NCBI GenBank assembly: GCA_016281925.1
Contig: JAEEJP010000073.1
Span: forward strand, 1-45,575
Source: Methanomassiliicoccaceae archaeon
GTDB taxonomy: Archaea; Thermoplasmatota; Thermoplasmata; Methanomassiliicoccales; Methanomethylophilaceae
Direction of reading: 5' to 3'
DNA length: 45,575 bases
Shown: positions 1-45,575 of the stretch, piece after piece
Position numbering within the stretch: position 1 is the stretch's first letter
Layout: every line of letters begins with the position of its first letter
Position numbers and translations under genes: made by a program
Notes under the pieces: model-generated
What the model was told of the DNA's origin: nothing
The model's database searches: none
What the model saw: only the letters and a program-made list of their open reading frames with translations

Positions 1-1453
1 CGCAGGGGAGCGCGGCTATCTCCTCGGCCTTCGACGGCATGGACATGTTGACCATGACCTTGGTCCCGGTTATAGGCACGAATTCGCCCACGGCGGCGGG
101 CGCGGCGGCGGCCTCCTCTTTCTTCTTGATTATGCCCTTGTACACCGTTCCGGTGGTCCCGTCGACTGTGATCTCCATCCCGTCCTTCAGGATCTCGGTG
201 GCATTCCCGGTCCCTACGACGCAGGGGGTCCCGAGCTCCCTGGAGATGATGGCGGCGTGGCAGGTCATCCCGCCTTCGTCGGTGACGATCCCGGCGGCCC
301 TGCTCATGGCGGGGACCATGTCGGGCATGGTCATCTTGGTGACCAGGATGTCGCCGCTTTTGATGACGTCGAGGCTCATTCCCACCTCGTAGATCACGAC
401 CCTGCCCATCGCGAGGCCGGGGCTGGCTCCCAGTCCGGAGGTGATTATGTCGTCGCTGGAAGTCGGGGTGCCGACGGATTCGTTGGTAGCCGCGTCTCCC
501 GTGACGGTGATGGGCCTGGCCTGGACGATGTATGCTTTACCGCCTTCGACGCACCACTCCATGTCCATGGGCTTCTCGTAGTGGATCTCGATGTGGTGCC
601 CGATCATGGCGATCTCGAGTATGCGGTCGTCCGGGATCTTCTGCGACTTGGTCATCGCGCCGGGTATGTCCTCCTTGACGACGCCCCCCTCGGGCCCGCG
701 GACGTATTTCCAGGTCTGGGTGGAGACGATCTTCTTGGAGATCTTCATCTTCTGTTTGTCGATGATGTAAGTGTCGGGGGTGACTTCCCCTCCTACGAGA
801 GCCTCTCCGAGCCCGTATCCGGCTTCGATGATGATCTCGTTCGCCCCGTTGTTGGGGTTCTTGGTGAACATGATCCCGGAGAATTCCGAGTTGACCATCC
901 TCTGGACGACGACCGCCAGTTTGACTTCGCTGTGGGAATACCCCTGTTTCTCGCGGTATGCGATGGCTCTGGCGGTGAAAAGGGATGACCAGCATTTCCT
1001 GATCTTGTCGAAGAGATCGTCCTCGTCCTTGACGTTCAGATAGGTCTCCTGCTGCCCTGCGAAGCTGGCGTCGGGAAGGTCTTCCGCCGTAGCGCTGGAT
1101 CTGACCGCGACGAATCCGGTCTTCCCGCCGGGGAAGAGGAGCTTGTATTTGGCCGACACTTCCTTCCTGAGGTCCTTGGGTATGTCGTATTCTTCGAACA
1201 GGCTCCTGATCTTCTTGGAGGCTTTCTCAAGGCTGTCATCGGAGTTTCTGTCGATGCCTGCGAGCTCTTTGTTGATGGCATCGAAAATCTTGCTAGAGTC
1301 GATGAAATAATCGTATGCGACGGTAGTAAGGACGAATGCCTCGGGAACGGGGAATCCGGCGTTCGTAAGCTCCCCAAGGTTGGCGCCTTTGCCTCCCACG
1401 AAGGGTACATCTTCAACGTGCAGCTCGTTAACATCTACGATTTTTTTGTCCAT
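1..1453 (-). CDS. ppsA: Phosphoenolpyruvate synthase, C-terminus cut by window edge
   Basis: The gene starts at the ATG at 1453 and runs off the left edge, so only about 484 residues are visible. Order of parts: an N-terminal ATP-grasp pyruvate-binding domain (VGGKGANLGEL near residue 20, AVRSSATAEDLPDASFAGQ near 110), then the swivelling phosphohistidine domain with GGMTCHAAIISRE, whose His carries the phosphate. The C-terminal PEP-binding barrel would lie outside the window. The family converts pyruvate, ATP and water to PEP, AMP and phosphate in the cytosol, feeding gluconeogenesis in methanogens. A possible TATA element lies near 1540-1552, giving a leader of about 65 bases. The dikinase-like gene downstream shares two of the three domains but not the barrel. 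The 195 bases between this start and the next gene hold no other gene I can support. Confidence 0.93.
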   Translation of the reverse strand, partial: MDKKIVDVNELHVEDVPFVGGKGANLGELTNAGFPVPEAFVLTTVAYDYFIDSSKIFDAINKELAGIDRNSDDSLEKASKKIRSLFEEYDIPKDLRKEVSAKYKLLFPGGKTGFVAVRSSATAEDLPDASFAGQQETYLNVKDEDDLFDKIRKCWSSLFTARAIAYREKQGYSHSEVKLAVVVQRMVNSEFSGIMFTKNPNNGANEIIIEAGYGLGEALVGGEVTPDTYIIDKQKMKISKKIVSTQTWKYVRGPEGGVVKEDIPGAMTKSQKIPDDRILEIAMIGHHIEIHYEKPMDMEWCVEGGKAYIVQARPITVTGDAATNESVGTPTSSDDIITSGLGASPGLAMGRVVIYEVGMSLDVIKSGDILVTKMTMPDMVPAMSRAAGIVTDEGGMTCHAAIISRELGTPCVVGTGNATEILKDGMEITVDGTTGTVYKGIIKKKEEAAAAPAAVGEFVPITGTKVMVNMSMPSKAEEIAALPC

Positions 1454-1648
1454 TGGGTAAACCCCACGTTTTGGAAGAGTTTTCATGCAAGGGACGGCAG
1501 AGACGCTTCGTGCCGGTCTGCGAAGATGCTAATCCCTTTGCTGTTTATATCCGCTACGGTCTTACAGCATTAGGCAATTCCGGCGGGGAAGCTTCCATTT
1601 CGCTGCGGATCCGTCCCGCACAGAGGTTCCGGGCGGGACCGGATGAGA

Positions 1649-2527
1649 TCATTCGCCGCCGCGTCCGGCGGGGACCAGGAATTCCGCGATGCCGCAGCCG
1701 GTCCTGCCCTCCATCTCGGTCTAGGATATCGTCTCGATCAGCATCATCTCGCTGCTTCCCTGCATCGGGAGCCGGGCGTGCCTCATTATCCTGCCTCTGA
1801 CATCGTATTCCGCGCCGGATCTGCAGCGCATCTTCATCGCGTAGGACGAAGGCATGCTCCCGTCGTAGCTTATGTCCACGTCGATCCCGACGACGGGGTC
1901 GTTGGACGATCCCGTTCCGACGTATCCCGCGTCCACGTCGCCCATCTGGGTGGACAGCTTGGTGGCGTTGAATCCCATGTCTTTCCCGTAGACTGAGTTG
2001 AGCCAGAGCCACATCTTGGGCGAGCCCCAGTCGCGGACTCCTTCGCTGTAATCCCTTTCGCCGGTGGCGTCGATGCCATACGACGAATCCCCGACGGCGA
2101 TCTTCCCGGATGCCAGGCCGAACTGCTCGAAATGCTCCGACGCGGTCTTGGACGACATCTCCGCCCCGCGGGCGTCCACACAATCGTGGTAGTCCATCAG
2201 CGGGTTCACAGGTTTCCATAAGATGTCCAGGGATGACGCCAGCGGGACGGGCTTTTCGGCGGCCGCGTCGAACAGCGGGCCGTCGTATCTGATCCTCCAG
2301 GCGCCGTCTTCCTCCGCGAAAGACAGCCCCGAGCAAGATTTCCTGTCGCCGTCGCACGGGACGGCATTCCTGATCCCGCAGACGCGGTCCTTTTCGATCA
2401 CGAACAGGAAGACCGATTTCTCGTTCCTGTTGGGTTTGCTCCCTATGCGCATGAAGGCCGTGACGCCGTTGGCGCTGTCGTGCAGATTGAAATAATAGCT
2501 TATGTTCCATTCCGGGTCTCCGTTCAT
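1649..2527 (-). CDS. CrtC/AttH-like lipocalin-fold protein with in-frame TAG
   Basis: About 292 residues if the TAG at 1721-1723 (codon 269) is read as an amino acid. The body resembles the hydroxyneurosporene hydratase (CrtC)/AttH-like beta-barrel superfamily (DUF7064/7065 type): an N-terminal WNISYYFNLHD strand, GVTAFMRIG, and the hallmark segment ERDYSEGVRDWGSPKMW near residue 170. After the TAG the same frame continues with RTGCGIAEFLVP and ends at TGA 1649; this Gly-rich segment followed by a Glu-hydrophobic end is how such proteins usually finish, so the TAG is probably read through, as pyrrolysine in this lineage. The ATG overlaps the TGA of the upstream dikinase by four bases, so the two are translationally coupled. 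Relatives act on isoprenoid or lipid-like substrates; the substrate here is unknown. Confidence 0.72.
1721..1723 (-). other. In-frame TAG, candidate pyrrolysine codon
   Basis: TAG falls at codon 269 of the CrtC-like gene. It is followed by 23 further sense codons with the same third-position bias and a family-like ending before TGA at 1649-1651. No gene in the window ends at TAG. Confidence 0.65.
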
Positions 2528-5139
2528 TCCGTCCCCTCCAATATGGTGACTTCCCCTTTGCTGCCGTCGACTATCACCGTATCCCCGGTTTTCAGGATGC
2601 TGGTAGCCGATTTGACCGCGGTTACGGCAGGGATCCTGTATTCGCGGGATATGACCGCTCCGTGGCAGAGGATGCCCCCCGTCTCCGTTATGAGCCCTCC
2701 AAGCTTGGAGAACGCCACGGTCCATCCCGGATCGGTGTTGCTGGTCACCAGGATCTCCCCTTTCTCCACCTGTCCGAGCTCTCTGACGTCCATTATCACG
2801 CGGACCTTTCCGCGGCAAGTCCCCGGGCTGGACGCGGCGCCCGCCAGAACGTCGCCGTGGGAGACCGGATCGTCGTCGAAATCCACGCCGTTCAGGAGGA
2901 ATTTGGGCGGCAGTCTGTCGCGGTATCTCATGAACTCGGCCTTCCTCGGGGCGATCAGGCTTCCTATGGGGCCGATGTCCCTGCCCTCCAGTATGCCGAC
3001 GGCTTCCGTGTCCTCCAGGAAGAAGATGTCCTCTTCGTCGTCCAGAAGCCCGCGATCGCGGAGCCTCCTCCCCTCTTCGAGGAAGATGAGCCTGTTCCTG
3101 TACATGATGTGGTCGAGATAGAACCTCTGGTTCTCCCTGAATATGAGGTAGGTGCGCGCGTATTTCAGCACCTTGAACAGCAGGGTCCTTCTGAGGAAGC
3201 CCAGTCTTTTACGCACATCCGCTTCAGTCTCCTCTCTGCGCCTCACTCCGTTCTCGAACTCTTTCCTCAGGTCCACGCCGCCGGCGCACATCTGGAGGGC
3301 CATCCCCAAAACATAATCCGGGTCTTCCGCCCATCTGGGGGCATTAAGCTCCCTGGTTCCGGATCTGTGCCCGAATTCGGATATGAATTTCCCGTAAGCG
3401 TCCTTGAAGCCGGAATCCGAGGATTCCAGCCAAGCGAGGAACTCCCGGCCGCCCATGGAGGACGCTTTTTCCCTTGCTGCGGGGTCGTTCCTGAGCGCGA
3501 TGCCCAGGTCCGAGAATCCTTTGTTGGTCTCGATCGTTTTGTTGTCCTCGAGGCCGGACATCAGACCGGCGTAAATGCTTCCGTCGTCGCCCAGCCATTT
3601 GGCAGACCAGTTCTTGACCAGAAGGTTGGTCATTATAGAATGGGAGACCATCCCGTAGCGTATGAGCTGGTAATGTTTCGTGGACGATTCGCGTATTTTT
3701 GCGTACCATCCCGAAAGATCCCTGTCCGTCAGCCCGCGGAGGTCGACGGAATCGAATTCCCCGCAGATTCTCAGGAAGCCTTCCGCCCATCTCCTGTAGG
3801 CCTTGTCCGTCCGCCAGATCATGCCGTCCCTGTCGCGGAGCAGCAGGCAGATCTGCGATTTCGCCATTCCCAGGATGTCGTTCGGATACTTCGATATCCT
3901 TTCCTGCTCGTTCCGGGGGAAGTATTCCAGCAGCTCTCTCGAGCGTATCAGTTTGGGATAGTGGGCGAATATACTCTCCAGGACCGTGGCCGAGAAGTAG
4001 ACCCTGGACTTGTGGAGCTTGGTCAGAGGGCCGGATTCCAGATCTTTGTAGCCCATCATGTGCGCCCCCTCATGGTTGACGTAGTCGGTCAGCATCTTGC
4101 CCATGACCGTGTAGAACATAGGCGTGGTGGCGTCAGCCCAATATTCGTCGCCATATCCTCTGGACCACAGTATCCCGTCCGTCTCGGAGCCGTCCGGGAG
4201 GGTGGTGATCGCCCTGGACTGCAGTATGTATACCTTCCCGTCCTCGACCGCCCATTCCACGTCCTGCGGGCATCCGAAGCGTTCCCTGAGCCTCCTGCCT
4301 TCCTCCGCGATCGATTTCAGAATCCCGTCATCGGCGCAGCGGGCAAGAGCCTTCTCGGAAGGGATCTCCACCTCCTTGTTGGTGCCGTCAACGAGGAAGA
4401 ATCCGCGGTCTTTGTTGCGTATGTCGGCCTCGGTTACCTTCCCTTCCTTGGATATGACGTATCTGTCCGGAGTCACGATCCCGGATACGATGGATTCTCC
4501 GAGCCCCCAGGAAGCCTCTATCACGGTATGGTCCTCGCCCGTGACCGGATCCGACGTGAACATGACGCCGCTGATGTCCGAGGAGACCATCCTCTGGATG
4601 ACCACCGCCATGCCCTGGGACAGATGGTCTTTGGAGGCGTCATGCCTGTATTTCATCGCCCTGGCGTTCCAATAGGATGACCAGCATACCAGGACCATCC
4701 GGGCTATGTCGTGCTTTTCTACGTTGAGGAAAGTGTCCTGCTGCCCTGCGAAGCTCGCATCCGCGAGATCCTCCGCGACGGCCGACGAACGGACGGCGAA
4801 ATAGCGCCCCTGCATCCCGGAAAGGTCTTTTTTGAGGGCCTCGATTTCCGCGGGAGGGATGTCGGCGCTTACAATCATCTTTTTTATGGCTTCCGATGAT
4901 CTTTCCAAAGACGAGTCGTCGTCGAAATCGGTGGCCTGGAGGACATCCGATATTCTATCTCTCAGCCCTGTGACGTCGAGGAACATGTCGTATGCGTCGA
5001 CCGTGACGCAGTATGCGGGAGGGACGCTGAATCCTTCCGCGATCATCTTGGCGATGTTCACCCCCTTGCCGCCTACCAGGCCTATATCCAGATCAGAGGA
5101 ATCCAAAGGCACTATCGGATGCGGGTTTTCAGGGGGCAT
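2524..5139 (-). CDS. Rifampicin-phosphotransferase-like PEP-synthase relative (dikinase)
   Basis: 871 residues in three parts: an N-terminal PPDK-type ATP-grasp domain (LVGGKGVNIAKM near residue 22, AVRSSAVAEDLADASFAGQ near 115), a long helical middle region with no PEP-barrel motifs, and a C-terminal swivelling domain with GGILCHGAVISRE, whose His (about residue 826) is the predicted phosphate carrier. Length and order match rifampicin phosphotransferase (ATP domain, antibiotic-binding domain, His domain) rather than PpsA, which ends with a PEP barrel. The known reaction is ATP plus acceptor plus water giving AMP, phosphate and phosphorylated acceptor. The acceptor cannot be read from sequence. 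The coupled lipocalin-like gene downstream suggests a hydrophobic small molecule rather than a drug. TATA-like bases at 5164-5173 place transcription within a few bases of the ATG. Confidence 0.85.
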   Translation of the reverse strand: MPPENPHPIVPLDSSDLDIGLVGGKGVNIAKMIAEGFSVPPAYCVTVDAYDMFLDVTGLRDRISDVLQATDFDDDSSLERSSEAIKKMIVSADIPPAEIEALKKDLSGMQGRYFAVRSSAVAEDLADASFAGQQDTFLNVEKHDIARMVLVCWSSYWNARAMKYRHDASKDHLSQGMAVVIQRMVSSDISGVMFTSDPVTGEDHTVIEASWGLGESIVSGIVTPDRYVISKEGKVTEADIRNKDRGFFLVDGTNKEVEIPSEKALARCADDGILKSIAEEGRRLRERFGCPQDVEWAVEDGKVYILQSRAITTLPDGSETDGILWSRGYGDEYWADATTPMFYTVMGKMLTDYVNHEGAHMMGYKDLESGPLTKLHKSRVYFSATVLESIFAHYPKLIRSRELLEYFPRNEQERISKYPNDILGMAKSQICLLLRDRDGMIWRTDKAYRRWAEGFLRICGEFDSVDLRGLTDRDLSGWYAKIRESSTKHYQLIRYGMVSHSIMTNLLVKNWSAKWLGDDGSIYAGLMSGLEDNKTIETNKGFSDLGIALRNDPAAREKASSMGGREFLAWLESSDSGFKDAYGKFISEFGHRSGTRELNAPRWAEDPDYVLGMALQMCAGGVDLRKEFENGVRRREETEADVRKRLGFLRRTLLFKVLKYARTYLIFRENQRFYLDHIMYRNRLIFLEEGRRLRDRGLLDDEEDIFFLEDTEAVGILEGRDIGPIGSLIAPRKAEFMRYRDRLPPKFLLNGVDFDDDPVSHGDVLAGAASSPGTCRGKVRVIMDVRELGQVEKGEILVTSNTDPGWTVAFSKLGGLITETGGILCHGAVISREYRIPAVTAVKSATSILKTGDTVIVDGSKGEVTILEGTE

Positions 5140-5163
5140 TCGTTCCGAGGTATGTCCGCTTCC

Positions 5164-5173
5164 ATATTATTAA
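5164..5173 (-). promoter_or_regulatory. TATA box of the dikinase-like gene
   Basis: On the minus strand TTAATAATAT is centred about 29 bases upstream of the ATG at 5139, the spacing of an archaeal BoxA for an almost leaderless transcript. Confidence 0.5.
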
Positions 5174-5246
5174 TTTGAGTCGGAAGCAGCCTGCGCTCGG
5201 ATGGCATGAAACAGGAAATAAAATGTTTTGGTAAATGATGTTAGGA

Positions 5247-5708
5247 TCAGATGTCGGACGGATCGGAGCTGGCTGAAAGCGACTGATCGGGCTGCATCGG
5301 GTCTCTTCTGGGTGAATAGTCGATCAGATCGTACGGGTCGACCGCGGCGTCCGAGTCGTCGTAGGGCACGGTGACCAGCGTTCTGAAGCATCCCCTGAAG
5401 GTGTTGCCATAGATTTTTGTTGTCGTGAGGCTGTAAATGACCTGGAGGTCGCGGCAGTTTTCGAAAGCCAGCGCGCAGATGTTCTGCGTGTCGGGGTGTA
5501 CCGTTATTCTGCGGAGTTCTTTGTGGTCTGCAAATGCCCTGGTGCCTATCGAATCCAGCAGATATTTCTCATCGCCGCAGCAGATGTGGTGGGGAAGCAC
5601 CAATTCGGTTTCGGCGCCCTCATATCCTATGAGTTCCACCTTGTTTTTCTGGATCACGGAGAATCTGTATTCGTAAGGGTAGTCGCCTTCTGCCCTCACG
5701 GTTATCAT
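5247..5708 (-). CDS. BspA-like leucine-rich repeat protein, short
   Basis: 153 residues from the chosen ATG at 5708, which follows a strong GAGGAGA ribosome site; an upstream in-frame ATG at 5771 would add 21 residues that do not look like the family. The core shows LRR_5 (BspA) repeats: LDSIGTRAFADHKELRRITV, then ICALAFENCRDLQVI, then IYGNTFRGCFRTLVTV. No signal peptide or membrane segment is visible, so this copy is probably cytosolic, or only the repeat end of a former surface protein. The C-terminal 30 residues are acidic and disordered. BspA repeats usually mediate binding and are expanded in host-associated Methanomassiliicoccales and Bacteroidetes. A second, larger repeat protein sits at the right edge of the window. 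The 270 bases upstream hold the terminator of the next gene and nothing else I recognise. Confidence 0.7.
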   Translation of the reverse strand: MITVRAEGDYPYEYRFSVIQKNKVELIGYEGAETELVLPHHICCGDEKYLLDSIGTRAFADHKELRRITVHPDTQNICALAFENCRDLQVIYSLTTTKIYGNTFRGCFRTLVTVPYDDSDAAVDPYDLIDYSPRRDPMQPDQSLSASSDPSDI

Positions 5709-5933
5709 GGTTCTTTCTCCTCTAACCATGTTCCCTTTACAAAATGATTCGTGCCACCATTCCTCTGCCATTGTGGACCCCGTCTTCCATTACATTCTGT
5801 GCTTAAAAAACTTATTTTGCTTTTTGTTGAAGCATCAATATCAGCGGGGCCGCAGGCTGGCAGGGCCATTCTTTCGGAGCATATCCTAGCGGAAGCGTAC
5901 TGCTGATATGGTGGATCAGAAGTGCGATGAAGT

Positions 5934-5956
5934 AAAAAGGGGGCATGCTTGCCCCC
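5934..5956 (-). terminator. Hairpin plus T-run downstream of the VWA gene
   Basis: The perfect arms GGGGGCA (5939-5945) and TGCCCCC (5950-5956) enclose TGCT. Read on the minus strand the stem is followed by five T, an intrinsic-type terminator about 25 bases past the stop of the gene at 5980. Confidence 0.75.
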
Positions 5957-5979
5957 GCAATTATTTCGAAGCGATTTTT

Positions 5980-7629
5980 TCAGACTATCTTATGCTTCCG
6001 GATCTGCAGCTCCCATTTCGGAGGCTGCCCTTTTGCATGGCAAGGTTTCGAATTCTTCGGCGCCGGCAGCCTTCCTATCTCTTGGCTTTTGCCGGAGCTT
6101 CCGATCACTACTTTTCTTACTGCAGTCCCTCTTGATGGGTAGGCATACATGCTCTTACCGGATGCCGCCGAACCAATTCTGACCGCAAAATTGATGTTGT
6201 TTTCCCGCGGATCGTAGACCGCAGTTTTTTGTTCCGATCCGCTGTTGCCAGCCGACGCGCGGCAGAGATTGTAGGTATATTTGGCTGCCCACGAGAACAT
6301 GCTGAGATAATCGTCCTTATTTCCGATGAGCACTCTGTCGATCCCGATCATATCGACTATTGTTTGGAAAAATGATGAATCAGGTTCTCCAAAAAAGAAC
6401 GCCCATATTTCTTTTTTACTAGATTTCAGATATGTTTTAATTCTATTTACTGTTATTTTGTCTGGCTGAACATAATCCGCGCAGTTCGGCAGGATAAGAA
6501 TGATCCGGGGTTTGGTTATCTTCGTGCTCTGATAGGTTTTCTGCCAGCAATAGCTGCAGTAGCATTCGGACGTGGCAATCGTCCAATCTATCGCCGCTGA
6601 TATGTCTGCCGTCCCTTTGCCGGGTGTGAAATCGAATAAATGGCCGTCGGTCCCGACCGAATCGAAGCCGTTGATTGTTTCGGCTTCGTTTCCGAAAACA
6701 ACGGTCTGGAGCTCCACTTTGCTGCAGGATCCCTCGTCTTCCGCTATGTTTTTGATATAATATCTCAGGCCATCGTTGATCTTCGAAACGCTGTCGGCAT
6801 CGCATGCCGGCGCCGCAAAAGTAATCGGAAGATATCCTGCACGGATTTTTTTGCCGGTGAACATGTCGTCGACAGCATCCCATCTGTCTTCGAGATGTCC
6901 TAAAATCGTGTTGCACAGATCATCATAATAACTAGCGGGTTCCGAATCAGATATGTTCTCTTTGTCATAGTAAACTAAACTTATTGTCTTGTCAACCGGG
7001 GCCGTTTCGATTCTGATCGAAATATCCTGGGTGCCGTTTTCCCATCTGTACCCGTCGTCCCCATCTTCGGCCAGAGTCAGCAACCCCATATTTATCAGAT
7101 AATTAAGAGCCAGATCCGCTTTCATCGCATTTCTTTGCTTATGCAAATAGGAGCTGTCCGATTCTATATGGGATGCATTTTCTGAATGTTTTCTCTCCGA
7201 TTGTACTTTTGTCATTTCGCTGAGGGTCTTAAGATTATGGAGCATCCAGCATAAACGGAGCCCTCTTTCTGTAAGATAGTAAATGAAAAACAGCTTCGGT
7301 TTGGCGATGACTTTTTTTGATATCAGGCCCATCTTAAGCGGAGTCTCGCAGAATCTGCCCAGAGTGTCGGAGTTGCAATTCAGATCGCTGCAGAGGTCTT
7401 TCTGGATCGTCATCCCTCTGGCGATGTTGTCGATGTCGATTTGTTGAATCCCTTTCGGGATATAGCGTTTCAGATTCTCAGAAAAACTATTGCTGGATGC
7501 GGAGTTTTCATCGTCGGATATATATTTATAAAGGGCATCCAGAAGATCAACAAAATGAGGCTCATTTTTTATTGCGCTAAGCAGCGAATAGTCGCTGTAC
7601 GACTCGCTTAGGCTGCTTACTTTTTGCAT
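5980..7629 (-). CDS. Winged-helix plus degenerate VWA-like domain protein (unknown role)
   Basis: 549 residues, markedly AT-richer than its neighbours with relaxed codon choice, which suggests recent acquisition. Residues about 60-135 look like a winged-helix domain: a short helix pair, a recognition-like segment around NCNSDTLGRF, then beta strands before TERGLRL. After a hydrophilic linker, residues about 265-435 resemble a TerY/VWA Rossmann fold: LPITFAAPACDAD, a helix with INDGLRYYIKN, a strand with VELQTVVFGN, and GKGTADISAAIDW in the place of the family's G-T-x-L-x-x-AL motif. The usual metal site DxSxS is missing; APACDAD stands there. Two close Cys pairs (CYCSYC near 355) follow. There is no signal peptide. 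It stands alone behind its own promoter and terminator. I do not recognise the family and assign no function. Confidence 0.6.
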   Translation of the reverse strand: MQKVSSLSESYSDYSLLSAIKNEPHFVDLLDALYKYISDDENSASSNSFSENLKRYIPKGIQQIDIDNIARGMTIQKDLCSDLNCNSDTLGRFCETPLKMGLISKKVIAKPKLFFIYYLTERGLRLCWMLHNLKTLSEMTKVQSERKHSENASHIESDSSYLHKQRNAMKADLALNYLINMGLLTLAEDGDDGYRWENGTQDISIRIETAPVDKTISLVYYDKENISDSEPASYYDDLCNTILGHLEDRWDAVDDMFTGKKIRAGYLPITFAAPACDADSVSKINDGLRYYIKNIAEDEGSCSKVELQTVVFGNEAETINGFDSVGTDGHLFDFTPGKGTADISAAIDWTIATSECYCSYCWQKTYQSTKITKPRIILILPNCADYVQPDKITVNRIKTYLKSSKKEIWAFFFGEPDSSFFQTIVDMIGIDRVLIGNKDDYLSMFSWAAKYTYNLCRASAGNSGSEQKTAVYDPRENNINFAVRIGSAASGKSMYAYPSRGTAVRKVVIGSSGKSQEIGRLPAPKNSKPCHAKGQPPKWELQIRKHKIV

Positions 7630-7720
7630 CTCAATCCCTCACCTAGTCCAGTCAGATCATGCCGCGCTTTACCGTCATACTGGCGGCAATAATCAAAACT
7701 CTATTTTGTATAACACTGGT

Positions 7721-7730
7721 TATTTAAATA
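7721..7730. promoter_or_regulatory. Palindromic TATA element in the VWA/thrS divergent region
   Basis: TATTTAAATA reads the same on both strands and could serve either divergent gene, giving leaders of roughly 70 bases leftward or 110 bases rightward. The 237-base region is AT-rich and contains no gene. Confidence 0.4.
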
Positions 7731-7739
7731 CTTTCAAAA

Positions 7740-7765
7740 ATCAAAAATTGTATTTTATTTTTGAT
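7740..7765. repeat. Inverted repeat between VWA gene and thrS
   Basis: The arms ATCAAAAAT (7740-7748) and ATTTTTGAT (7757-7765) are perfect over nine bases with an eight-base spacer. The site lies beside the TATA element and could be a regulator site. No T-box or other riboswitch structure is apparent before thrS. Confidence 0.5.
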
Positions 7766-7866
7766 AGGAAGATTCAGGCCTATAATTAAATTCCAGGAAG
7801 TTATGCGCCTCCCCCAACCAACAATCCCAGCCCGATTTCGTATTCGGACGGGTGCTGAGTGATATA

Positions 7867-9621
7867 ATGAAGGCTTTATACAGCGATGGAACGGTAAAGG
7901 AATGCGAAGACGAGCTCAGGGTCCTGAGGCACACTGCTTCGCATGTTCTCGCACAGGCCGTCAAGAGGCTTTACCCCGACGCCAAACTCTCGATCGGGCC
8001 GGCCATAGACGACGGATTCTACTATGATTTCGATAAGGAGGGCGGCTTCGTACCCGAAGATCTGGAGAAGCTCGAGGCCGAGATGAAGAAAATCGTCAAG
8101 GAGAACATCAAAATCGAGACCTTCACCATGTCCCGCGAAGAGGCGATAGATTATCTGAAATCCAAGGGGGAAGACTATAAAGTCGAGCTAGTCGGCGACA
8201 TCCCCGAAGGCGAAGCGATAAGCTTCTACAGGCAGGGCGATTTCACCGACCTCTGCGCCGGGCCGCATGCGCTGTACACCAAAGCCGTCAAGGCGTTCAA
8301 GCTCCTCTCCATAGCGGGAGCGTACTGGCGCGGGGACGAGCACAACAAGATGCTCCAGAGGATTTACGGGACGGCGTTCGCCAGCAAGGAGGCTCTCGAC
8401 GCTCATCTTACGATGCTCGAGGAGGCCAAGAAGAGGGATCACCGCAAGCTCGGAAGGGAGCTCGGTCTCTTCGCAATCATGGATGAGGGCCCCGGATTCC
8501 CGTTCTTCCTTCCCAAAGGGATGGTACTGAAGAATTCTCTAATAGAGTATTGGAGGGAGCTGCATGTCAGGGAGGATTATCAGGAGATATCCACCCCGCA
8601 GATCCTCAGCCAGCAGCTTTGGCTCAGATCCGGGCATTGGGACCATTACAAAGAGAACATGTACACCACCAAGATCGACGACGAGACCTATTGCATCAAG
8701 CCGATGAACTGCCCCGGCAGCATCCTGGTGTACAAGATCCACACCCACTCCTACAAGGAGCTGCCTATAAGGATGGGCGAGCTCGGCCTGGTCCACAGGC
8801 ATGAGAGGTCCGGAACCCTCCACGGGCTGATGAGGGTCAGGTGCTTCACCCAGGACGACGCGCATCTGTTCATCGCCCCAGAGCAGATAACCGACGAGAT
8901 CAAAGGGGTCATCAGGCTCGTGGACGAGGTCTACTCCAAGTTCGGATTCAAGTATCACGTCGAGCTTTCCACCAGGCCGGAGAACAGCATGGGCTCCGAC
9001 GAGGATTGGGAGAGGGCTACCAACGGCCTGATCACCGCTCTCGAAGACGCCGGGCTCGAGTACATCGTCAACGAAGGCGACGGAGCGTTCTACGGGCCCA
9101 AGATCGATTTCCATCTGGAGGATTCCATCGGAAGGACGTGGCAGTGCGGAACCATCCAGCTCGACTTCCAGCAGCCTCAGAGGTTCGACATGACTTATGT
9201 CGGGGCCGACGGGGAGAAGCACCGCCCGATCATGATCCACAGGGTCATATTCGGATCGGTCGAGAGGTTCATAGGCATCCTCACCGAGCACTTCGCGGGG
9301 AAATTCCCGGTATGGCTCTCCCCCGTCCAGGCGAAGGTCCTGTCTGTGTCGGAGAAGACCTTCGGATACGCGTCCGATGTTGCAGCGAAGCTGAAGTCCG
9401 CGGGAATCAGGGTCGAACTCGACAACAGGGACGAGAAGATCGGATACAAGATCCGCGAGGCCCAGCTGGAGAAAGTCCCGTACATGCTCGTCCTCGGAGA
9501 GAAAGAGGGCGATGACGGCACCGTCGTCACCGTGAGATGCAGGGACGGCTCCGATGCCGGTACCATGAAGCTCGACGATTTCATCGCCAAAGTCAGGAAA
9601 GAGATCGACAGCAGGTCGTAA
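7867..9621 (+). CDS. thrS: Threonyl-tRNA synthetase, bacterial-type, no TGS domain
   Basis: Charges tRNA-Thr with threonine in the cytosol. I chose the ATG at 7867; a GTG five codons earlier is possible. The protein of about 584 residues begins almost directly with the N2 editing domain (RHTASHVLAQA, then DLCAGPH), followed by the class II catalytic core (motif 2 LGLVHRHERSGTLHGL, zinc-site NCPGS) and an anticodon domain (KVLSVSEKTFGYA to the end). The N1 TGS domain of E. coli ThrRS is absent. Most archaea have a different enzyme with a D-aminoacyl-tRNA deacylase-like editing domain, so the HxxxH-type editing domain marks this as bacterial in type and probably an old transfer. It ends at TAA. 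I found no in-frame CGA among its Arg codons. Confidence 0.96.
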   Translation: MKALYSDGTVKECEDELRVLRHTASHVLAQAVKRLYPDAKLSIGPAIDDGFYYDFDKEGGFVPEDLEKLEAEMKKIVKENIKIETFTMSREEAIDYLKSKGEDYKVELVGDIPEGEAISFYRQGDFTDLCAGPHALYTKAVKAFKLLSIAGAYWRGDEHNKMLQRIYGTAFASKEALDAHLTMLEEAKKRDHRKLGRELGLFAIMDEGPGFPFFLPKGMVLKNSLIEYWRELHVREDYQEISTPQILSQQLWLRSGHWDHYKENMYTTKIDDETYCIKPMNCPGSILVYKIHTHSYKELPIRMGELGLVHRHERSGTLHGLMRVRCFTQDDAHLFIAPEQITDEIKGVIRLVDEVYSKFGFKYHVELSTRPENSMGSDEDWERATNGLITALEDAGLEYIVNEGDGAFYGPKIDFHLEDSIGRTWQCGTIQLDFQQPQRFDMTYVGADGEKHRPIMIHRVIFGSVERFIGILTEHFAGKFPVWLSPVQAKVLSVSEKTFGYASDVAAKLKSAGIRVELDNRDEKIGYKIREAQLEKVPYMLVLGEKEGDDGTVVTVRCRDGSDAGTMKLDDFIAKVRKEIDSRS

Positions 9622-9670
9622 TCGCCGCTGAAAAACCGTTTCCGATCCCTTTGTCGGCGATAAAGGGCGG

Positions 9671-9708
9671 CTCTGCGCCGGAATCCCATCCGATGGCCCG
9701 GCGCAGAG
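9671..9708. terminator. Large hairpin between convergent thrS and nucleoside hydrolase
   Basis: The arms CTCTGCGCCGG (9671-9681) and CCGGCGCAGAG (9698-9708) pair perfectly over eleven bases around a 16-base loop. It sits between two converging genes, and the stem can terminate or protect both transcripts. Confidence 0.65.
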
Positions 9709-9722
9709 CGGCGTTCATGCGG

Positions 9723-10673
9723 TCACGATCTGAAAGCCGCGTTGAGCCTGTCCACGAATTCGTTTTTCTTCGCTTTGGAGACCACGGACACGTTGCATCT
9801 GCCTATCTTGGGCATCGAATCGTAGGTGAAGCCTTCTTTGTAGAAGATGACCATCCCGTAGGTCTCTCCCGGCTCGGTTATGCAGCTCCCGTAGCATTGG
9901 GCAGTCTCTTCAACGAAATTCGGCCATACGAGGCACCCCATCGCCACCGCGTCGGGAAGATCCACCGCAGGTATGCCGTTTCCTTTCTTGAATTCCAGGA
10001 GCTTGCGGGTGGCGGCCTCTATGAAACGCTGGATGTCGTTCCCTTCCCTCATCTCCGCCAGCTTATCCTCGTAGGTCCAGGTGGGCGCGTCGTCCATGTC
10101 GAGGCCGATCACCGTCACCGGAACCCCCAATTCCAGCATGGTCCTGTAAGCGGGCGCGTCTTTGTAAACGTTGAATTCCGCAACAGGGGTGGCGTTGCCG
10201 GGGCCGAAGCCGGCGGTCCCCATGGACCAGATGCGTTTGACTTTGGACATGGTTTCCCTGTCTTTCCTGATCGCCAGAGCGATGTTGGTGACCGGGCCGA
10301 GGGCCATGATCTCGATCTCTCCGGGATTGTCCCTGACGGTGTCCAGAATGAAATCGACGGCGCCTTTCGTCTGGGGCTTTCCTTTCGGGTGGATGATGTC
10401 CGCGTCGCCCATCCCGTCTTTGCCGTAGACGCTGAAGCATTCCTTCTCCTCCCCGGAAAGCGGGGCGGTAGCTCCCAGATAGACGGGGGCGTCGGATCCT
10501 GCGAGTTCCAGGGCGGCCATGCTGTTCTTCGCCGCCTGCTCCAGGCTTACGTTCCCTGCGGCCACCGTGACCCCCAGGATCTGCACAGTGTCGCTTTTGG
10601 CGGCCAGTATGAGCGCCGCCGCATCATCTCCCGCCGTGTCGCTGTCGATTATGATCTTGTGTTTCTCAGGCAT
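9723..10673 (-). CDS. Nucleoside hydrolase (IUNH family)
   Basis: Cleaves ribonucleosides to base and ribose; 316 residues, the usual family length. The N-terminal calcium-binding motif reads DSDTAGDDAAAL (Asp10, Asp12, Asp16, Asp17) in place of the common DTDPGxDD. The ribose-binding ALGPVTNIA segment is near residue 130, and LPDAVAMG near 245 supplies the late Asp. The substrate (purine or pyrimidine) cannot be decided. The start at 10673 follows GAGG on the minus strand. The gene lies 61 bases behind the HAD hydrolase in the same direction, so the two are probably one operon for nucleoside or nucleotide salvage: phosphate removal, then base release. That pairing is inference. Confidence 0.9.
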   Translation of the reverse strand: MPEKHKIIIDSDTAGDDAAALILAAKSDTVQILGVTVAAGNVSLEQAAKNSMAALELAGSDAPVYLGATAPLSGEEKECFSVYGKDGMGDADIIHPKGKPQTKGAVDFILDTVRDNPGEIEIMALGPVTNIALAIRKDRETMSKVKRIWSMGTAGFGPGNATPVAEFNVYKDAPAYRTMLELGVPVTVIGLDMDDAPTWTYEDKLAEMREGNDIQRFIEAATRKLLEFKKGNGIPAVDLPDAVAMGCLVWPNFVEETAQCYGSCITEPGETYGMVIFYKEGFTYDSMPKIGRCNVSVVSKAKKNEFVDRLNAAFRS

Positions 10674-10734
10674 GGGTGAAGCGCCTCGGGGGAGAATCGC
10701 GGAGTGCCAGCATAAACATGTCGGAGAGCGGCCC

Positions 10735-11757
10735 TCAGATGAAGCGGCCGTCACCGAAGACTTCGCCGATGTCCCTGAATTTCGGCTTTATGCCTTCTCT
10801 GTAGATAGTTTTGAAGTCTTCCTTCATGGATATGACCGACCAGCCCATCTCCTCGGCCTGCTCCCTGAGTTTCGCGGCGGTCTCCGGCTTCCCGTAATCC
10901 CTGACGTCGTCGTCCGCAAGCAGCATGAAGCATTTCCCCTTGTAGAACGGGTTCTGGGACACATAAGTGAGCATGCTGAAATCGCCGGAGCCGTTCCCGA
11001 ACGCGATCGCCGGGCATTGGCCGATGCCCTGGATGAGCTTTATGACCTTGTTCATGCCCGATGCCACGAGCTGTATCCTGCTGGTGTAGATCAGATCGTC
11101 GTTCCAGTCCATGACATAGCTCATGCCGTCCGCATCCCCCTGCCCGGAAGCCGTGATCAGATATTCGGTCCCGATGACCTGGTGCATCGGTATGTCTATG
11201 ATGCCTTCTATGGTGGTCCTGACATTGATGATCTCCGTCGCCGAGCAGATGAACACAGTGAATCCGCATGCCGCAAGGTATTCCATGAGCTGGACCATCG
11301 GCAGATAGAAAAGATCCCGGCGCCTGGCTCCGTCGTAAGTGTCGGACGGCCGGGAGATGAAATCCTTGATGTACGCGACGTATTGCCCGACGGTCATCCC
11401 GTCGAAGGCCTCGGCGTTGCATCTGTTCTTCCTGGCGGTGAATCCAGGGGGTTTGATGCCGGTGCGGATGACCTGGACCATCTCTTCCGCCAGGTCTTTC
11501 TGCTCCTGCGTGGCCCTGTATCCGGGGTCGGAATAAATGCGATGGAGATAGAGCGCCCATTCCATGTCGCCGGGATTGTTCTCGGAAAGTATGGTGCCGT
11601 CCATGTCGAACACGGCGATTCTGTCTTTCTTCGGGATATAGCCTTCCGATCCCGGGTCAGACGCCGCCTCGGCGAACTTCCTTATCTCCTCTATGGGGGC
11701 GGATCCCTCCGTCCATCTGTCAAACACGAAATCAGCCGGGCTGCCGTCGTATGTCAC
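10735..11757 (-). CDS. HAD-superfamily phosphatase
   Basis: 340 residues. The HAD motifs are complete: FDMDGT with Asp51 as nucleophile and Asp53 as acid/base, motif II ICSATE near residue 170, and the late acidic motif GNGSGDFSML near 270. The large helical cap between motifs I and II and the overall order resemble phosphoserine-phosphatase-like (subclass I) members. No signal peptide, so it acts in the cytosol. A phosphomonoester substrate is likely. The downstream nucleoside hydrolase hints at a nucleotide, but this is only context. The far N-terminal 45 residues precede the fold, and some family members carry a comparable extension. It ends at a normal TGA. It is separated by 57 bases from the drg gene, which is transcribed the same way. 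Confidence 0.85.
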   Translation of the reverse strand: MTYDGSPADFVFDRWTEGSAPIEEIRKFAEAASDPGSEGYIPKKDRIAVFDMDGTILSENNPGDMEWALYLHRIYSDPGYRATQEQKDLAEEMVQVIRTGIKPPGFTARKNRCNAEAFDGMTVGQYVAYIKDFISRPSDTYDGARRRDLFYLPMVQLMEYLAACGFTVFICSATEIINVRTTIEGIIDIPMHQVIGTEYLITASGQGDADGMSYVMDWNDDLIYTSRIQLVASGMNKVIKLIQGIGQCPAIAFGNGSGDFSMLTYVSQNPFYKGKCFMLLADDDVRDYGKPETAAKLREQAEEMGWSVISMKEDFKTIYREGIKPKFRDIGEVFGDGRFI

Positions 11758-11814
11758 GCATCGCCATCCCGCGAGGCTCTGTTAAAGGTATCGGCACTGC
11801 GGCCGCCGCGGGGA

Positions 11815-12915
11815 TCATCTTCTGACGATGATGCAGAGGATGTCCTCGTCCTGGACGACATGGTCCATCCCGACTGTCTGGCCGGGGAACTTCGCGCTCT
11901 TGCCCCAGACCATGGCATACCTGAAATTGTTCTTGAAATCCCTGTGGATGAGCTCGCAGACATCCCCGACGCTGTTCCCGCGCTTGACGATGAGCGGGAT
12001 ATCCATATCGGCCTCCTGGCCCTGGGGCTTGAGGTAGACGCGTATCATGTCTATGGTGTCGTAGATGGCCTGCTTCAGCTCGTCTATGCCGAATCCGGTG
12101 GCGGCGGACACCGGGACGTTGCGATACGCTTTGTGCATCTCCTGCACGGACTCCAGCTGGCCGGGCTTGGCGAGGTCGACTTTGTTGATGGCCATGATGG
12201 ATTTGATGTACACCCTGTTCCCGGCCAGGACGTCCAGCATCTGCTCCACGTCGATGTCCTCGCGGACGACCACCGTCGCGTTGATGTGCCCGTAGGCGGC
12301 AGTCATGTCTTTTATGGTCTCCACATCGATTTTGGTGAGCTTCACCGTGGGCTTGACGATGATCCCGCCGTGGTCCCCCGGGGTTATGACGACATCCGGC
12401 CTCTTCTGGTTCATGCGGATGGCGGCGTTGTAGAGCTCCTTGAAAAGCACGTTCATGTTGGGGTTGAAGATGTCCACGACAAGGAGGATGACGTCCGCGG
12501 ATCTGGCCGCAGCGATGACTTCCCTTCCTCTTCCCTTGCCGCGGGATGCGTCCTTGATCAGACCGGGCATATCCAGGATCTGGATTTTCGCGTGGTTGTA
12601 TTCCATGACCCCGGGCACGACGTCGAGGGTGGTGAAATGGTATGCCCCGACCTCGGATTTGGCTCCGGTGAGCTGGTTGAGCAGGGTGGATTTACCTACG
12701 GAAGGGAATCCCACCAGAGCGACCGTGGCGTTCCCGGCTTTCTTGACGTAGAAACCCTTGGTCGGACCTTTGGAGGAGCGTCTTTTCTCCTCTTCCTGGC
12801 TCAGGCGGGCTATTTTGGCCTTCAACTTCCCTATGTGCCCTTCCGTCGCCTTGTTGTATTTGGTCTTGGAGATCTCCTCCTCCAATTCCTTGATCTGGTC
12901 CTCGATCGTCGCCAT
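11815..12915 (-). CDS. Drg/Rbg-family GTPase
   Basis: 366 residues, the size of archaeal and eukaryotic developmentally regulated GTP-binding proteins (OBG-like superfamily). A charged helical N-terminus of about 45 residues is followed by G1 GFPSVGKST, G2/G3 HFTTLDVVPG and DMPGL, a long insert, G4 NKVD and a C-terminal TGS domain ending CIIVRR. These GTPases bind ribosomes and translation factors; eukaryotic Rbg relieves stalled elongation. That role is of interest here because the window shows unusual termination codons, but the link is speculative. The start at 12915 is supported by a TATA element at 12951-12962 giving a leader of about 15 bases. No in-frame CGA was found. Confidence 0.93.
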   Translation of the reverse strand: MATIEDQIKELEEEISKTKYNKATEGHIGKLKAKIARLSQEEEKRRSSKGPTKGFYVKKAGNATVALVGFPSVGKSTLLNQLTGAKSEVGAYHFTTLDVVPGVMEYNHAKIQILDMPGLIKDASRGKGRGREVIAAARSADVILLVVDIFNPNMNVLFKELYNAAIRMNQKRPDVVITPGDHGGIIVKPTVKLTKIDVETIKDMTAAYGHINATVVVREDIDVEQMLDVLAGNRVYIKSIMAINKVDLAKPGQLESVQEMHKAYRNVPVSAATGFGIDELKQAIYDTIDMIRVYLKPQGQEADMDIPLIVKRGNSVGDVCELIHRDFKNNFRYAMVWGKSAKFPGQTVGMDHVVQDEDILCIIVRR

Positions 12916-12950
12916 AAGGTTCTCCGCGGATTCTCCCCATGCCCACGCGG

Positions 12951-12962
12951 TATTTATTATTA
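12951..12962 (-). promoter_or_regulatory. TATA box of the Drg gene
   Basis: Minus-strand TAATAATAAATA lies about 42 bases upstream of the ATG, giving a leader of about 15 bases. Confidence 0.5.
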
Positions 12963-12988
12963 GGCAAAAAGCACGGAATCGGACGTCG

Positions 12989-13000
12989 CATATATTTTTA
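12989..13000 (+). promoter_or_regulatory. TATA box of the zinc-ribbon membrane protein
   Basis: The segment CATATATTTTTA is centred about 30 bases upstream of the ATG at 13025, which fits a nearly leaderless transcript divergent from drg. Confidence 0.6.
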
Positions 13001-13024
13001 AGAGAAAACCGATAGTCCGTCCCC

Positions 13025-14149
13025 ATGGCAGAAGCAACGGTAGGCAAGTCGGGTCTCAGAAAGGACCTGTCTGCCCTCAATACCAAGCAGATCGTGGCGA
13101 TAATCATCGCGATTGCCGTCGCCCTCATATTGGAGGCGATGGGGTTCGCGTCCACGGCATGCTTGGGCTTCCTGGTCGTGGCCATCATCCTGTACATGGT
13201 GCCGCATCTTCTGGGGGTCACCTCGGTCAAGGTCAAGGCATTGATAGGGGCCGTCTTCATCGTATTCTCGCTCCTTCTGGGGACGTTCGGATACATGGGG
13301 GTCAACCATGACCTGGAAAGCACCATCGACATCGACGGGAAATATGTCAGGGACGTCTCCTATGACGAATCCAGCGGGACCCTCGTAATGACTCTCGTCC
13401 CGGTCGAAGGCAAGGATTTCAATCCCGGGATAGATTACGGCCCGATAAGCGGCATATCGTTCGGGGCCATACGCCTGACGACCAACGATACGAAGACGTT
13501 CAAAGACATAGATCTGACAAAGAACGCCGACGGGTCATACCGGGGCACAGCCAAGCTGGATCTGGATGGCGGCAAGTTCTATCTGCTCAAGGTATACGTG
13601 GACGAAGACAAGAAGAACGGATTGCAGTTCACGTACGACACCGGAATCTCCGACGGGGATATGATGAAGATATGCTTCGTCGGTTCGGCATATACTACCG
13701 CGTACATAGCGTCGATGTTCTTCGTGATCCTGATTTTCTCCGCTCTGATGAGGAGAAGCATCGGCAAAGCCCGCGAGAAGATGGAGGACGAAGGCCGCCT
13801 GTACCCCCAGGGATACGGCAGATGCAAGAACTGCGGGGCGATAGTCCTTCCCGGAGAGGTCAACTGCAGGAAATGCGGCGCGTACATCGACGTCCCGGAA
13901 GAGCTGAAGCCCAAGAAGAAAGACCGTTTCGTTTGCTCCGAATGCGGATGCGAAATTACCGCCGACGCTCTGGTCTGCCCCAAGTGCGGGAAGACATTCG
14001 ACGAGGACACCGAGGCGGAGATCACCCATGAGGACGGGACGGTGGACGTCAGCACAGAGGTTTTCGTCTGCACCGAATGCGGCGAAAGAGTCCCCGCCAA
14101 CGCGAAAAGGTGCCCCAAATGCGGGGCCGTCTTCGACGAAGACGAATGA
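13025..14149 (+). CDS. Membrane protein with three C-terminal zinc ribbons
   Basis: 374 residues. Three hydrophobic helices lie between about residues 22 and 90, then an extracytoplasmic beta-rich region of about 120 residues (from VNHDLESTIDIDGKY), and a fourth helix near 222-245. The cytosolic tail holds three CxxC...CxxC zinc ribbons: CKNCG/CRKCG near 266, CSECG/CPKCG near 303 and CTECG/CPKCG near 350, joined by acidic linkers. Proteins with this shape are common in Thermoplasmata, but I know of no assigned function. The tail may dock a cytosolic partner. It is a single gene with its own promoter and terminator and ends at a normal TGA. Confidence 0.8.
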   Translation: MAEATVGKSGLRKDLSALNTKQIVAIIIAIAVALILEAMGFASTACLGFLVVAIILYMVPHLLGVTSVKVKALIGAVFIVFSLLLGTFGYMGVNHDLESTIDIDGKYVRDVSYDESSGTLVMTLVPVEGKDFNPGIDYGPISGISFGAIRLTTNDTKTFKDIDLTKNADGSYRGTAKLDLDGGKFYLLKVYVDEDKKNGLQFTYDTGISDGDMMKICFVGSAYTTAYIASMFFVILIFSALMRRSIGKAREKMEDEGRLYPQGYGRCKNCGAIVLPGEVNCRKCGAYIDVPEELKPKKKDRFVCSECGCEITADALVCPKCGKTFDEDTEAEITHEDGTVDVSTEVFVCTECGERVPANAKRCPKCGAVFDEDE

Positions 14150-14152
14150 AAC

Positions 14153-14178
14153 AGAGGGCGGAAGCCCTCTTTAATTTT
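14153..14178 (+). terminator. Intrinsic-type terminator after the zinc-ribbon gene
   Basis: The arms AGAGGGC and GCCCTCT with a GGAA loop are followed by a T-rich tract TTTAATTTT. Confidence 0.75.
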
Positions 14179-14199
14179 CGGCCGGGCGGAGAATTCTTG

Positions 14200-16128
14200 T
14201 CAGAATACGCCCTTCGTTTCGGAAGAGATTTTTTCGTATGTTTCATCGCTGATGAGGGCCAGCGCATCTCTGGCTCTGCTCATGGCCTCGGCCGATCTCA
14301 TGCTCTCGAAGCCCAGAGCTATCCTTCTGCTGAGCGCATCGACGGCGTCGGCTCTCTTTTTGAACTCGGACGCCGCCGCGATGAACATGCGGATGCCGTT
14401 CTCCACGGTGCTGTATGTCTCGTCGAACATTATGCTCACTTTTTCTACGCGTCTGTCCGATCCTTTGGATTTTTTGGGCCTTACACGCTTCAGATCCATG
14501 GTGGATCTGATTCTATCGAGGATGGCTCTGACTTCTTCGATCTCGGTGGGGCTAAACATATGATCGCTCTGGGTTTCAGGAGGGCTCTGATCCGCTTCGG
14601 AGCCGCTTTCGATCCTGGTTTCCTCCTCTTCTGCGGCTTCGCCGCTGCATTCCGGGGATTCATGCTCCGGTTTTTCCTCGGAAACCGGTTCGGAAGGTTC
14701 CGCAGGTATGGGGCACAGACGATCCGCGATGTGGTCGAGATAGGTCATGAAAGGCTTCATCCTCCTCCTCATCGCGATGGCTCTGCCGAACGGAATGGAT
14801 TGGAGCTCGGATATGGGCATCAGGAACTCTCCGTTCTCGTTCTTTCCGAGCTGCTTCTGGATATGTTCCAAAGTCTTGAGCTCCTGGCTGAACATGAACA
14901 TGAGGTTGGATACGTTCCCGAGTATGATCCCGGCCTTCTCCTGGTATCTGTCGGTCAGCTGGGAGAAAGACTGTATGCACATGATCCACCTGATATTCCT
15001 GGATCTGCTGGTGCTCAGATAGACGTCGACGTCCGGGATCGGAGGCATGATCCCGAATTCGTCGAGGAGGATGTTGCATTTCACCGGCAGCGCCCCGTCC
15101 GGTTCGCGCGAAGATCTCTCGTATAGCTTCTGGATCAGCATGCTGGTGATCAGCGAGGCGACGCAGAAATACGTCCCTGAATCGTCCGGCATCACGAGAA
15201 AGACTATCTTCTGTCTGTCTCCGATGTCGAAAATGTTTTTGTCTCCGCCGAACAGGAGATTGTTGAGATCGAAGTTGGTCGAGAATTTCGACATGTATCC
15301 CCTGAACGTCCCGTATATGCTTCTGGCCGTCGAATCGGCGTTGTTCAATATCGGCATGAAGCATTGGCTGACGTAATCCTCTTCGGGGAGGTTTTTGACC
15401 CAACAGTTATCCGTAGAGTTCTCGTCGAACACTCTTCCTGCGATTACGGTCATCGATGTGAAAGTGATTTCCTCGGCTTTGGTGCATCTTTTGAGGAGCA
15501 GCACGATCGATCCGCGGAGAATGGATCTGGCGCTTTGGGTCCAATAAGTGTCCTTGCTGCGGTTTTCCTCGTCCGGAATGAGGGCCAGAGTTATTTTCTC
15601 TACGTCCTGTATGGCTTCCGATCTGGCGCGTCCCCCGGATTTGTATTTCCTGAAGATCTCAGCCATCAGGCTGATGCGATCGGATTCCGCCGGGTGCCTG
15701 AGGTTCAGCACGACTGTGTCGATGCCGAGCCTGTCGCATATGGGTTTCAGCCTTTTGCGGCAGTCCTCCTTCGGATCGATTACGAACACCGATTCCCCGG
15801 ACATTATGCATGTGAATGCGGAGGGCAGCATGAACAGCATGGTCTTTCCGGTCCCTGTCCCGGAGCAGATGAGGCTGTGGGTGCATTCGCTGTCCACCAG
15901 GATTCTCCCGTCATGGACGTAAATGGCCGCGCCGCCTCTGCTGTCCGGATTGTCCGGATCGAATTCCGCCAGCTTGGACAGGAACTTCTTTTTGCTCTGC
16001 CATCCCAGGCTGGAATCCTCGTAGGTATCCGCTAAGAGGCTTCTTCTGGCCTCATCGGCTCCCATGAAGACCGGGGGGAAGAGGCTGATGTCAGAGCCCG
16101 CATCAGCCATAGACGGGGCCTCCGACAT
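14200..16128 (-). CDS. VirD4/TraG-like coupling ATPase
   Basis: 642 residues; an alternative ATG at 16110 would trim six. Walker A is SGTGTGKT at residues 89-96 and Walker B is ILLDEFG near 350, followed by the conserved arginine-rich STSRSRNIRW and a Q-motif IQSFSQL, the pattern of type IV secretion coupling proteins. VirD4 normally carries two N-terminal membrane helices; here I see none, so it may be soluble or recruited to the membrane by a partner. The C-terminal 200 residues are acidic and then coiled-coil-like. No relaxase, VirB4 or pilin gene is nearby, so this is not an intact conjugation module. The start overlaps the end of the small YbjN-like gene by 26 bases. Possible roles are DNA or protein translocation within an integrated-element remnant, or a domesticated function. 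Confidence 0.85.
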   Translation of the reverse strand: MSEAPSMADAGSDISLFPPVFMGADEARRSLLADTYEDSSLGWQSKKKFLSKLAEFDPDNPDSRGGAAIYVHDGRILVDSECTHSLICSGTGTGKTMLFMLPSAFTCIMSGESVFVIDPKEDCRKRLKPICDRLGIDTVVLNLRHPAESDRISLMAEIFRKYKSGGRARSEAIQDVEKITLALIPDEENRSKDTYWTQSARSILRGSIVLLLKRCTKAEEITFTSMTVIAGRVFDENSTDNCWVKNLPEEDYVSQCFMPILNNADSTARSIYGTFRGYMSKFSTNFDLNNLLFGGDKNIFDIGDRQKIVFLVMPDDSGTYFCVASLITSMLIQKLYERSSREPDGALPVKCNILLDEFGIMPPIPDVDVYLSTSRSRNIRWIMCIQSFSQLTDRYQEKAGIILGNVSNLMFMFSQELKTLEHIQKQLGKNENGEFLMPISELQSIPFGRAIAMRRRMKPFMTYLDHIADRLCPIPAEPSEPVSEEKPEHESPECSGEAAEEEETRIESGSEADQSPPETQSDHMFSPTEIEEVRAILDRIRSTMDLKRVRPKKSKGSDRRVEKVSIMFDETYSTVENGIRMFIAAASEFKKRADAVDALSRRIALGFESMRSAEAMSRARDALALISDETYEKISSETKGVF

Positions 16129-16564
16129 CCTTTTCGAAGCAGTATTCGATCGACTTTCTTTTTCCGTCGGCCAGAATCATGTACAGCTTCTCCTCGATCT
16201 GCCCGTCCATGTAAGCATAGTTGCGGTAGACTATGCTGTTGCCTTCGACGAAATAGGTCCCGGCTTCCGACCTGGCGTTGATGTCGTTGAGGAAATCGAA
16301 AGGCGGCGTCCTGTCCAGCTTTCTGTAGGTCAGGACTATCGCCGCGTCAGAGTGGACGCATATGTGCTGGCATATCCTGCAGGGTTTTACGGTTTCTATG
16401 ATTATCATCCCCCCGGAGATTCTGTATGGAATCCCGTTGTTTTCCAGTATTCCGCGGACAATTTCCACTGCCTCGGATTTGGATTTGATTTTGGGGTATG
16501 CCTCCTGTATATCGCATGCTCCTCCGTTCGCGGAGGACTCGGGAATCGCTTCGGGTTCAGCCAT
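16103..16564 (-). CDS. YbjN-like small protein upstream of the VirD4-like ATPase
   Basis: 153 residues. The middle shows the alpha/beta pattern of YbjN/type III chaperone-like folds: AVEIVRGILENNGIPYRIS, a strand with MIIIETVK, then PFDFLNDINARSEAGTYFVEGNSIVYRNYAYMD with the typical N-x-x-N-like turn and G-x-F strand (residues about 75-110). Two Cys flank CRICQHIC near residue 65, a possible metal or redox site not typical of the family. Its 3' end overlaps the ATPase start, so the two are co-translated. By analogy it may be a chaperone or adaptor for the ATPase or its cargo. That function is inference. Confidence 0.6.
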   Translation of the reverse strand: MAEPEAIPESSANGGACDIQEAYPKIKSKSEAVEIVRGILENNGIPYRISGGMIIIETVKPCRICQHICVHSDAAIVLTYRKLDRTPPFDFLNDINARSEAGTYFVEGNSIVYRNYAYMDGQIEEKLYMILADGKRKSIEYCFEKDVGGPVYG

Positions 16565-16600
16565 GACATCACTTTCTCGAGAACACTATCGCAACCATAG

Positions 16601-16608
16601 TATTTAAA
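16601..16608 (-). promoter_or_regulatory. TATA box of the YbjN-like/VirD4-like operon
   Basis: Minus-strand TTTAAATA, about 41 bases upstream of the ATG at 16564, implies a leader of about 14 bases. The surrounding 100 bases are strongly AT-rich. Confidence 0.55.
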
Positions 16609-16711
16609 TTAAATTTTAAATCAACTTTTGTATTTTAGATACTAATATATAAAATAACCTATTATAATATTCTATATAGTTTTTAGAATCGAAAAGGACA
16701 CCGCACTGTTA

Positions 16712-16720
16712 TTATATAAA
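16712..16720 (+). promoter_or_regulatory. TATA box of hisS, leaderless
   Basis: TTATATAAA is centred exactly 27 bases upstream of the hisS ATG at 16743, the classic archaeal spacing for transcription starting at the start codon. Confidence 0.8.
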
Positions 16721-16742
16721 GTATCCGCGCTTTCGCCGGAAT

Positions 16743-17999
16743 ATGATTCAGTGTCCGCGCGGTACCAGGGATTTTCTCCCCGATGAGATGGAGAAACGCA
16801 GATTCTATGAGGGAAGGCTCAGAAGTGTCGCCGGCAATTTCGGATTCAGGGAGATAGAAACCCCCATATTCGAGGATGCGGAGCTTTTCATCCTCAGATC
16901 CGGACCGAACGTGCTGAAGGAGCTCTATGCGTTCAAGGACAAAGGCGGGCGCGACATCGCTCTCCGCCCCGAGATGACGGCTCCCGCCATCAGGATGTTC
17001 GTGAACGGCATGGCCAACGAGCCCAAGCCGATAAAGATATTCTATTTCGGCCAGTGCTTCAGATACGAGAGGCCTCAGAGCGGAAGGTACAGGGAGTTCT
17101 TCCAGTTCGGCGCGGAACTCATCGGAAGCTACACCCCCGAGACGGATGCTGAGGTCATATCCATGGCGGCCGCGATGATAAAATCGTTCGGCCTCAAGAA
17201 TTACAAGATCCGCATAGGGCACATAGGGGTCCTCAGGCAGAGGATAGCCGAAATCGGCGTCCCCAAGGAGAACACCGCCGAAGTCCTGCAGAAACTGGAC
17301 AAGAAGCTGTATGAGGAGGCCCGTCCGCTTCTGGAGGGGATGGGGGTGGCCGCCGAGGACATAGACTCGCTTTTCGAGTTGACCGAGACGGTGGGAGGGA
17401 CCGAAGTCCTCAGCAAAGTTCCGGGGGAAGCCGGAGATTATCTCAGGGAGGTCGTCTCGTTCCTTTCCGCCTACGGGGTGGACGACGTCGAGATCGATCT
17501 GGGAGTGGTCCGCGGGCTCGATTATTACACCGGGATGGTCTTCGAGGCGGAGGCTCCGGCTCTGGGCGCCGAGAAGCAGATCTGCGGAGGCGGATCGTAC
17601 ACCCTTTCCGAGCTTTTCGGAGGGGAGAAAGTCTTCTCGACCGGGTTCGCCGTGGGATTCGACAGGATTCTTCTGGCCGCCGAGAAGGAAGGGCAGGCAT
17701 ACGAGCCCAAAGGAATCGACGCGTATGTCCTTTCCGTGACCGACGACATGAGGCTCAAATCCGCGGAGATCGTGGCTTCGCTCCGTTCCGCCGGGATATC
17801 CGCGGACATAGACATAATGGGGCGCAAGATGGCCAAGGCCCTGAAGTATGCGTCCGCAGCGAGGGCGAAGTACGCCGTAATCGTCGGCGCCAAAGAGATG
17901 GAAACCGGTTCCGTAACCCTCAGAGACATGTCTTCGGGCGAGCAGAAACTTGTCAAAGCCGAGGATCTTCCGTCGGAGATCGCCGGAAACCGGTTCTGA
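16743..17999 (+). CDS. hisS: Histidyl-tRNA synthetase
   Basis: Charges tRNA-His; 418 residues, normal for the family. It begins with the RGTRDFLPDE segment, then class II motif 1, motif 2 (FYFGQCFRYERPQSGRYREF near residue 100), the histidine-specific RGLDYYTGMVFE near 255, motif 3 around GFAVGFDRILLA, and a C-terminal anticodon-binding domain (DAYVLSVTDDMRLKSAE to the end). Transcription is leaderless. It ends at TGA with a hairpin terminator behind. It is monocistronic between the VirD4-like operon and the surface-protein operon. No in-frame CGA was seen in the parts I read. Confidence 0.97.
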   Translation: MIQCPRGTRDFLPDEMEKRRFYEGRLRSVAGNFGFREIETPIFEDAELFILRSGPNVLKELYAFKDKGGRDIALRPEMTAPAIRMFVNGMANEPKPIKIFYFGQCFRYERPQSGRYREFFQFGAELIGSYTPETDAEVISMAAAMIKSFGLKNYKIRIGHIGVLRQRIAEIGVPKENTAEVLQKLDKKLYEEARPLLEGMGVAAEDIDSLFELTETVGGTEVLSKVPGEAGDYLREVVSFLSAYGVDDVEIDLGVVRGLDYYTGMVFEAEAPALGAEKQICGGGSYTLSELFGGEKVFSTGFAVGFDRILLAAEKEGQAYEPKGIDAYVLSVTDDMRLKSAEIVASLRSAGISADIDIMGRKMAKALKYASAARAKYAVIVGAKEMETGSVTLRDMSSGEQKLVKAEDLPSEIAGNRF

Positions 18000-18022
18000 G
18001 ATCTGTTTTCATCGCGCCATGG

Positions 18023-18043
18023 GGGAGGGATGGCCCTCCCTTT
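18023..18043 (+). terminator. hisS terminator hairpin
   Basis: GGGAGGG (18023-18029) and CCCTCCC (18034-18040) pair around ATGG and are followed by TTT. Confidence 0.65.
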
Positions 18044-18050
18044 CCGGCGT

Positions 18051-18815
18051 TCATCTGGACCATTTGGGTTTGAGGCTCGCATATGCGAGGACGGCGAATA
18101 TCAGCACCGTGACCGACGCGAACAGGGCGGCATACAGCACCGAAGATCCTTCCGGCTGGCTGAACCCGCTTTCCACGTAGGTCACATCCACGTAGATCAT
18201 GGGGGACCTGTCGTAGCTTTCCGTCCTGAACGTGAATTCCTGCGTAGTCTTCACGCTTCCGCGATAGGTTTTGGACACCCATTTCCCGTCTTCGAAATCG
18301 TAATAGTGCAGGTCATAGGGATTCTCGACGTAGCAGCAGACTTCTTTTCCGTTGTTGTCCGTCGCTTTCGTCACGCAGAACGAGAACGAATCCCCTGCTT
18401 TGACGAGGAAATCCGCTCCCCAAGGGAAGTAGAATTTGTCTGGCAAGACCTGCACGGTGCCCTTTTCATCCGTATATTTCAGCGGAATGTAGAAGAATAT
18501 GCTGTCCGAGATGTAATATATCCTGATGGGCTCTCCCGTCCGGAATCCGGTGTCTTCCTCCGGGACTTCTCCTTTATGGTCTCCGTCGAGGATCCTGTCC
18601 ATCTGCGACAGCTTGTCTCTGCTGGTCTCTCTGAAGAACAATTCGCCCGAGGATTTCACGAGGGCATTGTCATATGTCGTTTCGCAATAGCCTGCGTAGG
18701 AATTGGATATCCTCGCGGTTCCCGTATCGGCAGACGCCTCATCGGACAGCGCCGGCGCGAGCGAGACCGCCAGAAGAATCGCCAAAACGGCCGCGGCCAA
18801 TGCTTTCTTTTCCAT
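18051..18815 (-). CDS. Secreted, C-terminally membrane-anchored surface protein
   Basis: 254 residues. The first 30 form a signal peptide (KK start, hydrophobic core AAAVLAILLAVSLAPAL, likely cleavage near ADTG). A beta-rich ectodomain follows, then one membrane helix near residues 222-245 and a short basic tail LKPKWSR, so the protein is anchored with its body outside. No family is recognised. The start at 18815 follows a strong GGAGGGAG site. It is the last gene of the leftward ABC-transporter run. The A of its ATG is the last base of the preceding gene's CGA end (CGATG), so translation is probably coupled. It may be the substrate-handling or surface partner of the exporter. Confidence 0.78.
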   Translation of the reverse strand: MEKKALAAAVLAILLAVSLAPALSDEASADTGTARISNSYAGYCETTYDNALVKSSGELFFRETSRDKLSQMDRILDGDHKGEVPEEDTGFRTGEPIRIYYISDSIFFYIPLKYTDEKGTVQVLPDKFYFPWGADFLVKAGDSFSFCVTKATDNNGKEVCCYVENPYDLHYYDFEDGKWVSKTYRGSVKTTQEFTFRTESYDRSPMIYVDVTYVESGFSQPEGSSVLYAALFASVTVLIFAVLAYASLKPKWSR

Positions 18816-19804
18816 CGCATCTCCCTCCTGCTGATTCTGATGTATCCGATCGCAAGCATCGCGGCCGTCCAGGCGATCCCTGCGGCGGCCATGGTCCAGA
18901 CAGACGAGAGGTCCATCATCGCGATGGCTATCAGCCCGACCGAACCGGACACGGGCGCTCCGAGTATCCCCAGCGCCGCTTCGCCCAGGAAGAACGGGAG
19001 CAGGGTCAGGGTATATTCTTCGAAGCGGGTGCAAACGATCATGGTCACGAACGGGATTATCAGGCTCATGACCGCGAACGGGAGTATCGACGATCCCTTT
19101 TTGGTGAAGCATCCCAGGCAGTATGCCGTCGACGAGTAAGCCAGGACGCCTATCAGCGTCAGAAGCAGTGATTCGAGGATGAGATCCGCGAATATGGTGC
19201 TGTAATCGCTTAGGACGGTCAGGATGGCCATGCTGTATGCGAACATGAAGACCCCCACGCACATGACGAACCCGGCCAGATATTTGCCGAAATAGAACGA
19301 GGCGCGGGACATCGGCAGAGGTATGTTCAGATATGCGGTTCTGTCCTTGAATTCGGTGGGCATCTGCTTCCCGCACATAACAGAGGTCACTAGGCCGAGC
19401 ATGATCGGCAGGAAGAAAAGGAGGCCGGCTATGCGCGTGTTGGAATATGCGTTGCTGAAGCCGAAATTCGTGAGGAAATTCATGAATCCCGGGAAGCCCA
19501 GAGCGATCGCCGGGATGAGAAGCGCCATGAACAGGAGTATGTAGGTCCATTTCATCTTCGCGAACAGCTTCATCTGGGCCATGAACACGGTCAGCGTCTG
19601 GCTGGCGGCGGATCCGATGCTGTATCTCACGTCTCTGTGGGCTTCCTCGTCGGTGGCTGAGTACCCGGATTCCCTCCAGGTGCCGGATTCCTCCCTCGAC
19701 GGACCGCTCTGGGGATAGGGTCCGGAAGGGTCCGGTTCCGCCGCCGCGTTATTCGCCGTCCTGTCGGGCATGTTGAACGGGTTGAGCTTGGACAGCGCGC
19801 TCAT
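18815..19804 (-). CDS. ABC-2 type permease, ends at CGA
   Basis: 329 residues if CGA at 18817-18815 ends it. A Ser/Pro-rich cytosolic N-terminus of about 75 residues precedes six predicted membrane helices (first near ILLFMALLIPAIALGF, last near AAGIAWTAAMLAIGYI), the usual ABC-2 membrane subunit. After the last helix a short basic tail SRREM leads into CGATG, where a TGATG stop/start overlap would be expected. If CGA is read as Arg, the frame runs 53 more codons through the surface-protein gene as Trp/Arg-rich nonsense to TGA at 18656. Its start overlaps the ATPase stop (ATGA). With the ATPase it should form an exporter, or an extruder of a membrane-associated product. Confidence 0.82.
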
Positions 19805-20748
19805 GGGCTCTCCCCCTCCGTGAGCTCCATATAGAACGATTCCAGCGATGCTCCTTTCTCGTTCATCGAGAGCATCCCGGCGCCCGAATCGAACACCGCT
19901 TCGGCAACTGCGGCCTGCTGCTCGGGGGTGCCCTGGAATCCCACCGATATGGTGCATTCGCCTTTGCGCTCCGCAGAGGTCACGCCTTCCAAGGCGGATA
20001 TGCCGCGGAGGGCCGCGTCCGGTATGGGCCTTATCGTGCTTATGGACAGCTCGACGCCGGTGTGCCCGCTGCTGTGTATCAGGGTGCTGACATCCCCGGA
20101 CGCAACGGTCCTGCCATCCCTTATCATGGCGACGGAACCGCACAGCTCCGACACTTCGCTGAGTATGTGGGTGCTTATCAGCAGCGTTCTGTCCCTGGAT
20201 CTGAGCTCTTTCAGGACCTGCCTGACTTCGACCATCCCTCTGGGATCCAGGCCCGACGTCGGCTCATCCAGAATGATTATGCCGGGGTTGGGGAGAAGCG
20301 CCTGGGCAATGACCACCCTCTGGCGCATCCCTTTGGAGAATCCGCTTATGGGTTTGTCCCTCCATTCCCACATTTTCATCGTCTCCAGGACGTCCCTGGA
20401 CCTTATGGCTATCTCCCGCCTGTCCATCCCGTAGATTTTTCCTATGTATTCGAGGATCTCGGCAGGGGAGAATCCCGGATACAGGTCGGGCGTCTCTATC
20501 ACGCAGCCTACGTGCTCCATCGCATGCCTATGGTCTTTTATATCGATCCCATCGATGCGGACCGTTCCGGAAGTGGGCCTGAGAAGTCCTGTGATGGCTT
20601 TGAGCGTGGTGCTTTTGCCGGCTCCGTTCGGGCCCATGAGGCCCATGAACTCCCCTTTTCTCACGGAAAGGTTGATGTCTGAGATCGCCGCAAAATTGCC
20701 ATAGGTCTTTGTGAGGTGATCAGCCTCGATGGCAATCCCGTTTTCCAT
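19801..20748 (-). CDS. ABC transporter ATPase subunit
   Basis: 315 residues: Walker A GPNGAGKST near 39, signature SGFSKGMRQR near 140, Walker B IIILDEPTSGLDPRG near 160 and the H-loop STHILSE. A C-terminal domain of about 100 residues (from GVELSISTIRP) is typical of ABC-2 exporter ATPases. It pairs with the permease whose ATG overlaps its TGA. A leaderless promoter (TATA centred 27 bases upstream at 20775) lies inside the end of the RNase H region. The RNase H frame would run straight into this gene if CGA at 20797 were read as Arg, giving a false 464-residue fusion. Confidence 0.92.
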   Translation of the reverse strand: MENGIAIEADHLTKTYGNFAAISDINLSVRKGEFMGLMGPNGAGKSTTLKAITGLLRPTSGTVRIDGIDIKDHRHAMEHVGCVIETPDLYPGFSPAEILEYIGKIYGMDRREIAIRSRDVLETMKMWEWRDKPISGFSKGMRQRVVIAQALLPNPGIIILDEPTSGLDPRGMVEVRQVLKELRSRDRTLLISTHILSEVSELCGSVAMIRDGRTVASGDVSTLIHSSGHTGVELSISTIRPIPDAALRGISALEGVTSAERKGECTISVGFQGTPEQQAAVAEAVFDSGAGMLSMNEKGASLESFYMELTEGESP

Positions 20749-20770
20749 GGTTCCTAATGGGAATCGGCGG

Positions 20771-20780
20771 GATATATAAT
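20771..20780 (-). promoter_or_regulatory. TATA box of the ABC exporter operon
   Basis: Minus-strand ATTATATATC is centred 27 bases upstream of the ATPase ATG. In a read-through RNase H frame these bases would be translated as HYI, which argues that RNase H really ends before them. Confidence 0.8.
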
Positions 20781-20796
20781 GGTGGCCGGCGAAGCC

Positions 20797-21195
20797 TCGG
20801 TTCCTGTCCAAAGTTTCGTTGACAAGTTCGTCCGCCCTCGGGATGAATTCCTCGTTCCTGCGGACGTTTCTGAACCCGACGGAAGGGATGAGGGAGGCCA
20901 AAGCCGCCGCGTCGTCGTGGAGGGCTTTCATCTCCGGGGATTTCACTCTGTACTGCCCGGTCATCTGCCTTATCACGAGCTGGGAATCCATCACGAACTC
21001 GGCTTCTCTGCCGCCAAGATCCAGCACCTCTGTGATCCCGGCGATAAGGCCGCGGTATTCGGCGTAATTGTTGGTGCGTATCCCCAGGTAGGCCGTCTTC
21101 TCGCGGACGATTCTGCCGCCCTGGGTCACTACCACGCCGTAGGCGGCTTTCCCCGGGTTCCCTCTGGATCCGCCGTCGGTATAGACGACGTACAT
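20797..21195 (-). CDS. Ribonuclease HI-like protein, ends at CGA
   Basis: 132 residues to CGA at 20799-20797. It removes RNA from RNA/DNA hybrids in the cytosol. All four acidic positions are present: the Asp of YTDGGSRGNPG, the Glu of NNYAEYRGL, the Asp of VMDSQLVIRQ and the Asp of PRADELVNE. The length is that of short archaeal and Bacillus YpdQ-type enzymes, which end just after the ADxL helix, as here (NETLDRN then CGA). There is no stop in frame before the ABC ATPase, and the bases between hold that gene's promoter. The start overlaps the CGA end of panD (CGATG). Confidence 0.85.
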
Positions 21196-21542
21196 CGGTA
21201 TACCAGGTCTCTGACAGGCTTGTTGTCCCCGTCTACCAGCACGACTTTGGCGTGGATGGGGTCGTTCGTGAGCTCGAAAGCCATTATTATGACTTTGTCG
21301 CCGATCTCGCACATATGCGCGGCCGCGCCGTTGAGCGCAATGATCCCGGATCCGCGCTCTCCCGGGAGGGTATACGTCTCGAAGCGGCTGCCGTTGTCCA
21401 CGTCGGCCACCAGAACCTTCTCGCCTACCCATATCCCGACCCTGTCGAGAAGGTCCAGATCGACGGTTATGCTCCCCTCGTAGTCGGGGCGTGCCTCCGT
21501 GACGGTCGCCCTGTGGATTTTGCTGCGGATCATCCAGCGCAT
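21195..21542 (-). CDS. panD: Aspartate 1-decarboxylase, ends at CGA
   Basis: 115 residues to CGA at 21197-21195. It makes beta-alanine from aspartate for pantothenate and CoA. The self-processing site YEGSITVD supplies Gly-Ser for the pyruvoyl group near residue 24. The region from GERGSGIIALNGAAAH to KVVLVDGDNKPV matches PanD to its usual end. Bacterial PanD is 115-140 residues; read as Arg, the CGA would add 22 out-of-place residues from within the RNase H gene. Many archaea use a pyridoxal enzyme (MfnA) instead, so this copy may be transferred. A second ATG at 21533 is a possible start. It overlaps the end of the importer ATPase by 13 bases. Confidence 0.88.
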
Positions 21543-22375
21543 GCGCGACCATCGCGGTGCAATAAAAGAACTTTCCGTCGGTTTCCGCTTCTGCAGGAGC
21601 CGAAAAGCCTGACCGTATTGGCTCCGCGCTCGTCCTTTTCGAACCGGGCGTCTATGCCGAAGACCGTCTTCATGTTGTCCTCGGTGAGTATATCCTCCGG
21701 CTTTCCCATGGCGAATATGTTATGGTCGTGGAGGAGGACCATCCTATCGCAGTAGCGGGCGACCATCGGCAGGTCGTGGGACACTATGACAACGGCGAGG
21801 CCGTTCCTGCGGGACAGATCTCTGATCAGATCCAGTATTTCGAACTGCATGTTGATGTCCAGATGGAGGGTGGGCTCGTCCATCAGGATGATATCGGGGG
21901 TCTGGGCTATTGCCCTGGCGATGATCGCCCTCTGCCTTTCCCCTCCGCTCATGGTGTTGATGTGGCGGTCGGCCATGCCGGTTATGCCCGTCTGCTCCAT
22001 GGCCTCGGCGATTATGCGCTCGTCCTACGAAGTGAGCCCTCTGAAGGATTCTTGGAACGGCATCCTGCCCATCTCCACGATCTCCCTTACGGTGAATGCG
22101 AAGCGGATCTCGTTGGACTGGGGGACCACCGCCACCTTCTTGGCGATGTCCTTCTTCTTCATGCCGGAGATGTCGTCCCCTTCGATGAGGACGCATCCGT
22201 GCTCCGGAGAGAGGTTTTTGTTGAGATTCTTGAGCAGAGTGGATTTCCCGCATCCGTTCGGGCCCAATATGCCCAGAATCTCCCCTTTGCCGACGCTGAG
22301 GCTGATGCTGTCGAGTACCTTCTTTTCCCTGTAGGAATAGCCGAGGCCGTCGACATCCATCATTCCGCTCACCAT
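21530..22375 (-). CDS. BtuD/FecE-type importer ATPase with in-frame TAG
   Basis: 281 residues if TAG at 22025-22027 (codon 117) is sense. Walker A GPNGCGKST near residue 33 lies before the TAG; signature SGGERQRA, Walker B IILMDEPTLHLDI and the H-loop VSHDLP lie after it, all in the same frame and at normal distances. The TAG sits in the surface helix GLTS-x-DERIIAEAM, where relatives have a charged residue, so pyrrolysine or suppression there would be harmless. Without read-through the protein would lose its signature motif and be dead. It follows the permease with a 7-base overlap and a GGAGG site. It powers uptake of a corrinoid, heme or iron chelate with the next two genes. Confidence 0.88.
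22025..22027 (-). other. In-frame TAG, candidate pyrrolysine codon
   Basis: TAG interrupts an otherwise perfect ABC ATPase between Walker A and the signature motif. The frame is unchanged on both sides, so this is a codon event and not a frameshift. Confidence 0.8.
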
Positions 22376-23397
22376 CCCACCTCCTTTTTCCTGCTGCACA
22401 GCAGATATATGAAGAACGGCGCACCGATCAGCGCGGTGACTATCCCTATCGGGAGGACGCCGAAGAACTGGGCCGCATAATGCGCTATGAAATCGCACAT
22501 CACGACGAAGGCTCCGCCGCCGATGGCCGACAGAGGAAGTATGAAGCGGTTGTCCGGGCCGATTATCAGCCTCATTATATGCGGGATCACCAGCCCGACG
22601 AATCCGATGGTCCCGGCGAAGCATACGCAGGCCGCCACCACCAGGGATGATATGATAAGCAGATGCAGCCTGGTCTTTTTCACGTCCACCCCCAGGTCCA
22701 TGGCGTGGGCATCCCCCAGCATCATGGCGTTGAGGTTCATGGACTGCGTCAGCATCAGGATTATTCCGGCGAAGATTATCGGGAGCGCCACGCAGATCTC
22801 GTCCCATCCCGCATCCCCGAGGCTTCCCATGGACCAGAAGACGATGCTGCCCATCTTCTCGCTGGGGGCTATGTAGGTCAGGAACGAGACTATCGCGGAG
22901 ATAAGCGAGGAGACGGCCACCCCGGCCAGGACCAGGGTCTCGGTCTTGATCAGGCTGCCTCCGGAGCGGGATATGGTGTATACCAGCACCATGGTCGCGA
23001 AGCACAGGACGAACGCGGCCAGAGGCTGGGCGATGGCCAGAGGGATCAGGGAGACCGGGAACATGATGGCAAGAGCGGCTCCGAGCGATGCTCCCGACGA
23101 CAGCCCGAGGATGTAAGGCGTGGCCAGAGGGTTCCTGAATACGGCCTGCATCACGCCTCCCGTCACGGCGAGCCCGGTGCCCACTCCGATCCCGAAGACT
23201 ATGCGCGGGACGTTGTGCCCGTTGACTATGATGTCGTTGGCCCAGGTGCCATGCCCCAGAAGCGCGTCTATGACTTCTTGGACGGAAAGCATCTCCTTTC
23301 CGGCCAGAGAAAGGTCCAGAACGACGAATAAGAGGAGGAGGACGGCCGATGCCGCCGCCGCAACCGCTGCCGACGCGGCTCTGCCATTGGATTTCAT
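22369..23397 (-). CDS. BtuC/FecD-type importer permease
   Basis: 342 residues with about ten membrane helices. Family marks include FRNPLATPYILGLSSGASLGA near residue 95 and the cytosolic coupling loop around LAGVAVSS. The C-terminal IGAPFFIYLL segment is typical of the FecCD family. The start at 23397 follows GGAGGA. It forms the membrane channel for the binding protein encoded upstream and the ATPase downstream. It ends at TGA inside the ATPase start. I read its frame for CGA and found none. Confidence 0.93.
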   Translation of the reverse strand: MKSNGRAASAAVAAAASAVLLLLFVVLDLSLAGKEMLSVQEVIDALLGHGTWANDIIVNGHNVPRIVFGIGVGTGLAVTGGVMQAVFRNPLATPYILGLSSGASLGAALAIMFPVSLIPLAIAQPLAAFVLCFATMVLVYTISRSGGSLIKTETLVLAGVAVSSLISAIVSFLTYIAPSEKMGSIVFWSMGSLGDAGWDEICVALPIIFAGIILMLTQSMNLNAMMLGDAHAMDLGVDVKKTRLHLLIISSLVVAACVCFAGTIGFVGLVIPHIMRLIIGPDNRFILPLSAIGGGAFVVMCDFIAHYAAQFFGVLPIGIVTALIGAPFFIYLLCSRKKEVGW

Positions 23398-23425
23398 AGC
23401 CGTCCTCCTGATTCGGGTGTCCTGC

Positions 23426-24523
23426 TTAAGCTTTGCCCTTTCTCTTGAAATAGAGCGCGGCAAGAGCCAGGACGAGGATTATCGACATCGCTACGGCTGC
23501 GATCACGAGATACTGGCCCATGTCCTGGCCTTTGCTGGGCTCAGGCGCGGGTTCGGGCTCAGGCGCGGATGCATAGAGCGCATTCGCGATCTCGGTGAGG
23601 CCGTCGGCTGAATCCGGGCACCAGTTGTTCCATTGGAGCCCCATCGGGACGACTTTAACGGTTCTGTCTCCGGCGAAAGCTTCCTTGTAGAAGTCGTCGA
23701 CCGTCTTTCCGTCGCTGAAATAGCTGTTGGACACGAATACGACGGCGTCTTTGTTGTTCTCCAGGAGCTTGGTGATGGCGTTGATGTCGCCGTATCTGGC
23801 GGAAGAATTGTCGGGGTCATATCCGATGTTGTTCGCCTTGCATACGTCCAGCATGGATTTCATGATCCCGGTGTTCCCGATCTGGAGGGATTTGCTGTAA
23901 TACCACACATAGAGGGCCTTGGGTCTGTCCTTCCCGTCGTAGCTCGCAGCTTTGTCTTCGACGGCTTTGATCTTGTTCTTCATGCTGTTTATGGAATCCG
24001 GGATGCTTCCGGATGCGATGAGCGAGACGTCCTCCACCATCCTCACGACGTCCGAGTAGTTCTCTATCGAGTTCCAGACAAGGATCCTGGTGAACCCTTC
24101 TTTGCTGAGCTTCTCGCGGAGATCGAGGTTGCTGGTGTAGGAAGTGAGGATGATGGTGTCGTCGAGGGAGAACTCCCCTTTTTCGACCATCTTCACGAGA
24201 GCGGTTATGATGAACTCGTGGTTGGAGGTTCCGTAGAAGCTTCCGAGATCCTCTGCTCTGAGGTCTTTGAGTTCTTCGAATTTGGTGTATTCATAGGTGG
24301 AATACTTGTCGACGGCTGCAATCTTGCTTACAGCGCCGGCTTCTGCGATCGTGAGGGCAGTGGCGGATCCGTTGAGGACGATCCTGTCTTCCGCTTCCTG
24401 GTATTCGAATGACATGCCTGTCCCGTCGGTGATCGTGAACGAAGCGTCGGAATCCTGAGCATAAAACGGCACCGCGCATATGGCAATAATCGCCACAAGT
24501 GTCGGTATGATGATTCTGAACAT
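23426..24523 (-). CDS. Membrane-anchored BtuF-like substrate-binding protein
   Basis: 365 residues: an N-terminal signal (FRIIIPTLVAIIAICAVPF), two class III binding-protein lobes (first from EDRIVLNGSATALTIAEAGA, second from ALYVWYYSKS) joined by a long helix near residue 185-200, then a Pro/Glu/Ala linker and a C-terminal membrane helix with KRKGKA inside. The C-terminal anchor replaces the lipid anchor of bacteria. Family members bind cobalamin, heme or ferric chelates. Methylotrophic methanogens depend on corrinoids, so cobalamin is a reasonable guess, but sequence alone cannot decide. It ends at TAA and heads the importer operon. Confidence 0.88.
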   Translation of the reverse strand: MFRIIIPTLVAIIAICAVPFYAQDSDASFTITDGTGMSFEYQEAEDRIVLNGSATALTIAEAGAVSKIAAVDKYSTYEYTKFEELKDLRAEDLGSFYGTSNHEFIITALVKMVEKGEFSLDDTIILTSYTSNLDLREKLSKEGFTRILVWNSIENYSDVVRMVEDVSLIASGSIPDSINSMKNKIKAVEDKAASYDGKDRPKALYVWYYSKSLQIGNTGIMKSMLDVCKANNIGYDPDNSSARYGDINAITKLLENNKDAVVFVSNSYFSDGKTVDDFYKEAFAGDRTVKVVPMGLQWNNWCPDSADGLTEIANALYASAPEPEPAPEPSKGQDMGQYLVIAAVAMSIILVLALAALYFKRKGKA

Positions 24524-24540
24524 TTTTTCACCTATATTAT

Positions 24541-24554
24541 TAAGAATGTTCTTA
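24541..24554. promoter_or_regulatory. Inverted repeat over the importer transcription start
   Basis: TAAGAA-TG-TTCTTA has perfect 6-base arms. It lies directly at the start site predicted from the TATA element at 24577-24586 (minus strand), the place where a metal- or ligand-responsive repressor would act. Confidence 0.45.
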
Positions 24555-24576
24555 TGTGTGCTACCAATAATGAATC

Positions 24577-24586
24577 GGTATAAAAT
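24577..24586 (-). promoter_or_regulatory. TATA box of the importer operon
   Basis: Minus-strand ATTTTATACC is centred about 59 bases upstream of the ATG at 24523, giving a leader of about 30 bases that contains the inverted repeat. Confidence 0.5.
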
Positions 24587-24659
24587 CTTTTCAGGAATAA
24601 TCTATCTTTCTATGAGCAGAACTGTCCGCCAAGCAGGAAAAAACACCAGAATTGATGAG

Positions 24660-24732
24660 CGCCCTGGACGGAATTCGAATCCGTGTCAAAGCCTCGACAG
24701 GGCTTTATGATAGGCCACTACACTACCAGGGC
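24660..24732 (-). tRNA. tRNA-Asp (GTC), copy 1
   Basis: A 73-base cloverleaf: acceptor GCCCTGG/CCAGGGC, anticodon stem AAGCC/GGCTT with loop CTGTCGA (anticodon GTC), T stem ACGGA/TCCGT with loop TTCGAAT, discriminator G. CCA is not encoded. A TATA element (about 24763 centre) lies roughly 30 bases upstream. Confidence 0.93.
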
Positions 24733-24842
24733 AACGGAGGATGGTTAGAGCCAGCCACTATATATTGGTTTTTGAGCTCGCGGCCGCCGGGCTTCCGGGT
24801 GGCATGACGGCTGCCGGAGAAACGCTCGGAGAAAAGAATGAG

Positions 24843-24915
24843 CGCCCTGGACGGAATTCGAATCCGTGTCAAAGCCTCGACAGGGCTTTATGATAGGCCA
24901 CTACACTACCAGGGC
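24843..24915 (-). tRNA. tRNA-Asp (GTC), copy 2
   Basis: Identical to copy 1 over all 73 bases. It has its own TATA element (TTTAAATATAG, centred near 24945) with different flanks, so both copies are probably expressed. The 110 bases between the copies hold only the promoter of copy 1. Confidence 0.93.
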
Positions 24916-24990
24916 AACGTGAGAGGGTACATCGGTTCTATATTTAAAGGTTTGTTTGTTTCCCGACATCGGCGATCTGCTGGATGCTCT

Positions 24991-25000
24991 CTTATATACC
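24991..25000 (+). promoter_or_regulatory. TATA box of the VOC gene, leaderless
   Basis: CTTATATACC is centred about 25 bases before the ATG at 25021. Confidence 0.65.
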
Positions 25001-25020
25001 GGGCGGGAGATGCCTTGGGC

Positions 25021-25422
25021 ATGCCGCTCGGGGATCCTCACGGAGGGCTTTTCGAATACACGGTGGAAGGGCTGCCGGAGTCCATTTTCGCATTGCGCAT
25101 ACCGGTTTCCGATGCGGAAAAGTCGGCGGAATTCTATCGCGACGTGCTTGGCATGCGGATTCTCGGCTCGAAAGGCGGCCGCACCTATCTGTGCAGAGGG
25201 GAATGCAGGATAATCCTGGAGATTTCCGGTTCCACGGGGATAGATACCGGCGCATATCTGGCCGTAGATTCCCCGTACAACGCGCACCGCCGTCTGATAG
25301 ACGAAGGCGTGGAATTCGTCGAGGATCCTGTGCGCACGCCGTTCGGTGTGGAGACGTCGTTCTTCGATCCCGACAGGAACATCATCCATGTGATGGATGC
25401 CGGATCCGATTTCAGGCTCTGA
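25021..25422 (+). CDS. VOC/glyoxalase-fold protein
   Basis: 133 residues forming one vicinal-oxygen-chelate domain of two beta-alpha-beta-beta-beta modules: ESIFALRIPVSDAEKSAEFYRDVLGMRIL, then GAYLAVDSPYNAHRRLIDEGVEFVEDP and the closing ETSFFDPDRNIIHVMDA. The usual metal positions are not all conserved (no clear first His; the last Glu is replaced within NIIHVMD), so it may be a binding protein and not an enzyme. The start at 25021 was chosen because the TATA spacing implies a leaderless message there. It stands alone, converging on the small membrane-protein gene 20 bases away. The substrate is unknown. Confidence 0.82.
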   Translation: MPLGDPHGGLFEYTVEGLPESIFALRIPVSDAEKSAEFYRDVLGMRILGSKGGRTYLCRGECRIILEISGSTGIDTGAYLAVDSPYNAHRRLIDEGVEFVEDPVRTPFGVETSFFDPDRNIIHVMDAGSDFRL

Positions 25423-25442
25423 AAAACTTCACGTGATCCGTT

Positions 25443-25793
25443 TCATCCCAGGAAGAAGTCTTTCACATGGGGCTGAAGCAGGTATATGATGGTCAGGACG
25501 TTGACCAGGATCGATATGATGCCGAGGATGTTCACGATCGGGACCGGTATCATCAGTATGCCGCCTATTATGCCCAGCGTGGACAGCAACAGGCCGATGA
25601 ACCACATGACGCTCCAGCCCTGGAATATCCCCGCAGCCATAAGCAGGGTGACGAAGGCCGCGGCCAGCGTTATGGGGCCCCATATCATGTGATCGTTCAG
25701 GACGAGCCATATGCCTCCGAGGAGCGTTACGATCCCCAAGACAAGGTAAAGGCAGGCGACCAGCGTGACTGCGGCAGGCCTATCGGCTTTCAT
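25443..25793 (-). CDS. Small four-helix membrane protein, paralogue A
   Basis: 116 residues, almost entirely hydrophobic, with four predicted helices (VTLVACLYLVLGIVTLLGG; ITLAAAFVTLLMAAGIF; MWFIGLLLSTLGIIGGIL; ILGIISILVNVLTIIYLL) and the end LLQPHVKDFFLG. The next gene upstream has the same layout and the end LFRPNVKSYFIG, so the two are tandem duplicates. A TATA element about 28 bases before the ATG suggests its own leaderless transcript. No functional family is recognised. Such proteins are sometimes annotated DUF-type integral membrane proteins. Confidence 0.75.
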   Translation of the reverse strand: MKADRPAAVTLVACLYLVLGIVTLLGGIWLVLNDHMIWGPITLAAAFVTLLMAAGIFQGWSVMWFIGLLLSTLGIIGGILMIPVPIVNILGIISILVNVLTIIYLLQPHVKDFFLG

Positions 25794-25871
25794 AGCCGCC
25801 CATCATCGGAGGCAGATAAAATCATTGCTGTTGCGCTGAAAAATGCCGGAGCATATGGCCCCGGAACGGTT

Positions 25872-26225
25872 TCAGCCGATGAAATAGGATTTCACGTTCG
25901 GCCTGAAAAGGTAATAGATGATTATGAGGTTGATCGCTATGCTGATGATGCCTACGGGAAGGGTGAGCAGACCGCCTATCACGCCTATCACAGAGAAAAT
26001 CAGGCCCAGATACCACCAAGCTTTCCATCCTTTGAAGAACCCGAGGGCAATTATGAAGTGGACGAGAGCTCCGACCCCCGGAATCGCCGAACCCACGGCG
26101 CCCAGCGGCCCTACGACCACTGTCGTCAGCAGAAGAAGCAATGCAAGCAGGGCCAGCAGGATCCCTGTGATCAGATACAGGATCCCAATCAATGTGACCA
26201 TCAAAGGTCTCGGATTATCTGCCAT
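25872..26225 (-). CDS. Small four-helix membrane protein, paralogue B
   Basis: 117 residues, paralogous to the downstream gene, with the same four-helix plan. The second helix region is extended by a Gly/Ala-rich loop (GPLGAVGSAIPGVGA), and the aromatic pair in GWKAWWYLGL corresponds to GWSVMWFIGL in the partner. It has its own TATA element (TTATAAATAAAA, about 28 bases before the ATG), so the pair are separate transcripts. Retention of two diverged copies suggests a heteromeric or condition-specific membrane role. The function is unknown. Confidence 0.75.
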   Translation of the reverse strand: MADNPRPLMVTLIGILYLITGILLALLALLLLLTTVVVGPLGAVGSAIPGVGALVHFIIALGFFKGWKAWWYLGLIFSVIGVIGGLLTLPVGIISIAINLIIIYYLFRPNVKSYFIG

Positions 26226-26278
26226 GGCAGATTATTGGATGGCGCTTTTATTTATAATTCGCGCTAAAATGCTTGATC

Positions 26279-26304
26279 GCGGGAAGAGAGGCGGATGTTC
26301 CCGC
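26279..26304 (-). terminator. Hairpin after the sufCB operon
   Basis: The arms GCGGGAA (26279-26285) and TTCCCGC (26298-26304) lie just past the SufB stop. A T-run is weak, so function is likely but not certain. Confidence 0.5.
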
Positions 26305-26321
26305 CTTCTTGCCCTATAAAA

Positions 26322-27542
26322 TCAGCTGCCCAGGTTGGCCTGCTCGATGGCCGCGTCGAGATCTTTCTGCAGGGATTCCGGAAGTCCGTTGATGCTTCCG
26401 GACAGGAACCCTTTCACGATCATGCTGACAGCCTGGTCCTCATCCAGCCCTCTGGACATGATGTACTCGATCTGGTCCCTGGCAATCTTCCCGACGGCCG
26501 CCTCGTGGGTCATCTCCACGTCTGCCACATGGGCTTCCAGCTCGGGGATGGCCAAGGTGGAGCCGCCGTCCTTCAGGATGATGCTTCTGCATTCCAGATG
26601 GGCTTTCGCTCCCGGCGAGTTGCCGACCAGACGGCCTCTCGCGCACATTTTGCCGCCCATGGATATGCTTCTGCTCATTATCTCCGCCCTGCTCCCGGGC
26701 CCGTTCAGGCTGACCATGCCGCCGGTGTCGATGTCGGAGCCGGCATGGGCCAGGCACACGGTGTTGTACGTCGTGGAAGCCCCTTCGGCGAGGTCTGCGG
26801 CGGGGAAGCTCTGGATGGATTCCACCGGATTGAGGAGGATGTAGTTGTTGACGTAGTTGGAGTTCCTGCCCACGACAGTCTTCGTCCTCGGGCGGACGTT
26901 GGTCTTGTCGCCCCAGCTGTGGACCATGGAATATGTGAGGTTCGCGTTGTCGCCGATGTACATCTCGGTGACCCCCACATGCAGCGAATCGTTGGCGTGG
27001 CGCGTCGAGGTGCATCCGGTGATCATCTCCAGGGATGCTCCGTCCTCCACGATTATGATGTTGTGGACGTTCTGCACCGTTCTGTTGGTTTTCAGAAGCA
27101 TGCACGACTGCATGGGGCTTTTGATGTGGTATCCCGACTTCACGCGGACGAAGAATCCGTCGCCATCCTCCAGATAGGTTTTGGCGGTGTATTTGTCCTT
27201 GGCAGGATCCATGGCGTTCCACATGAAATCTTTGAGGCCGTCATGTTTTCTGAGGGCTTCGCTGACGGACATGACCTCCAGGCCTTCCTGGATCCTGGGG
27301 CTGCAGTGGCTCATGCCGTTGTCGATGAACATCAGGCTTCCGGAGCGGGCCATCTCGTCCGCCACCACTCCGACGTTCTCCATGTATCTCCTGTATTCGG
27401 AGCTCTCCAGATCCGCCACCTGATCGGCGTCTTTGGAGCCTTCCTCATATCTTTCCAGGTCGATGTCCTTGCCGTAGGCGCCTTTCTTGTTCAGGGCCTC
27501 TTTAACCGAGCTGTCTCTGCCTGGCATCGAATCACTCCCCAT
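26322..27542 (-). CDS. sufB: SufB/SufD-type Fe-S cluster scaffold protein
   Basis: 406 residues. It builds Fe-S clusters with SufC in the cytosol. The C-terminal half is the SufBD beta-helix, with NVHNIIIVEDGASLEMITGC, GRNSNYVNNYILLNP and the terminal helical part containing THEAAVGKIARDQIEYIMSRGL, the region with the conserved H-E-A-x-x-G-K-I that contacts SufC. Archaeal SufB is often this size and acts without SufD. It overlaps the sufC stop by 11 bases, so the two are co-translated. No SufS, SufU or SufE is nearby, as is usual in methanogens that take sulfide directly. Nitrogenase-like Fe-S proteins encoded a few kb away would be clients. I read its frame and found no CGA. Confidence 0.93.
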   Translation of the reverse strand: MGSDSMPGRDSSVKEALNKKGAYGKDIDLERYEEGSKDADQVADLESSEYRRYMENVGVVADEMARSGSLMFIDNGMSHCSPRIQEGLEVMSVSEALRKHDGLKDFMWNAMDPAKDKYTAKTYLEDGDGFFVRVKSGYHIKSPMQSCMLLKTNRTVQNVHNIIIVEDGASLEMITGCTSTRHANDSLHVGVTEMYIGDNANLTYSMVHSWGDKTNVRPRTKTVVGRNSNYVNNYILLNPVESIQSFPAADLAEGASTTYNTVCLAHAGSDIDTGGMVSLNGPGSRAEIMSRSISMGGKMCARGRLVGNSPGAKAHLECRSIILKDGGSTLAIPELEAHVADVEMTHEAAVGKIARDQIEYIMSRGLDEDQAVSMIVKGFLSGSINGLPESLQKDLDAAIEQANLGS

Positions 27543-28245
27543 AGCCGTTCTGTTTGATGTTCCTGAGAAGGTCGGCGGGATTCCCGGTGCGCTGGATCAC
27601 GCCTTCCTTCATGACGTATCCGCGGTCGGCGCCGATGTAATCCAGTATCTGGCCGGTGTGGGTGATCACCAGGGATGACACATGCCTTTCGGAACCGGAT
27701 GCCGGATCGAAGAGAAGATCCCTGACTTTGTTCCCGATGAGATCGATGCTTTCAAGGTCGACCCCCGATTCCGGCTCGTCCAGAAGGATGAACTCCGGCT
27801 TCTGGGCAGTGAGCTGGAGAAGCTCCGACCTTTTTATTTCCCCGCCCGAGAAACCGACGTTGATATCCCTGTCCAGGAACTCGCCCAACTTGAAGTTGGC
27901 GGCCTGGCCGATGACTTCCCTATTTTTGGCGGAAGCTTTGACGAGGTCGCCGAGCTTGACCCCGAAGATGTTGGGGGGCCTCTGCATCATCATGCCTATC
28001 CCGAGCCTGGCGCGCTCGTCCACGCTCATTCCCGTGATGTCCTGCCCTTTGAATAGGATCTGCCCTTCCGTCACTTTGCAGGTGCTGTAGCCCATGATGG
28101 TGGAGAGGAGCGTGGATTTCCCAGAACCGTTCGGCCCGAACAGAACGCATGTCTCACCTTCTTCGACCGTAAGGTTCACTCCTTTGAGGATCTCCCTGCC
28201 GCCGGCTTCGGCGCGGAGGTCTGCTATTCTCAGCATCTCGGTCAT
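27532..28245 (-). CDS. sufC: SufC, Fe-S cluster assembly ATPase
   Basis: 237 residues: Walker A GPNGSGKST near residue 36, the SufC-type signature FSGGEIKRSELLQL near 142, Walker B FILLDEPESGVD and the H-loop VITHTGQILDYI. It drives conformational change in SufB during cluster assembly. The start at 28245 follows GGAG; an internal ATG three codons on is possible. A TATA element at 28279-28289 precedes it. It ends at TGA within sufB. Confidence 0.95.
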   Translation of the reverse strand: MTEMLRIADLRAEAGGREILKGVNLTVEEGETCVLFGPNGSGKSTLLSTIMGYSTCKVTEGQILFKGQDITGMSVDERARLGIGMMMQRPPNIFGVKLGDLVKASAKNREVIGQAANFKLGEFLDRDINVGFSGGEIKRSELLQLTAQKPEFILLDEPESGVDLESIDLIGNKVRDLLFDPASGSERHVSSLVITHTGQILDYIGADRGYVMKEGVIQRTGNPADLLRNIKQNGYGE

Positions 28246-28278
28246 TGAATCTCCTACGCTCCCTATATCAAATTGATA

Positions 28279-28289
28279 CTTAAATCCGC
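28279..28289 (-). promoter_or_regulatory. TATA box of sufCB
   Basis: Minus-strand ATTTAAGTATC is centred about 40 bases before the ATG, giving a short leader that carries GGAG. Confidence 0.55.
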
Positions 28290-28323
28290 ATTCTGCGCGG
28301 CGCCGAAACTCCGCGTCTCAACA

Positions 28324-28333
28324 GATATTTTTA
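28324..28333 (+). promoter_or_regulatory. TATA box of the flavoprotein gene, leaderless
   Basis: GATATTTTTA is centred about 27 bases before the ATG at 28355. Confidence 0.65.
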
Positions 28334-28354
28334 CTGAATGGGGTATGGGCCGGC

Positions 28355-28936
28355 ATGAAGGTCATCGCGCTTAACGGGAGCCCGCGCCCGCTGGGGAATA
28401 CCAGCAACATCCTCAACGAGGTGCAGGACGAATTCGAGAGGGAAGGGGTGGAATTCGAGATCGTCCATCTCTACGAGTACCAGTTCTCCAACTGCAATGT
28501 GTGCTTAACCTGCGAGATCCGCGGGGACGGCAGATGCATGGACGAGGACGACGGCTTCAACCCGCTGCTCAACAGGCTCCGCGCGGCCGACGCCGTCCTT
28601 CTGGCCGCCCCGTCATTTTCAGGGGTCTGCCCCAGCGTGATGCAGACGTTCCTCGAGAGGGCCCATCTGGTCCTGGAGAAGGGGGATCTGGGGCTGAAAG
28701 GCAAGGTCGGAGGGGCGATAGCGGTATATTCCCATCAGGGAGGGTCGCTCGTCTACAATCAGATGGTGGATTTCATGCTCAATAACTGCATGATTGTGGC
28801 CGGATCCAACCCGCTCCCGATAGTCCGCGCGCTGAATTCGCCCCAGTACTCAGATGACGTTTCCGGGATGAAAGGGGTGAAGTCCCTGGTCGTCAACATG
28901 GTCTCCGCCCTCATGCGCCTGAACGGATATGAGCGA
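28355..28936 (+). CDS. Iron-sulfur flavoprotein/NADPH-dependent FMN reductase-like, ends at CGA
   Basis: 193 residues to CGA at 28934-28936. The flavodoxin-like fold begins KVIALNGSPRPLGNTSNIL, whose GSPRxxGNT loop binds FMN phosphate. The segment CNVCLTCEIRGDGRC (Cys near 47-61) is the compact Cys motif that binds a 4Fe-4S cluster in methanogen iron-sulfur flavoproteins. The later SFSGVCPSVMQTFLERA and GGAIAVYSHQGG segments are also family-like. It should move electrons from ferredoxin or F420-linked donors to small oxidants. The natural end is LMRLNGYE. If CGA were Arg, the frame would continue 264 codons antisense through the gene on the other strand. A perfect palindrome follows the end. 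Confidence 0.86.
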
Positions 28937-28948
28937 GGGGATCCCCTC
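28935..28948. terminator. 14-base palindrome between converging genes
   Basis: GAGGGGATCCCCTC is perfectly self-complementary. It begins inside the flavoprotein's CGA and ends one base before the stop of the opposing gene. It probably ends or stabilises both transcripts. Confidence 0.5.
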
Positions 28949-29662
28949 TCAGAAGAAATAGAAGCCGCATCTGCCGCGGATGCATGCTCTGGCGGCCTCT
29001 TCCATCCTTTCCAACGGCCCGGAGTAGCGTCTGACGGCCAATTTCCCTTCCTCGGGGAGTTTTTCCCTGAGGATTTCGCATTCTATCAGAAGCTTCTCCG
29101 CGTCTTCGGGGCCGAATCTGCGTCCGGATTCCACCGATCCAGGGACCGAAGCCGTTATCGGGCAGCCGTATTTCTCCGCGATCTTAGGCAGCATGGAATT
29201 GTCCGGTCCGAAGGCTCCTATGCATCCGCGGCCTTTGTCCCACGAGAGCGGGCATTCCCGGCAGATATCGGACATGCCGTTGAAAGAAATCATGTCCCAT
29301 CCTGTAAGAATCTCCTCCGCCGCGGAAAGCACTCTCTCTTTGTCGGAGGCCGTCAGATTCTCTGTCGCGGCCCATCCGCTGCTGCGCTCCTCCGAGAGGG
29401 GTTCCAGGATTTTCCGGTCCGCTTTCTTCAGGTTCCTGATGTATACGAAATCCTCGTCCGGGTCCAGGGAGTTCCTTGTTACGAACTCATCCCAGTCGGG
29501 GATCGCTTCCCTGGCTTTGCCGACGGGAACGACAGGATCCTTCTCGAGGATGCTTTCCAATCCGCTGTCTTCCTTCACCCGGACTTTTACGATCTGTTTC
29601 CTGAGATCCCTGCATCCGGCGCATTCCGAATCCTCGTATTCCAGGCCTATATTGATCCCCAT
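28949..29662 (-). CDS. Cys-rich soluble protein of unknown function
   Basis: 237 residues, no membrane helix. N-terminal CAGCRDLR (Cys 14 and 17) and a mid-protein group CRECPLSWDKGRGC (near 137-150) followed by YGCPIT and a late CIRGRC give at least seven Cys, enough for an Fe-S cluster or zinc site. The body is acidic and helical. The gene is the third of a leftward operon after a four-helix membrane protein and a membrane-anchored protein, and its ATG forms a CGATG junction with the gene before. It stands back to back with the nitrogenase-like cluster and may serve as an electron carrier or assembly factor; that is guesswork. I do not recognise the family. No in-frame CGA was found. Confidence 0.65.
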   Translation of the reverse strand: MGINIGLEYEDSECAGCRDLRKQIVKVRVKEDSGLESILEKDPVVPVGKAREAIPDWDEFVTRNSLDPDEDFVYIRNLKKADRKILEPLSEERSSGWAATENLTASDKERVLSAAEEILTGWDMISFNGMSDICRECPLSWDKGRGCIGAFGPDNSMLPKIAEKYGCPITASVPGSVESGRRFGPEDAEKLLIECEILREKLPEEGKLAVRRYSGPLERMEEAARACIRGRCGFYFF

Positions 29663-30243
29663 CGCTTCCCTCTCCTCTTTTTTCTCTCGCTGAATTCGTA
29701 TTCTTCGTCCGTGTCATTGGCAAGCCTGTAGATTACGTATCCGTTCGGATCATATTTTTCCAGGAATTCCTCTCTGTGGTCTTTGTATTGGCCGTAATAG
29801 ATCGGTATTCTCAGCAGCTTCAGCGCGGCCACGATGCCGATCATCCCGGTCACGAATATCCCGATTCTGAGGTCTGCCTTTTTGCCCCCTATCTCGAGAG
29901 CGTCTTCGGAGGTTATGAGGCCTCCGAGATCCCCTAAGTTTATTATGAAAAGGAACCACGCGTATCCGACCGCCAGCGATGCCATCTGCACCCAAATGCG
30001 TTTTGCGTCGCCTTTGCGGAAGTATCCTATGGCGAACCCCGTCGCGGCCATGATCGGGCTGAACAATACGGATCTCCACAGAATGTCTATGATCCCTTGG
30101 ATGCTGTATCCCGTCTGATCCAGGTTCAGCCCTACGGCCTGCGGGTCTCTGAGAACCGTGATCGCGGCGTACGGGACGGCGGCATACAGTATGAGCGCCA
30201 GGACGGCGCGGGCCGTTCCCCTTATCGGGCTGTGGATCCCCAT
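29662..30243 (-). CDS. Four-helix membrane protein, ends at CGA
   Basis: 193 residues to CGA at 29664-29662. Predicted helices: AVLALILYAAVPYAAITVL, the region around ILWRSVLFSPIMAATGFAIGY, VQMASLAVGYAWFLFIINL and IGIFVTGMIGIVAALKLL, then a charged tail ending ERKKRRGK. The end forms CGATG with the next gene. Read as Arg, the frame gains five residues and meets TAG, which in this genome would itself be sense, so TGA would not be reached for some distance. That is a further reason to place the end at CGA. No family is recognised. It probably forms a complex with the products on either side. Confidence 0.72.
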
Positions 30244-31217
30244 CGGAACCCTCCGCGCATCGTTTCCAGCGTTTTGAGGGCTTTAATCAGGCCTTCGGAA
30301 GAGTCCTTCGGGATGATGGCCGAGACGCTGCCCGACGAGACGGTGAGCTCCCCGTTTCTCTCCAGGGATTTTTCCAGAGACGAGGAGGGCGGATCGTTCC
30401 TGCCGTCGATCATGAGGGTGCTTCCGGACATCACATAGTCGGCGGAGCCCCCGATCTTACCCGCGGAATCCGGCGCCACGCCGATGAAAGACAGGACAGG
30501 TATTCCGGTCTGCTTGGATATTCCGGAAATCGTGTCTGTGTCCACCCCGTAGGTGGAGAATTCGAAACCTTCCGCTGATAAGTCCGTTTCTATCTCGGCG
30601 CTCAGCTTCACGCTGGCCCCGTAGTTGAGATCCAATTCCAGCGAGGCATCGCACCCGAGGGCGAATGCGGCGTACGCCAGGATGTACGGGACGGAGAAAT
30701 CCAGGCGCAGTATGCTCCCATCCTCTTTCGTCGCCGATATGGCGGGGACAGATATGCCCGATCCGGCGAAGCGAAGATGCGCGTCGGCATCGGATATCTT
30801 GGCGACGGCATCCGGCAGATGCACATCCATGACCGCCCTGACAGACACGGCGTCGGAGTATCTTACCGCTTTCTGGGAGGCCAATCTGCCGTCGGAGTCG
30901 AAAACCCTGGCTTTCACGGCCCCGCTTCCGATGACTTTCTCGGCAATCTGCTTCGCGCTGGCGGAATCGACCGGATCGGAGTATTCCCCGTACGTTATCA
31001 CGCATCCGCGCAGCCCGTCCACGGCTTCGGAAATGTTCATCGCAAGGCACTCGGCGTCCATCTCCTGGACGTCGTATTCGGCGCCGGTGGAGATTCTGAT
31101 GCTCCCGTCTTGGCTTCCCATTCCGAAGAGGGCAGACGCCGCGGGGGCGAGCAGGACGGCGAAGACCGCGATGGATATGGCCGCATGGAAAAGTCTCGCC
31201 GTCGTTTCCGCCTTCAT
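30243..31217 (-). CDS. Membrane-anchored extracytoplasmic protein, ends at CGA
   Basis: 324 residues to CGA at 30245-30243. An N-terminal uncleaved anchor or signal (LFHAAISIAVFAVLLAPAASALF) leads to a large ectodomain rich in Ser, Ala and Asp with repeating amphipathic strands. A second hydrophobic stretch VPYILAYAAFALGCDASLEL near residue 195 is in the middle of the fold. No known domain is seen. It is first of the leftward three-gene operon, and its 121-base upstream region is shared with the divergent NifH-like gene, so the two operons may be co-regulated. Read as Arg, the CGA at the CGATG junction would add only six residues before TAA. Confidence 0.68.
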
Positions 31218-31297
31218 ATTCTGGGCTATCGAAATTGCACATAAAACTGTTGGCTATGGTTTCGTTGTTGAGCAGAATTCGAATCCATTAAAGGTAC

Positions 31298-31306
31298 TAT
31301 ATAAAA
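31298..31306 (+). promoter_or_regulatory. TATA box of the nitrogenase-like cluster
   Basis: The segment TATATAAAA is centred about 37 bases before the ATG at 31339, giving a leader of about ten bases. Confidence 0.65.
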
Positions 31307-31338
31307 ATAAGATACAGGATATAGCATCCAGTGAGTCC

Positions 31339-32190
31339 ATGTTCCAGGTCGCGATTTACGGCAAAGGCGGGATCGGAAAGTCCACGATGGCCGCCAACAT
31401 CTCTTATTCCCTCGCTTCGCGCGGCCGCAAAGTCATGCAGATCGGATGCGATCCGAAGCACGACTCTACGCGCCAGCTTCTCGGAGGCAGGGCGCAGACG
31501 ACCGTCCTCGATTACGCGCGCTCCGTCCCCGTCCTCAAGAGGAAGCTGGAGGACGTGACAGAGACCGGGGCCGGAGGGGTCATCTGCGCCGAGGCCGGGG
31601 GCCCGGAGCCGGGCATAGGATGTGCCGGCCGCGGGATTCTGACCACGTTCGACACACTGAAGAAGCTGGGCGCCGACTCCCTCGACGTGGACATAAAAAT
31701 ATATGACGTCCTCGGGGACGTGGTATGCGGCGGGTTCGCCGTCCCTCTGAGGGGCGAATACGCCGATGCCGTGGTTCTGGTCACATCCGGGGAGTTCATG
31801 TCGATGTATGCGGCGAACAACATCATGAAAGGCCTTTCCAATTTCGACACTGGAAAACCCCGCCTTCTGGGCATGATACTGAACTGCCGCGGTGTCGAGA
31901 ACGAGATCGAATCCGTGGGGAAGTTTGCGGATGCGGCCGGCGTGCCGATCATCGCGGTCATCCCGCGCGATTATTCGTTCAGAGAGGCCGAGGCGAAGGG
32001 GGCCACCGTACGCGAGCTGTTCGGGGATTCGGACATATCGGCGAGGATAGATTCCATCGCCGATGCCATATCCTCGGCCGCAGACGGCAGGGCAGAGCTC
32101 CGCTACCCGCATCCCTTGGATGACCTCCAGCTGTCGGATTTAGCCGCGGGAAGGGATATACGTCCGGGATCGGGGGTTCCCCAGCAACGA
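31339..32190 (+). CDS. NifH/BchL-like reductase iron protein, ends at CGA
   Basis: 283 residues to CGA at 32188-32190. It is an ATP-dependent electron donor homodimer. The P-loop is GKGGIGKST (residues 8-16), followed by the switch-region GCDPKHDST. The two Cys that bridge the 4Fe-4S cluster are in GIGCAGRG near 97 and GDVVCGGF near 132. The C-terminal region ends SGVPQQ then CGA, close to NifH length. The same frame continues without an ordinary stop into the D-like gene, so a naive reading gives a 711-residue H-D fusion. CGA occurs only here in that entire frame. It differs from CfbC, the NifH-like protein of F430 synthesis, mainly by context. It is the first gene of H-D-K. Confidence 0.88.
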
Positions 32191-32241
32191 TCCGCCTGCT
32201 CCGGATGCGGGCGCAGGACGTCCATCAAAGGGACGAGGATA

Positions 32242-33474
32242 ATGAGTTCCTGCGCGGCGTTCGGGGCGGTCGCGGCTCTGACGAAGCTTACCGATTACGA
32301 GGTGCTGATACACGGCCCGCGCAGCTGCATGTATCTCATGGACATGTCCCGCGGGAGCATATCGATGAAGCTCCATTCCAAAGGCGCGTACGAGACCTTG
32401 CCGGTGCACAACCTCCGCTGCACCATGATGGACGATTCCGTCTCCATCTTCGGCGGGGTCCGCCTCCTCGAAGAGTCATTGGAGGAAACGATATCGGACG
32501 GATGCATGAAGATAGCGGTGGTCACGGCCTGCATGCCGGGGATAATAGGGGATGACTGCGCCGGGGTCATAGAGAAAGTGTCCTCGAGGCATCCGGGCGC
32601 GGTCATAGCATGCATACAGACCGACGGGGACGTGGCCGGATCTTACGACGAAGGCATGGCAATGGCGTCGGAATTCATCTGCGGGCTGATGGATCCTTCG
32701 GTGAGGCCTGAAAAAGGGCTGGTGAACCTCGTTTCGTACTCGTTCTTCAACATCGAATCCAGCAGATACCGCGGGGAGCTGGGCCGCATCCTCTCGCTGT
32801 TCGGACTGAGCGTGAACTGCAGGTTCATGGACGAGACGACTTCCGGCCGCGTCAGGGATTTCTGCAGGGCATCCATGGATCTTCCGGTCTCCGGCGACAG
32901 GATGACGGCCGAGATGATAGCGGTCATAACTGAGCGCACCGGCAGGAAGCCGTTCCCCCTGCCTCTGCCCGTAGGCATGAGGCAATACGCCGAATGGCTG
33001 CGCCTGATGGGTGAAACGCTGGGCATGGAAGAGGCGGCCGAATCGGAGCTCAGACGCGCCGAGGAAGAGTACGGGGAGTTCCTGGCGAAGCATAAGCGCC
33101 GCTTCGAAGGAAAGAAAGTCATAATGCTGAACAGGAGGGGCGACTGGCTGGCCGAGCTCCTGGACGACCTGGGAGCGGATATAGTGCGCATGGGGATGAT
33201 GTCAGGCCTGCCGCGCACTTATTCCACAGCCTCCAGCCGCATGTCCGGCAGGGTGACCGAGGATTACTCCTGGGAGATGCTGGCCGCGGATCTGAAAGAA
33301 TTCGACCCCGACCTTCTGATAGCCGATCTCCCGTATCCTGTCGCGGGCAAGTGCAGAGTGGCCAGGACTCGGAAGGTCGGCATAGGGACAGTCGGCCCGA
33401 TGGATTATGCTGTCTATCTCGAGAACGTGATGAGGCTTCCCGCCAAGGAAGGATGGAAGGAGGCGGCCAGATGA
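32242..33474 (+). CDS. Nitrogenase-like component, NifD/BchN-type subunit
   Basis: 410 residues from ATG 32242, which follows GAGGA. Three Cys stand where NifD and BchN hold their cluster: Cys4 in SSCAAFGA, Cys29 in HGPRSC and Cys97 in VVTACMPGIIGDD. Cys60 and Cys88 are extra. The C-terminal Cys and His that hold FeMo cofactor in NifD are not seen, so this is not a nitrogen-fixing enzyme. The 51 bases between the H-like CGA and this ATG are in frame and would encode CSGCGRRTSIKG, with coding-like third positions. An N-terminal extension through CGA read-through is therefore possible. The gene overlaps the K-like start by four bases (ATGA). The substrate is unknown; a tetrapyrrole or another conjugated ring is typical of related reductases. 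Confidence 0.85.
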   Translation: MSSCAAFGAVAALTKLTDYEVLIHGPRSCMYLMDMSRGSISMKLHSKGAYETLPVHNLRCTMMDDSVSIFGGVRLLEESLEETISDGCMKIAVVTACMPGIIGDDCAGVIEKVSSRHPGAVIACIQTDGDVAGSYDEGMAMASEFICGLMDPSVRPEKGLVNLVSYSFFNIESSRYRGELGRILSLFGLSVNCRFMDETTSGRVRDFCRASMDLPVSGDRMTAEMIAVITERTGRKPFPLPLPVGMRQYAEWLRLMGETLGMEEAAESELRRAEEEYGEFLAKHKRRFEGKKVIMLNRRGDWLAELLDDLGADIVRMGMMSGLPRTYSTASSRMSGRVTEDYSWEMLAADLKEFDPDLLIADLPYPVAGKCRVARTRKVGIGTVGPMDYAVYLENVMRLPAKEGWKEAAR

Positions 33475-34736
33475 GGACGCTTCCTGACGGGTTCAACGGC
33501 GCCGTCATGGCCGTGGAAAGCATAGACGATGCCGTCGCGTTCCTCCACGGCCCGGGAGGGTGCAGGGTGAGGCATATGGTACATTCCAGCGCCGTCTACC
33601 CCAGAATGACGCCGGGTTCGGACGAGGACTGGTTCGGCCCCTACTACTACGGTTATCCCCGGGTACCGGCCTCGTATCTCGATGAATACGATTTCATCAA
33701 CGGAGCTTTCTACAAGCTGGACGAGGCTCTGCCCATAATCGCGGACAAGAAGCCGTCGCTCATAGTCGTGATAAATTCTCCCGGCGCAGCTCTGATCGGG
33801 GACAACATAGAGAAAGCGATCAGGGACAACGGCCTGGAGGATCTGGCGATATACATGGACGAGTCCCTGGTCTCTATGCCGGTCACCGAGTGCTACGGCC
33901 ATATGATGAGGGCCATAATGGAGCATCTGGCTCCCAAAAGGGACAAGGTCCGTCCGGGGACTCTGAACATATTGGGGCTGTCCCTGCTGGACAAAGACTG
34001 GGCGGCCGCCAGAGACGAGCTGTGCGGATATGCCCGGGACATAGGCCTCGAGGTCATATCCACGCCGGGCGCCGGCGCTTCCGTCTCCGACCTGAAGGCT
34101 TCCGCGGAGGCGGAATTCAATATGGTGGTATGCCCCGAGATGTGCGCCGGCCTCACGGATTATTATGAATCCTTGGGGATTCCCACCGTCCGCTCGCCGG
34201 CCGGGGCGCCTGTCGGATTCTCCGCTCTGAGGAAGTGGATAGAGACTATGGCCTCCGCATCCGGGAAGGATCCTTCCGCCGCGCTGGGAAGAGTCGGCAA
34301 AGCCGAGAGGGCGGTATTCGACAAGCTGTCCGGTATGAGATACATGCCGCTGAGGATCAGGGCGCTTTCGTTCTCCGTCGCGGGCACGGCGTCCGTCGTC
34401 AGGCCCATGGCCGAATGGCTCTACGGGTATCTCGGCATGATTCCCATAGCGGCTGCGGTCGATCCCGGCGCGGATGAGAAGGAGACGGCGGCTCTGAAGG
34501 AGTTCCTGGGCTCCCACGACATGTCCGAGGCTTTCGGTGAGGAGCCGGCGGAAGGCAGCGACGTCGTCCTATGCGAAGGCGTCACCGCGAACATAATGGC
34601 CGCCGGAGGATGCGTCGGCATTCCGATAGGGTATTCCGGCAGCGGCCTGGACGACATGATCCCCCGCCCGATCTACGGCATCCAAGGGGCCAGGTACATA
34701 CTCGACGAGCTGGTCCACGGCGTCAGAGGCTCGTGA
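33471..34736 (+). CDS. Nitrogenase-like component, NifK/BchB-type subunit
   Basis: 421 residues. The N-terminus reads GFNGAVMAVESIDDAVAFLHGPGGC; Cys31 takes the place of Asp36 of BchB, the one non-Cys ligand of the DPOR cluster, while the other two NifK Cys are gone (Ala for the first, Ser in INSPGAALIGDN for the third). D plus K therefore offer three plus one ligands, as in dark protochlorophyllide reductase. Later segments VVCPEMCAGLTDYYESLGIP and LRALSFSVAGTASVV-like strands follow the three-Rossmann-domain plan. It is co-translated with the D-like gene. Methanogen CfbD is a single-gene homodimer, so a separate D and K pair marks a different enzyme. Confidence 0.84.
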   Translation: MRTLPDGFNGAVMAVESIDDAVAFLHGPGGCRVRHMVHSSAVYPRMTPGSDEDWFGPYYYGYPRVPASYLDEYDFINGAFYKLDEALPIIADKKPSLIVVINSPGAALIGDNIEKAIRDNGLEDLAIYMDESLVSMPVTECYGHMMRAIMEHLAPKRDKVRPGTLNILGLSLLDKDWAAARDELCGYARDIGLEVISTPGAGASVSDLKASAEAEFNMVVCPEMCAGLTDYYESLGIPTVRSPAGAPVGFSALRKWIETMASASGKDPSAALGRVGKAERAVFDKLSGMRYMPLRIRALSFSVAGTASVVRPMAEWLYGYLGMIPIAAAVDPGADEKETAALKEFLGSHDMSEAFGEEPAEGSDVVLCEGVTANIMAAGGCVGIPIGYSGSGLDDMIPRPIYGIQGARYILDELVHGVRGS

Positions 34737-34757
34737 CCGCCCGTCCGAGGGAATGAT

Positions 34758-34779
34758 GCCGGGGGGTTTCCCCTCCGGC
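34758..34779. terminator. Hairpin between converging K-like gene and ABC permease
   Basis: GCCGGGGGG (34758-34766) pairs with CCCCTCCGGC (34770-34779) around TTT with one G-T pair. It serves both converging transcripts. Confidence 0.55.
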
Positions 34780-35535
34780 TCAGATTTTCTTGGTTTTGAG
34801 AAGATACACGTCTATGGCGAAGAAGGCCGCGGCGAAGGCTATCAGAACCGCGAGGGATATCCACGGGAAATCGATGTAATCCGGGAGCGCCGCGCCTCTG
34901 ATGATTTCGCTGGCATGGGTCAGCGGCAGGCAGTAAAGTATGGCCTGGAACACGGGGTTCAGAGAGCTGACCGAGAAGAAAGTGCCGCACAGGAAGGTCA
35001 TGGGAAGGATGATCAGGCTGTTCAGGGTTGCCATGGTCTGGTGGGATTTCGCCAGCAGGGCCACCGCCACCCCCAGCAGCGAGAACGTCATGCACGAGAC
35101 GATTATGCATATTATGATCAGCGGCGACAGCACAAGCTCCGGAGCCAGGAACAGGCCCAGCGCGTACAGAAGGAAGCAGCTCAGAAGGCCTCTCATAAGG
35201 CCGAGGACACATTTCCCGAGGACGATGGACGACAGGCTGAGCGGGCACATCATCATCTCGTCGAAGCTCTTGTAATACAGCCTCTGGACGTTCATCCTCG
35301 TGGCGCTGGCCGAGAACGAGGACGACAGGGAGGACAGCGCGGCGATACCGGGTATGACGAACGCCACATACGAGACTCCTATGTCGGTTTCTCCGGTCCT
35401 GAGCCCGTACCCGAAAGCGATCAGGTACAGAAGCGGGCTCATGATGCTCATGACCAGGATGTTCAGGAAATTGTGCTTGAAGAACATCAGGTCTCCCCAA
35501 GCGACGTGGAAGGTGTCGACCAGAAGGTTGCTCAT
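34780..35535 (-). CDS. ABC-2 permease (DrrB type), exporter 1
   Basis: 251 residues, six membrane helices. The start is GDLMFFKHNFLNILVMSIMSPLLYLIAFGYGL, with FVIPGIAALSSLSSSF and the family segment MTFLCGTFFSVSSLNP plus LPLTHASEIIRG near 205, the ABC-2 signature region of drug, lipid or polysaccharide exporters. It ends KTKKI at a normal TGA. Its close relative on the other side of the regulator ends at the same place but with CGA, which calibrates that call. Co-translated with the ATPase (ATGA overlap). Confidence 0.92.
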   Translation of the reverse strand: MSNLLVDTFHVAWGDLMFFKHNFLNILVMSIMSPLLYLIAFGYGLRTGETDIGVSYVAFVIPGIAALSSLSSSFSASATRMNVQRLYYKSFDEMMMCPLSLSSIVLGKCVLGLMRGLLSCFLLYALGLFLAPELVLSPLIIICIIVSCMTFSLLGVAVALLAKSHQTMATLNSLIILPMTFLCGTFFSVSSLNPVFQAILYCLPLTHASEIIRGAALPDYIDFPWISLAVLIAFAAAFFAIDVYLLKTKKI

Positions 35536-36389
35536 GTCTGCGCCCCCACGCTCTTCCCGGTGAGCTCTACGAACACATCCTCCAGGTTCGTCTTCCTGAT
35601 GGAGACGTTCCCTTCTTTGGTGGATGCGAAAGCGTTGGCCTCATCCCTGTCTTTGAAGTATCTGTATTGAGTCTTTCCTTCCTCCGCGAATTCCACTGCG
35701 ATGGAGCCCACTTTGTCGCAGAGGACGCGGGGCTCGTCCAGGGCTATTATCTTCCCTTTGTCGATGATCCCCACCCTGTCGCACAGGGATTCGGCCTCCT
35801 CGATGTAATGGGTGGTAAGGATGATGGTGGTCCCTTCGGCGTGCAGCTTCCTGATGATGTCCCACAGAAGGCGGCGCGCGTTGATGTCCAGGCCGGACGT
35901 CGGCTCGTCCAGGAACAGGACTTCGGGGTTGTGGAGCATGGCGCAGACGATGGCCGCCCTTTTCTTCCATCCTCCGGAGAGCGAATCCACGGGTTTGTCC
36001 AGGTATTCGCCGAGGCTGAAGAAATCGGAAAGCTCGGCGATCTTCTCCTCGCGCTCTTTCTTTCTTATGTCATGGTACATCGCGTGTGAGATCATATTCT
36101 CGCGGATGGTCAGATCCTTGTCCAGCGAGACCTGCTGCTGTATGACTCCCATGCAGCTCTTGGCGGCCGAAGGCTCCTTCTTCACGTCGTGCCCTCCCAC
36201 CAGGATCGTGCCTTCATCGAATCCGGTCAGGGTCGCTACGCACCTCAGCGTCGTCGTCTTCCCGGCTCCGTTGGGGCCGAGGAATCCGAAAAGCTCTCCT
36301 TTGCGGATGCTGAGATCGAGGCCGTTCACCGCGGTTTTGTCTCCGAACCGTTTGACCAGGCCTTTAATGACGATTATATCGTCCATCAT
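35532..36389 (-). CDS. ABC exporter ATPase (DrrA type), exporter 1
   Basis: 285 residues from the first of two consecutive ATGs. Walker A GPNGAGKTT near residue 38, Q-loop VIQQQVSLDKDLT, signature LSGGWKKRAAI, Walker B VLFLDEPTSGLD and H-loop TTHYIEEAE. The C-terminal tail NLEDVFVELTGKSV is typical of daunorubicin-type (DrrA) ATPases. It pairs with the permease downstream. The 232-base region upstream is shared with the divergent AbrB-like gene and contains TATA-like bases near 36480-36494 and the ATTACA array. The substrate is unknown. Confidence 0.93.
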   Translation of the reverse strand: MMDDIIVIKGLVKRFGDKTAVNGLDLSIRKGELFGFLGPNGAGKTTTLRCVATLTGFDEGTILVGGHDVKKEPSAAKSCMGVIQQQVSLDKDLTIRENMISHAMYHDIRKKEREEKIAELSDFFSLGEYLDKPVDSLSGGWKKRAAIVCAMLHNPEVLFLDEPTSGLDINARRLLWDIIRKLHAEGTTIILTTHYIEEAESLCDRVGIIDKGKIIALDEPRVLCDKVGSIAVEFAEEGKTQYRYFKDRDEANAFASTKEGNVSIRKTNLEDVFVELTGKSVGAQT

Positions 36390-36531
36390 ATCACTCGGAA
36401 CAGTCTTTTCTGACGCATCGGATGTCCAGTGGCATTGGAAACCAGTCTCTCGCGTCACTTTTGTGCAGAACGCTTTGTCATATGTATATATATGCGTACT
36501 GCAGAATCGGCGATTTAATAATATAACACTA

Positions 36532-36576
36532 ATTACAGTTATTACATTTATTACAACAGTATGATATTATATTACA
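36532..36576. repeat. ATTACA direct repeats, 9-base period
   Basis: ATTACA occurs at 36532, 36541 and 36550, exactly nine bases apart, and again at 36571. The array lies in the divergent region between exporter 1 and the AbrB-like gene and overlaps the regulator's TATA region, so it is a good candidate operator. Confidence 0.6.
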
Positions 36577-36621
36577 AATGCGTGGCATAATCCGAAGGGA
36601 AAAACTCTTCAGAGGGATAGA

Positions 36622-36780
36622 ATGAACAGCACAGTGGTCGCCGACAAGCAGATCAAAATGAACGGGAACAGCCTTTCCATCCACATTACAAACGAAGCCA
36701 AGCTGCTCGGCCTCGGATACAACGATGTGGTGAGGATCACGCTGGAGCGCATAGATTCTGAAAAGAGTATAAGATATTGA
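36622..36780 (+). CDS. AbrB/SpoVT-like small DNA-binding regulator
   Basis: 52 residues, ending at TGA. The chain from MNGNSLSIHITNEAKLLGLGYNDVVRITLERI follows the swapped-hairpin AbrB/MazE pattern: a GNS turn, a strand, then LGLGYNDVV and a final strand. Such proteins dimerise and bind DNA as transition-state regulators or antitoxins. No toxin gene is adjacent. It starts after AGAGGG and lies between two divergent exporter operons, 42 bases before exporter 2. Its likely job is to control one or both of them through the ATTACA array. It is easily missed because of its size. Confidence 0.78.
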   Translation: MNSTVVADKQIKMNGNSLSIHITNEAKLLGLGYNDVVRITLERIDSEKSIRY

Positions 36781-36792
36781 ACAACGTGTCTG

Positions 36793-36799
36793 TTATATA
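36793..36799 (+). promoter_or_regulatory. TATA box of exporter 2, leaderless
   Basis: TTATATA is centred exactly 27 bases before the ATG at 36823. It lies just after the stop of the AbrB-like gene. Confidence 0.75.
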
Positions 36800-36822
36800 C
36801 GATTTACCGATATCTTTCAGGC

Positions 36823-37740
36823 ATGGCGTCAGGATCGTCGAAGGAGGCTCCCATAAAAGGAGACTCTATCGGCGATCCGCCTTTGCGCGGCCATGGCCCG
36901 ATCGTCTCGGTGGAGGGCCTGACGATACGCTTCGGAAGCTTCACCGCCGTCGACGGGCTGACTTTCAGCATAAACCGCGGCGAGATATTCGGTTTCCTCG
37001 GGCCAAACGGAGCCGGGAAGACGACTACGATCCGCGCCATAACCACCATCCAGAAGCCTACTTCCGGAAAGGTGACGATCGACGGGCACGATTCGGCCGC
37101 GGACTATCTGGAGGCCAGGAAATGCATCGGGATAGCCCAGCAGCATATCAGCCTCGACAAGGATCTCACCGTGAGGCAGAACATAAAGTACCACGCGCTT
37201 CTCCATAAGATACCCAAAGACGTCATGGAAGCCCGGGTCAGCGAGCTGTCTGACGTCCTCGGCCTCGGCGAGCATATGGACAAGATGATCGCCGATCTTT
37301 CCGGGGGATGGAAGCGGAAGGCGGCCATAGTATGCTCGGTCCTGCATGAGCCGTCCATTTTGTTCCTGGACGAGCCCACCGCCGGCCTCGACACCCAGTC
37401 CCGCCATCTCCTTTGGGAGCTGGTGCGGACGCTCAACTCCAGGGGCACCACGATCTTCCTCACCACGCATTACATAGAGGAGGCGGAATCCCTGTGCGAC
37501 AGGGTGGCCATCATAGACAAAGGGAAGATGTCTGCGATCGGCACCGTCGACGAGCTCAAGAGCATGGTCGGAAGCACCACGGTGGAGGTGACCTCGGGGA
37601 ACAGGGTGGAAACCCACCATTTCGCGTCCATGGAAGAGGCCAGGGCTTTCGCCGACGGCATAAAGGATTCCTACATCAACATAAGGATGACGACGCTGGA
37701 GGACGTTTTCCTTGCCGTTTCCGGGGGGAGCCTCAGATGA
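36823..37740 (+). CDS. ABC exporter ATPase (DrrA type), exporter 2
   Basis: 305 residues, clearly paralogous to the exporter 1 ATPase (same LSGGWKRKAAI signature, same TTHYIEEAESLCDRV). A 25-residue hydrophilic N-terminal extension precedes the fold. Walker A GPNGAGKTT near 64, Walker B ILFLDEPTAGLDTQ near 185, and the tail TLEDVFLAVSGGSL. It has its own leaderless promoter and is co-translated with the permease by ATGA overlap. Duplication with opposite orientation around one regulator suggests related substrates or alternative conditions. Confidence 0.94.
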   Translation: MASGSSKEAPIKGDSIGDPPLRGHGPIVSVEGLTIRFGSFTAVDGLTFSINRGEIFGFLGPNGAGKTTTIRAITTIQKPTSGKVTIDGHDSAADYLEARKCIGIAQQHISLDKDLTVRQNIKYHALLHKIPKDVMEARVSELSDVLGLGEHMDKMIADLSGGWKRKAAIVCSVLHEPSILFLDEPTAGLDTQSRHLLWELVRTLNSRGTTIFLTTHYIEEAESLCDRVAIIDKGKMSAIGTVDELKSMVGSTTVEVTSGNRVETHHFASMEEARAFADGIKDSYINIRMTTLEDVFLAVSGGSLR

Positions 37741-38489
37741 TGCTCTGGGATGTGATCGACGAATCGTACCGCGTCGCCTGGGGGGACCTCTGCTACATCA
37801 AAGGCAACCTTCCGGAGACGGTGCTGACCGGGCTGGTCGGCCCTCTGCTGTATCTTCTAGCCTTCGGATACGGGATAGGGGGGAGCATGGGCGGAGGGCA
37901 GGACTACATAGTGTTCATAGTGCCGGGGATCATCGCGCTCACGACCCTGTCCTCGACGTTCAGCACGGTGTCGATGAAGATCCTGGTCCAGAGGCTGTTT
38001 TACATGAGCTTCGACGAGATGCTCCTGTGCCCGATACACATCGCGTCGGTGGTCATCGGCAAGACTGTCTCCGGGGTGATACGCGCTCTGATCAGCTGCA
38101 CGATAATAATGCTGGTGGGCCATCTCATCGCCCCTGACGTATCCATCTCGGTCTGGGCATTCCTGCTGGTGATATGGGCGTCCTTCATGTTCTCTCTGCT
38201 GGGGCTCCTCGCGGGGATGGCGGTGGAGAAGACCAACACGCTGTCGCTCATTTCGAGCATGGCCATAGTGCCCATGACGTTCCTCTGCGGGACGCTGTTC
38301 AACGTCTCCGCTCTTCCGGCCTGGGCTGCGGCCGTAATTTACGCGCTTCCTCTGACCCATGTCAGCCAGCTGTCGAGGGCCATAATGCTGGATTCGCCGG
38401 TCCCTCTGGACTCGATCGCGATGATGGCCGCATACACCGCCGGTTTCTTCGCCATATGCTGGCTGATGATAAAGACGAACAGATGCCGA
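37737..38489 (+). CDS. ABC-2 permease (DrrB type), exporter 2, ends at CGA
   Basis: 250 residues to CGA at 38487-38489, one residue from the length of its paralogue at 34780, which ends at an ordinary TGA. It has the same six-helix plan, with FIVPGIIALTTLSSTF, MTFLCGTLFNVSALPAW and LPLTHVSQLSRA. The end reads WLMIKTNRC then CGA. If CGA is Arg, the frame goes on 192 codons antisense through the HAD gene with low-complexity His/Arg/Gly-rich sequence. The opposing HAD gene ends at the abutting codon, also CGA (CGATCG). Confidence 0.9.
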
Positions 38490-39128
38490 TCGGAATATCC
38501 TGCGGTAATCGTCCGGGCATTCCGCATAAGGGATGCCTTTTTCCTCGCAGAAATCTTTGGTGAGGCCGTATCCGTAGGCCGCCGCGACGAAACCGATCCC
38601 CATCTTCTCCGCGGAGTCCATGTCGTCAGCGCAGTCCCCGATCATCACGGCATCCCCGGCTTCCGCCCCGGCGTTGTCCAGGCATTTCTGAATGAGCTGG
38701 CATTTGGTTATGGGAACGGTCAGGCTGGTGCCGTTCACCGAGAGGAAATAGTCCCTGATGCCGAGCTTCTCCAGCGTCTTCACGGAGAATTCCTCCACCA
38801 TCATCGTCGCCACGCACATGATGTATCCTTCGGATCTGAGGTATTCCAGCGCTTCCTGGGTCCCGGGGAAGCCGCCGCACATGGAGAAGCCCTTATCGAT
38901 GTAGTTCGAAACGTAGATCCTGATCCCGTCCGCAATCTTTTCCATGGGGATGCCCAGGATCCTCATCATGTTCTCGACGAAAGGCCCTCCCAGGCCGCTC
39001 CTGTAGGATTCCTCGGATATCCCGGTTATCCCGAAGGCCTCGGCGGTCTTCCTGTAGCAGTATAGGATCCCTTCGGACGAATCCGAGAGCGTCCCGTCGA
39101 GATCGAAAATGAGCAGTTTTTTCCCCAT
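38490..39128 (-). CDS. HAD phosphatase (phosphoglycolate-phosphatase-like), ends at CGA
   Basis: 212 residues to CGA at 38492-38490. Motif I FDLDGTLSDSSEGI gives nucleophile Asp9, the helical cap follows, motif II is VATMM near residue 105, and GDCADDMDSAEKMG near 163 is the acidic motif. The end YAECPDDYRRIF is a normal finish for the Gph/PgmB-like subfamily. Read as Arg, CGA would extend the protein by 210 residues antisense through the permease gene. A phosphoglycolate- or sugar-phosphate-type substrate is likely. It is transcribed divergently from the Sel1 gene. Confidence 0.88.
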
Positions 39129-39200
39129 CGGGCATCCGATGCGCTCATCATTGAACTAAGTTGCCTCCGAATCGCAACCAATATCCGTCCCGTCCGCATA

Positions 39201-40340
39201 ATGATGCCCATGGATTTCAGCGAAGCGATGGCGAAGGCCGAAGCGGGGGACCCGGACGCGATGGCGGAAGCCGCGCGCATGCTCCGCGCAGGCGACGGGG
39301 CAGGGAAAGATCCGGAGCGCGCCGCGGAACTGTACAGAAAAGCGGCGGATATGGGCTCTGTCAAGGCGGCGGCTTCCCTCGGATATATGCTCATCGTCGG
39401 GGAAGGGGTCAGAGCCAGCGCGGAAGAGGCCGAAAAGTATCTCACCATGGCGGCCGAAGCCGGGGATTCCGTCTCGGTATGCAACCTCGGCTTCCTGTTC
39501 TCGTCGTCCGACGCCTCCCGCGCGCTCGGGTACTATCTCAAAGCGGCGGACATGGGCAGCGCCACGGCCATGAAGAGCCTCGGCGCGATGCATTCCTCGG
39601 GGCAGGGAGGGCTTCCGATAGACAGGGCGAAAGCCGCCGAATGGTATTCCAAGGCCGCCGATCTCGGCGACACAGATTCGATCTGCGTCCTCGCGTCGAT
39701 GTACCGCGTAGGGGACGGCGTAAAACAGGACAAGAAGAAAGCGGCGGAGCTGTACAGGAAAGCCGCCGATATGGGAGAGCCGGATGCGCAATACGATCTG
39801 GCTTTCATGCTGGATTCCGGCGAAGGGATCCCGGAGGACCACGCCGAGGCGGAGAAGTATTTCCGCATGTCCGCGGACCAGGGGGATTCCGACGCATGCC
39901 TGTGCATGGGCGGGATCCTTTTTGAGAGGGGCGATTACAGGGCGGCCGAGGATTATTTCCTGGCGGCGGCCATGAAAGGCGACGTCAAAGCGGAATACAA
40001 TCTGGGGCTGCTTTACGCGGGCGAGTATTTCGGGTCGCCGGATCCCGGCAAGGCCAAGGAATGGTTCGAATCCGCCGCGGAGAAGGATTTCGCATACGCC
40101 CACACCATGCTCGGGACGATGGATCTGGAATCCGGGGACGCGAAATCGGCCGAGAAGCGCTTCAGAAAGGCGGCGATGCAGGGGGAGCCGACGGCGATGT
40201 ATAACCTGGGCGCCATGGGGCTCTCTGGCCAGGCTCCCATAGACATGAAGGAGTCGTCGGAATGGCTGGCGAAAGCCGCCCAGGCGGGATACGAGCCGGC
40301 TTACGAGCTTCTCATGAGGCTGAACGCTCAGGCCCGGTAA
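39201..40340 (+). CDS. Sel1-like repeat protein
   Basis: 379 residues made of about ten 36-residue Sel1-like repeats (consensus A-x-x-Y-x-K-A-A-D-M-G-x-x-x-A-x-x-x-L-G), beginning at residue 6 and filling the protein. Two helices per repeat form a right-handed solenoid for protein binding. There is no signal peptide, so it is probably cytosolic; an ATG three codons later could be the start. Repeat-dense genes like this vary in copy number. It ends at TAA and overlaps the converging HAD gene by 13 bases. No in-frame CGA was found. The partner is unknown. Confidence 0.93.
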   Translation: MMPMDFSEAMAKAEAGDPDAMAEAARMLRAGDGAGKDPERAAELYRKAADMGSVKAAASLGYMLIVGEGVRASAEEAEKYLTMAAEAGDSVSVCNLGFLFSSSDASRALGYYLKAADMGSATAMKSLGAMHSSGQGGLPIDRAKAAEWYSKAADLGDTDSICVLASMYRVGDGVKQDKKKAAELYRKAADMGEPDAQYDLAFMLDSGEGIPEDHAEAEKYFRMSADQGDSDACLCMGGILFERGDYRAAEDYFLAAAMKGDVKAEYNLGLLYAGEYFGSPDPGKAKEWFESAAEKDFAYAHTMLGTMDLESGDAKSAEKRFRKAAMQGEPTAMYNLGAMGLSGQAPIDMKESSEWLAKAAQAGYEPAYELLMRLNAQAR

Positions 40341-40963
40341 TCCAGAAGCTCTTCCAGGGAGCTTATCTCCCAGTCGCTGGGGATGCCGTCGGGGCAGAGC
40401 CCGTTGCGCCTGTTGATTATGACGGAGTCAATGCCGGCGCGCTTCGCCGCCACGGGGTCGTGGGGGCCGTCCCCGACGTATACCGCATCCTTCTTGTCCG
40501 CATCGAAATCCGACATAGCAAGAAGGATCGGGTCCGGGCGGGGTTTGTGGCGTTTTGTATCCTCATAGCCGACTATGGCTTCGGGCAGGTCCCCGAGGCC
40601 GTATTTCTCCATCAGGTTCACAATTTTGTATCTGTATTTGCCGGAGGCTATGGCTATGTGCTTCCCGCGTGCTTTCAGCTCCCTCAGAACCTTGGCCGTC
40701 TCGGGGAAAGGCTCCGCGGCCAGATAAGCTTTCGAACGGACTTTCTGCCTGTATTTGGTGCAGAACGCCTTGCGTTTGGATTCGTCTCCGACTATCCTGT
40801 CGAATATCTGCTCCATGGTGAGCCCTGCGACCTCCGGGAACCTGGAACGGTCGAATTCCATTCCGGCCGCCTTCATGGCGCTGTCCAGGATTATCATGAG
40901 GCTGGCGCTGGTGTCGAACAGGGTGTTGTCGAAGTCGAAGACATACAGCGAGTATTCTTTCAT
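40328..40963 (-). CDS. HAD phosphatase, third gene of the UbiA operon
   Basis: 211 residues. Motif I VFDFDNTLFDTS (Asp9, Asp11), cap helices, motif II IAIASGKYRYK near 105 and VGDGPHDPVAAKRAG near 160. Asn in place of Gly in DFDNT is common in this superfamily. It is co-translated with the methyltransferase (ATGA overlap) and lies last in a three-gene operon with a prenyltransferase. A role removing phosphate from an isoprenoid or head-group precursor would fit the context but is inference. It ends at a normal TGA. Confidence 0.87.
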   Translation of the reverse strand: MKEYSLYVFDFDNTLFDTSASLMIILDSAMKAAGMEFDRSRFPEVAGLTMEQIFDRIVGDESKRKAFCTKYRQKVRSKAYLAAEPFPETAKVLRELKARGKHIAIASGKYRYKIVNLMEKYGLGDLPEAIVGYEDTKRHKPRPDPILLAMSDFDADKKDAVYVGDGPHDPVAAKRAGIDSVIINRRNGLCPDGIPSDWEISSLEELLDYRA

Positions 40964-41706
40964 TTGGACGCCACGTAGATGTTGACGGCCCCGAAAGACT
41001 TGACGTGGTATCTCGCGTTCTCGAAGCCCGCTTCCCTGAAGATCCTCACCATGTCCTCGCCGTAGGGGAAGCCCTCGATCGAGGAAGTGAGCCAATCGTA
41101 CGCGGGCTGCCTTCCGTCGATGGCCTCTCCCTTGTCGTATTTGCGGCCGTATTTCTTGATCCGCTTCATGTAGATGTTGTAGAAATAGCGGACGATCCTG
41201 TTCTTCGGCTTCGAGAGCTCGGCGACCACGACTTTCCCGCCCGGAGCCAGCACCCGATGCATCTCGGAGACGGCTTTCAGTATGTCCGTGACGTTCCTGA
41301 GCATGTATCCGGACGTGACCAGATCGAACGTGCCGTCCTCGAAATCCAGGTCCAAGGCATCTCCGACGCGCCAGTCTATCTTCACGGGAAGGTCCAGATC
41401 TTTCTCTTTCTTCTCGGCGAGCTCCAGCATCCTCGGGGTAATATCCACGCCAATGACGGTGGATCCCGGCCCCGCTTTCCTGGCCACGTGGAATGCTATC
41501 TCGCCGGTTCCGGTGCCGACATCCAGGCACTTTTTTCCGGATATGTCCCCGGCTTTCTTCATCATGAATCTGTGCCAGCCCTGGACCATGCCCATGGACA
41601 TTATGTCGTTCATTTCGTCGTAGTAGTCGGCGATCTCGGTGAAGACGTCCTTGACGTATTCCTCTTTGCCTTCGAACTGGTTCCCTTTCTTGAGTTCTTC
41701 CGCCAT
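40960..41706 (-). CDS. UbiE/MenG-like SAM methyltransferase
   Basis: 248 residues with the UbiE pattern: VKDVFTEIADYYDEMNDIMSMGM near residue 18, the SAM loop LDVGTGTGEIAFHVA near 62, VGVD-like VIGVDITPRML, GDALDLDFEDGTFDLVTSGYMLRNV (motif II) and GGKVVVAELSKPKN. The C-terminal AYDWLTSSIEGFP is a quinone-methyltransferase mark. It should C-methylate a prenylated aromatic ring. The start is fused to the UbiA stop (TGATG), an intact example of the junction that reads CGATG elsewhere in the window. Confidence 0.92.
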   Translation of the reverse strand: MAEELKKGNQFEGKEEYVKDVFTEIADYYDEMNDIMSMGMVQGWHRFMMKKAGDISGKKCLDVGTGTGEIAFHVARKAGPGSTVIGVDITPRMLELAEKKEKDLDLPVKIDWRVGDALDLDFEDGTFDLVTSGYMLRNVTDILKAVSEMHRVLAPGGKVVVAELSKPKNRIVRYFYNIYMKRIKKYGRKYDKGEAIDGRQPAYDWLTSSIEGFPYGEDMVRIFREAGFENARYHVKSFGAVNIYVASK

Positions 41707-42626
41707 CACATCACCAGGGGCAGCGCATAGTACTGAATCAGATATCCGGCGACCAGCAGGACGCCGAAGTGCCAATTGAGTCTGAATGCCATCGGGACCA
41801 GCATGAACCCTGCGTGCGGGTCGCCGCGGGCGAGCCTGCTGTTCTCGATCAGCCTGTAAAGGTCGTACAGCGTAAGGAAAGCGAGAGCACAGCATAAAGG
41901 TGCGCATCCCAGGAGGATGAGGGCGAGCAGGATGGGGAACGCAACGGCATTCTCCGCCAGATACAGCCTCATCCCGTTCTCGTATGCCATGTGCTGGGAC
42001 AGCGTCATGGCGCCGGCTTTCCTGTCCTCCTCGTAGTCGCGCATCTCGTTCCCGGAAAGCACCGCGGTGATCATGAACGCGTTGGGAAGCGAGAGCAGGA
42101 AGGTCTCCATCGAGAACAGCTCGCCTGTAAGGACGCAATACGTGCCCAGCGGCATCAGGATACCCATCAGGAAGAAGACGCTTATCTGGCCCATCCCGAG
42201 GTATTTGTAGGATATCCCCAGCGTGTAGGTCCCCGCGCCGATGACCCCCAGAAGGCCGTAGACGAGGACGTTCCATCCGGAATGCCATATGAATATGAGC
42301 CCGAGAAGGCATGAGATGCCGAGACAGGCCAATCCCGTCATCAGGACGGATTTCGGCCTCAGCTTGCCGGTGACCAGCTCCGGCGACCTCGTCTCGTTCT
42401 CGACGGTGTCGGTCCCTTTCTTGAAATCGCCGTAGGTGTTCAGGATGTTCGCCGCCGACTGGAGCAGAATCCCTCCGATCAGAATCAGAATGAAGATCGG
42501 AACGTCGAATTTACCGTCGTGCAGGGCAACGGCGCCGCCTATCAGCACGGGCACCACGGCTCCGTGAAGCGTCCACGGCCTGAAAACGTTGTACCATCCG
42601 GCCTTGACCGGCTTCACGCTTGCCAT
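41706..42626 (-). CDS. UbiA/MenA-type prenyltransferase
   Basis: 306 residues, about nine membrane helices. The two Asp-rich motifs that bind Mg-diphosphate are present: NTYGDFKKGTD near 62-72 and NEMRDYEEDRKAG near 192-204. The first is of the MenA type, so the acceptor is probably a hydroxylated aromatic acid. With the coupled UbiE-like enzyme this makes a membrane redox lipid plausible, for example a methanophenazine- or quinone-like carrier. Leaderless transcription is suggested by minus-strand GTTATTAA at 42648-42655. Confidence 0.9.
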   Translation of the reverse strand: MASVKPVKAGWYNVFRPWTLHGAVVPVLIGGAVALHDGKFDVPIFILILIGGILLQSAANILNTYGDFKKGTDTVENETRSPELVTGKLRPKSVLMTGLACLGISCLLGLIFIWHSGWNVLVYGLLGVIGAGTYTLGISYKYLGMGQISVFFLMGILMPLGTYCVLTGELFSMETFLLSLPNAFMITAVLSGNEMRDYEEDRKAGAMTLSQHMAYENGMRLYLAENAVAFPILLALILLGCAPLCCALAFLTLYDLYRLIENSRLARGDPHAGFMLVPMAFRLNWHFGVLLVAGYLIQYYALPLVM

Positions 42627-42647
42627 GGGGCACCGTATGGTTTCGCG

Positions 42648-42655
42648 TTAATAAC
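42648..42655 (-). promoter_or_regulatory. TATA box of the UbiA operon
   Basis: GTTATTAA on the minus strand is centred about 25 bases before the ATG at 42626. Confidence 0.45.
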
Positions 42656-42697
42656 CGTTTTGTACCGATGAAGATTAATTTTTTAATGATTATCGAT

Positions 42698-42708
42698 AAA
42701 TATAAAAT
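42698..42708 (+). promoter_or_regulatory. TATA box of the BASS-family transporter
   Basis: AAATATAAAAT is centred about 29 bases before the ATG at 42732 and indicates a near-leaderless message. Confidence 0.6.
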
Positions 42709-42731
42709 GAAAAACATTATTGGCCGACGCG

Positions 42732-43709
42732 ATGTCCGCAATCACTTTGCTGAAAAGCAGCGCTTTCATGATGACTCTGGCGCTGGTCGTGGCTTTGGCC
42801 ACCAATTTCGGCGGGGCGTTTCCCGGGGGCGTCCTGACCGCGGACGTCCGCTCGAATCTCACCGTCATAACTCTGGCCGTTATGCTGACCGTCTCGCTGT
42901 CCAGGATACCCTACAAGAATCTGAATCCTGTCACCCACAGCAGATCGGTCCTCAGAGCGGTCGTCCTGGGCCTCGTCGTATCCTCGATAATTCCTCTTGC
43001 CGGCTATTTCCTGCTCAAAGGCACCGAGTTCGGGAACCAGGCCATGGGTCTGGTGTTCATCGCCGCCACGCCTTTCGCCGCTTCGGTGGGGCCGCTGTCG
43101 TACATCCTGAACGGAGACATGGAGCACGCCATGAGAGGGACCATCGTCGTGTACATACTGGCGCTCCTGTGGATACCGTTCATCGTCTGGATCGCCCTCG
43201 GCGAGGTCGTCGACATGACGAACGTGTTCATCACCGTCATCGAGCTCATCGCTGTCCCCCTGATCCTGTCCAGGCTCCTCACTAAAGTCAGCATGAACAG
43301 GGACTACATGGCGGTCTTCCTGAACTGCTGCATATTCCTGCTCGTCTGGCTGTCCGTCGGATCCACCAAGTTTGCGGGGGACGCCTGGATATTCGTCGCG
43401 TTCCTTCTGATAGCCGCGCTCAGGTCGTTCGGGCTCGGGCTCGGAGTGGAGGTCGTCGAGAAGAAAGCCGGGATCCACTGGTCCCAGAGGGTCACCGACA
43501 TCCTGATGACTTCTTACAAGAACAAAGGAATCGCAATAGCCACCTGCATGGCGGTCCTCGGGCCCACCGGGCTCGCTCCCATCGCAATGGTGGCCATCGC
43601 GACTTCGATAGTGGTCGAGGTTCTCTGGGTGGCGTTCATGGATTCGGTCCTGTTCGGCAGGAAGAGGATGGAGAAGGAGATCGCTTCGGAAAAGGCATCG
43701 GAGGCATGA
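42732..43709 (+). CDS. BASS/SBF-family transporter
   Basis: 325 residues from ATG 42732; a TTG four codons earlier is possible. Nine to ten helices, with the family features MGLVFIAATPFAASVGPLSYILNGD near 100 and the crossing region YKNKGIAIATCMAVLGPTGLAPIAMV near 265. The family (bile acid:sodium symporter, also Acr3-like and pantothenate/pyruvate carriers) moves organic anions with sodium. The substrate is not predictable. It ends at a normal TGA a few bases before the CGA end of the converging XRE gene. Confidence 0.85.
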   Translation: MSAITLLKSSAFMMTLALVVALATNFGGAFPGGVLTADVRSNLTVITLAVMLTVSLSRIPYKNLNPVTHSRSVLRAVVLGLVVSSIIPLAGYFLLKGTEFGNQAMGLVFIAATPFAASVGPLSYILNGDMEHAMRGTIVVYILALLWIPFIVWIALGEVVDMTNVFITVIELIAVPLILSRLLTKVSMNRDYMAVFLNCCIFLLVWLSVGSTKFAGDAWIFVAFLLIAALRSFGLGLGVEVVEKKAGIHWSQRVTDILMTSYKNKGIAIATCMAVLGPTGLAPIAMVAIATSIVVEVLWVAFMDSVLFGRKRMEKEIASEKASEA

Positions 43710-43712
43710 GGG

Positions 43713-43925
43713 TCGCTCCTCATCCTCCACATATTCCAGGATGTCCCCCGGCTGGCAGTCCAGGGCCTTGCATATCCCGTTCAGCGTGGAGAACCTGATG
43801 GCGGAGATCTTCCCCGTCTTGATGTTGGAGAGGTTCACGTTGGATATGCCTACCTTCTCTGCCAGCTGGTTGAGGGACATCTTCCTGTCCGCCATCACCC
43901 TGTCGAGCCTCAGTATTATAGCCAT
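43713..43925 (-). CDS. XRE (Cro/CI) regulator, ends at CGA
   Basis: 70 residues to CGA at 43715-43713. The whole chain is a YozG-like helix-turn-helix: RLDRVMADRKMSLNQLAEKVGISNVNLSNIKTGKISAIRFSTLNGICKALDCQPGDILEYVEDEE. Relatives end at exactly this point. With CGA as Arg, the frame would run about 330 codons antisense through the transporter gene. It follows the DUF2975-like gene by seven bases with a GAGGCGG ribosome site. The XRE-DUF2975 pair is a recurrent two-gene unit in which the membrane protein and regulator are thought to act together. Confidence 0.9.
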
Positions 43926-43932
43926 TTCCGCC

Positions 43933-44445
43933 TCGCAGGGTCTCGTCCGATTCTTTCTGAAGCACCGCGCCGTAGCGGAAGGTCAGCGCGAGGCAGTATA
44001 CCACCACCCCGACCATCACCGATCCGAAGAAGAGGAACATCGCGGACGTCAGATTCCCGCGGGACATCCAGTCGCAGGCAGCGATCGCCGCGGCGGCTAT
44101 CAGATAGGTTTTCGACAGGATCAGCATCGGATCCACGTTCTTCCCGGTGAAAGGGCTGTGCTCGACGTATACGGAGCGCATGAATCTGTACAGGCAATAA
44201 GCCGTGGCGGCTCCCAGGGAAAGGATCATCAGCATTTCGAGCAGCGCGAAATTCCCCGATCCGGAGGCGGAATCCACGCCCAGCCAGGCGGCCAGAGCGT
44301 CGGAGAACGGCCCGTAGCCAAGGGCGGAGCCTATCCAGAGGGCGACGGTCGCCGCCATCGTCGCCGCCAGGATGATGCTGCCCGCCAGCATGACCGATGA
44401 GGCATACCTGCATATTTTCTTGAGGGTGGACAGATCGCCTTTCAT
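43933..44445 (-). CDS. DUF2975-like four-helix membrane protein, ends at CGA
   Basis: 170 residues from ATG 44445 to CGA at 43935-43933. Four helices: VMLAGSIILAATMAATVALWI, LLEMLMILSLGAATAYCLYRF, LSKTYLIAAAAIAACDW and FFGSVMVGVVVYCLALTF, followed by LQKESDETL then CGA, the usual end of the family. The bases right after the CGA (GAGGCGG) form the ribosome site of the regulator. I chose the ATG over a GTG at 44463 because the TATA element at 44470-44480 places the start of transcription only a few bases upstream. Function: partner of the XRE regulator, mechanism unknown. Confidence 0.82.
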
Positions 44446-44469
44446 GGGATCGCTCCGTGCCACAGTGTC

Positions 44470-44480
44470 CGATTATAAAA
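44470..44480 (-). promoter_or_regulatory. TATA box of the DUF2975/XRE pair
   Basis: Minus-strand TTTTTATAATC is centred about 30 bases before the ATG at 44445 and decides that start against the upstream GTG. Confidence 0.6.
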
Positions 44481-44532
44481 ACTCCCCGACAATGTTTTTA
44501 ACTGGATTCTATCATACGATTACAAGTATATT

Positions 44533-45171
44533 ATGGAAGGCAGCGTCTCCAAGTGTCTCGTCCGTTCGGTCCTGGCCGGGATGTGCATAAGCATAGGCGG
44601 GTGCGTCTATGTCGGATGCGAAGTGAAATGGGTCGGGGCGGTCCTGTTCGCGGTGGGCCTGTCCACCATCCTGCTGTACGGCTTCGACCTTTACACCGGG
44701 AAGGTAGGATACATAGTGGAGAACGACCGCTCTTTCATACCGAAAGTGGCTCTGATTCTGGTCGGGAATTTCATCGGGACGCTGATCGTCGGGCTCATGA
44801 TACCGTTGGAGGGGGCGGAAGCTCTCGCTCTGAGGAAGCTGGATTCGTTCCAGTTCATGTCGGTCCTGTTCAAGGGCGTGATGTGCGGGATGCTGATGTT
44901 CATAGCCGCGGACACGTACAAGCACGGCAAAGGCCTGGTTCCGACGTTCTTCTGCGTGCCGGTGTTCATATTGGCCGGCTTCGAGCACAGCATCGCGGAT
45001 ATGTTCTATTTCTGCTCGGGAATGGTCTTCAGCCTGGATGCGCTGGCGTTTATCCTCGTGGTCGCCCTCGGGAATGCGATAGGCGGGATGCTCATTCCGC
45101 TCGGCAGGAAATACATGTACGACAAGCCCGGGGACGGTATCCAGGATGCGGTCGAAAAGCCGTTGCCCTGA
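44533..45171 (+). CDS. Formate/nitrite transporter (FNT) family channel
   Basis: 212 residues, six helices. FNT marks: LAGMCISIGGCVYVG near residue 14, FDLYTGKVGYIV near 52, the second repeat FIGTLIVG and GVMCGMLMFIAADTYKHGKG, and AGFEHSIADMFYF near 145 with the central His of the pore, then GNAIGGMLIPLGRKY. It is shorter than FocA (about 280) because loops and the C-terminal tail are trimmed. The family passes formate, nitrite, hydrosulfide or other small anions. It has no adjacent formate dehydrogenase, so the ion is undetermined. TATA-like GTTTTTAAC lies about 34 bases upstream. Confidence 0.9.
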   Translation: MEGSVSKCLVRSVLAGMCISIGGCVYVGCEVKWVGAVLFAVGLSTILLYGFDLYTGKVGYIVENDRSFIPKVALILVGNFIGTLIVGLMIPLEGAEALALRKLDSFQFMSVLFKGVMCGMLMFIAADTYKHGKGLVPTFFCVPVFILAGFEHSIADMFYFCSGMVFSLDALAFILVVALGNAIGGMLIPLGRKYMYDKPGDGIQDAVEKPLP

Positions 45172-45236
45172 CTGTCGGAGCCCGGATGTTGCTGTTCTGC
45201 CGGCATAAGCGATCTTTGGCAATCCACATTTTAAGT

Positions 45237-45260
45237 GCCCGGGGCCTGAAGGCCCCCGGC
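45237..45260. terminator. GC-rich hairpin between converging FNT and repeat-protein genes
   Basis: GCCCGGGGCC (45237-45246) pairs with GGCCCCCGGC (45251-45260) around TGAA with one mismatch. Read leftward it is followed by an AT-rich stretch. Confidence 0.6.
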
Positions 45261-45270
45261 GGTTTTGGGC

Positions 45271-45575
45271 TCAGGACACCTGGGCCAGGACCCTGCCCTG
45301 GCCGGAGAAGGACTTGCCCGCGAGGTTCCCGGGGGAGGCCTTGATCTTGGCGCCGCCCGCGTCCTTGAACGCATATCCGAAGAAAGCCTTGGGGTCGGCG
45401 CTCTCCAGGCCGGGCGAGAAGGCGACTTCCTGGAGGTCCGTGCCTGTGAACGCGCCGTATCCGATGGACACGGCGGAGGTCAGATCGGCGGAGGTCAGGG
45501 AACTGCACCCGTAGAACGCGTGCTTCCCGACGGATGCGACGCTCCCGAGGTTTATCTCGGCCAGCGACCTGCAGC
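45271..45575 (-). CDS. BspA-like leucine-rich repeat protein, C-terminal end only
   Basis: The gene enters from beyond the right edge and ends at TGA 45271, so about 100 residues are visible. Repeats: INLGSVASVGKHAFYGCSSL, then ADLTSAVSIGYGAFTGTDLQ, then an imperfect one with FSPGLESADPKAFFGYAFKD. The final 35 residues (AKIKASPGNLAGKSFSGQG) follow the style of many archaeal surface LRR proteins, whose last unit is short and leads to the C-terminus with no membrane anchor. Localisation cannot be decided without the N-terminus. Likely a surface adhesion or binding protein. Confidence 0.8.
   Translation of the reverse strand, partial: CRSLAEINLGSVASVGKHAFYGCSSLTSADLTSAVSIGYGAFTGTDLQEVAFSPGLESADPKAFFGYAFKDAGGAKIKASPGNLAGKSFSGQGRVLAQVS

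Follow-up and report, generated by a model that had tools for sequence, protein, structure and literature searches.

Among characterised nitrogenase-like enzymes that lack the ligands of the FeMo-cofactor, DPOR (BchLNB/ChlLNB), COR (BchXYZ) and CfbCD use tetrapyrroles (PMC7242693), with Isr as the exception. Group IV of the superfamily includes methylthio-alkane reductase (Mar) and isethionate reductase (Isr) (PMC11423573), and the metal clusters employed by Mar are a P-cluster and one of the [Fe8S9C] type (PMC12552129). A fused nifH-nifE ORF followed by a nifN-like gene was mentioned in 2012 as 'data not shown', spread over Archaea, Firmicutes and Deltaproteobacteria (PMC3464626); that report gave the fused form no ligand set, context or function, and the literature that we searched names no function for the fused H-D forms of Group IV. 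Separately, according to a 2025 study, the use to which Archaea put their homologues of CobN, HmuS and ChlH is unclear (PMC12583661).

Here we describe a locus of the fused architecture, HD-K, in a Methanomassiliicoccaceae archaeon, a methanogen of the gut; the window analysed is a stretch of 45,575 nucleotides (contig JAEEJP010000073.1, forward strand). A sequence-only reading of this DNA had held that a heteromeric reductase of this kind in a methanogen would be new. HD-K is not unique, however, and its fused gene order had already been noted in 2012; the new part is its gene context.

HD is a natural fusion followed by K

HD is encoded on the forward strand by a single 711-codon frame (31339..33474) with zero internal stops. 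Its matches to PF00142 (286 bits, residues 3-269) and PF00148 (169 bits, residues 305-663) exceed the cutoffs of both families, placing HD, like K with its own PF00148 match, in the superfamily of nitrogenase component 1 and its reductase. The NifH-like H domain (residues 1-270; 31339..32148, forward strand) carries the P-loop GKGGIGKST and the [4Fe-4S] cysteines Cys95 (31621-31623) and Cys130 (31726-31728), all of them invariant across 39 HD proteins. A linker (residues 271-304; 32149..32250, forward strand) with a CSGC motif at residues 287-290 joins it to the NifD-like D domain (residues 305-711; 32251..33471, forward strand); most of this linker (residues 279-303) has a pLDDT below 50 in the predicted model, and a CxC or CxxC motif is present in 21 of 40 HD linkers. 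The H-D fusion is natural, because the same fusion is carried by 63 of the 67 loci in other genomes whose H is readable. The limits of the locus had been placed correctly, from the H start at 31339 to the K stop at 34736; H and D, previously taken for two of three separate subunits, are one protein with a stop-free junction.

K (421 aa; 33471..34736, forward strand; PF00148, 120.6 bits) begins with a start codon that overlaps the HD stop (ATGA). Searching the PDB by phmmer with the single K sequence returned no matches, but a K profile did find them: the top matches were MarK and ChlB/BchB, with MarK the highest-scoring solved relative, and the Cys36 variant of BchB (3aet) scored above the wild type (85.0 versus 77.5 bits). 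The nearest fold to the predicted K model (pLDDT 92.4) was BchB of DPOR, with a TM-score of 0.81. Open frames of 1129-1279 aa that might have been H-D-K triple fusions were rejected; in all three that were checked, a TGA splits HD and K lying in the same frame.

A predicted all-cysteine cluster between D and K

When 27 D domains were aligned with named references, the only cysteine columns conserved to at least 80% were Cys305 (32251), Cys330 (32326) and Cys398 (32530); in K, the same reference-anchored work left Cys31 (33561-33563), within the motif HGPGGC, as the sole such column. The D residues are those earlier listed as Cys 4, 29 and 97, a count from an internal methionine (residue 302). 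The cysteines of D and K are not there by chance, because they are invariant in 39 HD proteins with D identity down to 21% and in 45 K proteins with identity down to 24%. Three invariant cysteines in D and Cys31 in K, with the other cysteine columns unconserved, therefore predict one all-cysteine [4Fe-4S] cluster between the two subunits.

Cysteine ligands of nitrogenase itself are missing. K has one of the three P-cluster cysteines that each nitrogenase subunit supplies, the other two positions being without cysteine, and the column of NifD Cys275, which holds cysteine in NifD, NifE, AnfD and MarD, does so in 0 of 27 D sequences; around NifD His442 the C-terminal alignment is too poor for column scoring, and no conserved histidine column is seen there. 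A Mo, V or Fe nitrogenase is rejected on the cysteine ligands and on the phylogeny. The sequence-only reading had anticipated the 3+1 cysteine set, the loss of P-cluster and FeMo-cofactor ligands and the retention in K of Cys31 alone, at the position of BchB Asp36, and the alignments bear it out on each of these points, for the FeMo-cofactor as regards its cysteine.

Its description of the set as DPOR-like did not hold. Cys31 aligns exactly with BchB Asp36 and also with a cysteine of BchZ; DPOR uses the aspartate, whereas all 45 K proteins have cysteine, and the set of COR is therefore the better match. Indeed, aligned Roseinatronobacter BchY and BchZ place three cysteines and one, respectively, in the same columns as HD-K, a 3+1 ligation also given in a review (PMC7242693), and COR likewise lacks the FeMo-cofactor cysteine. 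DPOR resembles HD-K in having one shared [4Fe-4S] cluster (in HD-K a predicted one), but the NCBIfam equivalog scores lie far below their cutoffs (BchB, 49.5 bits against 490; BchL, 183 against 345). Both systems differ from HD-K in keeping H as a separate protein, and COR is phototroph-specific.

Tetrapyrrole genes and importers accompany HD-K

In the window, an importer lies 7 kb from HD-K on the opposite strand. It comprises a FecCD/BtuC-type permease (22369..23463, reverse strand; PF01032, 292 bits) and a putative substrate-binding protein (23426..24523, reverse strand) of a cluster, SBP12, whose orthologue heads the importer in sister genomes; SBP12 adjoins FecCD in the window and in loci L052, L064 and L066, and a Pfam search of the protein returned no match. 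Pfam searches of some other neighbours gave nothing relevant, such as an HMG-CoA reductase in L053.

The CobN genes of this genome are on other contigs. Overall it holds four CobN matches, ChlID and 27 FecCD, and a CbiK (157 bits) directly precedes one HD-K. In mapped genomes, 11 of 14 HD-K have a FecCD no more than 10 kb away, against 1.8 expected. CobN (PF02514, 1217 bits), ChlI/D, CbiZ, CbiK, Peripla_BP_2 and FecCD recur as neighbours in varying combinations in Methanospirillum, Methanoregula, Methanoculleus, Methanolobus, Chloroflexi and Syntrophaceae; a tetrapyrrole chelatase is found within 8 kb at 13 of 23 HD-K loci outside the Methanomassiliicoccales, and TonB receptors lie upstream of HD-K in Desulfocicer. 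Several bacterial loci have no tetrapyrrole gene nearby, Syntrophomonas having a ZnuA/ABC-3 metal importer instead. Across 61 relatives, 47 genomes carry HD-K, of which 43 have CobN and four lack it, whereas none of the 14 without HD-K has CobN (p = 1.4e-10, uncorrected for shared ancestry); among genomes at least 90% complete the co-occurrence has p = 5e-5, likewise uncorrected.

HD-K would most likely reduce a heme- or B12-like ring, because its iron-sulfur ligands are those of a chlorophyll-type reductase and because it occurs with importers of such rings and with chelatases that insert or remove metal. Our preferred reading, to which we assign a probability of roughly 0.55 on the strength of sequence and gene context, is that HD-K is a two-polypeptide, ATP-driven reductase of a tetrapyrrole, probably an imported metal-tetrapyrrole or corrinoid, in a pathway shared with a chelatase; by analogy it would be a tetrapyrrole reductase as COR is. 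A FecBCD/BtuFCD-type importer would bring in the metal-tetrapyrrole or corrinoid, HD-K would reduce the ring, and a CobN/ChlID or CbiK chelatase of the same pathway would insert or remove the metal.

The enzyme may assemble as (HD-K)2, its H domains dimerising on their [4Fe-4S] cluster. The H dimer would use the flexible linker, some 30 residues long, to dock on DK in an ATP-dependent manner. From it, electrons would move singly to the all-cysteine [4Fe-4S] cluster that each D-K interface is predicted to hold, and from there to a ring bound nearby, as in DPOR and COR. Free nitrogenase or DPOR has two H dimers per (DK)2; the fusion fixes H:D at 1:1, and therefore only one would be available to HD-K. 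As it is understood, nitrogenase catalysis runs through cycles in which the Fe protein docks and is released. The HD fusion, whose Fe protein cannot leave, is therefore also a mechanistic test case.

More tentatively, and at less than even odds, we suggest a widespread, hitherto uncharacterised anaerobic pathway in which a FecBCD-type importer, tethered HD-K and CobN/ChlID convert or strip imported heme-, corrinoid- or chlorin-type rings, the paralogues being tuned to particular rings. That pathway would then be the role of archaeal CobN homologues, and HD-K would be an enzyme of the nitrogenase type at work while covalently bound to its reductase. The linkage and co-distribution of HD-K join the puzzle of the fused Group IV forms and that of archaeal CobN into one pathway that can be tested. 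The HmuS/BtuS heme dechelatase systems of anaerobic gut microbes resemble HD-K loci in combining a CobN-type protein with metal-tetrapyrrole uptake (PMC12583661); they differ in that the word nitrogenase is absent from that study and in that the CobN linked to HD-K matches CobN (716 bits) better than it does the dechelatase HmuS (399 bits).

This closeness to CobN also favours biosynthesis, in our estimate an unlikely explanation: HD-K would reduce a cellular precursor of a cofactor or metal-scavenging tetrapyrrole, CobN/ChlID or CbiK would add metal, an ABC-2 transporter would export the product and FecBCD would re-import it. ChlID, the ATPase partner, accompanies CobN, which fits insertion, and beside K lies a convergent ABC-2 type permease (34780..35535, reverse strand; PF01061, 74.3 bits) that keeps the same place and orientation in Methanomicrobiales and in the window's own genus, paired in a conserved manner with an ABC ATPase ORF (35532..36458, reverse strand). 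However, ring-building genes were not found in HD-K neighbourhoods, and importer paralogues as numerous as the FecCD of this genome fit uptake better.

FecBCD importers also transport siderophores. HD-K might reductively free metal from a siderophore-like chelate after FecBCD or Znu uptake, which we consider improbable. FecBCD, TonB receptors and the ZnuA/ABC-3 system of Syntrophomonas all import metals or metal chelates, and BtuS/CobN-like proteins of M. barkeri respond to iron source (PMC10846266). This explanation leaves the linkage of CobN, CbiK and CbiZ and the co-distribution of CobN unaccounted for. It is also weakened by the fact that we know of no ATP-driven, nitrogenase-like reduction of siderophores.

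Phylogeny and spread of HD-K

In trees built with FastTree on all rows (94 sequences) and with IQ-TREE (LG+G4) on 65 rows, the K subunits of HD-K group in a clade of their own (UFBoot 100, SH 0.997), as do the H parts, while D is not placed within Nif, Mar, Bch or Cfb. Neither tree puts D or K with BchYZ, and clustering within CfbD or any characterised nitrogenase-like clade, which would have contradicted the sequence-only reading, was not seen, the deep nodes being weak.

A second CfbCD-like system for coenzyme F430 synthesis would suit methanogen hosts and an H domain whose highest-scoring model is CfbC (301 bits, under the cutoff of 402), but it is very unlikely. CfbCD, too, is a nitrogenase-like pair, and it reduces a tetrapyrrole, but CfbD is a lone D-type subunit; HD-K is not CfbD-like, because K is present, and it also has a fused H and D subunits distant from CfbD. 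The TIGR03282 (CfbD) cutoff is passed only by the separate C20 gene (376 bits), and a complete cfbC-A-E-D-B cluster is found elsewhere in the genome, as the original exclusion of CfbCD presupposed; HD-K also occurs in the non-methanogens Desulfocicer, Desulfobulbus and Chloroflexi and is missing from 14 of the 61 genomes of the family. The idea is largely refuted. That HD-K reduces C-S bonds, as Mar or Isr does, hardly deserves credence: the MarK match and the presence of such enzymes in Group IV point that way, but HD-K lacks the Cys275-type ligand of the Mar [Fe8S9C] cluster and the P-cluster ligands, does not cluster with R. rubrum MarDK, shows the reverse of the Isr set (one cysteine in D, three in K; PMC11423573) and has no radical SAM gene beside it in the window, and sister genomes hold a separate Mar-like pair, L222/L223.

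Relatives of HD-K are widespread in methanogens and anaerobic bacteria. The contig scan used a 15-row subset of the K alignment, the 45-row version being too diverse, and the genome described here holds three HD-K pairs and one orphan K.

HD-K is a fused reductase-catalytic chain with a separate K subunit

The region 31339-34736 holds two protein genes, not the three separate subunit genes of the sequence-only reading. HD (31339-33474) is one ORF of 711 codons with no stop between its NifH-like domain (H; residues 3-269, PF00142) and its NifD-like domain (D; residues 305-663, PF00148); K (33471-34736, 421 aa), the NifK-like subunit, has a start codon that overlaps the stop of HD (ATGA). In AlphaFold2 models K had a mean pLDDT of 92.4 and the H-D linker (279-303) was disordered (pLDDT < 50). 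The H-D fusion is real: HD-K-type D matches in 61 same-family genomes lie mostly in frames of about 700-800 aa, and H is fused to D in 63 of the 67 loci with a readable H from a scan of named genomes.

Cases that looked like HDK triple fusions were rejected: in the three checked, HD and K are in-frame neighbours with a TGA between them. At one locus (L049:9480-9560), HD stops at TGA and the K frame runs on with no ATG, GTG or TTG nearby; a lost start codon, sequence error or read-through are possible causes. CxxC or CxC occurs in 21 of 40 otherwise disordered linkers, including those of the window (32197-32208, HD residues 287-290) and of loci L052, L057, L064, L080 and L085, and may mark an extra metal or redox site.

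The predicted cluster ligands match those of COR

The D cysteines first numbered 4, 29 and 97 are present as Cys305, Cys330 and Cys398 of HD, because that numbering begins at an internal Met, residue 302. All three are invariant in 39 HD proteins whose D identity falls to 21%, and so are the P-loop, Cys95 and Cys130 of the NifH-like domain; Cys31 is invariant in 45 K proteins. When 27 HD-K D domains were aligned with named references, Cys was conserved at >= 80% in three columns of D and no more, and in one of K. The FeMo-co Cys275 column, Cys in NifD, NifE, AnfD and MarD, never held Cys in these 27 domains, in keeping with the proposed loss of this ligand.

K Cys31 aligns, as had been proposed, with BchB residue 36, which is Asp in DPOR (BchLNB/ChlLNB); PDB chains carry Asp (3aek_B), Cys (3aet_B) or Ala (3aeu_B) there, and it is the Cys variant that scores best against the K profile (85.0 bits versus 77.5 for wild type). 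In COR (BchXYZ), by contrast, the same alignment places three Cys in BchY and one in BchZ at the K Cys31 column; the 3+1 all-Cys set of HD-K is therefore COR's, not DPOR's. We predict from these ligands that D and K share a single all-Cys [4Fe-4S] cluster at their interface, with the P-cluster absent.

HD-K forms its own lineage

Every NCBIfam equivalog model of Bch, Nif, Cfb and NifEN scores HD-K far under its cutoff. The best-scoring solved relatives are MarK and ChlB/BchB for the K profile and NifE for the D profile, and by TM-score K is closest in fold to DPOR's BchB (0.81). In a joint tree the K subunits are one clade (UFBoot 100; SH-like 0.997). Support for a group of D subunits is modest (SH-like 0.949; UFBoot 46, rising to 96 if the Methanoregula relative L219a is counted in); the group lies apart from Nif, Anf, Mar, Bch and CfbD, and deep nodes are weak. 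With midpoint rooting the H domains come together too.

At Methanoregula locus L219 (G246:C37) D and K are an unfused pair, each subunit with three Cys, and the D branches beside the HD-K D clade. In loci L222 (G037) and L223 (G017), from genomes of the window's family, D and K cluster, with high support, with MarDK of Rhodospirillum rubrum; they are putative methylthio-alkane reductase-like genes in relatives of the window's methanogen; L224 (G044, same family) is a similar pair. Two family genomes carry NifDKEN-like runs of four strong PF00148 matches (L225 in G010; contig C78 of G037).

Among 155 genomes of the phylum, K profile matches are almost confined to the window's family; two other families within the order have D matches in some of their genomes. 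The scan of named genomes gave 212 matching stretches, in archaea including Methanosarcina, Methanolobus psychrotolerans, Methanospirillum stamsii, Methanoregula and Methanoculleus, and in bacteria including Desulfocicer vacuolatum, Desulfobulbus elongatus, Syntrophomonas and a Chloroflexi MAG. A fused nifH-nifE ORF followed by a nifN-like gene was already given as 'data not shown' by Dos Santos 2012 (PMC3464626), where Cys sets vary within Group IV, and fused nifH/nifE is mentioned by Borrel 2014. The 2024 isethionate reductase (Isr) paper describes a Cys set the reverse of that in HD-K, and places Cfb, Mar and Nfa in Group IV as well (PMC11423573). The original observation was right, and better supported than by sequence alone; its 'DPOR-like' label and its claim of newness were not.

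cfbCD is separate from HD-K in the same genome

A PF00148 search of the window's genome turned up three HD-K pairs, one in the window (contig C97) and one each on C29 and C31. It also found an orphan K where contig C66 ends, and CfbD on C20. There, cfbC, CbiX-like and MurF-like genes (cfbA, cfbE), cfbD (TIGR03282, 376 bits, cutoff 268) and a cfbB-like gene stand in a row; cfbCD, the coenzyme F430 pathway pair, is therefore separate from HD-K. The C31 pair directly follows a CbiK chelatase gene (PF06180, 157 bits), and the C29 pair precedes importer permeases. CobN follows an importer set on C35 and also lies beside a ChlID-like gene on C84, where two tandem CobN genes adjoin the latter (L236:4404-11787, G000).

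Importers and tetrapyrrole chelatases accompany HD-K

In eight mapped genomes, a FecCD/BtuC-type importer lies <= 10 kb from 11 of 14 HD-K pairs (1.8 expected at random), and CobN <= 20 kb from 5 of 14 (1.1 expected, p = 0.003). Outside Methanomassiliicoccales, 13 of 23 loci, several of them truncated, have a tetrapyrrole chelatase (CobN, ChlI/D or CbiK) <= 8 kb away, with CbiZ too in several; the Methanospirillum CobN scores 1217 bits to PF02514. Two TonB receptors precede HD-K in the Gram-negative Desulfocicer, and the Syntrophomonas locus has a ZnuA/ABC-3 importer. A convergent ABC-2 pair after K (34780-36458 in the window) is kept in Methanomicrobiales and the window's genus.

Of the 61 family genomes, 47 have HD-K, and 43 of these also carry CobN; the 14 that lack HD-K have no CobN (Fisher p = 1.4e-10; p = 5e-5 for genomes >= 90% complete; kinship ignored). 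HD-K presence was taken from the PF00148 table, genomes with only a CfbD-like match, or none, being scored as lacking. PF00148 match count also tracks CobN copy number (Spearman 0.64, kinship ignored).

HD-K combines a fused reductase-catalytic chain, ligands of the [4Fe-4S] type only and a tetrapyrrole-metal context. The tethered H dimer, driven by ATP, would pass single electrons to the D-K cluster, which would hand them on to a tetrapyrrole, HD-K acting in one pathway with importer and chelatase. Imported substrates are favoured, since importer genes are linked to HD-K. Metal insertion would be slightly favoured over removal, because the linked CobN is nearer to CobN (716 bits) than to the heme dechelatase HmuS (399 bits) and ChlID accompanies it; the 2025 HmuS paper states the role of archaeal CobN homologs as unclear (PMC12583661). 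In the open-access literature searched, we found no paper that links this fusion with CobN or with importers; the value here is a pathway hypothesis that is specific and testable.

Putative substrate-binding proteins at L014:15231-18959 and in cluster dockSBP have N-terminal dockerin-like repeats, and at L014 also a Big_2 domain, features unusual for an importer component. In the window, the ABC ATPase expected after FecCD (21744-22424, minus strand) seems split in two frames near 22025, by an assembly frameshift or as a broken gene. A conserved 237-aa protein with no Pfam match is encoded at 28949-29662 (minus strand); in sister genomes it adjoins HD-K, along with an FMN reductase and SufBC.
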